This document shows positions 1 through 39,091 of a DNA stretch of 39,091 nucleotides, one piece after another; the stretch's first letter is position 1, and each line of letters opens with the position of its first letter. The notes under the pieces were generated by a model. It saw only the letters and a list, made by a program, of their open reading frames with translations, was not told where the DNA came from and did not search any database. Source of the stretch: Cyclobacteriaceae bacterium (GTDB taxonomy: Bacteria > Bacteroidota > Bacteroidia > Cytophagales > Cyclobacteriaceae); NCBI GenBank assembly GCA_027067135.1, contig JAMOMJ010000236.1, positions 1-39,091 of the forward strand, written 5' to 3'. Both the position numbers and the translations under genes were made by a program.

Positions 1-2
1 GT

Positions 3-290
3 TACGATGAAGAGGAAAAGCAAGCTGCGATTCAAAAATTAGGAGCAAAACCCGAAATTACACGGTTTAAAGGACTTGGTGAAATATCACCAGATGAGTT
101 TGGCGAATTTATTGGAGATGAAATTCGTTTGGATCCGGTAATCCAGCGAGAGGATACCAGTATCGAGAAATTATTGAGTTTTTATATGGGTAAAAACACG
201 CCCGATAGACAAAAATTTATCATTGATAAATTAAGAGTTGAAAAAGATTTTGTTGAAGAAGAAATTCGATATTCAAAATTAAATACGTAG
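3..290 (+). CDS. parE: DNA topoisomerase IV subunit B, C-terminal fragment (gene starts upstream of window)
   Basis: Frame-3 translation [46 protein letters not shown]... has the 'RFKGLGE' GyrB/ParE C-terminal motif; stop at 288-290; followed by parC. Confidence 0.93.
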
Positions 291-342
291 GAGTACGAAT
301 ACATATAATTTATTAAGTAAGGCCTATTAAGGTATTAGTAGC

Positions 343-3057
343 ATGAGTGAAGAAGAATTAACCAATAACCATCACGAGGAATCGCATACTATTGTGCCAC
401 TATCAGGCATGTACGAAAACTGGTTTCTGGATTATGCATCGTATGTAATATTAGAAAGAGCCGTGCCTGCCATTGACGATGGGCTAAAGCCTGTACAAAG
501 GCGAATAATGCATGCCATGAAAGAAATGGACGATGGTAGATTTAATAAAGTAGCCAATGTAATTGGTACTACTATGCAATATCACCCGCATGGCGATGCT
601 GCCATTGGCGATGCTATTACTACCCTTGGTCAAAAAGAATTACTCTTTGAAACCCAAGGAAACTGGGGAGATATACGAACTGGCGATAGAGCTGCAGCTC
701 CTCGGTATATCGAAGTGCGTTTGTCTAAATTTGCATTAGATGTAGCGTTTAACGGGCAAACAACCGATTGGCAGCTTTCGTATGATGGCCGTAAAAAGGA
801 GCCAATTGCATTACCTGTAAAATTTCCTTTGCTTTTAACACAAGGAGTAGATGGTATTGCCGTAGGCCTTTCCACTAAAATATTGCCCCATAACTTTATT
901 GAGTTAGTTAAGGCATCCATCGATGTGTTAAAGGGTAAAAATCCTAAAATCTATCCTGATTTTCTAACAGGTGGAATGGTGGATATTTCGGATTATAAGC
1001 AAGGAGAAAGAGGTGGTAAAGTTAAAGTTCGGGCAAAAATTGAAGTGGTTGATAAAAAAGAAATCATCATTAAAGATATTCCTTATGCTACCACCACCAG
1101 CTCAATCATAGACTCTATTATTAAAGCTAATGATAAGGGGAAAATAAAAATTAAAAAAGTAATAGATAACACGGCAAAGGATGTTGAAATTGCAGTGAGT
1201 TTAGCAACTGGAATGTCTCCTGATGTTACTATAGACGCTCTTTATGCCTTTACTGATTGTGAAATTTCGTTATCTCCCAATGCTTGTGTTATTGTGGAAG
1301 ACAAGCCGATGTTTTTATCGGTAAATGAGATACTAAAAATTAATACCCATCAAACGGTTGAGCTTCTTAAACAAGAACTTGAAATTAGAAGGGCTGAATT
1401 ATTAGAGAAAATATTATTCTCATCTTTAGAAAAAATCTTTATAGAAAATAGAATTTATAGAGATATTGAGGAGTGTGAAACCTGGGAAGCTGTGATTGAA
1501 ACAATCGACAAAGGCCTAACTCCATTTAAACCTCAATTTTATAGAGAAATTACCGAAGAGGACATTATTCGCCTAACTGAAATTAAGATCAAGCGAATTT
1601 CTAAGTTTGATGCCTTTAAGGCTGATGAACTTATGAACAAGCTCGAAGAAGAACTTAAGCAAGTGGTGCACAACTTAGAAAACCTTACTGATTATGCCAT
1701 TTCTTATTTCAATAGATTGTTAGATAAGTATGGAAAAGGCAAGGAGCGTAAAACCGAGATAAAAACCTTTGATGAGATTAAAGCTACTTCGGTGGTAGCC
1801 AATAACCAAAAACTTTATGTAAACCGTAAAGATGGGTTTATAGGTTACAGCCTTAAAAAGGATGAATTTGTTTGTGATTGCTCAGATATTGACGACATAA
1901 TTGTGGTTCGTAAAGATGGAGTTTGCATGGTCTCTCGTATTTCCGAAAAAATATTTATGGGCAAGGATATTTTGCATGTAGGTGTTTGGAAAAAGAATGA
2001 TGAGCGTATGGTATATAACCTTATCTATGTGGATGCTGGCTCTGGTAGAAATATGGTAAAACGTTTTAATGTGTTAGGCGTTACTCGAGATAAGGAGTAC
2101 CATTTAACCAAAGGGGTAAAGGGGTCAAAGGTGCTATATTTTAGTGCCAATCCTAATGGTGAAGCAGAAGTAGTAACTGTAAAACTAACTTCGGGTTGTA
2201 GTGCCAGAACTAAAGTATTCGATTTTGATTTCGCTTCAATTGAGATTAAAGGCCGAGGTGCCGGAGGTAATATTTTAACTAAATATCCTATTCGCAAGGT
2301 AGAATTTAAATCCGAAGGGGTTTCCACCTTATCTGGGATCGATATTTGGTACGATGCATCTGTGGGACGTCTAAATAAAGAATCGAGAGGTGAATTAATA
2401 GGTAATTTTGATGGAGAAGATCGAGTATTGGTGTTATACAAAGACGGGCAATATGAACTTACGACCTATGAGTTATCTAACCACTACGAAGCAGATAAAA
2501 TTAGTATAATAACAAAACTTAATCATGACTTGGTGGTGTCCTTAGTTCATCAGGATGGTAAAACTAAGAATCATTTTATCAAACGTTTCCAAATTGAAAC
2601 TAATACAACAGGTAAAAAGTATGGATTAATTAGTGAAACTCCAGGGTCAAAACTCACAGCCATTTCTGTACACCCGAATCCTGCTCTAAAAATGGATTTG
2701 GTAAAAGGTAAAACCAAAGAAAAAGAAACGACAACTGTACAGGCTACTGAGTTAATTGATGTAAAAGGTTGGAAAGCCATAGGCAACCGCTTATCGCAGC
2801 ACCAAGTTAAGAAGGCTGTATTTATTGAGCCTGAAGTGGCAGTTGTAGAGCCTGAGCCAGCAGCAGATAAGGAGCCTTCGGTAGAGCAAGTTAAAAAGCC
2901 TGAGAAAACACCTGAACCTAAAGTAATTGAGGCGCCTAAATCCATTGCAAAAGAAGAAGAAAAGCCTACTGAAAAACCTGCACCTACACCACCCAAACCA
3001 CCAAAAAAAGAAGGTGGAGGCGACTATGAAGTAGGTACTACACTTGAACTTTTCTAA
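343..3057 (+). CDS. parC: DNA topoisomerase IV subunit A
   Basis: GyrA/ParC N-terminus 'ASYVILERAVPAIDDGLKPVQRRIMHAMKEMDDGRFNKVANVIGTTMQYHPHGDAAIGDA' and catalytic 'AAPRYIEVRL'; adjacent to parE; Pro/Glu/Lys-rich C-terminal tail. Confidence 0.95.
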   Translation: MSEEELTNNHHEESHTIVPLSGMYENWFLDYASYVILERAVPAIDDGLKPVQRRIMHAMKEMDDGRFNKVANVIGTTMQYHPHGDAAIGDAITTLGQKELLFETQGNWGDIRTGDRAAAPRYIEVRLSKFALDVAFNGQTTDWQLSYDGRKKEPIALPVKFPLLLTQGVDGIAVGLSTKILPHNFIELVKASIDVLKGKNPKIYPDFLTGGMVDISDYKQGERGGKVKVRAKIEVVDKKEIIIKDIPYATTTSSIIDSIIKANDKGKIKIKKVIDNTAKDVEIAVSLATGMSPDVTIDALYAFTDCEISLSPNACVIVEDKPMFLSVNEILKINTHQTVELLKQELEIRRAELLEKILFSSLEKIFIENRIYRDIEECETWEAVIETIDKGLTPFKPQFYREITEEDIIRLTEIKIKRISKFDAFKADELMNKLEEELKQVVHNLENLTDYAISYFNRLLDKYGKGKERKTEIKTFDEIKATSVVANNQKLYVNRKDGFIGYSLKKDEFVCDCSDIDDIIVVRKDGVCMVSRISEKIFMGKDILHVGVWKKNDERMVYNLIYVDAGSGRNMVKRFNVLGVTRDKEYHLTKGVKGSKVLYFSANPNGEAEVVTVKLTSGCSARTKVFDFDFASIEIKGRGAGGNILTKYPIRKVEFKSEGVSTLSGIDIWYDASVGRLNKESRGELIGNFDGEDRVLVLYKDGQYELTTYELSNHYEADKISIITKLNHDLVVSLVHQDGKTKNHFIKRFQIETNTTGKKYGLISETPGSKLTAISVHPNPALKMDLVKGKTKEKETTTVQATELIDVKGWKAIGNRLSQHQVKKAVFIEPEVAVVEPEPAADKEPSVEQVKKPEKTPEPKVIEAPKSIAKEEEKPTEKPAPTPPKPPKKEGGGDYEVGTTLELF

Positions 3058-3738
3058 GTGAGCGACCAGACTAGACTAGCCGAGTTTCTTGCCCCTTATG
3101 TGAGCGATCATAAGAAAGCTTTAATGAGTAAAGTAATGAGTAAACGAACTCGACATTTAACCGTGGTGCTCGAAAATATTTATCATCCACATAATGCAAG
3201 TGCCGTAGTGCGCAGTTGCGATTGTTTCGGAATTCAGGATATTCATATAATAGAAGGTGATAATGAGTATAATATAAACCCTTATGTGGTACGAGGTGCG
3301 GCTAAATGGATTTCACTTTATAAATACCAGCAGTCTGAAACAAAAGAGAATTGCTTTGCTCAGCTAAAATCAAATGGCTATAAATTGGTTGGTACCTCAC
3401 CAAATCCTGAGTATAAGTCAATTAATAAGTTTTCCATAGATGAAAAAACCGCATTGGTTTTTGGACAAGAAGAAACTGGGTTGAGCGAATTTGCAAACTC
3501 CCAAATGGATGATTTTGTTCATATACCTATGGTTGGGTTTACTGAAAGTTTCAATATCTCGGTAAGTGCTGCTATTTGTTTATTTGAACTTTCTAATAAA
3601 ATTAGAGAATCGGAGGTGGAGTGGCAACTTTCTGATACTGAAAAAGATAGCTTAATCTTGGATTGGTATAAAAATATTATTGCAAGATCTGATGTACTTG
3701 AGCGTGAGTTTTTACGTATAAGTAATGTTGATGACTAA
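3058..3738 (+). CDS. trmH: TrmH-family RNA 2'-O-methyltransferase (SpoU superfamily)
   Basis: 'IYHPHNASAVVRSCDCFGIQDIHII', 'ALVFGQEETGLSE' and 'MVGFTESFNISVSAAICLFEL' are SpoU/TrmH motifs; GTG start directly after the parC stop. Confidence 0.88.
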   Translation: MSDQTRLAEFLAPYVSDHKKALMSKVMSKRTRHLTVVLENIYHPHNASAVVRSCDCFGIQDIHIIEGDNEYNINPYVVRGAAKWISLYKYQQSETKENCFAQLKSNGYKLVGTSPNPEYKSINKFSIDEKTALVFGQEETGLSEFANSQMDDFVHIPMVGFTESFNISVSAAICLFELSNKIRESEVEWQLSDTEKDSLILDWYKNIIARSDVLEREFLRISNVDD

Positions 3739-3774
3739 GCTTGGTTAAAGCATAAAACAAACGAACCCTGAGGC

Positions 3775-4359
3775 TTGAAGAAATTAAAAAGAATTATTGT
3801 ATCAATATTGGCTATAATGATAGCCATAAATATTTGGATGGTGGCATCCACCAAAGATCAAATGTTTAGCTCACTGGAAAAAATGCCATATAATGAGGTT
3901 GGACTTGTTTTAGGAACAAGCAACAAAAATAGAAATGGCACTGAGAATAAGTTTTTCTCCGAGCGGATGGCAACTGCTGCTCAGCTATTAAAAAATGGTA
4001 AAATTGATAGAATCATAGTTAGTGGTGATAATCGAACTAAATATTATAACGAACCATTAATGATGGAAACGGCTCTTATTGAATTGGGTGTCCCCAAAGA
4101 AAAAATTTTATTAGATACTGCAGGTTTTCGAACGATTGAGTCGATAAAAAATGTGGAGAAGCAATTTGGACTTAAAAAATTTACCATCATCACCCAAGAG
4201 TTTCATGGTTACAGAGCTTTGTTTATAAGTAATCATTTACATCTTAATGCACAAGTTATGAGTACACATAGGTTACCTCTAAAAGATTCTGGCAATGTAC
4301 GAATACGCGAGTTTTTTGCAAGAATAAAGGCATTAGCCGATTTATACTTGTTTACTTGA
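3775..4359 (+). CDS. DUF218 / SanA-YdcF-like membrane protein
   Basis: N-terminal TM segment followed by 'VGLVLGTSNK...RMATAAQLLKNGKIDRIIVSGDN...PKEKILLDTAGFRTIESI'; TTG start. Confidence 0.82.
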   Translation: MKKLKRIIVSILAIMIAINIWMVASTKDQMFSSLEKMPYNEVGLVLGTSNKNRNGTENKFFSERMATAAQLLKNGKIDRIIVSGDNRTKYYNEPLMMETALIELGVPKEKILLDTAGFRTIESIKNVEKQFGLKKFTIITQEFHGYRALFISNHLHLNAQVMSTHRLPLKDSGNVRIREFFARIKALADLYLFT

Positions 4360-4453
4360 CAAGTGTTCGCTGAATTCTATTTTATGGGTTGTCTCTAATA
4401 CTTATTTGATATTATTTTGTATTCTTTAAGCATGTAAGCATTCATTGTAACAA

Positions 4454-6946
4454 TTGAAATTTTTTAGCACCTATATCATTATTACTTTTTTTGTCAGCCT
4501 ATCAGGCTTTGCTCAAAAAACCATAGTCTATGGTAAAGTTAAGGATGCAGACAATGGTGATCCAATACCATTTGCCAATGTTATTTTTAAAGGTACTACT
4601 ATTGGTATTACCACTAATTTTGATGGAACCTATCGCATTGAAACCACTCAAAAGGTAGATTCAGTAGTGGCAAGCTATATTGGCTATAAACAAAAAATGT
4701 TGCCCATTATTTCCGGAATTGAGCAGAATCTTGATTTCCAGCTAACAGAAGAAATTTTAAATTTAGAAGAGGTCGTTTTTGTTGCTAAAGAAAATCCTGC
4801 ATTTGCTATAATGAGAAATGTAGTAAAAAACAAAAAACTAAATGACAAACGCTCATTAACTGCTTACGAGTATGAAAGCTACACCAAAATTGAGGCAGAT
4901 GTTGATAATATTACCGATAAGTTTAAGCAAAACAAGCATATAAAAAAGATAGTACACGTACTGGATAGTATTGAAATTATTGCAGGAGAAAATGGACGAC
5001 CTATTTTACCCATATTTTTCTCGGAAGCTATCTCTAAATATTATGTGCGTAATAACCCAGATATGCGCCACGAGTATATCACTAAAACCAAGGTAACAGG
5101 GTTAGGGCTTACCGATGGCACTTTTACATCACAAATTGTAGGTTCTACTTATCAGGAGTATAATTTCTATCGAAATTATATGACCATCATCGAAAAGGAG
5201 TTTGTTTCTCCATTGGCTAATGGTTGGAAAGGAATTTATAACTTTTATTTAATTGATAGTGTAATGATTGGAGATGACTTTACCTATCGATTGGATTTTG
5301 AACCCAAACGAAAGAATGACCTGGCCTTTAAAGGTACCATTTGGATAACCAAAGAAGGGTATGCTTTGAAGCAGGTTGATGTTTCTGTTGGTAAAAAAGC
5401 TAATCTCAATTTTATTGAGAAAATTAATATCAAACAAGAATTAACAAAAACAGAAGCCGGGCCTTGGCTTCCTTCAAAAACAAGGGTGCTAATTGATGTG
5501 GCTCAACCCACAGAAGAAGTAGCAGGGCTGCTTGCTAAGTTTTACATCTCCAATAAAGATTTTGTAGTAAATCAGCCTCGTAATGAATCCTTTTATCGCT
5601 TACCGGTAGAAATGGATGAAGAAGTTAGGATGAGCAATGATTTATATTGGAAGGAAAGGAGACACGAGAGCCTTACTAAAAGTGAAATAAATGTGTACCA
5701 AATGGTGGACACACTAAAGAAAATCCCTTCGATTAAAACGTATATAGATATGGCTAAATTTGCTTACAGTGGCTATTATCGTTTTAATAAATTTAGAATT
5801 GGCCCATACCCTCTTTTCTTATCGTTTAATGATATTGAAGGACTTAGAGTAGGTTTTGGAGGAGAAACGACCTTTCAATTTAGTAACAAATGGATATTTA
5901 AAGGTCTTATTGGGTATGGGTTTGGAGATGAGCAATGGAAATATAAAGCCGGAGTAGATTATGTGCTATCGCGCAAGCCTTGGGTGAAAATGGGAGTTGA
6001 AATAAGGCAGGACATCGACCCTGTATATTTTACATATCGAGATATAAACGATGAAGGAGCTTTTTATGCTTTTAATCGACTAGGCACACTACGGAGACCG
6101 TTTGATCATAAAAAGCTACAATTTAGGCTAGACAATCAGTTGGTTAGGGACGTAAACACCCGATTAACACTTCGATACGACCAGCTTAATCCACTATTCG
6201 ACTTTAGCTATTATGAGGATATTGCTCGCAAGGATGTAATTAAAACTAACATTACTACCACAGAAGCGCGTTTACAGGTTGAGTGGGCTAAAGATCGAAA
6301 GTATTTAATAGATGATAATGATAGAGTTAGTGGTGGCATTGGTCGTTTCCCTATTGTTCGATTAAAATTTACAGCGGGCATGCCTTTGTTGGATAGTGAT
6401 TTGCAATACCAAAAATTAGGATTTGAGTTTATTAAAAAAATAAAGATGGGAGAACTTGGCACTTCTTTCTTAAAATTAGAAGGTGAATACGTTTTTGGAA
6501 ATGTGCCGTACCCCTTACTTAGAAACCACTGGGGAAACGAAACACCATTTTATACAGCCTTCACTTATAACTTAATGGATAATTTTGAGTTTACTTCAGA
6601 TCGTTTTATCACTATGAGCTACCGCCACCATTTTGAAGGGAAAATATTAAATCATATACCGCTATTAAGATCGTTAAAACTTCGTTTGGTTGGTGAGGCA
6701 AAAGTATTATATGGAGGAATGCGCCAAGAAAACTTAGATATTATTGTGCCTGTTTTGAATGCAAACGGTGAGGAAATCAAGCAATTTGGAGTGTTAGAAA
6801 CCAATTTACCTTATGTAGAAGTAGCTTATGGTATAGAGAATATCTTCAAAGTAATTCGGGTCGATTTCTTTCATCGCCTTACATACACCGATGATCCTTC
6901 TATCAACAATTTTGGGGTTAAAATAGGATTTCAGTTTATTTTGTAA
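4454..6946 (+). CDS. DUF5686-type outer-membrane protein with N-terminal carboxypeptidase-like regulatory domain
   Basis: Signal peptide then 'VYGKVKDADNGDPIPFANVIFKGTTIGITTNFDGTYRIET' (CarboxypepD_reg-like); long C-terminal beta-rich region ending FQFIL; TTG start. Confidence 0.8.
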   Translation: MKFFSTYIIITFFVSLSGFAQKTIVYGKVKDADNGDPIPFANVIFKGTTIGITTNFDGTYRIETTQKVDSVVASYIGYKQKMLPIISGIEQNLDFQLTEEILNLEEVVFVAKENPAFAIMRNVVKNKKLNDKRSLTAYEYESYTKIEADVDNITDKFKQNKHIKKIVHVLDSIEIIAGENGRPILPIFFSEAISKYYVRNNPDMRHEYITKTKVTGLGLTDGTFTSQIVGSTYQEYNFYRNYMTIIEKEFVSPLANGWKGIYNFYLIDSVMIGDDFTYRLDFEPKRKNDLAFKGTIWITKEGYALKQVDVSVGKKANLNFIEKINIKQELTKTEAGPWLPSKTRVLIDVAQPTEEVAGLLAKFYISNKDFVVNQPRNESFYRLPVEMDEEVRMSNDLYWKERRHESLTKSEINVYQMVDTLKKIPSIKTYIDMAKFAYSGYYRFNKFRIGPYPLFLSFNDIEGLRVGFGGETTFQFSNKWIFKGLIGYGFGDEQWKYKAGVDYVLSRKPWVKMGVEIRQDIDPVYFTYRDINDEGAFYAFNRLGTLRRPFDHKKLQFRLDNQLVRDVNTRLTLRYDQLNPLFDFSYYEDIARKDVIKTNITTTEARLQVEWAKDRKYLIDDNDRVSGGIGRFPIVRLKFTAGMPLLDSDLQYQKLGFEFIKKIKMGELGTSFLKLEGEYVFGNVPYPLLRNHWGNETPFYTAFTYNLMDNFEFTSDRFITMSYRHHFEGKILNHIPLLRSLKLRLVGEAKVLYGGMRQENLDIIVPVLNANGEEIKQFGVLETNLPYVEVAYGIENIFKVIRVDFFHRLTYTDDPSINNFGVKIGFQFIL

Positions 6947-6993
6947 TTGTTAATTGAGAGTAATAATTAACTAATCTACCTATTTTTGAAGCT

Positions 6994-8391
6994 ATGGCTA
7001 CTTTAAAAAATAATTCTGTATTACAGGCAACTGCTCAATATAAAAAATACCACGTTGGTAAAATTGAAACTAACCAGTTTACACATCAAACTTTTATAAA
7101 CGTACTTGATGGTTTTAAGGAGGATGAGCAGCTTAAATTTAAAGAAATTGGGTATTCAGAAGAGGGTAGGGTTATTAAAAGCATAACCTTTGGCAAAGGC
7201 AAAACAAAACTGCTTTTATGGAGCCAAATGCATGGCAATGAATCTACCGCTACTAGAGCCATACTTGATATTCTTAAATTTTTAATAGCAGATGATGAAT
7301 TTAATTCTTTTAGAGAGGAACTAGTACAAAAGCTAACCATTCAGTTCATTCCTATGTTAAATCCTGATGGCACTAATCGTTTTCAGCGAAGAACAGCAAC
7401 TGAAATTGATATGAACAGAGATGCTGTTGAATTGCAGACCCCCGAAGGGGAATTGCTTATGAGCATAGTGGATAAATTTAAACCTGATGTTGGATTTAAT
7501 TTACACGACCAGCGCAGGTTTTATAATGTGAGCGGAACAAAAGTGCCTTCAAGCATATCATTTTTAGCACCAGCCTATAATGAAGCTAGAGAAGTTAATG
7601 CTACTAGAGAGAAGGCTATGCAGTTGATTGTAGGAATGAATAAAACGTTGCAAAATTTTATTCCTGACGGCATTGGTTTATACGATGATACCTATAGTTT
7701 TCGCTCCTTTGGGGATAATATTCAGGCCAAAGGAGTAAGCACTATATTAATTGAATCTGGTTGGCTAAAGAATGACATGGAAAAAGAAGCTATTCGAAAG
7801 CTGAATTTTACTGCTTTGCTTTCAGGCTTTCAAATGATAGCAAACAATAGTTACTCAAAATATTCGGTTAAGAATTACGAAGCTATTCCTCTTATTGACA
7901 CTAAGCTTTTTGATGTGCTTATTAAAAATGTAAGTGTGGGTAATGCAAAAGTAGATGTAGGAATTAGCAGAACTGAACATTTATTAGAAGCACCAAATTA
8001 CTATTCCATAGGTTTGCTCGAAGACTTAGGTGATTTATCAGCCCACTACGGTTTTGAAACTGTAAATGCAAAAGGTCTAAAAATGGTTTCTGGAAAATCT
8101 ATTTTAGTAGATAAGTTAGAAGAACTATCGATGGTTTCGGTAAAGCGACTTTTACGACAAGGCATACTTTTTTTTATCACTCAAAATATCCCGTTTGAAC
8201 CGCATGTGCCATTTCCTGTTAACTTAGTGCACCCTCGTAAGGTGCAAGAAGTGCAGTCCATAAAATTTGATGGTAAAGCTAATTTTTTATTAGTGGACAG
8301 TGCCAATAAAATTAAGTACATCATAATGAATGGGTTTCTTATCAATCCATCAAATATTGATTCTTCAACTAATGGACTTGTTGTGGTGTAA
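6994..8391 (+). CDS. M14-family zinc carboxypeptidase-like protein
   Basis: 'LLLWSQMHGNESTATRAILDILKFL' (HxxE zinc motif), 'FIPMLNPDGTNRFQRRTATEIDMNRD', 'FNLHDQ'. Confidence 0.85.
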   Translation: MATLKNNSVLQATAQYKKYHVGKIETNQFTHQTFINVLDGFKEDEQLKFKEIGYSEEGRVIKSITFGKGKTKLLLWSQMHGNESTATRAILDILKFLIADDEFNSFREELVQKLTIQFIPMLNPDGTNRFQRRTATEIDMNRDAVELQTPEGELLMSIVDKFKPDVGFNLHDQRRFYNVSGTKVPSSISFLAPAYNEAREVNATREKAMQLIVGMNKTLQNFIPDGIGLYDDTYSFRSFGDNIQAKGVSTILIESGWLKNDMEKEAIRKLNFTALLSGFQMIANNSYSKYSVKNYEAIPLIDTKLFDVLIKNVSVGNAKVDVGISRTEHLLEAPNYYSIGLLEDLGDLSAHYGFETVNAKGLKMVSGKSILVDKLEELSMVSVKRLLRQGILFFITQNIPFEPHVPFPVNLVHPRKVQEVQSIKFDGKANFLLVDSANKIKYIIMNGFLINPSNIDSSTNGLVVV

Positions 8392-8722
8392 TTAACACCG
8401 CCATTTGGAGACTTTGTTAATTACAAGGGGAATTGATTCAATTTTCGATAGTATTAACTATCGAGTCACCTGATGACTTCAATTCTACAGAAGCCATCCT
8501 GAAGTATCGAAAATCTCATAATGGTTAACACTTTATAATGGTGTTATTACCGAGCGTAAGACTCGGTAATCTCAGGGCTCGGCAGAGCCCATATTATAAT
8601 GCTAACCTTTTTTAGTTCATCTAAATGTCAGATTATCAGGCAAATAAAAATTATTTTCATTCCTCATTAAACCTTTTACATTTCACTTTCTCTAAGAAGC
8701 AAACAAACTAAAAAACGAGAAA

Positions 8723-9604
8723 ATGAAAAAGCTAAAAACAATCAACACACTATTAGTTAGAGCGGCTCTCAGTCTTGGAGTTATTGCAATGTTATTTGTT
8801 ACTTCTTGTCAACAGTCTGCAGACGAACCAAATGCAACAGATTTTTCAGCCACAGAAGCTGATGCAATTGCACAAGCAGATTTTGATGAAATTGATGACA
8901 TTGCAGAAAGTGCCTTAGGGTATGCCGATGGTTCTATCGGTGGTAAAACAGATGGAACCGAAGAAAGAGGAATGGACGAAAGAGCTTCTTGCGCTACGGT
9001 AACTCACGATGCCGATGCCCAAACTATTACCATCGATTTTGGAGATGGATGTACCGGCCCTTATGGCAATACAAGAAGTGGAATTATATTTATCACTTAT
9101 GATGGAAAACGCTTTATACCCGGTTCAACCTGGAAAGTTGAATTAAGAAACTTCTATTTTAACGATCGTCATATTGAAGGAACCAGAATGACTGAAAACG
9201 TGTCTGAGTCGCTTGAGTCCAACCCTAAGTTTCACATTACATTAACCGATGGTAAAGTAACTTGGCCTGATGGCACTTTCGCAACTAGTGAAGTAGATCG
9301 CTACAGAGAGTGGTTTAGAGCGTCTAATCCTATGTTAGATGAAATGCATATATTAGAAGGCAGCATAGCTTTTGGCTTAAATAAAGAAGGAGTACGATAT
9401 AGCACAACAGTATTAGCTGATCTAATCTTTAAAAGAATTTGTAGAGCTTCTAATACAGCACGCATTCCGGTTCAAGGAATAAAAGAAATAGAGATTGGAG
9501 AAAAAACCTATACCATTGACTTTGGAGATGGCACTTGCGATAGCATAATAACTATTACCGTAGGTGATGAATCCAGAGAAGTTGATGTTTCAAACCGTAT
9601 CTAA
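8723..9604 (+). CDS. Putative lipoprotein of unknown function
   Basis: Signal peptide with lipobox 'LFVTSCQQ'; internal repeat of (T)YTIDFGDG-type motif; no recognised family. Confidence 0.75.
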   Translation: MKKLKTINTLLVRAALSLGVIAMLFVTSCQQSADEPNATDFSATEADAIAQADFDEIDDIAESALGYADGSIGGKTDGTEERGMDERASCATVTHDADAQTITIDFGDGCTGPYGNTRSGIIFITYDGKRFIPGSTWKVELRNFYFNDRHIEGTRMTENVSESLESNPKFHITLTDGKVTWPDGTFATSEVDRYREWFRASNPMLDEMHILEGSIAFGLNKEGVRYSTTVLADLIFKRICRASNTARIPVQGIKEIEIGEKTYTIDFGDGTCDSIITITVGDESREVDVSNRI

Positions 9605-9645
9605 TTTACTTGATTGGCAAACGTGCCATCAGGTTGTTGAGTAAG

Positions 9646-9670
9646 AAGCCCCGCTTTGTGGGGCTTTTTT
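9646..9670 (+). terminator. Rho-independent terminator downstream of the 8723-9604 lipoprotein gene
   Basis: AAGCCCC-gctttgt-GGGGCTT followed by T tract. Confidence 0.88.
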
Positions 9671-9730
9671 ATTTGCCTAATCTTTTAATAAAGCCTGTGT
9701 AATTCTTAGCTTTGTGGCAAACCATTCAAT

Positions 9731-10525
9731 ATGAAGCAATACCACGATTTAATGCAGCGCATACTCGATGAAGGAGTAGAGAAAGGAGATAGAACAGGCA
9801 CAGGAACCATTAGTGTTTTTGGCCACCAAAGCAGGTATAATTTGCAAGAAGGTTTTCCTGTTATTACCACTAAAAAGCTGCATTTACGATCGATTATTTA
9901 TGAATTGCTATGGTTTTTAAAAGGTGATACCAACATTAATTTTCTTAAAGAAAATGGCGTAAAAATTTGGGATGAATGGGCTGATGAAAAAGGTAACCTT
10001 GGCCCAGTGTATGGCTACCAATGGCGTAGTTGGCCAGCCCCCAATGGAAAACATATCGATCAAATTTCTCAGGTAGTAGATCAGCTCAAGAACAACCCAA
10101 ACTCCAGACGAATAATTGTTAGTGCATGGAATGTGGGTGAAATTGAAAATATGGCTTTGCCTCCTTGTCACGCTTTCTTTCAGTTTTATGTGGCAGAAGG
10201 TAAGCTCAGTTGCCAGCTATACCAGCGCTCAGCCGATGTGTTTTTAGGCGTACCTTTTAACATTGCCTCTTATGCATTATTAACCATGATGGTGGCCCAA
10301 GTATGCGGCCTGCAGCCAGGTGATTTTATTCATACATTAGGAGATGCACATTTATACAGCAACCACTTGGAGCAAACCAAATTACAGTTGAGCCGTACTC
10401 CTAAAAAATTACCAATAATGAAAATCAACCCTAAGGTCAACAATATCTTCGATTTTACGTATGAAGACTTTGAGTTGGTTGGCTATGAACCCGATCCTCA
10501 TATAAAAGGAAAAGTGGCCGTGTAA
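9731..10525 (+). CDS. thyA: Thymidylate synthase
   Basis: '[49 protein letters not shown]', '[13 protein letters not shown]', '[20 protein letters not shown]'. Confidence 0.98.
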
Positions 10526-10592
10526 GCTATTTCCCATTTATATAAATCTTTTAAGAAATATTTATCGTTTAGCTTAATATTGAGCTATAATA

Positions 10593-11279
10593 ATGTACCA
10601 ACTTATGGGTGATAAAAGTAGTGTGTTTGATATGATCGGTCCAATAATGATTGGGCCTAGTAGCTCGCATACTGCAGGAGTGGTAAAAATAGGTCGTGCA
10701 GCTGTTGGTTTATTAGGCAGTATTCCCCTTAAAGCAGAAATTACGTTTTATAATTCGTTTGCCAGAACCTACGAAGGCCACGGAAGCGATCGTGCCATCA
10801 TCGCAGGATTATTAAACTTTAAAACTGATGATGAACGAATTAAAACGTCTTTTGATGTGGCCAAAGCGCAAGGTTTGTCTTATTCTTTTCGTTCTGTAGG
10901 TAACGCCAGTACCTTTCATCCTAATACGGTAAGTATTAAAGTATTTTCGAAAGAAAGAAATTGTACACTTATTGGAGAAAGTAAAGGCGGAGGCGTAATA
11001 AATATTGTAGAAGTAGATGAGTTTAAAGCAGGTTTCTCAACTTCATTAGTAACACTTCTGATAAAAGCACATGATATTAAAGGGAGTATCTCTTTTCTAT
11101 CGAATGTAATATCTCAAGATGGATGCAATATTGCAACAATGTCCGTTTCGCGTAAAGGCAAAAACGATTTGGCCTGCCAAGTATTCGAAATGGACTCAGA
11201 ATTAAAAACAACAACAATTGATTATATCAATAGCCTAGATTGGGTTATTGAAACCGTTTATTTACCAGTAATAGAATAA
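10593..11279 (+). CDS. sdaAB: L-serine ammonia-lyase, iron-sulfur-dependent, beta subunit
   Basis: 'SVFDMIGPIMIGPSSSHTAGVVKIGRAA', 'GHGSDRAIIAGLL', C-terminal ACT-like region. Confidence 0.9.
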   Translation: MYQLMGDKSSVFDMIGPIMIGPSSSHTAGVVKIGRAAVGLLGSIPLKAEITFYNSFARTYEGHGSDRAIIAGLLNFKTDDERIKTSFDVAKAQGLSYSFRSVGNASTFHPNTVSIKVFSKERNCTLIGESKGGGVINIVEVDEFKAGFSTSLVTLLIKAHDIKGSISFLSNVISQDGCNIATMSVSRKGKNDLACQVFEMDSELKTTTIDYINSLDWVIETVYLPVIE

Positions 11280-11289
11280 ATTAACAACT

Positions 11290-12738
11290 ATGTCGAAACT
11301 CAAAACAACACTCGCCCTTCTTACCCTTTTATGGGTTGGAAACTTTACCGCCAGTGCCCAAACCGACTCACTTTGGACACTCCAACGATGCATCGATTAT
11401 GCGCTAGAGCATAACCTATCAGTTCAAAATCAACAGTTAAATGTAAGTTTAAACGAAGTAAACCTTCAACAATCTAAGCTAAACTTAGCACCCTCTGTAA
11501 ATGCAAATGGAGGCTATGGATTAAACTGGGGGTTATCTATTAACCCTGTAACAAACATTGCTCAACAACTGCAGCAATCTAACGGTAATGCAAGCCTTAG
11601 TGCAAGTTGGACAATCTTTAGTGGAGGAAGGAATCTGAGAACCATCCGCCAAAACAAAGCACTTTTAGAAAATGGGGAAAATGATTTAGAAAAAACGAAA
11701 AACGATGTGATTCTTTCCTTAATTACGTTTTATACTAATGTTATTTTTAATCAAGAGCTCTTAAATAATGCACAGAAACAATATAATTCTACTAAATCGC
11801 AACTTGATCGCACCCAAAAGCAAGTTGCAGCAGGTTCATTACCAAAATCTGCCGAGTTAGATTTAGTTGCACAATTAGCTAGTAATGAACTAAATGTAAT
11901 TAATGCGGAGAACAACCTTCAGATTTCATTATTGCAATTAAAACAATCAATGCTATTGCCAGGGAGTGCTAACTTAGGGGTTGTTATTCCAGAAATAGAA
12001 TTGGATAGTAGTATGTTGGCAAATATTAATGCCCAGCGCATCTATAAAGAAGCAGAACAAACCATGCCTGAAATTAGAAGTGCAGATGGGCAAGTTGCCG
12101 CTGCCGAAATTGGCATTGATGTGGCCAAAGGTAATTATTACCCTAGTCTGAGATTAAATGCAGGCGTAAGGACAAATTACTCCTCTATTATTGCTGACAG
12201 AGGACGTTTTGAAGGGACTGGTATTTTTACCGATGTACCCATTGGATTTGTTGGAACCTCTAGTGGAGGAACACCTGTAGTTACACCTGTTGAAAATAGA
12301 AACTCATTAGAATATCCCACAGGCCAGCAATTATCTGATAACTTCGGGCAATTTGTGAGCTTAAACTTAACCATTCCAATTTTTAATAATTACCAAGCGA
12401 ATGCCGGAGTACAGCGAGCAAAAATTACTAGAGAACGAGCATTAGTTCAAGCTCAACAAGCAAGGCAAGCACTAAGACAAACCATTGAAACTGCCAGTAA
12501 TGATGCGTTGAGTGCGGCCAAATCGTATGTGAGCTCTTTTAAAAGGGTGGAAGCCCAAGAAGAATCGTTTAGAGCAACTGAACAAAGATTTCAGAATGGG
12601 GCTGCTAATTATACAGAGTATCAAATAGCCGAAAACAACCTGTTTCAATCAAAGTCAGATTTATTAAGAGCTAAGTATAGCTTCATTTTTAGATTAAAAA
12701 TACTTGAATTTTATCAAGGAAAACCAATTGAATTATAA
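11290..12738 (+). CDS. TolC-family outer-membrane efflux protein
   Basis: Signal peptide; 'LQRCIDYALEHNLSVQNQQLNVSLNEVNLQQSKLNLAPSVNANGGYG' and repeated coiled-coil organisation of the OEP family. Confidence 0.92.
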   Translation: MSKLKTTLALLTLLWVGNFTASAQTDSLWTLQRCIDYALEHNLSVQNQQLNVSLNEVNLQQSKLNLAPSVNANGGYGLNWGLSINPVTNIAQQLQQSNGNASLSASWTIFSGGRNLRTIRQNKALLENGENDLEKTKNDVILSLITFYTNVIFNQELLNNAQKQYNSTKSQLDRTQKQVAAGSLPKSAELDLVAQLASNELNVINAENNLQISLLQLKQSMLLPGSANLGVVIPEIELDSSMLANINAQRIYKEAEQTMPEIRSADGQVAAAEIGIDVAKGNYYPSLRLNAGVRTNYSSIIADRGRFEGTGIFTDVPIGFVGTSSGGTPVVTPVENRNSLEYPTGQQLSDNFGQFVSLNLTIPIFNNYQANAGVQRAKITRERALVQAQQARQALRQTIETASNDALSAAKSYVSSFKRVEAQEESFRATEQRFQNGAANYTEYQIAENNLFQSKSDLLRAKYSFIFRLKILEFYQGKPIEL

Positions 12739-12752
12739 CCAATAACCGAATT

Positions 12753-14120
12753 ATGGCTAAGCAGAAGAAGAAATCTAATAAAATAATATATATACTACTT
12801 GGTGTATTGGTTTTATTAATAGTACTCGTAATTATACTCAAAAAATCGAGTAAGAAAGAAATAGAGGTTACGATAAGCACTCCTAAAACACTTACGATTG
12901 TAGAAAAAATAAGTGCTTCGGGTATGGTTCAACCAGTAAACGAAGTAAAACTTAGCCCTGATGTAGCTGGCGAAATTATTGAATTACATGTAGAAGAGAG
13001 TGATTCAGTTACCAAAGATCAACTATTAGTAAAAATCAGACCCGATAATTACATTTCATTTGTTCAAAGGGCTGAAGCCAGCTTAAATCAGCAAAAAGCC
13101 AATTTACTTTCTACCAAGGCAAGCTTGGCAAGAACAGAAGCCACTTTTGAAAGAGCCAAACTTGATTATGAGCGAAATAAAAAACTGTATGAGCAAAATG
13201 TAATTTCTACTTCTGATTGGGAGCTTTCTAAGCAAAATTTTAAAATTGCCCAAAACGATCTCGAATCTGCAAAAGCTTCGGTACAAGCCTCAAAATACGT
13301 GGTTAAAAGTAGTAAAGCTGCTTTGGAAGATGCCCAAGAAAATTTACGTAAAACATCGGTTCTTTCTCCTATTAGTGGTACAGTTTCTAAACTAGATGTT
13401 AAAGAAGGAGAACGTGTTGTGGGTACTTCTCAGTTTGCAGGTACCGAAATGCTTCGTATTGCTGATTTAAACAATATGGAAGTTCGTGTTGATGTAAACG
13501 AGAATGATATTATTAGAATTAGCATTGGCGATACTTCCATTATTGATGTAGATGCTTATACGCACCTAGGCAAAAAGTTTAAAGGGGTTGTTACTCAAAT
13601 AGCCAATACAGCAAAAAGTAAAGCGTCTGCAGATGCTGTTACTGAGTTTGAAGTTAAAATTAAGGTGCTTCCCTCTTCTTATGCTGACCTTCAAGCAGAA
13701 GGGAATAAACATCCTTTTAAACCAGGAATGACAGCGAGCGTTGATATTATTACCAAAACAAAGGCTAATATTAGAACGGTTCCATTGGCCGCTGTAACAG
13801 TTAGAACTGAAAGTGAATTAGAAGATTCGAATTCTGATGACGATGAAGCTAACTCTAATAGAGATAGTAAAAAGAAAGATTCTAAATCAAACGAAGAGGA
13901 GAAAAAGATCGAATTGATTTTTGTAAGCGATAATGGTGTTGCCAAAGTTGTAAAAGTGGAAACAGGAATTAGCGATTATGAAAATATAGAAATCATAAGT
14001 GAATTAAGCGATTCTGCTCAAGTTATTACAGGTCCTTTTATAGCTGTTTCTAAACGACTTAAAGAGGGAGATTTAGTGAAAGAAGATAAAAAAAAGAAGA
14101 GTAAAAAAAGGAAAAAGTAG
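12753..14120 (+). CDS. Periplasmic adaptor (HlyD/MacA-type membrane fusion protein)
   Basis: N-terminal TM; 'ISASGMVQPVNEVKLSPDVAGEIIELHVEESDSVTKDQLLVKI'; coiled-coil; 'VLSPISGTVSKLDVKEGERV'; acidic/basic low-complexity insert near the C-terminus. Confidence 0.9.
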   Translation: MAKQKKKSNKIIYILLGVLVLLIVLVIILKKSSKKEIEVTISTPKTLTIVEKISASGMVQPVNEVKLSPDVAGEIIELHVEESDSVTKDQLLVKIRPDNYISFVQRAEASLNQQKANLLSTKASLARTEATFERAKLDYERNKKLYEQNVISTSDWELSKQNFKIAQNDLESAKASVQASKYVVKSSKAALEDAQENLRKTSVLSPISGTVSKLDVKEGERVVGTSQFAGTEMLRIADLNNMEVRVDVNENDIIRISIGDTSIIDVDAYTHLGKKFKGVVTQIANTAKSKASADAVTEFEVKIKVLPSSYADLQAEGNKHPFKPGMTASVDIITKTKANIRTVPLAAVTVRTESELEDSNSDDDEANSNRDSKKKDSKSNEEEKKIELIFVSDNGVAKVVKVETGISDYENIEIISELSDSAQVITGPFIAVSKRLKEGDLVKEDKKKKSKKRKK

Positions 14121-14832
14121 CCCGAAATATATTACTCTGCATTTATTAAAACTATTCAAAATGTGTATGAATAGTTCAGGTTAGAGGTAACGTTCAAGCC
14201 TCATTCTCGTCATTCCTGCGCTAGGTTAGAAATTCGTAAGTAGGGCTAAGTTATATAATTGTAAAATTTTGTACCTCAACAATTTCATATTGATATACTT
14301 AATTCCCTCATCCAAGGTTTTGTGTCTTCACAAACCTTTATTCAACACTATATTGGGCAGTGAAGACACAGCCCAAGGCGAACAAGCGGACTTTATGGAC
14401 AGGCTCTATTTAGGTGTCTTTAGTTAGTTTTCAACAATCGGAAAAATTTATGAGTTATCCACCAAAAAAAGTTTGGATACATCAAAATCGAAAAAGTTAT
14501 TTTAAACTCGGTCTGACTGCCGTCTGACCTCGCTTGCATAGGTCGGACGATAGTCAGACTTTTGTTGTAATTCACAAAGAATATAATACAAAAAAATGGG
14601 GAGATTAAATTTTAGAATTGTCGGGGTTAACCCTGCCATAAATACCTGACAATCAATTGCTATAAATTGTTCGCATCATTACTTATTCCAAACTCATGAA
14701 TAATCCGGGTTAATTTGAGGGTTTCCCTTTTTTAGTGAACACTAGTATTAATCAGATTCAGGTTATTAAGTTTTACTAAATAAATATTCAATTGTAATTT
14801 TATGGCATGGTACTTGTGTAACTCTAATCATA

Positions 14833-17706
14833 ATGAAATTACTTAACCTCATACTTACAATAATCAGTTTGTTTACACCCTTAATTGTTAATGGGCAAAC
14901 CCGATTGGTTATTGATCCACAGGCTCATAATGGTATTGTAAACGATATGGCTTTTACGAGCGATGGTATGTACCTTATTTCTGTTTCTGATGATAAAACA
15001 ATACGTATTTGGGATGTAAAAAGTGGTGTATTAGATAGAACCATAAGAAGTTTTGCAGGCAAAGGGCCTGAGGGTGCCATATACTCGTTGGCACTTTCTC
15101 CGGATGATAGATACTTAGCAATTGGAGGTTATTTTTCTGAAAATGAGATTCGCATTATTGATCTTGAAAAAGAGTCGAAACTTATTCTTTTAAAAGGGCA
15201 TACTAATGTAGTTACTAGCCTTGAGTTTTCTAAAGACGGATTGCAACTTGCAAGTGCTGATGCCACAGGAAATATTCGTTTATGGGATATTAATTTTTCA
15301 AATGGAGCTTTAATTGGAAACCCGAAAAGTTTATTATCCGGGCATCAAGCCCAAGTGTATGATATTTCGTTTGCCCCAAATGGCAAACAATTGGTTTCAG
15401 CATCTTACGATGGCACCCTTAGACTATGGAATTTAGAAGAGGCAGGCGAGCCAATAATAATGCGGATGCATATAGATAAAGTTCAAGCCTGCGCTTTTTC
15501 ATCTGATGGTAATTGGATAGTTTCCGGAGGAAATAAAGGGAAGGCGATTCTTTGGGATAGCGAAGGTACATTTAGTAAATACCTTGCCTCTATTGATGAG
15601 GCCATAAATGATATAAAAATATTGGGGGATGAAGTAATTGTATCTGGTTCGAAAGGATTTAGATATTCATTAAGTTCAGGAGCATATAAAGGTCAATTAA
15701 TGATGCCGTTTTCTGAAATTTCTGTATCGGCTATTTCTAACACAAAAGTAGCTGCCTTGGCCGGAGGGCCACAAGGTTCTGTTATAATCTATGACCTAGT
15801 TTCTAACGACCCATTAAAGTCTTTTAGAAATAGGTCTCAAAAAATTAAACAAATTGGAATAACTAACGATGCTAGCATCGTATTCAAAACAAAAGGAGCT
15901 ATTTTTTCTACCGGAATAAATTTATCGTCCCTTTCTTTTATTTGGGATACAAGTAAAGCAGGAAATATTGTTGAAGAGCGGCACGAAGAAAACGGGTATA
16001 AACTCCAGGCAGTTGACAAATACACACTAAGTACTGGGTTCAGTGGAAAAATAGAAATGAGCCCAAGACTGGATGGAAGGCTTAGGTCGTTTACTATTAT
16101 AGATGAGAAAGCTATAGCTGTTGGTGGTGATTTTTCTTTAAAACTTTATTCAAGAAATGGGGAATTTAAAACGGAGTTAAAAGGGTTTAATAGTGCCATC
16201 ACATCTATTGTAGCTGGTAGTAATAGAATTGCAGCTTTATGTCAGGATCAAACAATTAGAATTTGGAATGCTTCTACTTATGAACTTCTCGCATCGGTAT
16301 ATTTAGCTCCTAAAAATGATTGGATTTGTTGGACACCTCAAGGGTATTACCAAGCTTCGAGTGGAGGGGAAAAGTATATGGGCTGGCAAGTTGATGAAAA
16401 TCCATCAACCCTATCAAAATTTTATAAGAGCAGTGTTTTTGCTTCAAAATTTCATAACGTTGAAATGGTAAAGGCCACAATTGCGTTAGGTAGTTTTGAT
16501 ACAGCCAAAGAAAAAGTGAAGAATTTGGAACAGTATAATGCTAAGTTAACAGAGCAACAGAATTCTAATTCTCCCAAACTTGCCACAAAAGCAATAGAGG
16601 TTATTCGAGATGCTCCTTCTATAGAATGGATTAACCCTGAACTTCAAAATTCAGAGCAAGGAGAATCTAAGATTACCATTAAGGCCAATATTAAATCAAG
16701 CTCCAAAATTAAAATGGTTAAAATTCTAGTTAATGGGCGGCCATCTTCAAACAGCAGGGGGGTAGTTATTCCAAAATTTGTTGGAGAGTATGATATACAG
16801 GTTGAACAGGAATTGTTTTTATCTAGTGACGTGAATGAGGTCAGAATTTTTGTAGCCAATCAGGAGGCAAAAATGGTATCAGAAAAGAGAGTGATAAACC
16901 TTGTTGGCGTGGAGGCAAGAGGGCAAGGCAGGTCGTTAGAGGTTATCAATTATTCTGATCGACCTGATTTATATGTATTAAGCATTGGAATCTCTGATTA
17001 TGCTAATTCTGATTATGACTTAAACTACGCAGATAATGATGCAAAATCCATATCAGAGGTTTTTGCAGAGTTAGGAACCGAAGTATATAAGGATGTTAAC
17101 TCGACTCAATTACTAAATAGTAAAGCCGATAAATACTCAATTTTAAAGGCTTTTGATAACTTATCCCACCAAGTGCAAGCAAAGGATATGGTTGTTATAT
17201 TTATAGCTTCGCACGGTATTAACGAGGAGGGGGAGTTCTTTATTTTGCCTTACGATGCAGACCTTATTCAGGAGCCGGAAAATGTAGTAAGTTGGAAGGA
17301 TCTAACTCAAACATTAAGTGATTTGCCTGCAAATGTTATTATAATGATTGATGCATGTAGAAGTGGGCAGTTAGGTGTTAATTTAACCCAATATGGAGCT
17401 AATAATACCGAAGCTTTGCGCTTTGCTTCAAGCGATGAAAATGGGTTAGTGCTAATGGCTGCATCTACCGGTAGTGAATCTGCATTGGAAACACCTGCTT
17501 GGGGGCATGGAGCATTTACCTTGGCTATTTTAGAAGGAATTGAGAAAGGAAAAGCGGATATAAAACCCGATGGAACTATTTACTTGAGGGAGTTAGATTT
17601 CTATGTTTCGGAGCGAACTATTGAGCTTACTAATAATGTTCAGCACCCTACAACTCAGAAACCAAGCACAATAAGCAGATTATCAATTATTAATTTAAAT
17701 AAATAA
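14833..17706 (+). CDS. Exported WD40-repeat / caspase (peptidase C14) fusion protein
   Basis: Signal peptide MKLLNLILTIISLFTPLIVNG; WD40 motifs (..DKTIRIWD.., ..GNIRLWD.., ..DGTLRLWN..); caspase p20-like 'LYVLSIGISDYANSDYDLNYADNDAKSISEVF', His in 'VIFIASHG' (codon 794), Cys in 'IMIDACRSG' (codon 842). Confidence 0.93.
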   Translation: MKLLNLILTIISLFTPLIVNGQTRLVIDPQAHNGIVNDMAFTSDGMYLISVSDDKTIRIWDVKSGVLDRTIRSFAGKGPEGAIYSLALSPDDRYLAIGGYFSENEIRIIDLEKESKLILLKGHTNVVTSLEFSKDGLQLASADATGNIRLWDINFSNGALIGNPKSLLSGHQAQVYDISFAPNGKQLVSASYDGTLRLWNLEEAGEPIIMRMHIDKVQACAFSSDGNWIVSGGNKGKAILWDSEGTFSKYLASIDEAINDIKILGDEVIVSGSKGFRYSLSSGAYKGQLMMPFSEISVSAISNTKVAALAGGPQGSVIIYDLVSNDPLKSFRNRSQKIKQIGITNDASIVFKTKGAIFSTGINLSSLSFIWDTSKAGNIVEERHEENGYKLQAVDKYTLSTGFSGKIEMSPRLDGRLRSFTIIDEKAIAVGGDFSLKLYSRNGEFKTELKGFNSAITSIVAGSNRIAALCQDQTIRIWNASTYELLASVYLAPKNDWICWTPQGYYQASSGGEKYMGWQVDENPSTLSKFYKSSVFASKFHNVEMVKATIALGSFDTAKEKVKNLEQYNAKLTEQQNSNSPKLATKAIEVIRDAPSIEWINPELQNSEQGESKITIKANIKSSSKIKMVKILVNGRPSSNSRGVVIPKFVGEYDIQVEQELFLSSDVNEVRIFVANQEAKMVSEKRVINLVGVEARGQGRSLEVINYSDRPDLYVLSIGISDYANSDYDLNYADNDAKSISEVFAELGTEVYKDVNSTQLLNSKADKYSILKAFDNLSHQVQAKDMVVIFIASHGINEEGEFFILPYDADLIQEPENVVSWKDLTQTLSDLPANVIIMIDACRSGQLGVNLTQYGANNTEALRFASSDENGLVLMAASTGSESALETPAWGHGAFTLAILEGIEKGKADIKPDGTIYLRELDFYVSERTIELTNNVQHPTTQKPSTISRLSIINLNK

Positions 17707-17734
17707 TGTACTTTTAAACGTAAACTAATAAATT

Positions 17735-18397
17735 ATGAAACTAATAAAATCGTTAACACTCGCATTCGCAATTGTTTTTGCTTTTAGCACATTAACTGTT
17801 GCCCAGACTAAAGCTGCAAAAAAAGCTGGCAAAAAAGAAATTAAGAAAAAGCCAGTTAAAGAAGCTAAAAAAGAGGCTAAGTCGTTTAAAAAACAAGGGT
17901 ATCATGTTTCTCCAGGAGCTTTACCAATGGGGAAGCAAATTGAAACTGCTTGGATTCGCCAATATGAAACAACTGAAGATGGATACCCTTTATATATTGT
18001 AGCTTCAGGTAATTCAGTTGCAAACACTCAAACAGCTGCTAAGTTGCAAGCAACAGAAGTAGCTAAATTAGAACTTGCAGGATCTATTTCAACTCAAGTG
18101 GCAGCACTTATTGAAACCAGTATTGCTAACCAGCAATTTAATGCCGAGGAGGCCGCTTCGGTAACTAAAACAGTAGCAGCAGCTAAAAACATTATTGCTC
18201 AAGAGTTGGGTAGAACCTTACCCCTATTTGAGATTTACAGAACACTTGATAATAAAAATGTAGAAGTGTTTGTAAGAATGGCCTACAATTCTGAAAAAGC
18301 AATGGCTGTAGCCCAAAAAGCGATATCTAAAAAATTAGAAGAAGAAACAGATATTGCTCACGACAAACTTGAGAAACTAATGAAATGGGATAACTAA
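17735..18397 (+). CDS. LPP20-like exported protein
   Basis: Signal peptide (FAFSTLTVAQ); Lys-rich linker; 'YIVASGNSVANTQTAAKLQATEVAKLELAGSISTQVAALIE' resembles LPP20-type proteins. Confidence 0.6.
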   Translation: MKLIKSLTLAFAIVFAFSTLTVAQTKAAKKAGKKEIKKKPVKEAKKEAKSFKKQGYHVSPGALPMGKQIETAWIRQYETTEDGYPLYIVASGNSVANTQTAAKLQATEVAKLELAGSISTQVAALIETSIANQQFNAEEAASVTKTVAAAKNIIAQELGRTLPLFEIYRTLDNKNVEVFVRMAYNSEKAMAVAQKAISKKLEEETDIAHDKLEKLMKWDN

Positions 18398-18488
18398 AAT
18401 ATATCTGAAAAGATATGTTTTATGCCGAGCTTAGTTTGGCATTTCTTAATACATTAGCCGTAATGGCAATTTTAGAATATTAACTGTG

Positions 18489-18518
18489 AAAGGTTGGTTT
18501 AATTGCGAACCAACCTTT
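18489..18518 (+). terminator. Candidate intrinsic terminator/attenuator between the two LPP20-like genes
   Basis: AAAGGTTGGTT-taattgcg-AACCAACCTTT, perfect 11-bp stem, then CTTTG; overlaps the first codons of the computed ORF starting at 18486. Confidence 0.65.
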
Positions 18519-18533
18519 CTTTGTATTTATGTT

Positions 18534-20324
18534 ATGAGAAAACAACTATTACTAATTGTATTTGTATGTTTTAATATTGGGGCTTGGTCGCAAAAAGATG
18601 CTCCTTTCTGGCTCGATCCTTACCAAAGAGAATCGAAATACCCGGCAGACCAATATTTGGTGGGTCTTAGTTCTGAGTTAGTGGGCAAAAAGCAAAGTCT
18701 GTCAAATATCTATAAACAGCTAAATCAAACTTCTCGTAATCAAATTATTGAGTCGGTTCATGTAAATGTGAAATCGGAAACCGTAATGAATATTTCTATT
18801 GTAAATACGGAATCTACACAGTTATTGGATCAAAATTCTGTTTCTATTTCTAAAGCTGAGTTGGTAGGGCTCAAATTTGAAAATTATTATTATAAAAAGA
18901 AGAAAACGGCATTTTCGTTTTCGTATGTTAAAATTCAAGACATTATTGAGTTTAACCTTGATATAATAAAAGTAAATACAGCAGCCATTGAAAAAAATGT
19001 AGGTATAGCAAATACTAGCATAGCAAATGGTAATAAGGAAAAAGCCATTGATTTATTATTCGAAAGTCAGGTGAAACTGAAAGAGATAAACAAGGCTGCG
19101 GTAATGTTAATGGCATTAGACCAAGACGATCAACTTGACTTTAATAAAATTGGGCAAATGAAATTAGACATAGCCCAAGGTACGGATGACTTTTTTAATA
19201 AAGGAACACTAAATGTGCAGGAGTTGGCTTCGTTTTATGCCTATGGCTTGCAACTTCAATTAGGCGATGCTGGTATTACGGTTTGCAAAGGAAAAGTTGG
19301 TTTTGAAACATCTGGTAAAGAAAGCAAGTTTTCTGCTGAGTTTACTAATCGTATATTAAATAAGCTAAGTGATTTAGAACTTGTTAAAATAGGAGAGTCC
19401 GGCTATGACTTTACTTTCTCAGGCAGTTTTAATCGTTCAAATGATAACATTGTGTTAGTTTCCAACTTTGTGGATTCAAACGGAAAGGTAAGAGCTACTG
19501 TTAATAATAAGTTTCCATATAACTCTGTTCAGTTTGGAGAACTTACTTTTTTACCTAAAAATTTTCAATACATAAATCACTTGTCCGAAATAAAACTAAT
19601 TCCTGAACAAGAAGCCTATACTATTAAAAAAGTGGAGCTATTTAAAAATCCTATTAAGTTGGCATTACAATTAGAGGGAAACCCATTAATTGATATACCG
19701 GTTCATTTTAAAATACTTCGTAATGATGAGATAGAATATGAAACAAGTATTATTTCAAACAAAAACGGTATAGCTGAATTAGTAATAAATACAGATCAAA
19801 TTAAGCGCAGCGGAGAGCTACTTTTGCATGCTAATGTAGATGTAGCTGATTTGTTAGGTGTGGAAGATAATACTGATTTTATTCGTAAAACATTGAAAGA
19901 GCATCCTTTGCAAGCCAAACAGTTAAAAGTAAAAGTGCTTGCACCTACAGTTTATGTTAGTTCTAAAGAATATGGACTAGGGAAACCTCTTGGTATTACT
20001 ATTCTTGCACCTTCGTTAAAAAATGCACTTATTGAGCTTGATTATAAATTTGTGGAAGAGGCTGAAGGTGCTGATTATTTTATTACGATAGAAGCTGCTA
20101 CAAGAAGTGGGCAAGGTAAACAAGGAGGCATATATTTTTCGTACTTAGATGCCACAGTATCCATGGTTCGAACAGATACTGGTAAAGAAATTTATAAAAG
20201 CTCACTTTCAAGTGTAAAAGGGAGCGGAGCCAATTTTGAGTTAGCAAGTGCTAAAGCATACGAAAAAGCTAAAAAAACAATTGGTAATGATATTTCCTAT
20301 GAGTTAGAATTTAACCAAAAGTAG
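18534..20324 (+). CDS. LPP20-like exported protein (start revised from 18486 to 18534)
   Basis: Signal peptide MRKQLLLIVFVCFNIGAWSQ begins at 18534; mature N-terminus 'DAPFWLDPYQRESKYPADQYLVGLSSE' matches the LPP20-type 'P.W......YP...Y..G' pattern. Confidence 0.7.
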   Translation: MRKQLLLIVFVCFNIGAWSQKDAPFWLDPYQRESKYPADQYLVGLSSELVGKKQSLSNIYKQLNQTSRNQIIESVHVNVKSETVMNISIVNTESTQLLDQNSVSISKAELVGLKFENYYYKKKKTAFSFSYVKIQDIIEFNLDIIKVNTAAIEKNVGIANTSIANGNKEKAIDLLFESQVKLKEINKAAVMLMALDQDDQLDFNKIGQMKLDIAQGTDDFFNKGTLNVQELASFYAYGLQLQLGDAGITVCKGKVGFETSGKESKFSAEFTNRILNKLSDLELVKIGESGYDFTFSGSFNRSNDNIVLVSNFVDSNGKVRATVNNKFPYNSVQFGELTFLPKNFQYINHLSEIKLIPEQEAYTIKKVELFKNPIKLALQLEGNPLIDIPVHFKILRNDEIEYETSIISNKNGIAELVINTDQIKRSGELLLHANVDVADLLGVEDNTDFIRKTLKEHPLQAKQLKVKVLAPTVYVSSKEYGLGKPLGITILAPSLKNALIELDYKFVEEAEGADYFITIEAATRSGQGKQGGIYFSYLDATVSMVRTDTGKEIYKSSLSSVKGSGANFELASAKAYEKAKKTIGNDISYELEFNQK

Positions 20325-20327
20325 GAA

Positions 20328-21686
20328 CTATTTTCCTACTTTAATCGCAAACCCTAAAAGCTCATTATATACTTGGTTCGCTGCTTTACTGCTCGAAACA
20401 TTTATCATTCGGTCGTAGCTTGGGTAGTCTGGCTCTCTCTTTTTCATAAGTGTAGGAATGGCTCTTTTATCTCCTGTATAGCTGCCTATCCACCTTTTAC
20501 GCCAATCATCCGTGCCAGTACCTGTTCCTGAATAGAGCACTGTACCTGTTTTAACATCTATTACTTTGTAGGAGCAGCTTACAACGGCATTAGCTTTTTT
20601 CTCATACACCTTAGCTTGAGCATATACGGTACCTTTAATCTTACGAGTCTTTTCTTTACCATTGTCATCAATGTATTTCTCGGTACGAATTGTTACTTCT
20701 TTTGAATAAGACCTGTCTTCAGGGCCTGTTTTTTGCCTATCGATAAAGCTTTTTGGTACACTCCCAACTAATAGTACGTCAACTCCTTTTAGTTCTCCAA
20801 TTTCAGCAGTTGTACTCTCGTCCATAAGCCCTGAAACTGCCAATTCCTGCTCTTTAATTACATTATCAAGTTGGTTTCTGTCAACAACTTCAAAAAACTC
20901 AAGTTCCGATGCCTTTGAGGTTAAATATTCGAGCAGCTTATCGCTCACTATGGCACCCAAATCTCCATATTGACTATTGCCAGACTCAAATTTCATTAAT
21001 CCCATTCGAGTGGTGCCTAGCTTTCGTACTTCCTCATACCTTTCATTCGCATCGCGATAGTCAGGCACATATTCATTTGCCCATCTATACCTTTTGGCAG
21101 CCATTCTCGCATTTAATTTACTCCCTTGGCTTTCTAATTTTCTACCTTCGGCATAGTGCATTTTAGCTGCTTCTTCTTTAGCCTTTTCTAAATTTTCTTT
21201 AGCCTTAGCTAATTTGCCTTTATAGTCTCCAAACGTAGGATGAAATCCCGGGTCTTTCTTTTTGGCTCCTTTAAGCGACTTAGCTGGAACTTCTTTCAGA
21301 ATGTTATCAGTCGCTTTCATAACTTTATATAGCCTGATAATTTCAGCAATGTCAGTTACCGTTTGGTCACCTTCAAACGATTCTGTATTTTCTTCTAAAA
21401 TCTCTATTCGGTTTAGGTTTGCCTGCACCGATCTATTATAGCTGGCATGCAAATGTTGTTGAGCAGTAGATATTTGCCCTTTTTTTATAGCTATTCTTAA
21501 TGCTGCAGCAGCATTCATCGCTGCTTCCGTATAATTCCCGCTTTTTATTAACCTCTTAGCTTCTTTATTATATTGATTAATTTTTTGCCCCTCACGAACA
21601 CGATAAGGTTTTGTAGAATAGTTGGGTTGGGCAAATGCCGTTAAACCCATACATAAAACAAGCAGGAGAATAGAAATATTTTTCAT
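20328..21686 (-). CDS. Exported CsgG-domain protein with N-terminal helical/TPR-like region
   Basis: Signal peptide (..CMGLTAFAQ); 'MGLMKFESGNSQYGDLGAIVSDKLLEYLTSKASELEFFEVVDRNQLDNVIKEQELAVSGLMDESTTAEIGELKGVDVLLVGSV' is CsgG/HfaB-like. Confidence 0.85.
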   Translation of the reverse strand: MKNISILLLVLCMGLTAFAQPNYSTKPYRVREGQKINQYNKEAKRLIKSGNYTEAAMNAAAALRIAIKKGQISTAQQHLHASYNRSVQANLNRIEILEENTESFEGDQTVTDIAEIIRLYKVMKATDNILKEVPAKSLKGAKKKDPGFHPTFGDYKGKLAKAKENLEKAKEEAAKMHYAEGRKLESQGSKLNARMAAKRYRWANEYVPDYRDANERYEEVRKLGTTRMGLMKFESGNSQYGDLGAIVSDKLLEYLTSKASELEFFEVVDRNQLDNVIKEQELAVSGLMDESTTAEIGELKGVDVLLVGSVPKSFIDRQKTGPEDRSYSKEVTIRTEKYIDDNGKEKTRKIKGTVYAQAKVYEKKANAVVSCSYKVIDVKTGTVLYSGTGTGTDDWRKRWIGSYTGDKRAIPTLMKKREPDYPSYDRMINVSSSKAANQVYNELLGFAIKVGK

Positions 21687-21778
21687 GATTTTAATTGGTT
21701 AGGCTTTAAGTGTACTAATGTAATTAAAAGATTAGTTTTTTATACTTATGATGACTAAAAGTCAAAAATAATGCCGAA

Positions 21779-22357
21779 CTATATTGCGAAATGCTTTTTC
21801 AAACATTCATAAACTTCAAAAGTGGGGAATCCCATTACATTATAATATGAGCCTTCGATACTTGAAATACCAATGAGTCCAATCCAATCTTGAATACCGT
21901 AGGCGCCTGCTTTATCATTAGCTTTATCAGATTGAACATAATGATTGATTTCATTTGATGTCAGGGCGGAGAAGGTAACTTTTGTAGATACGTTAAGCGC
22001 ATATTCTTCTTTATTGACTCGTATTATAACCCCTGTTATAACTTCGTGAGTACTGTTAGATAAGGTTATTAACATATCAGAAGCCTCTTGAGTATTGGTT
22101 GGTTTTCCCAGCACTATGTTATTCGCAACCACCACTGTATCGGCTGTAATTATTAGCTGGTTTTTAACTAGATGTTGATGGGCATCTGCTTTTATTTTTG
22201 CTAGAAATAAAGCCGACTCTTTTGGAGAAATATGATCAGGAATATTTTCTTCTACCTCAAGAGTTTGAACCGTGAAGGGTATTTCTAACATTTCTAAAAG
22301 TTCTTTTCTTCGAGGAGAGCTAGAAGCAAGTATTACTGGGTATTTTAGTCGAATCAT
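21779..22357 (-). CDS. maf: Maf-like nucleoside triphosphate pyrophosphatase
   Basis: 'VILASSSPRRKELLEMLEIPF', 'ITADTVV', 'SIEGSYYNVMGFPT'. Confidence 0.93.
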   Translation of the reverse strand: MIRLKYPVILASSSPRRKELLEMLEIPFTVQTLEVEENIPDHISPKESALFLAKIKADAHQHLVKNQLIITADTVVVANNIVLGKPTNTQEASDMLITLSNSTHEVITGVIIRVNKEEYALNVSTKVTFSALTSNEINHYVQSDKANDKAGAYGIQDWIGLIGISSIEGSYYNVMGFPTFEVYECLKKHFAI

Positions 22358-23844
22358 CTAAATGCTCTGTTTTTCCAATTAGATTTTTCTTTCGAAGAGG
22401 TTGATTTCTGTTTCAGGTTTTTAGAGCCTTTATTAAAGAGAATACTTGCCATAACTGCTGCAATTTTTTCCTGTTCTATGTTATTGCTCTTTAAGCTATC
22501 TTCGCCAAAGTATTTTTCAACAAACTTGGTGTCAAAACTGCCATCAATAAAAGCAGGGTGCTCAAACACAAATTTACAAAAAGGGAGGGTTGTTTTAATT
22601 CCAGTAATGGTGTATTCATCAATAGCTCTAACCATTCTTTTTCTGGCTTCATCTCTGGTACTACCAAAAGAAGTGAGCTTTGCAATCATAGGGTCGTAAT
22701 AAATTGGAATGTCCATACCTTGTTCAAAGCCGTCATCAACCCTTACACCATAACCTTGTGGTCTCATGTAGGATGTTAGTGTGCCAATATCTGGAAGAAA
22801 ATTATTTTCAGGGTCTTCGGCATACACACGTACTTCAAATGCATGCCCATGAATTTTTAAATCATGTTGGTTTAGTTCCAACGGTTTGCCTTCGGCAACT
22901 AATATTTGCTCTTTTACCAGGTCGATTCCTGTAATTAATTCTGTTACAGGATGTTCTACTTGAAGTCTGGTATTCATCTCAAGAAAATAGAAGGCTCCAT
23001 TTTCATAAATAAATTCTACAGTACCGGCTCCATGGTAGTTGCAAGATTCAGCTACTCGTACAGCAGCTTCTCCAATTTCTTTCCTGAGGTTTTCTGAAAT
23101 AACCATGGATGGAGCTTCTTCTATCACTTTTTGATGCCTTCGTTGTATGGAGCACTCACGCTCAAAGAGGTATAATGTTTTACCATGTTTATCTCCTAAA
23201 ATTTGAACTTCAATATGCTTATTAGATTCAATGTATTTTTCAATAAAAACAGATCCATCGCCAAACGAAGAAGTAGCTTCGCTAATAGCAAGGTTCATTT
23301 GTTCTTCAAGTTCTTCGGCTTTGTGTACCACCCGCATGCCTTTTCCCCCACCTCCAGCACTAGCTTTAATTAGAATGGGGTAGCCAATTTCATTGCCAAG
23401 CTGTTTGGCAAATTCTGGGTCGGTAATGGCTTCTTCGGTGCCAGGCACCATGGGTATATTATAAGCACTTACGGCTTTTTTTGCTGCAAGTTTATTACCC
23501 ATTATTCGAATAGCTTCAGAAGAAGGGCCTATAAATATGAGCCCTGCTTTTTCAACGCTATCAGCAAATTCTGCGTTTTCAGATAAAAACCCATAGCCCG
23601 GATGAATAGCATCGACCTCTAACTGTTTACAGACTTCTATTATTTTATTGCCTAAAAGGTATGATTCTGAAGACGGTGGAGGTCCTAGTAAAATAGCCTC
23701 ATCAGCTGCAAAAACATGAGGAGATTTACGATCGGCTTCGCTATATACGGCAACCGTTTTTATGCCCATTTCTTTAGCCGAACGAATGATTCTAAGGGCA
23801 ATCTCTCCACGGTTTGCAATTAGTATTTTTTTTATCTGTGGCAT
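22354..23844 (-). CDS. accC: Acetyl-CoA carboxylase biotin carboxylase subunit-type protein
   Basis: 'KILIANRGEIALRIIRSAKEMGIKTVAVYSEAD', 'IKASAGGGGKGMRVV', 'FLEMNTRLQVEHPVTE'; overlaps maf by ATGA. Confidence 0.92.
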   Translation of the reverse strand: MPQIKKILIANRGEIALRIIRSAKEMGIKTVAVYSEADRKSPHVFAADEAILLGPPPSSESYLLGNKIIEVCKQLEVDAIHPGYGFLSENAEFADSVEKAGLIFIGPSSEAIRIMGNKLAAKKAVSAYNIPMVPGTEEAITDPEFAKQLGNEIGYPILIKASAGGGGKGMRVVHKAEELEEQMNLAISEATSSFGDGSVFIEKYIESNKHIEVQILGDKHGKTLYLFERECSIQRRHQKVIEEAPSMVISENLRKEIGEAAVRVAESCNYHGAGTVEFIYENGAFYFLEMNTRLQVEHPVTELITGIDLVKEQILVAEGKPLELNQHDLKIHGHAFEVRVYAEDPENNFLPDIGTLTSYMRPQGYGVRVDDGFEQGMDIPIYYDPMIAKLTSFGSTRDEARKRMVRAIDEYTITGIKTTLPFCKFVFEHPAFIDGSFDTKFVEKYFGEDSLKSNNIEQEKIAAVMASILFNKGSKNLKQKSTSSKEKSNWKNRAFR

Positions 23845-23973
23845 CTTCTATCTGTTTTATACAATAGTACAAAACAGATAGAAGCAATTAATAAGAATAG
23901 ATTAAGATTTTTATCATTAAGGCTATCTGTGTAAAATACAATTCTATTCAATTAATAATAAGCGCATTTTACG

Positions 23974-23981
23974 TATATTTG
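23974..23981 (+). promoter_or_regulatory. Candidate Bacteroidota -7 promoter element (TAnnTTTG) for the 24027 gene
   Basis: TATATTTG at 23974-23981, about 45 bp upstream of the start codon; no convincing -33 TTG seen. Confidence 0.45.
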
Positions 23982-24026
23982 CGACCGTTAAAAACAGAAT
24001 AATAAATATTATAAACATATTAGATA

Positions 24027-25274
24027 GTGGATATATTTAAAAAATTAATGCTCGATAGAGGACCTCTTGGTAAACATGCCAATGTAGAAGAAGGGTATTT
24101 TATGTTTCCGAAATTAGAAGGAGAAATTGCTCCTAGAATGAAATTTAGAGGAAAAGAGGTTTTAACCTGGAGTCTTAATAATTACTTAGGGCTAGCAAAC
24201 CACCCAGAAGTGCGTAAAGCAGATGCAGATGCAGCAAAAGATTGGGGGCTAGCATACCCAATGGGTGCAAGGATGATGTCTGGTAATACAGTGCTCCACG
24301 ATCAACTTGAAAATGAGCTTGGTGATTTTGTTCAGAAAGAAGCTTGTATGCTGTTAAACTATGGCTACCAAGGGATCATGTCTGTTATTGATGCCATTGT
24401 AGATAGAAGAGATGTAATTGTATATGATGCCGAATCTCACGCAAGTATTGTGGATGGCGTTAGATTACATATGGGTAAACGATTTGTTTACCCTCATAAT
24501 AACATAGAAAACCTTGAAAAGCAGCTTGAGAGGGCTCAAAAAATTATTGATGAAACAGGTGGAGGTATTCTTGTAATTACCGAAGGCGTATTTGGTATGT
24601 CGGGTAATATGGGTGATTTAAAAGGTGTTGTTTCTTTGCGTAAGAAATTTGATTTTAGATTACTTGTTGATGATGCTCATGGATTTGGAACAATAGGAGA
24701 AACTGGTGCAGGGGCAGGTGAGGAGCAAGGTGTTCAAGATGAGATTGATTTGTACTTTTCAACATTTGCAAAATCGATGGCAAGCATTGGAGCTTTTATC
24801 GCTGGTAATAAGGATGTAATTGAATATTTGCGTTTTAATACACGTTCTCAAATTTTTGCTAAATCAGTACCAATGCCGCTTGTAATAGGAGCGTTAAAAA
24901 GACTTGAATTGCTTAGGACTAAACCTGAGCTGAGAGAAAACCTATGGAAAATTGTAGGTGCATTGCAAAATGGGTTTAGGGATAATGGATTTAATATTGG
25001 AACAACAAAAAGCCCCGTAACTCCTGTAGTACTTAATGGTACTGTAGGTGAAGCAGCTAATTTGGCAATGGATTTACGAGAGAATTATGGAGTGTTTTGC
25101 TCAGTTGTAATTTATCCTGTTGTACCTAGAGGAACTATCATTTTGAGGATTATTCCAACAGCGGAGCACACATTTGCAGACGTTGAACAAACAATTAGTG
25201 CTTTCGTAAATGTGAAGAAAAAACTAGATGATGGCTATTATAAAGAGCAAAAACTAGTAGAATTTAGCGAATAG
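24027..25274 (+). CDS. Alpha-oxoamine synthase family PLP enzyme (KBL/AONS/serine- or cysteate-acyltransferase-like)
   Basis: 'WSLNNYLGLANHPEVRKADADAAKDWG', 'DAESHASIVDGVRLHMG', 'LLVDDAHGFGTIGETGAGAGE', 'FSTFAKSMASIGAFIAG'; GTG start; substrate cannot be decided from sequence alone. Confidence 0.87.
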   Translation: MDIFKKLMLDRGPLGKHANVEEGYFMFPKLEGEIAPRMKFRGKEVLTWSLNNYLGLANHPEVRKADADAAKDWGLAYPMGARMMSGNTVLHDQLENELGDFVQKEACMLLNYGYQGIMSVIDAIVDRRDVIVYDAESHASIVDGVRLHMGKRFVYPHNNIENLEKQLERAQKIIDETGGGILVITEGVFGMSGNMGDLKGVVSLRKKFDFRLLVDDAHGFGTIGETGAGAGEEQGVQDEIDLYFSTFAKSMASIGAFIAGNKDVIEYLRFNTRSQIFAKSVPMPLVIGALKRLELLRTKPELRENLWKIVGALQNGFRDNGFNIGTTKSPVTPVVLNGTVGEAANLAMDLRENYGVFCSVVIYPVVPRGTIILRIIPTAEHTFADVEQTISAFVNVKKKLDDGYYKEQKLVEFSE

Positions 25275-25283
25275 TTGCCAATT

Positions 25284-25316
25284 AATGTGGTTCGAGTGTT
25301 GTTTTAACCACATTTT
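25284..25316 (+). terminator. Candidate intrinsic terminator
   Basis: AATGTGGTT...AACCACATT, perfect 9-bp stem directly after the 25274 stop. Confidence 0.6.
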
Positions 25317-25378
25317 AACTATATTGGCTGAATAATAATTTTAATAAATAAAAAATAACCTTAAAACTTTAAACTGAA

Positions 25379-25555
25379 ATGAAAAGATTCGAAGAATTAC
25401 AAAACCTTGTTAATGGACTTGAAGGCGATTTTGAAAAATTCTATGACAAAGGCAATAATGCTGCTGGAACTAGAGTAAGAAAAGGAATGCAAGAAATGAA
25501 AAATTTAGCTCAAGACATTCGTAAGGAAGTTCAAGATAAAAAGAACAACGGATAA
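25379..25555 (+). CDS. Small histone H1-like (Hc1-type) protein, 58 aa
   Basis: MKRFEELQNLVNGLEGDFEKFYDKGNNAAGTRVRKGMQEMKNLAQDIRKEVQDKKNNG; matches remembered Bacteroidota 'histone H1' small proteins; not in the supplied ORF track (below 60 aa). Confidence 0.82.
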   Translation: MKRFEELQNLVNGLEGDFEKFYDKGNNAAGTRVRKGMQEMKNLAQDIRKEVQDKKNNG

Positions 25556-25572
25556 TCTTTCCTATAGATCTT

Positions 25573-25598
25573 AAAAGGCGGTTTTACCGCCTTTTTTT
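25573..25598 (+). terminator. Rho-independent terminator of the histone-like gene
   Basis: AAAAGGCGG-tttta-CCGCCTTTTTTT. Confidence 0.9.
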
Positions 25599-25680
25599 AT
25601 GCCCTATATTTTTTAAATTAGGGCTTAAAGAGTCAGGAGCCGACTTAACTTTCAAATTATTAAACAAGTAAGGGTTTTTC

Positions 25681-25727
25681 AGCAGACCTCTAATTATGTG
25701 CTGTACCAACTGAGCTAAACAAGTGGC
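25681..25727 (-). pseudogene. Degenerate tRNA-like 5' fragment
   Basis: Minus strand GCCACTTGTTTAGCTCAGTTGGTACAGCACATAATTAGAGGTCTGCT contains tRNA D-arm signature TAGCTCAGTTGGTA.AGC; no T-arm (GGTTCGA-like) or matching acceptor follows. Confidence 0.5.
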
Positions 25728-25794
25728 TTTTTGCATAGCTACAATAGCCACTTCTATGAGGTATATATAAGCATGGAAAATTACATAATGTGAG

Positions 25795-26667
25795 TTAAAG
25801 CTTTACAATTGCTAATTGTATTGCCATTTTAAGCTCATGTGTGGCAGGGAGTAAGGGTAACCTTACATTATTAGTGCAAATTCCTTGTTGTGCCAATAAT
25901 TCCTTTAGCCCTGTTGGATTTCCTTCTACATACATTAAGTTACTAATTTCTTGAAGGCTTCTTTCTATATGCGCACTAGTGTTAACATCTCCACTAAGTG
26001 CAATTTTTACCATATTACTGAATTGATTTGGTAAAGCATTTGCCAATACGGAAATTGTTCCTATACCACCTAAACTGGTAATGGCAGAAGTGAGCATATC
26101 ATCTCCAGAAGTAAGCATAAAGCCATCGGGAGCTCCTTTAATTATATCCTCCACTTGATTTAGATTACCAGAAGCTTCTTTAATAGCAATAATATTTGGG
26201 TGGTTTGCTAAACTTAAGGTTGTGGAAGCATCCATATTAGAACATGTTCTGCCAGGTACATTATAAAGAATGACAGGTATAGGAGAATTGTTTGCAATTT
26301 GGTTGAAGTGTGCAATAATGCCTTGTTGTGTTGGCTTATTATAAGCAGGTGATGAAGATAGAATAGCTGTTACACCACTTAAATCTAGTTTTTGTAACCT
26401 ATTTACTAACCCAGATGTATTGCTCCCACCTAAGCCAAAAATAATCGGAAGTTGAGTAGGGTTGTTTTTTAGAACAAATTGAAGCACTTCCTCTTGTTCT
26501 TCCTCTGTTAAGGTAATGGCTTCCCCTGTAGAACCCATTACAACCCAATAATCAACACCATTATCAGCCGTATGCTTTAAAAGTTTTAAAAGAGCTACAA
26601 AGTCAATTTTACCATTTACATCAAAGGGCGTTACTAATGCAACGCCTAGTCCTCTTAAACTTTTCAT
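25795..26667 (-). CDS. dapA: 4-hydroxy-tetrahydrodipicolinate synthase
   Basis: 'GLGVALVTPFDVNGKIDF', 'GSTGEAITLTEEE', 'PVILYNVPGRT', 'AIKEASGN'. Confidence 0.93.
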   Translation of the reverse strand: MKSLRGLGVALVTPFDVNGKIDFVALLKLLKHTADNGVDYWVVMGSTGEAITLTEEEQEEVLQFVLKNNPTQLPIIFGLGGSNTSGLVNRLQKLDLSGVTAILSSSPAYNKPTQQGIIAHFNQIANNSPIPVILYNVPGRTCSNMDASTTLSLANHPNIIAIKEASGNLNQVEDIIKGAPDGFMLTSGDDMLTSAITSLGGIGTISVLANALPNQFSNMVKIALSGDVNTSAHIERSLQEISNLMYVEGNPTGLKELLAQQGICTNNVRLPLLPATHELKMAIQLAIVKL

Positions 26668-27176
26668 TATCGTATTTTTTTAGTGTAAGAATATACACTG
26701 TCAATTACGTTTGTATCATTTGCAGTTTGCACGATTAACTCAAACGTATTTTGATAGGCTTCAAAATCATCACAAATGCCCACTCGGCATTTAGCCTTGC
26801 TTTTGGCAAGCAAATTTTTAATTATTTTGCCAGGAATTTTATCTAAGCAAAAAAGAAAATCAAATGTAGTGTTACTAAACTTATCAATTGATTGTTTATT
26901 AAAATTTCCCCAAAAACCCAAATCCTTATTAGAGAATGATTCAAATGGCAAATGTTGAACTTGCACATTTCTATCGTAGGCTAATATTTTAATTTGCTTG
27001 CCATCTGCTTGCAGTAGAGCTTTTAGCTGTTCTGCTGATTTTGACTTATCAGGTGTGTCGTTACTAAATATTATACCAATATGCCGGGCTTTGTCATAAG
27101 GAACACTTGTTCTTATGTCGTGATTTTGTTTTAAAAATCGCTTGGTTTTATATGATAAAGCCTGCCCTAATATCAT
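26667..27176 (-). CDS. Conserved hypothetical protein (Bacteroidota DUF6913-like)
   Basis: Intact 169-aa ORF overlapping the dapA start; family recalled, not verified. Confidence 0.65.
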   Translation of the reverse strand: MILGQALSYKTKRFLKQNHDIRTSVPYDKARHIGIIFSNDTPDKSKSAEQLKALLQADGKQIKILAYDRNVQVQHLPFESFSNKDLGFWGNFNKQSIDKFSNTTFDFLFCLDKIPGKIIKNLLAKSKAKCRVGICDDFEAYQNTFELIVQTANDTNVIDSVYSYTKKIR

Positions 27177-27181
27177 TGAAA

Positions 27182-29176
<1,995 letters not shown>

Positions 29177-29180
29177 TCAA

Positions 29181-30995
29181 TTATTGGTTTTGCCAACTGT
29201 TATTGGTGGGGTCAATATCCGGCACTCTTTTACTCTTGTTCAATTCAATAGATTTAATATTATTAATTGGTTTTGGAATACTAAATTCGATATTGGGGTT
29301 AGTCCAAGGCCAATCACTTACAGTGGTATATTTTGTATCCCCAAATTCAGTTTTCTTATTCCGCATCATTCTAAGTGGGAAATAGTAAATTTCAGAACTC
29401 CCATCCAAGAAAGTTACAAACACCTCTGTAGGCATTGGCATCGTCCCTTTATTAAATAATTTAACTATTGTATTAGCCCCATCTCCAAAAACACTATCTA
29501 TTGCATAATCTACACGGTGAGTAGTGCCAATCCATTCGTTAAAAAACCAGCCCAATTCAAACCCTGTTTCTTTCTCAATTACTCGCCTAAAGTCGGTTGG
29601 GTTAGGGTGCTTAAATTGCCAAGTATTATAATATACTCGAAAGGCTTTTTCAAAGTTTTTTTCTCCCACAATATACTCTAACATAGCCGGTACCATAGAA
29701 CCCATGGAGTAGGCAGCAATTCCATGGGCTAAATTGGTATTATAATGATCAGCATGTGTTGTTAGTGGTTCTTGTTTGTCTTTTTCTACAAGGTAATAAT
29801 ACCCTCTGTAAGATCCCTGTTGAGGGTCATTTTCGCTATTGGTTAAATATGCTTTGGTAATATTACTTGCATAGGTGGTAAAACCTTCATCCATCCAGGG
29901 GTAGAGACTTTCGTTGGTAGCTACTACACCCTGATACCAGCTATGAAACATTTCGTGTACTGTAACACTCATTAAACCTGCATAACTGCCTCGGCCAACA
30001 ATTAAAGTAGCCATTGGGTACTCCATACCTCCATCGCCTCCTTGTATTACGCTAAAATCTGAGTAAGGGTATTTGCCAAATCGTTGGTTCATAAACGAAA
30101 CCATTTTGGGTGTAATTTCCATAAGTTGAGGCCAGGTTTCGGTGGTTATGCTATCTTCCTGGTAAAAAAAGTGCATTTTAGGGCCATCGGGAACCTGCAC
30201 AGTTTTGTGCGCATAATCGGGGTCTGCAGCCCACACAAAATCGTGTACATTCTCTGCTTTAAAATGCCAGGTAATCGGCTTGTTTTTTTTATGCTTTACA
30301 GGGGCAGCGTAGCCATACCCAATTTCATCCGGGTTTTGCAAGATGCCTGTGGCACCTACAATATACCTTGAGTCAAGTGTTAGGTTTACCTCAAAATTGC
30401 CCCATACTCCATGAAATTCACGGGCTACATAGGGGTTGGCGTGCCATCCTGCATAATCGTATTCGCTCATTTTAGGATACCATTGCGCCATGGAGTAATC
30501 AATGCCTTCTTTATTATCTCTACCGGTTCTTCTAATTTGTACAGGTACCTGACCTTCAAATACCATATCGAATGTTGTAGTAGTATGAGGAAGGATTGGT
30601 TGTGCGAGCTCAACTTCTAAAATGGTGCCTACAACGGTGTAGTTAATGTTCTGCCCGTTTTGCTGTAAACTGGTTGGGTAAATTTTTCCTGTCTCTTTTT
30701 CTGAAAGTTTGGAAATTCGGTCTCCAACTCTTGAATCTGAGTCTTCAATGGCTCTTGAGCGTTCATCCATCATGCTGCCCGGCTGAAAAGCATTAAAGTA
30801 TAAGTGGTAATACACTGTTTTGAGCGTATCAGGAGAGTTGTTTGTATATATTAATTTTTGTGTTCCTTCGAATAGATGGGTGTTTACATCAAGCTTTAAG
30901 GCTATGGTGTAATCTACATGTTGCTGCCACCTTGTGGTTTGCGCTAGGCTTATTGTACTTGCTGAAATTAGGATAAAGCTAAAGAATTTGTTCAT
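29181..30995 (-). CDS. M1-family metallopeptidase, exported
   Basis: Signal peptide; 'VTVHEMFHSWYQGVVATNESLYPWMDEGFTTYAS' (HExxH-like with downstream E). Confidence 0.92.
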   Translation of the reverse strand: MNKFFSFILISASTISLAQTTRWQQHVDYTIALKLDVNTHLFEGTQKLIYTNNSPDTLKTVYYHLYFNAFQPGSMMDERSRAIEDSDSRVGDRISKLSEKETGKIYPTSLQQNGQNINYTVVGTILEVELAQPILPHTTTTFDMVFEGQVPVQIRRTGRDNKEGIDYSMAQWYPKMSEYDYAGWHANPYVAREFHGVWGNFEVNLTLDSRYIVGATGILQNPDEIGYGYAAPVKHKKNKPITWHFKAENVHDFVWAADPDYAHKTVQVPDGPKMHFFYQEDSITTETWPQLMEITPKMVSFMNQRFGKYPYSDFSVIQGGDGGMEYPMATLIVGRGSYAGLMSVTVHEMFHSWYQGVVATNESLYPWMDEGFTTYASNITKAYLTNSENDPQQGSYRGYYYLVEKDKQEPLTTHADHYNTNLAHGIAAYSMGSMVPAMLEYIVGEKNFEKAFRVYYNTWQFKHPNPTDFRRVIEKETGFELGWFFNEWIGTTHRVDYAIDSVFGDGANTIVKLFNKGTMPMPTEVFVTFLDGSSEIYYFPLRMMRNKKTEFGDTKYTTVSDWPWTNPNIEFSIPKPINNIKSIELNKSKRVPDIDPTNNSWQNQ

Positions 30996-31050
30996 AGTAG
31001 AAAGTTATTTGTTGCCAAGTTAAAGAGTAAACTTAACAAAGAAATTCAAT

Positions 31051-31254
31051 TTATTCAGGTGGTAAATTCATTTGAGTAATTACTTCATTTATTTCCTCTT
31101 CAGTTGAGGTAAGTGCTTTTTTACAGGCCTTAAGTAAGGTGCTAGATTCTTTAACCAGTTTGCTTATTTTTTCAATATCCAATTCATCTGATTCCATTTC
31201 TTCCACTATTTCGTTTAAACGAGAAAGTGCTTTTGTATAATTAAACTTGCTCAT
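31051..31254 (-). CDS. xseB: Exodeoxyribonuclease VII small subunit
   Basis: 'FNYTKALSRLNEIVEEMESDELDIEKISKLVKESSTLLKACKKAL'; overlaps xseA. Confidence 0.93.
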   Translation of the reverse strand: MSKFNYTKALSRLNEIVEEMESDELDIEKISKLVKESSTLLKACKKALTSTEEEINEVITQMNLPPE

Positions 31255-32489
31255 AATTCTGTATTTTCTATTGCTTTATCAACGGTGCTTAAAATACGTT
31301 GATTTGCGGTAATGATGTCTATTTGTTCGTTTGCTGAAACCTTGGTGCTGCCTAGTGGTTTGCCATTTTTATAAATAACCGAATATCCTTTTTTAAGGAG
31401 GTGTTTAGGGTTGAGTAAATTTATTTTTTGCTCAATCGATTTTAATCTATTCTCACTATTTGCTAATTGAAAGGCACTGGAGTGCGCAATGTTTTGTGTG
31501 ATGGATGCGAGCTTTGCTTTGCTTGCTTGTAGCTTCTGCTGAATTTCCAGATTCATCCTTGTTGATATCTGATTTAATGTTTCTTTTTCAGTATAGATAT
31601 AGTCAGTGGCTACCGAGCTAATGCTTGAAAATAAATCGTTAATACTTGATTGGTACTCAATAAACCCCTGAATGATAAACTCTGCAACGGCAGTTGGTGT
31701 TTTTAGCTGCGTGTGTGCTACCATATCTGCAATGGAGGTATCTCGTTCGTGCCCTATTCCGGTAAGAATAGGTAATGGAAACTGAGCAATATGACTGCAA
31801 AGGTTATAATCATCGAAGCAGTCTAAGTCCAGTTGAGAACCACCTCCACGAATGATAACTACCACATCAGCATCTGAATCTATAATTTGGTGCAAGGCAT
31901 TTATAATGCTTTCAGGGGCTTTATCCCCTTGCATACTGGCAGAAAATAAATAATGGTGGACTTTATAGCCATATCCATTATGCTCAATTTGGTTAATAAA
32001 ATCTCCATACCCGGCAGCAGTTTCAGAGCTTATAATGGCTATGTTTTGAGGAACTTGAGGGAGTTCAAGCTCTTTGTTCATCTCCATAATGCCATCGGCC
32101 TCTAACCTGGCAATTACTTCTTGCCTTGCTTTTTCTCGCTCACCTAGGGTAAACGAAGGGTCGATGTCTTTTATATTAAGACTTAGCCCATACACTTCGT
32201 GATAAGTTACTTTGGTGTTGGCTAAAATGCGCATGCCTACGGTTAAATCATTGCCGGTGATTCTGGCAAACCATGCAGAAATATTACGGTAAGAGTATGC
32301 CCAGATAGTAGCTCTGGCTTTGGCAATTACCTGATTGCCTTCCTTTTGTACCAGTTCTAAATAACAATGTCCACTGCTATTTACCTGAATCTGAGCAATT
32401 TCAGCTACTACCCAATAGGAGGCCGCTAGTTGTTCTTCTAACGTTTTTTTTATTTGAAGATTAAGTTCGGAAAGGCTGAGTTCTTGCAT
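31251..32489 (-). CDS. xseA: Exodeoxyribonuclease VII large subunit
   Basis: 'SYWVVAEIAQIQVNSSGHCYLELVQ', 'VVVIIRGGGSQLDLDCFDDYNL', 'TGIGHERDTSIADMVAHTQLKTPTAVAEFII'. Confidence 0.96.
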   Translation of the reverse strand: MQELSLSELNLQIKKTLEEQLAASYWVVAEIAQIQVNSSGHCYLELVQKEGNQVIAKARATIWAYSYRNISAWFARITGNDLTVGMRILANTKVTYHEVYGLSLNIKDIDPSFTLGEREKARQEVIARLEADGIMEMNKELELPQVPQNIAIISSETAAGYGDFINQIEHNGYGYKVHHYLFSASMQGDKAPESIINALHQIIDSDADVVVIIRGGGSQLDLDCFDDYNLCSHIAQFPLPILTGIGHERDTSIADMVAHTQLKTPTAVAEFIIQGFIEYQSSINDLFSSISSVATDYIYTEKETLNQISTRMNLEIQQKLQASKAKLASITQNIAHSSAFQLANSENRLKSIEQKINLLNPKHLLKKGYSVIYKNGKPLGSTKVSANEQIDIITANQRILSTVDKAIENTEL

Positions 32490-32559
32490 TTGAAATTATC
32501 AGGTTCAAATGTAAGAAGAGCAGAAATAAAAACTAAGCTCCTTTCTCTAAAACTAAGTA

Positions 32560-32811
32560 GGGCTTGCTGAAAAACACATAAATGAAGGTTTATTAGGGAA
32601 TTACAGTAGTTAACTGCTAATAAAGTGCAAGGGTTTTAACCAAAATTGGCTAAAACCCTTGCACCTGTTAATTTCATTAAATTAAAATTTAGTGAAATTA
32701 TGTTAGCCCCAGGCACGTCATCTACTTCACAGGCTTCAGCTCGAAGTATTCTTATACATCTTCGCTTTGCCTGCTCGTATCTAACGTACCTGGGACTTTT
32801 TCAGCAAGCCC
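32560..32811. mobile_element. MITE-like non-autonomous element, 252 bp
   Basis: TIRs GGGCTTGCTGAAAAA / TTTTTCAGCAAGCCC (15 bp perfect), flanked by direct repeat TAAGTA (32554-32559 and 32812-32817); no credible ORF inside. Confidence 0.75.
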
Positions 32812-32834
32812 TAAGTAGGTATAGGCAAATACAA

Positions 32835-33680
32835 TTATGGATCCAAATCTGGTGGTTCAGGAGCTGGAATAGAATGACCAGCAATAGGAGATCCGATTTC
32901 TCCGTTTTTTTTATTTATGTCAAAATGCAAGAAGTGTCCATGCCCATCTTTGGGTATTACCGACATCCAATAATTATCGGGGTCTTCAAATCCATCAATG
33001 TTTACTTCAAAATATTCGATTAGCGACCGTAAACCTTCAGTTACATTCCCATAGACCCCAAATGAGCCATTTTTTTTAAGAGATTGGTCGATAAAATTAA
33101 AATCTTCTTTTGAGATAAGCCCTCCTTTATTTTGAGGAAATTCCAGCCAGGTAGCACCACATATTTGTTGTTCTTCAAGGTCTATCCAGATAGCGAAATC
33201 ATTGGAATACTTAACTTGGTAGTAGATTACTGCAAATGGTTGGTTAAAATGAGTTTTGATTTTTACCTCAGAAGTATCATTTTCCAAATTACTATAAAAA
33301 ATGAGTTTTTGTTTGGCTATGCTTTTATACCCTTCTGAAGTATCATAATGAACAGCTAGGTTGTTCATAGATGTGATTAGCCATAAATCTTTCTCTTTTT
33401 TTAAGATAGTATCAACCTTATCTAATTGCTTGTTGTTAAGAGGAATCAATTCGGGGTGTTTTAAGTCTGTGGAAGTAAACGAATAAGGTTTTTCCCTTGA
33501 TAATGTTACTTCAGTTTGCATTTTAGCAGGATTTTTCATAGTGAATTTTAATCTAAATTTCGATTTACTCACTTTAAACTCCACCTCATTCCCTCTTGCC
33601 AGTACATCAAACCCATCATCGTATAAAGAACCGTACTCTCGAACGATTGTAGAAATTTCATCTTTATAGGTTTGTTCCAT
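32835..33680 (-). CDS. Hypothetical protein
   Basis: Long intact 281-aa ORF; no recognised motif. Confidence 0.7.
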   Translation of the reverse strand: MEQTYKDEISTIVREYGSLYDDGFDVLARGNEVEFKVSKSKFRLKFTMKNPAKMQTEVTLSREKPYSFTSTDLKHPELIPLNNKQLDKVDTILKKEKDLWLITSMNNLAVHYDTSEGYKSIAKQKLIFYSNLENDTSEVKIKTHFNQPFAVIYYQVKYSNDFAIWIDLEEQQICGATWLEFPQNKGGLISKEDFNFIDQSLKKNGSFGVYGNVTEGLRSLIEYFEVNIDGFEDPDNYWMSVIPKDGHGHFLHFDINKKNGEIGSPIAGHSIPAPEPPDLDP

Positions 33681-33695
33681 TCTATTAGGTTTTAA

Positions 33696-33938
33696 TTACT
33701 CAGCAGGAAAAAACTTTTTTTTCCCTTCCCAAATAAGAGCACCAAATAAAAGTACCCAAGGGGTTCCGTGCAGTACTAAATCAAACCAATCCATAGGTTG
33801 CATGCCAGCGGCACCACCCATTAACCATTTTACCTTACCAATAATATGTGGTGGCGACCAAGGAGCTAACCCCAAGGTTAAGCTAAAAATTAAAAATCGT
33901 GGTACCAGACTTGGCTTTTCTTCTGTTTTTGTATTCAT
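33696..33938 (-). CDS. Small membrane protein, hypothetical
   Basis: 80 aa with two hydrophobic segments ('FLIFSLTLGLAPW', 'TPWVLLFGALIW'); lies just upstream of the 32835-33680 gene on the same strand. Confidence 0.6.
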   Translation of the reverse strand: MNTKTEEKPSLVPRFLIFSLTLGLAPWSPPHIIGKVKWLMGGAAGMQPMDWFDLVLHGTPWVLLFGALIWEGKKKFFPAE

Positions 33939-33958
33939 AAAAACGATCTCGAAAAAAG

Positions 33959-34026
33959 GTCATCCTAAACTTGTTTCGGAATCTAGCAAAATGCTTACAT
34001 AGACCCTGGAATAAATTCAGGATGAC
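33959..34026. repeat. Intergenic inverted-repeat element
   Basis: GTCATCCTAAACTTGTTTCGGAATCT ... AGACCCTGGAATAAATTCAGGATGAC, imperfect 26-bp arms (19/26 identical). Confidence 0.75.
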
Positions 34027-34060
34027 ACACTTAAAATTTACTTGTAGCGTGAGCTACTTA

Positions 34061-35476
34061 TTATAACATGGTAGTTGGGCAAACATATTCTGTAACCTTA
34101 ACACCTGCTTCTTTAATATCGTTAAATCCACCGGCAATATCAATTACATTTTTAATACCGTTTGCTCTTAAAATTGAAGCTGCAATCATAGAACGGTAGC
34201 CACCTACACAATGTAAGTAATACTCTTCGTTTGCATCGTACTCTTCAATATTTTTATTGATAAAGTCAAGAGGCCTGTTATAAACGTTATCCGCATCAAC
34301 ATGCTCAGAGTAATATTCAGATTCTTTACGAACATCAACAATGTTGATTTTGCCCATCATTTTAACCTTAAGCTCTTTAGGTGAAATTGAAATAATCGAA
34401 TCTGTTTCATATCCTGCTTCTTTCCAGGCATCAATTCCACCTTTAAGGTACCCGATGGCGTTATCATACCCTACACGAGCTAATCGTGTTACTACTTCTT
34501 CTTCACGGCCTTCGTCTGCAATAATCAATATTGGAGCCTCAATGTCAAGAATAACTGCACCTACCCAAGGAGCAAAATTATCATCGATGTTAAAGTTGTA
34601 CGTGTTAGGAACAAAAGCATCTTTAAATATTTGCTCGTGGCGTGTATCTAAAATGATAATTCCATCTGTAGATTCCATTAATCCTTTAAACTCAGCAGGG
34701 TCATGTGCTTGAAGCCCAGAAGCAAGAATATCAGCATAACTCTTGTTTATTCCTTTGTTCATTCCTGCATTTTTAGGAAAATATTGAGGAGGTGTTACTA
34801 ATCCTGTAAGCACTTCTTTTACAAACTCTTCCTTCGTCATATCTGCACGTAGTGCATAATTAACTTCTTTTTGATGTCCTAACGTATCAAAAGTTTCTTC
34901 GCTCATGTTTTTGCCACAAGCAGAACCTGCACCGTGGTTAGGATATACAATAATGTCATCTGGTAATTTCATTACCTTATTACGAAGCGAGTCGAATAAA
35001 TGACCTGCTAAATCTGCTTGAGATAAGTCAGATTTTACAGCCAAATCAGGACGGCCCACATCACCGATGAATAAAACATCACCAGTCATGACAAATTCTT
35101 TCTTCCCTTCTTCGTTTATATATACTAAACTAATCGACTCCATTGTATGACCTGGAGTGTGCATAAGCTCTAAGGTAATGTCTCCAATTTTGAATACTTC
35201 ACCATCGTGTGCTTCATGAAAATCAAAATCGGCAGTGGCAGAAGGTCCATAAACAATGGTAGCTCCTGTTTTCTTCGCTAAATCTACATGACCCGATACA
35301 AAATCGGCATGAAAGTGAGTTAGGAAGATGTATTTAATTTTTACTCCATTATCGGCAGCCCTTGTAATATAAGGGGTGGTCTCTCTTAATGGATCAACTA
35401 CTGCGGCTTCTCCATTTGAATGGATAAAATAAGCGGCCTCGGCTAAACAGCCTGTGTATATCTGTTCTACTGGCAT
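34061..35476 (-). CDS. MBL-fold hydrolase (ETHE1/persulfide-dioxygenase-like) fused to two rhodanese domains
   Basis: 'FLTHFHADFVSGHVDLAKKTGATIVYGP', 'MHTPGHTMESISLVY', 'MTGDVLFIGDVGRPDL', second rhodanese 'YYLHCVGGYRSMIAASIL'. Confidence 0.93.
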   Translation of the reverse strand: MPVEQIYTGCLAEAAYFIHSNGEAAVVDPLRETTPYITRAADNGVKIKYIFLTHFHADFVSGHVDLAKKTGATIVYGPSATADFDFHEAHDGEVFKIGDITLELMHTPGHTMESISLVYINEEGKKEFVMTGDVLFIGDVGRPDLAVKSDLSQADLAGHLFDSLRNKVMKLPDDIIVYPNHGAGSACGKNMSEETFDTLGHQKEVNYALRADMTKEEFVKEVLTGLVTPPQYFPKNAGMNKGINKSYADILASGLQAHDPAEFKGLMESTDGIIILDTRHEQIFKDAFVPNTYNFNIDDNFAPWVGAVILDIEAPILIIADEGREEEVVTRLARVGYDNAIGYLKGGIDAWKEAGYETDSIISISPKELKVKMMGKINIVDVRKESEYYSEHVDADNVYNRPLDFINKNIEEYDANEEYYLHCVGGYRSMIAASILRANGIKNVIDIAGGFNDIKEAGVKVTEYVCPTTML

Positions 35477-35583
35477 ATTGTTATATTTTTATAATTATAC
35501 ATTTTTTGTACTTATGCAAGTTTACCTCAACTGCAATTTAATCTATGTGATTAAAATTACATAGTAAACGGTACTATATTGAT

Positions 35584-37278
35584 TTACTGGTTTTTCGTAT
35601 TCTTTTGCTTATTCAAATAAGCTTCTACGGCCTCTTCAACGTCTAAAAAACAATAGCTTTCGCCAACAACTTTGCTAAGTCCTATTTGTTGTAAGAAATC
35701 TCTAGTTGGCCCTTTAATATATGAGAAATAAAATTCAACGCCTCGTTTATTTAGGTGTTCGATTAACTCTTGCAGTGCCTGATAAGCCGTAGAATCAATA
35801 TGTGATATGCTGCCACCGTGCAACACTACCAATTTTAGTTTGCTTCCTTTGGCATCAATTTCTTTAGTGATGGTATCGATAAAATGATTTATATTGGCAA
35901 AATACAAATCAGCGTCATATCTAAACACGAGGATGTCTTCATATACTTTGAGATTATCAAATCGCTTAATATTTCTAAATTCTTTAGAAGAGGGCATTTT
36001 TCCCAGTACAGCAAAATGAGGTTTGGTACTGCGGTAAATCATAGCTAATAATGACATAGCAACGCTTACGCCTATGCCTTCTTTAATGCCCAGCCCAAGG
36101 GTAACTCCAAATGATATGGCCAGCATTAAGAAATCTTCTTTTTTTGTATTCCATAGCAATACCGGAAATTTGGTGTCGATTAACCCGAATACGGCTACCA
36201 TAATAATAGCCGCCAAAATAGAATTGGGCAGGTAATAAAATAATGGAGTTAAAAAAAGTAAGGTTAGTATAACAAGAGAAGCACTAATAATAGCTGCAAG
36301 GTTGGTGCGCCCACCTAATTGTTCGTTTACCGCTGAGCGGCTAAAGCCACCGGTGGTAGGGAACGCACTAAAAAAGGAGCCCACAATATTTCCCATGCCC
36401 AACCCAATTAGCTCCTGATTAGAATCTAATTTGTATTCATCTTTATGATTTACCTGAATGGCCTTGGCTACGGAAATGGCTTCCATAAAGGCAATGAGTG
36501 CCAATGTAAATGCTACGGGAATGAGTTCGTTAAAATGAGGCGTATTAATTATTGGAATAGAAAAAGAGGGAAGTCCTTTGGGTACATCGCCTACAATTTT
36601 TACACCCATTGTATATAATGAGAAGTATTTTACCACTACTACTCCTAACACAACTGCAACCAAAGCACCAGGTATAGCCTTATGAATTTGCTTTATGTTT
36701 TTTAGGATAATGATAGCCCCCAGGCCAATGGCAACGGTAAGCCAATGAATATTTTCGAAGTTTTGAATAGCTTCATATACTATAATGAAGATATTATTAT
36801 TTCGTTCAAGGTCAACACCAATTAAATGTTTTAATTGGTTAAGCCCAATAATTAGGGCAGCGGCTGAAGTAAACCCATTAATAACAGGTTTGGATAAAAA
36901 GTTGACTAAAAAGCCCATTCTAAATACTCCCAGAGCAAGTTGAATAACCCCCATCATAAAGGCGAGGAGTATGGCTAAAGCAATATAATTTTCAGTGCCT
37001 GCTTCTGCAATTACCGAAATGCCGGCAGCTACTAATAAAGAATCCATGGCAACCGGGCCTACCGCTAACTGACGAGAGGTGCCGAATATAGCATACACTA
37101 GCTGAGGGAAAATGGCTGCATATAACCCATAAACAGGAGGGAGGCCTGCAATCATAGCATAGGCCATGCCTTGTGGAATAAGCATTACACCAACCGTTAG
37201 GCCTGCAGAAAGATCGCCACTAAGGTATTCTTTTTTGTAATTGGGTAGCCAATTTAGTATTGGAAGAAACTTTTTCAT
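35584..37278 (-). CDS. SulP-family anion (sulfate/bicarbonate) transporter with C-terminal STAS domain
   Basis: 'LSAGLTVGVMLIPQGMAYAMIAGLPPVYGLYAAIFP', 'FPTTGGFSRSAVNEQLGGRTNLAAIISASLV', STAS 'LKLVVLHGGSISHIDSTAYQALQEL'. Confidence 0.95.
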   Translation of the reverse strand: MKKFLPILNWLPNYKKEYLSGDLSAGLTVGVMLIPQGMAYAMIAGLPPVYGLYAAIFPQLVYAIFGTSRQLAVGPVAMDSLLVAAGISVIAEAGTENYIALAILLAFMMGVIQLALGVFRMGFLVNFLSKPVINGFTSAAALIIGLNQLKHLIGVDLERNNNIFIIVYEAIQNFENIHWLTVAIGLGAIIILKNIKQIHKAIPGALVAVVLGVVVVKYFSLYTMGVKIVGDVPKGLPSFSIPIINTPHFNELIPVAFTLALIAFMEAISVAKAIQVNHKDEYKLDSNQELIGLGMGNIVGSFFSAFPTTGGFSRSAVNEQLGGRTNLAAIISASLVILTLLFLTPLFYYLPNSILAAIIMVAVFGLIDTKFPVLLWNTKKEDFLMLAISFGVTLGLGIKEGIGVSVAMSLLAMIYRSTKPHFAVLGKMPSSKEFRNIKRFDNLKVYEDILVFRYDADLYFANINHFIDTITKEIDAKGSKLKLVVLHGGSISHIDSTAYQALQELIEHLNKRGVEFYFSYIKGPTRDFLQQIGLSKVVGESYCFLDVEEAVEAYLNKQKNTKNQ

Positions 37279-37356
37279 ACGGGTGTGTTGTTATTCATAC
37301 TCAGAAGTGCCTAACTTCCCTAGATGATAGAATAAAATTCTGTCGGCAAAATAAAT

Positions 37357-37364
37357 TATATTTG
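37357..37364 (+). promoter_or_regulatory. Candidate -7 promoter element (TAnnTTTG) for the rhodanese lipoprotein gene
   Basis: TATATTTG 115 bp upstream of the 37479 start; -33 box not clear. Confidence 0.4.
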
Positions 37365-37478
37365 ATGAGCGCAAATGTAGCTTAGGTCACATTACATATT
37401 TTCCGGAATAGATTACTTTGTAATGTGGAGGAGTGTTAGAAAAAATAGGCGTGCTCTAAAACAATAAAAAAGAATACT

Positions 37479-37910
37479 ATGAAAAGAATGACAAATTTAA
37501 GCTTAGTTCTATTATTGGTAATAGGCTTTGTTTCTTGTGGAAACTCTCAAACACAAGAAAAAGCATCATCTAATAAAACCCAAACGAAGGCGATTGCCAA
37601 AAATATTGGCACCAATGAGTTTGAAGAAATGATGACCTCTAAAAAGGATGTGGTAATATTAGATGTGAGGACATCAGAAGAAGTAGCTGCAGGAGCCATT
37701 GAAGGAAGCACTCATTTAGATATTTATTCGCCCAATTTTAAATCTACGTTAGAGGAAATGGATAAAAGCAAGCCTGTGATGGTGTATTGTGCAGTTGGTG
37801 GCAGAAGCGGGCAAGCTATGCAGATGATGAAAAAAATGGGGTTTAAAGAAGTATATAACCTATCGGGTGGAATAAGAGCCTGGCAAAGCGAAGGAAAGCC
37901 GGTAAAATAA
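37479..37910 (+). CDS. Rhodanese-like lipoprotein
   Basis: Lipobox 'IGFVSCGN'; 'VVILDVRTSEEVAAGAIEGSTHLDI', active-site 'VMVYCAVGGRSGQAM'. Confidence 0.92.
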   Translation: MKRMTNLSLVLLLVIGFVSCGNSQTQEKASSNKTQTKAIAKNIGTNEFEEMMTSKKDVVILDVRTSEEVAAGAIEGSTHLDIYSPNFKSTLEEMDKSKPVMVYCAVGGRSGQAMQMMKKMGFKEVYNLSGGIRAWQSEGKPVK

Positions 37911-37997
37911 TCGAAGATATTAGACTATTAGATATTAGACATAAGATTAAGATTTTTCTTGTGTTTCATATCTAATGTCTTTAGTCTAAAAATAGCT

Positions 37998-38240
37998 ATG
38001 ATAAATCTTTTAAGAGGCATTGATTTTAGCCTACAGAGTTGGAGCTTTTCGAGGGTGATTCGCTTAGGGTTAGGCTTATTTTTCTTTATACCTGCTATTC
38101 AAGAAGTTGACTATTTTGCTATGATGCTTGGGGGCGTTCTGCTTTACCAAGCCATTGCAAATACAGGGTGTGGTTTTACTAAAAACAATAACAGTTGTGG
38201 GGTTGACCCTCCTAAAACGGATAAAAAAGTTAAGTTTTAA
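37998..38240 (+). CDS. Small membrane protein (DUF2892/YgaP-like), start revised from 37959
   Basis: 'MINLLRGIDFSLQSWSFSRVIRLGLGLFFFIPAIQEVDYFAMMLGGVLLYQAIANTGCGF'; the 13 upstream residues fall in an inverted repeat. Confidence 0.65.
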   Translation: MINLLRGIDFSLQSWSFSRVIRLGLGLFFFIPAIQEVDYFAMMLGGVLLYQAIANTGCGFTKNNNSCGVDPPKTDKKVKF

Positions 38241-38285
38241 TCGTAGGGTTAGCCTATTAGGTTTAATCTAAAGTGGTTTAATTCC

Positions 38286-38360
38286 CCGATGCTTGCATCG
38301 GAAGCAACTATGTTTTCGCAGAAAATTCAGCTTGATACCCCGTCAGCTTGCTGCGGGGTA
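38286..38360. terminator. Two GC-rich hairpins between convergent genes, likely bidirectional terminator or REP-like repeat
   Basis: CCGATG-cttg-CATCGG (38286-38301) and TACCCCG-t-CAG-cttg-CTG-CGGGGTA (38336-38360). Confidence 0.6.
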
Positions 38361-38378
38361 GTTCATTTTTGAGTCGAG

Positions 38379-38768
38379 TCACTTTTTAAGTTTGGATTTG
38401 ATTTCGTTAAATTGTTGTTCTGTCATGTCAGAATTGGGAGAGTTAAATACAAACAGTCCACCTCTATGGATTATCTCAATAAAGGGTGGATACTCTTGAT
38501 ATAAGTACAAGCGAATTTTCCGACTGTCAGGTGTCTCAAAAATTCCTTTCTTGATGTCTCCAGAATCAAACCCATGTACTCTTCTAATAGTTTTAGGATA
38601 CTGGGTAGTTAATCGTACGTCTTCGATAGCATGAAAGAAAATACCAACTTTCAATAATTTTCCAATTTTAATAGAATCGGAAGAAATTTTAACCTTGGAA
38701 GGTATCATAAGAACTAAAATAAAAATAACAATGAAAACGAATGCTAATAATAGAATCAACTGTGTCAT
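38379..38768 (-). CDS. Hypothetical membrane-anchored protein, possibly bacterial PH-like domain
   Basis: N-terminal TM then 'VKISSDSIKI...IFFHAIEDVRLTTQYPKTIRRVHGFDSGD'; weak family resemblance. Confidence 0.6.
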   Translation of the reverse strand: MTQLILLLAFVFIVIFILVLMIPSKVKISSDSIKIGKLLKVGIFFHAIEDVRLTTQYPKTIRRVHGFDSGDIKKGIFETPDSRKIRLYLYQEYPPFIEIIHRGGLFVFNSPNSDMTEQQFNEIKSKLKK

Positions 38769-38977
38769 GATTGATTTTTTAAGTTATGTATCGTATATAT
38801 CAAATTAACAAATCTGGTAATAAGAATGTCACATTGGTGGCACACAACAAATTCCTAAGAGGAATAGAATTTCTTTTATTCACTAATAAAAGTACATAAA
38901 ATTCGTTACTATTCAGCTATCCAAAATACTATTTAAAGGGTTTGGAGCTACATTTTTGGTAATACCTAATATCCGCA

Positions 38978-39057
38978 AGACCTGACAGGTTTTTGTTGAT
39001 AATCACTAAGTTATAGCCATTTTCGGATCACTTAATTGGGTGAAACCTGTCAGGTCT
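38978..39057. repeat. Intergenic inverted-repeat element
   Basis: AGACCTGACAGGTTT (38978-38992) and AAACCTGTCAGGTCT (39043-39057), perfect 15-bp arms with 50-nt spacer. Confidence 0.85.
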
Positions 39058-39091
39058 AATCGGCTACAAATCAGAAGATTACAAATATGGT

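Follow-up and report, generated by a model that had tools for sequence, protein, structure and literature searches.

A WD40-caspase with an export-type N-terminus and its LPP20- and CsgG-type neighbours in a conserved Bacteroidota cluster

The window, i.e. the whole stretch of 39,091 nucleotides of Cyclobacteriaceae DNA that was analysed, contains four neighbouring open reading frames, here P1 to P4, that are confirmed at 14833-17706, 17735-18397 and 18486/18534-20324 on the plus strand and at 20328-21686 on the minus strand. The gaps between them are 28, 136 (counted from the ATG at 18534) and 3 bp, and the coordinates and spacing given in the initial annotation were correct. The relevant features are as follows.

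14833..17706, plus strand: P1, 957 aa, WD40 and Peptidase_C14 (caspase) protein with export-type N-terminus (Pfam, orthologue alignment)
14833..14895, plus strand: predicted Sec signal peptide of P1, MKLLNLILTIISLFTPLIVNG, followed by QT (by eye)
16978..17655, plus strand: caspase domain of P1, residues 716-941 (PF00656, 8e-20)
17212..17214, plus strand: codon for H794, catalytic His of the P1 dyad (sequence, orthologue alignment)
17356..17358, plus strand: codon for C842, catalytic Cys of the P1 dyad (sequence, orthologue alignment)
17735..18397, plus strand: P2, 220 aa, LPP20-like SHS2-fold protein with export-type N-terminus and a Lys/Arg-rich N-terminal helix (neighbourhoods, model, Foldseek)
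17993..18388, plus strand: SHS2/LPP20-like fold of P2, residues 87-218 (AlphaFold2 and Foldseek)
18422..18442, plus strand: terminator-like hairpin 1, P2-P3 gap (hairpin prediction)
18488..18519, plus strand: terminator-like hairpin 2, 13-bp stem and T-rich tail, P2-P3 gap (hairpin prediction)
18534..20324, plus strand: P3, 596 aa, export-type N-terminus, then LPP20-like, CsgG/FlgO-like, Ig-like and C-terminal lipoprotein-like domains (family matches, model)
18654..18932, plus strand: LPP20-like domain of P3, residues 41-133 (LPP20 in relatives; model)
20328..21686, minus strand: P4, 452 aa, export-type N-terminus and C-terminal CsgG domain, convergent to P3 (Pfam)
20505..20948, minus strand: CsgG domain of P4, residues 247-394 (PF03783, 3.2e-14)

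All four products had been credited with apparent signal peptides, and the pattern is present when judged by eye and with a simple pattern: each has a basic start, a hydrophobic stretch and a small residue followed by Q, without a lipobox. Caspases at related loci have an N-terminus of the same kind as that of P1. The description of P1 as a caspase-type protease with WD40 repeats and a cysteine at C842 holds, with a WD40 match of 3.7e-46 (PF00400), a caspase match well above the curated cut-off for C14 (71.9 bits vs 21.4) and an intact dyad. Its motifs, SHG (H794) and DAC (C842), are invariant in all five aligned P1 orthologues. The HMM search that had been proposed also places P4 above the CsgG cut-off (53.2 bits vs 20.8), as the initial annotation claimed, and P4 is the sole CsgG-family match in the genome.

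With regard to transcription, the terminator-like hairpins in the P2-P3 gap make P1-P2 the likely transcript, and P3 is probably either separate or reached by read-through. Eight relatives have a predicted hairpin in the corresponding gap, strong and with a T-rich tract in most of them, and the notion of the three co-oriented genes as one unit is correspondingly weakened. Promoter-like matches are no commoner than in shuffled sequence, and neither Rfam nor tRNA scanning gave a match in the window. The alternative P3 start at GTG 18486 was rejected, as it adjoins the terminator-like hairpin and the signal peptide begins at ATG 18534.

The assignment of P2 and P3 to an LPP20-like category depends on relatives and models rather than on direct matches. 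Direct Pfam and NCBIfam searches of the two proteins gave nothing useful, PF02169 (LPP20) matching neither P2 nor P3 directly nor anything else in the whole window genome. Relatives do match LPP20, though for P2 only 4 of 52 family members (best 1.8e-5) and for P3 13 of 28 (best 4.3e-15). As searches of the PDB by sequence with P2, P3 and P4 profiles found no clear relative, fold comparison was used for P2 and P3. The AlphaFold2 model of P2 has a mean pLDDT of 92.9, and its top PDB matches in Foldseek are Helicobacter pylori Tip-alpha and Lpp20, with E of about 0.01-0.02; for Lpp20 (5ok8) the probability is 1.00, the TM-score by target 0.62 and E 0.016. With E values of only this order, the match to Lpp20 is one of fold and not of sequence. 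The P3 model (mean pLDDT 86.9) has fold matches to HpaA, CsgG, the flagellar LPHT ring, HP1454 and Tip-alpha, each of partial length and with low TM-scores. The earlier LPP20-like calls thus stand by way of relatives and the likeness of the P2 model to 5ok8, and fail as direct Pfam matches. A lipobox, sought with a simple pattern, is absent from P2 and P3 of the window and occurs in 7 of 95 P2 and 7 of 33 P3 relatives.

P1 alone says little about what accompanies these genes, since most P1 orthologues elsewhere in the order (118 genomes surveyed) are not beside P2, P3 or P4. Loci were instead found in named genomes by P2 alone, from a four-sequence alignment, with selection by P2 conservation only and blind to the neighbours. 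The best 80 of 126 together with the window give 81 loci, which come from Cyclobacteriaceae and related bacteria, from Bacteroidales MAGs, from Phocaeicola plebeius DSM 17135 and from Bacteroides mediterraneensis; they are not fully independent, in that 75 of 95 P2 sequences are left when near-duplicates and odd lengths are dropped. Within this set (the window and the best 80 of 126) a caspase gene lies at most 6 kb from P2 in 63 of 81 loci, in every one of the 63 on P2's strand, and in 34 of the 37 loci that have at least 5 kb on both sides. Caspase ORFs account for 70 of 576 ORFs within 5 kb of P2 vs 1 of 250 beyond 6.5 kb. Pertinent background is that any C14 match at all occurs in 119 of 346 genomes of the phylum, usually with 1-3 per genome. 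P2 is likewise patchily distributed, being present in 16 of the 346, some with weak scores.

The cluster spans Cytophagales and Bacteroidales, and P2 is its hub. The initial annotation had linked protease and envelope proteins from proximity only, and that link is now much stronger, by way of conserved same-strand neighbourhoods well beyond this genome, which give strong support to a functional tie between the caspase and envelope proteins of LPP20/CsgG type. Rare co-occurrence in related genomes had been named as an outcome that would speak against it. Caspase and P2 do co-occur, whereas the exact four-gene set does not extend beyond the window's own clade.

Partners of P2 in the cluster vary: an LPP20-like/DUF4384 protein (family c9), P3, two CsgG architectures, TPR or WD40, and in one locus CHAT. 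c9 is beside P2 in 64 of 79 loci (from the window and the best 80 of 126), on the same strand in all 64; DUF4384 is present in 16 of its 32 members, after a region modestly similar, at profile level, both to P2 and to the LPP20 portion of P3, and the window genome yielded no c9 homologue. The window clade and L169 have WD40 and caspase in one protein, and in P. plebeius and B. mediterraneensis WD40 is a separate export-type gene beside a TPR-caspase. The slot after P3 in the window clade is occupied by a convergent CsgG protein in the window, L137, L138 and L140, and by a co-directional one with a TPR-like region and an SH3-like tail (by eye) in L136, L141 and L144. Operons with the arrangement P4-P3(-P2) occur in other families. 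Relatives of P3 and P4 are together in f22 and f17, families f1 and f10 have P3 with P2, and L110 combines all three, the neighbour gene of P2 there encoding TPR-CHAT. CHAT belongs to the protease clan of the caspases. Adjacent in L126 are a CsgG-like protein, a DUF6175-caspase, P2 and c9, and in L128 a caspase precedes P2. Four f19 genomes (L100, L102, L103 and L106) have P3 heading a run of an OmpA/PD40 protein, an unknown protein and a TPR-caspase; a P1 orthologue is also present in L106, as is a divergent P2. The dyad is recognised in 65 of 76 caspase matches. Among the 11 missed, several have an intact His-Cys pair outside the pattern (e.g. L153 and L162), and one or both dyad residues are apparently lost in the 504-aa caspase copy of L192, in L182 and in L158.

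We lean towards reading the four genes as the local form of an envelope module of Bacteroidota, in which a periplasmic caspase is docked on, or controlled by, a scaffold of SHS2/CsgG type. From the features above we infer the periplasmic location, the assembly of the scaffold, the regulation and the substrate. A caspase-type protease exported via Sec would have its place of action in the periplasm or on the periplasmic side of the outer membrane. P2, a protein of the Lpp20/FlgP kind, would join further SHS2, CsgG or DUF4384-type proteins in an oligomer that serves as scaffold or sensor. Docking of the protease on this scaffold is probably the task of its interaction part (WD40 in this clade, TPR or another domain in other lineages), as this part varies between lineages in the way expected of a docking domain. 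The scaffold might then hold the protease inactive, or activate it on an envelope cue. Cleavage would be after Arg or Lys, as in characterised orthocaspases, and it is a guess that the Lys/Arg-rich N-terminal segment of P2 may be cut by the protease, or else may bind an acidic surface. Counted in favour of a caspase on a scaffold are the same-strand linkage, the sparseness of caspases in general, c9, WD40 in fused and separate form, the exchanged CsgG slot, the P4-P3(-P2) operons and the dyads; counted against it are the P1 orthologues that mostly lie apart, the patchiness of P2 and the cluster caspases without a dyad. That FlgP and FlgT, which are SHS2 proteins, form outer-membrane-associated rings also counts in favour, and that FlgP ring formation needs a specific insert counts against (PMC12222027). 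A broader and more tentative proposal, possible though with a chance below even, is that Bacteroidota have here an envelope protease machine of a class not described before, in which a ring or scaffold of SHS2/CsgG type gates an exported caspase and WD40, TPR, OmpA and CHAT parts are exchanged between lineages.

A different role for the same proteins was part of the initial annotation, which had the caspase possibly exported through a CsgG assembly. That the CsgG and LPP20 proteins form a curli-like outer-membrane pore secreting the caspase to the cell surface gains from the CsgG domain of P4 and from the retention of a CsgG-type protein in the neighbourhood within the window clade. However, a CsgG gene is beside P2 in only a minority of loci (8 in the clusters of neighbour families, from the window and the best 80 of 126), with a few further weaker matches, as against a caspase in most. 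With most loci having no CsgG nearby such export is unlikely, and with P4 lacking a lipobox and no match to CsgF (PF10614) in the 81%-complete draft genome, in a search that was positive in E. coli as control, it is unsupported. P1 is, moreover, far larger than a curli subunit, and a pore of this sort is quite improbable. That the cluster assists gliding or type IX secretion, as the flagellar H-ring proteins assist flagella, merits equally little credence: the f19 P3 operon with its OmpA/PD40 protein and TPR-caspase and the flagellar LPHT ring among the P3 fold matches (E 1.5e-4, low TM-score) would fit it, but the cluster, in the P2 search (best 80 of 126), is also present in gut Bacteroides, Prevotella and Phocaeicola relatives, which as a rule are non-gliding.

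Caspase-like proteases act in bacterial conflict systems, and a device for self-killing or against phage, its exported caspase being the lethal effector, is accordingly to be weighed. PADLOC gives P1 weak caspase-model matches only, with no match for P2-P4 and no complete known anti-phage system; the export-type N-termini of the products, and a cluster composition that appears stable over two orders and is not island-like, also tell against such a device, which is unlikely. Chance, or shared ancestry without function, could account for the window clade, where the whole block including its flanks was inherited together. Across the two orders, however, the genes are reordered and their partners change, yet caspase and P2 stay co-oriented throughout (window and best 80 of 126), and together with the contrast in caspase frequency near to and far from P2 in those loci this leaves mere chance or ancestry as highly improbable.

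The docked or scaffold-controlled caspase is pertinent in that little is known of what bacterial caspase homologues do, with discussion mostly on cytoplasmic cell-death roles, and the conserved cluster points to where exported caspases are likely to work and puts names to their partners. Gene removal in cultured gut bacteria could test this, since Phocaeicola plebeius DSM 17135 and further gut Bacteroidales have a version of the cluster.

The families involved are known ones, in a combination for which no description was found in the open-licence literature. Searches there for papers joining LPP20, CsgG and caspase, or on an orthocaspase in Bacteroides, found none, which is weak evidence of absence. 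Helicobacter pylori Lpp20, Campylobacter FlgP and Vibrio FlgT are comparable in the fold of P2, in the LPP20 matches within the P2 and P3 families and in expected envelope location, but P2 and P3 of the window lack a lipobox and the linkage seen is to a caspase, with no obvious flagellar partner among the recurring neighbour families of P2. Curli CsgG and CsgG-fold lipoproteins such as LpoB share the CsgG domain of P4, and CsgG is among the fold matches of P3; P4 differs in its N-terminal extension of ~240 residues, in the lack of a lipobox and in the lack of a CsgF found in the draft genome. The EACC1-associated caspases of NCBIfam NF047832 have detectable caspase-domain similarity to P1 (61.5 bits), which is under the curated cut-off of 140, and no EACC1 partner is seen. 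With the prokaryotic metacaspases and orthocaspases P1 shares a C14 domain with a His/Cys dyad (PMC3501461). In the parts of that 2012 survey drawn on here, the domains that most often accompany prokaryotic caspase homologues are WD40 and TPR, OmpA is in 14 metacaspase operons, and 16 operons have cell-surface functions including flagellar proteins; unlike what is seen in the P2 cluster, those parts make no mention of an association with LPP20, CsgG or DUF4384 (PMC3501461). In cyanobacterial orthocaspases, fusion to DUF4384 has been noted.

The position beside P2, the exported LPP20-like SHS2-fold protein, that a caspase occupies in other loci is held in L110 by a TPR-CHAT protein (64-2973; coordinates of related loci are local), which suggests that the caspase and CHAT protease families have been swapped for each other there. 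In some caspases of the gene group, one or both residues of the catalytic His/Cys pair are apparently missing:

L192, 11708-13222: caspase with apparent loss
L182, 2708-4423: caspase with apparent loss
L158, 5740-7581: caspase with apparent loss

A second caspase gene adjoins such a copy in L192, and likewise in L182.

The P2 family has a strongly basic stretch (17735-17930 in the window), a possible cleavage or binding site. A PG[A/S]LP-type motif was located in 83 of 95 members, and in these Lys and Arg make up 37% of the 35 residues preceding it. Between P2 and P3, the LPP20-like/CsgG-like protein, lie two terminator-like hairpins (18422-18519), and hairpins are likewise predicted in this gap of eight relatives, despite differing sequences.

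The slot of the window-type CsgG protein can be taken by one with a TPR-like region and SH3-like tail:

L136, 11427-12941: CsgG protein of this type
L144, 12528-14051: CsgG protein of this type

Also recurrent, in 27 loci and always on P2's strand, are relatives of an exported protein of about 488 residues with weak transglutaminase-like similarity (L177, 11598-13073). Upstream of P1, the WD40-caspase, are OEP and HlyD-type efflux genes (11290-14120), and genes of similar size adjoin the cluster at the equivalent position in L135-L137.
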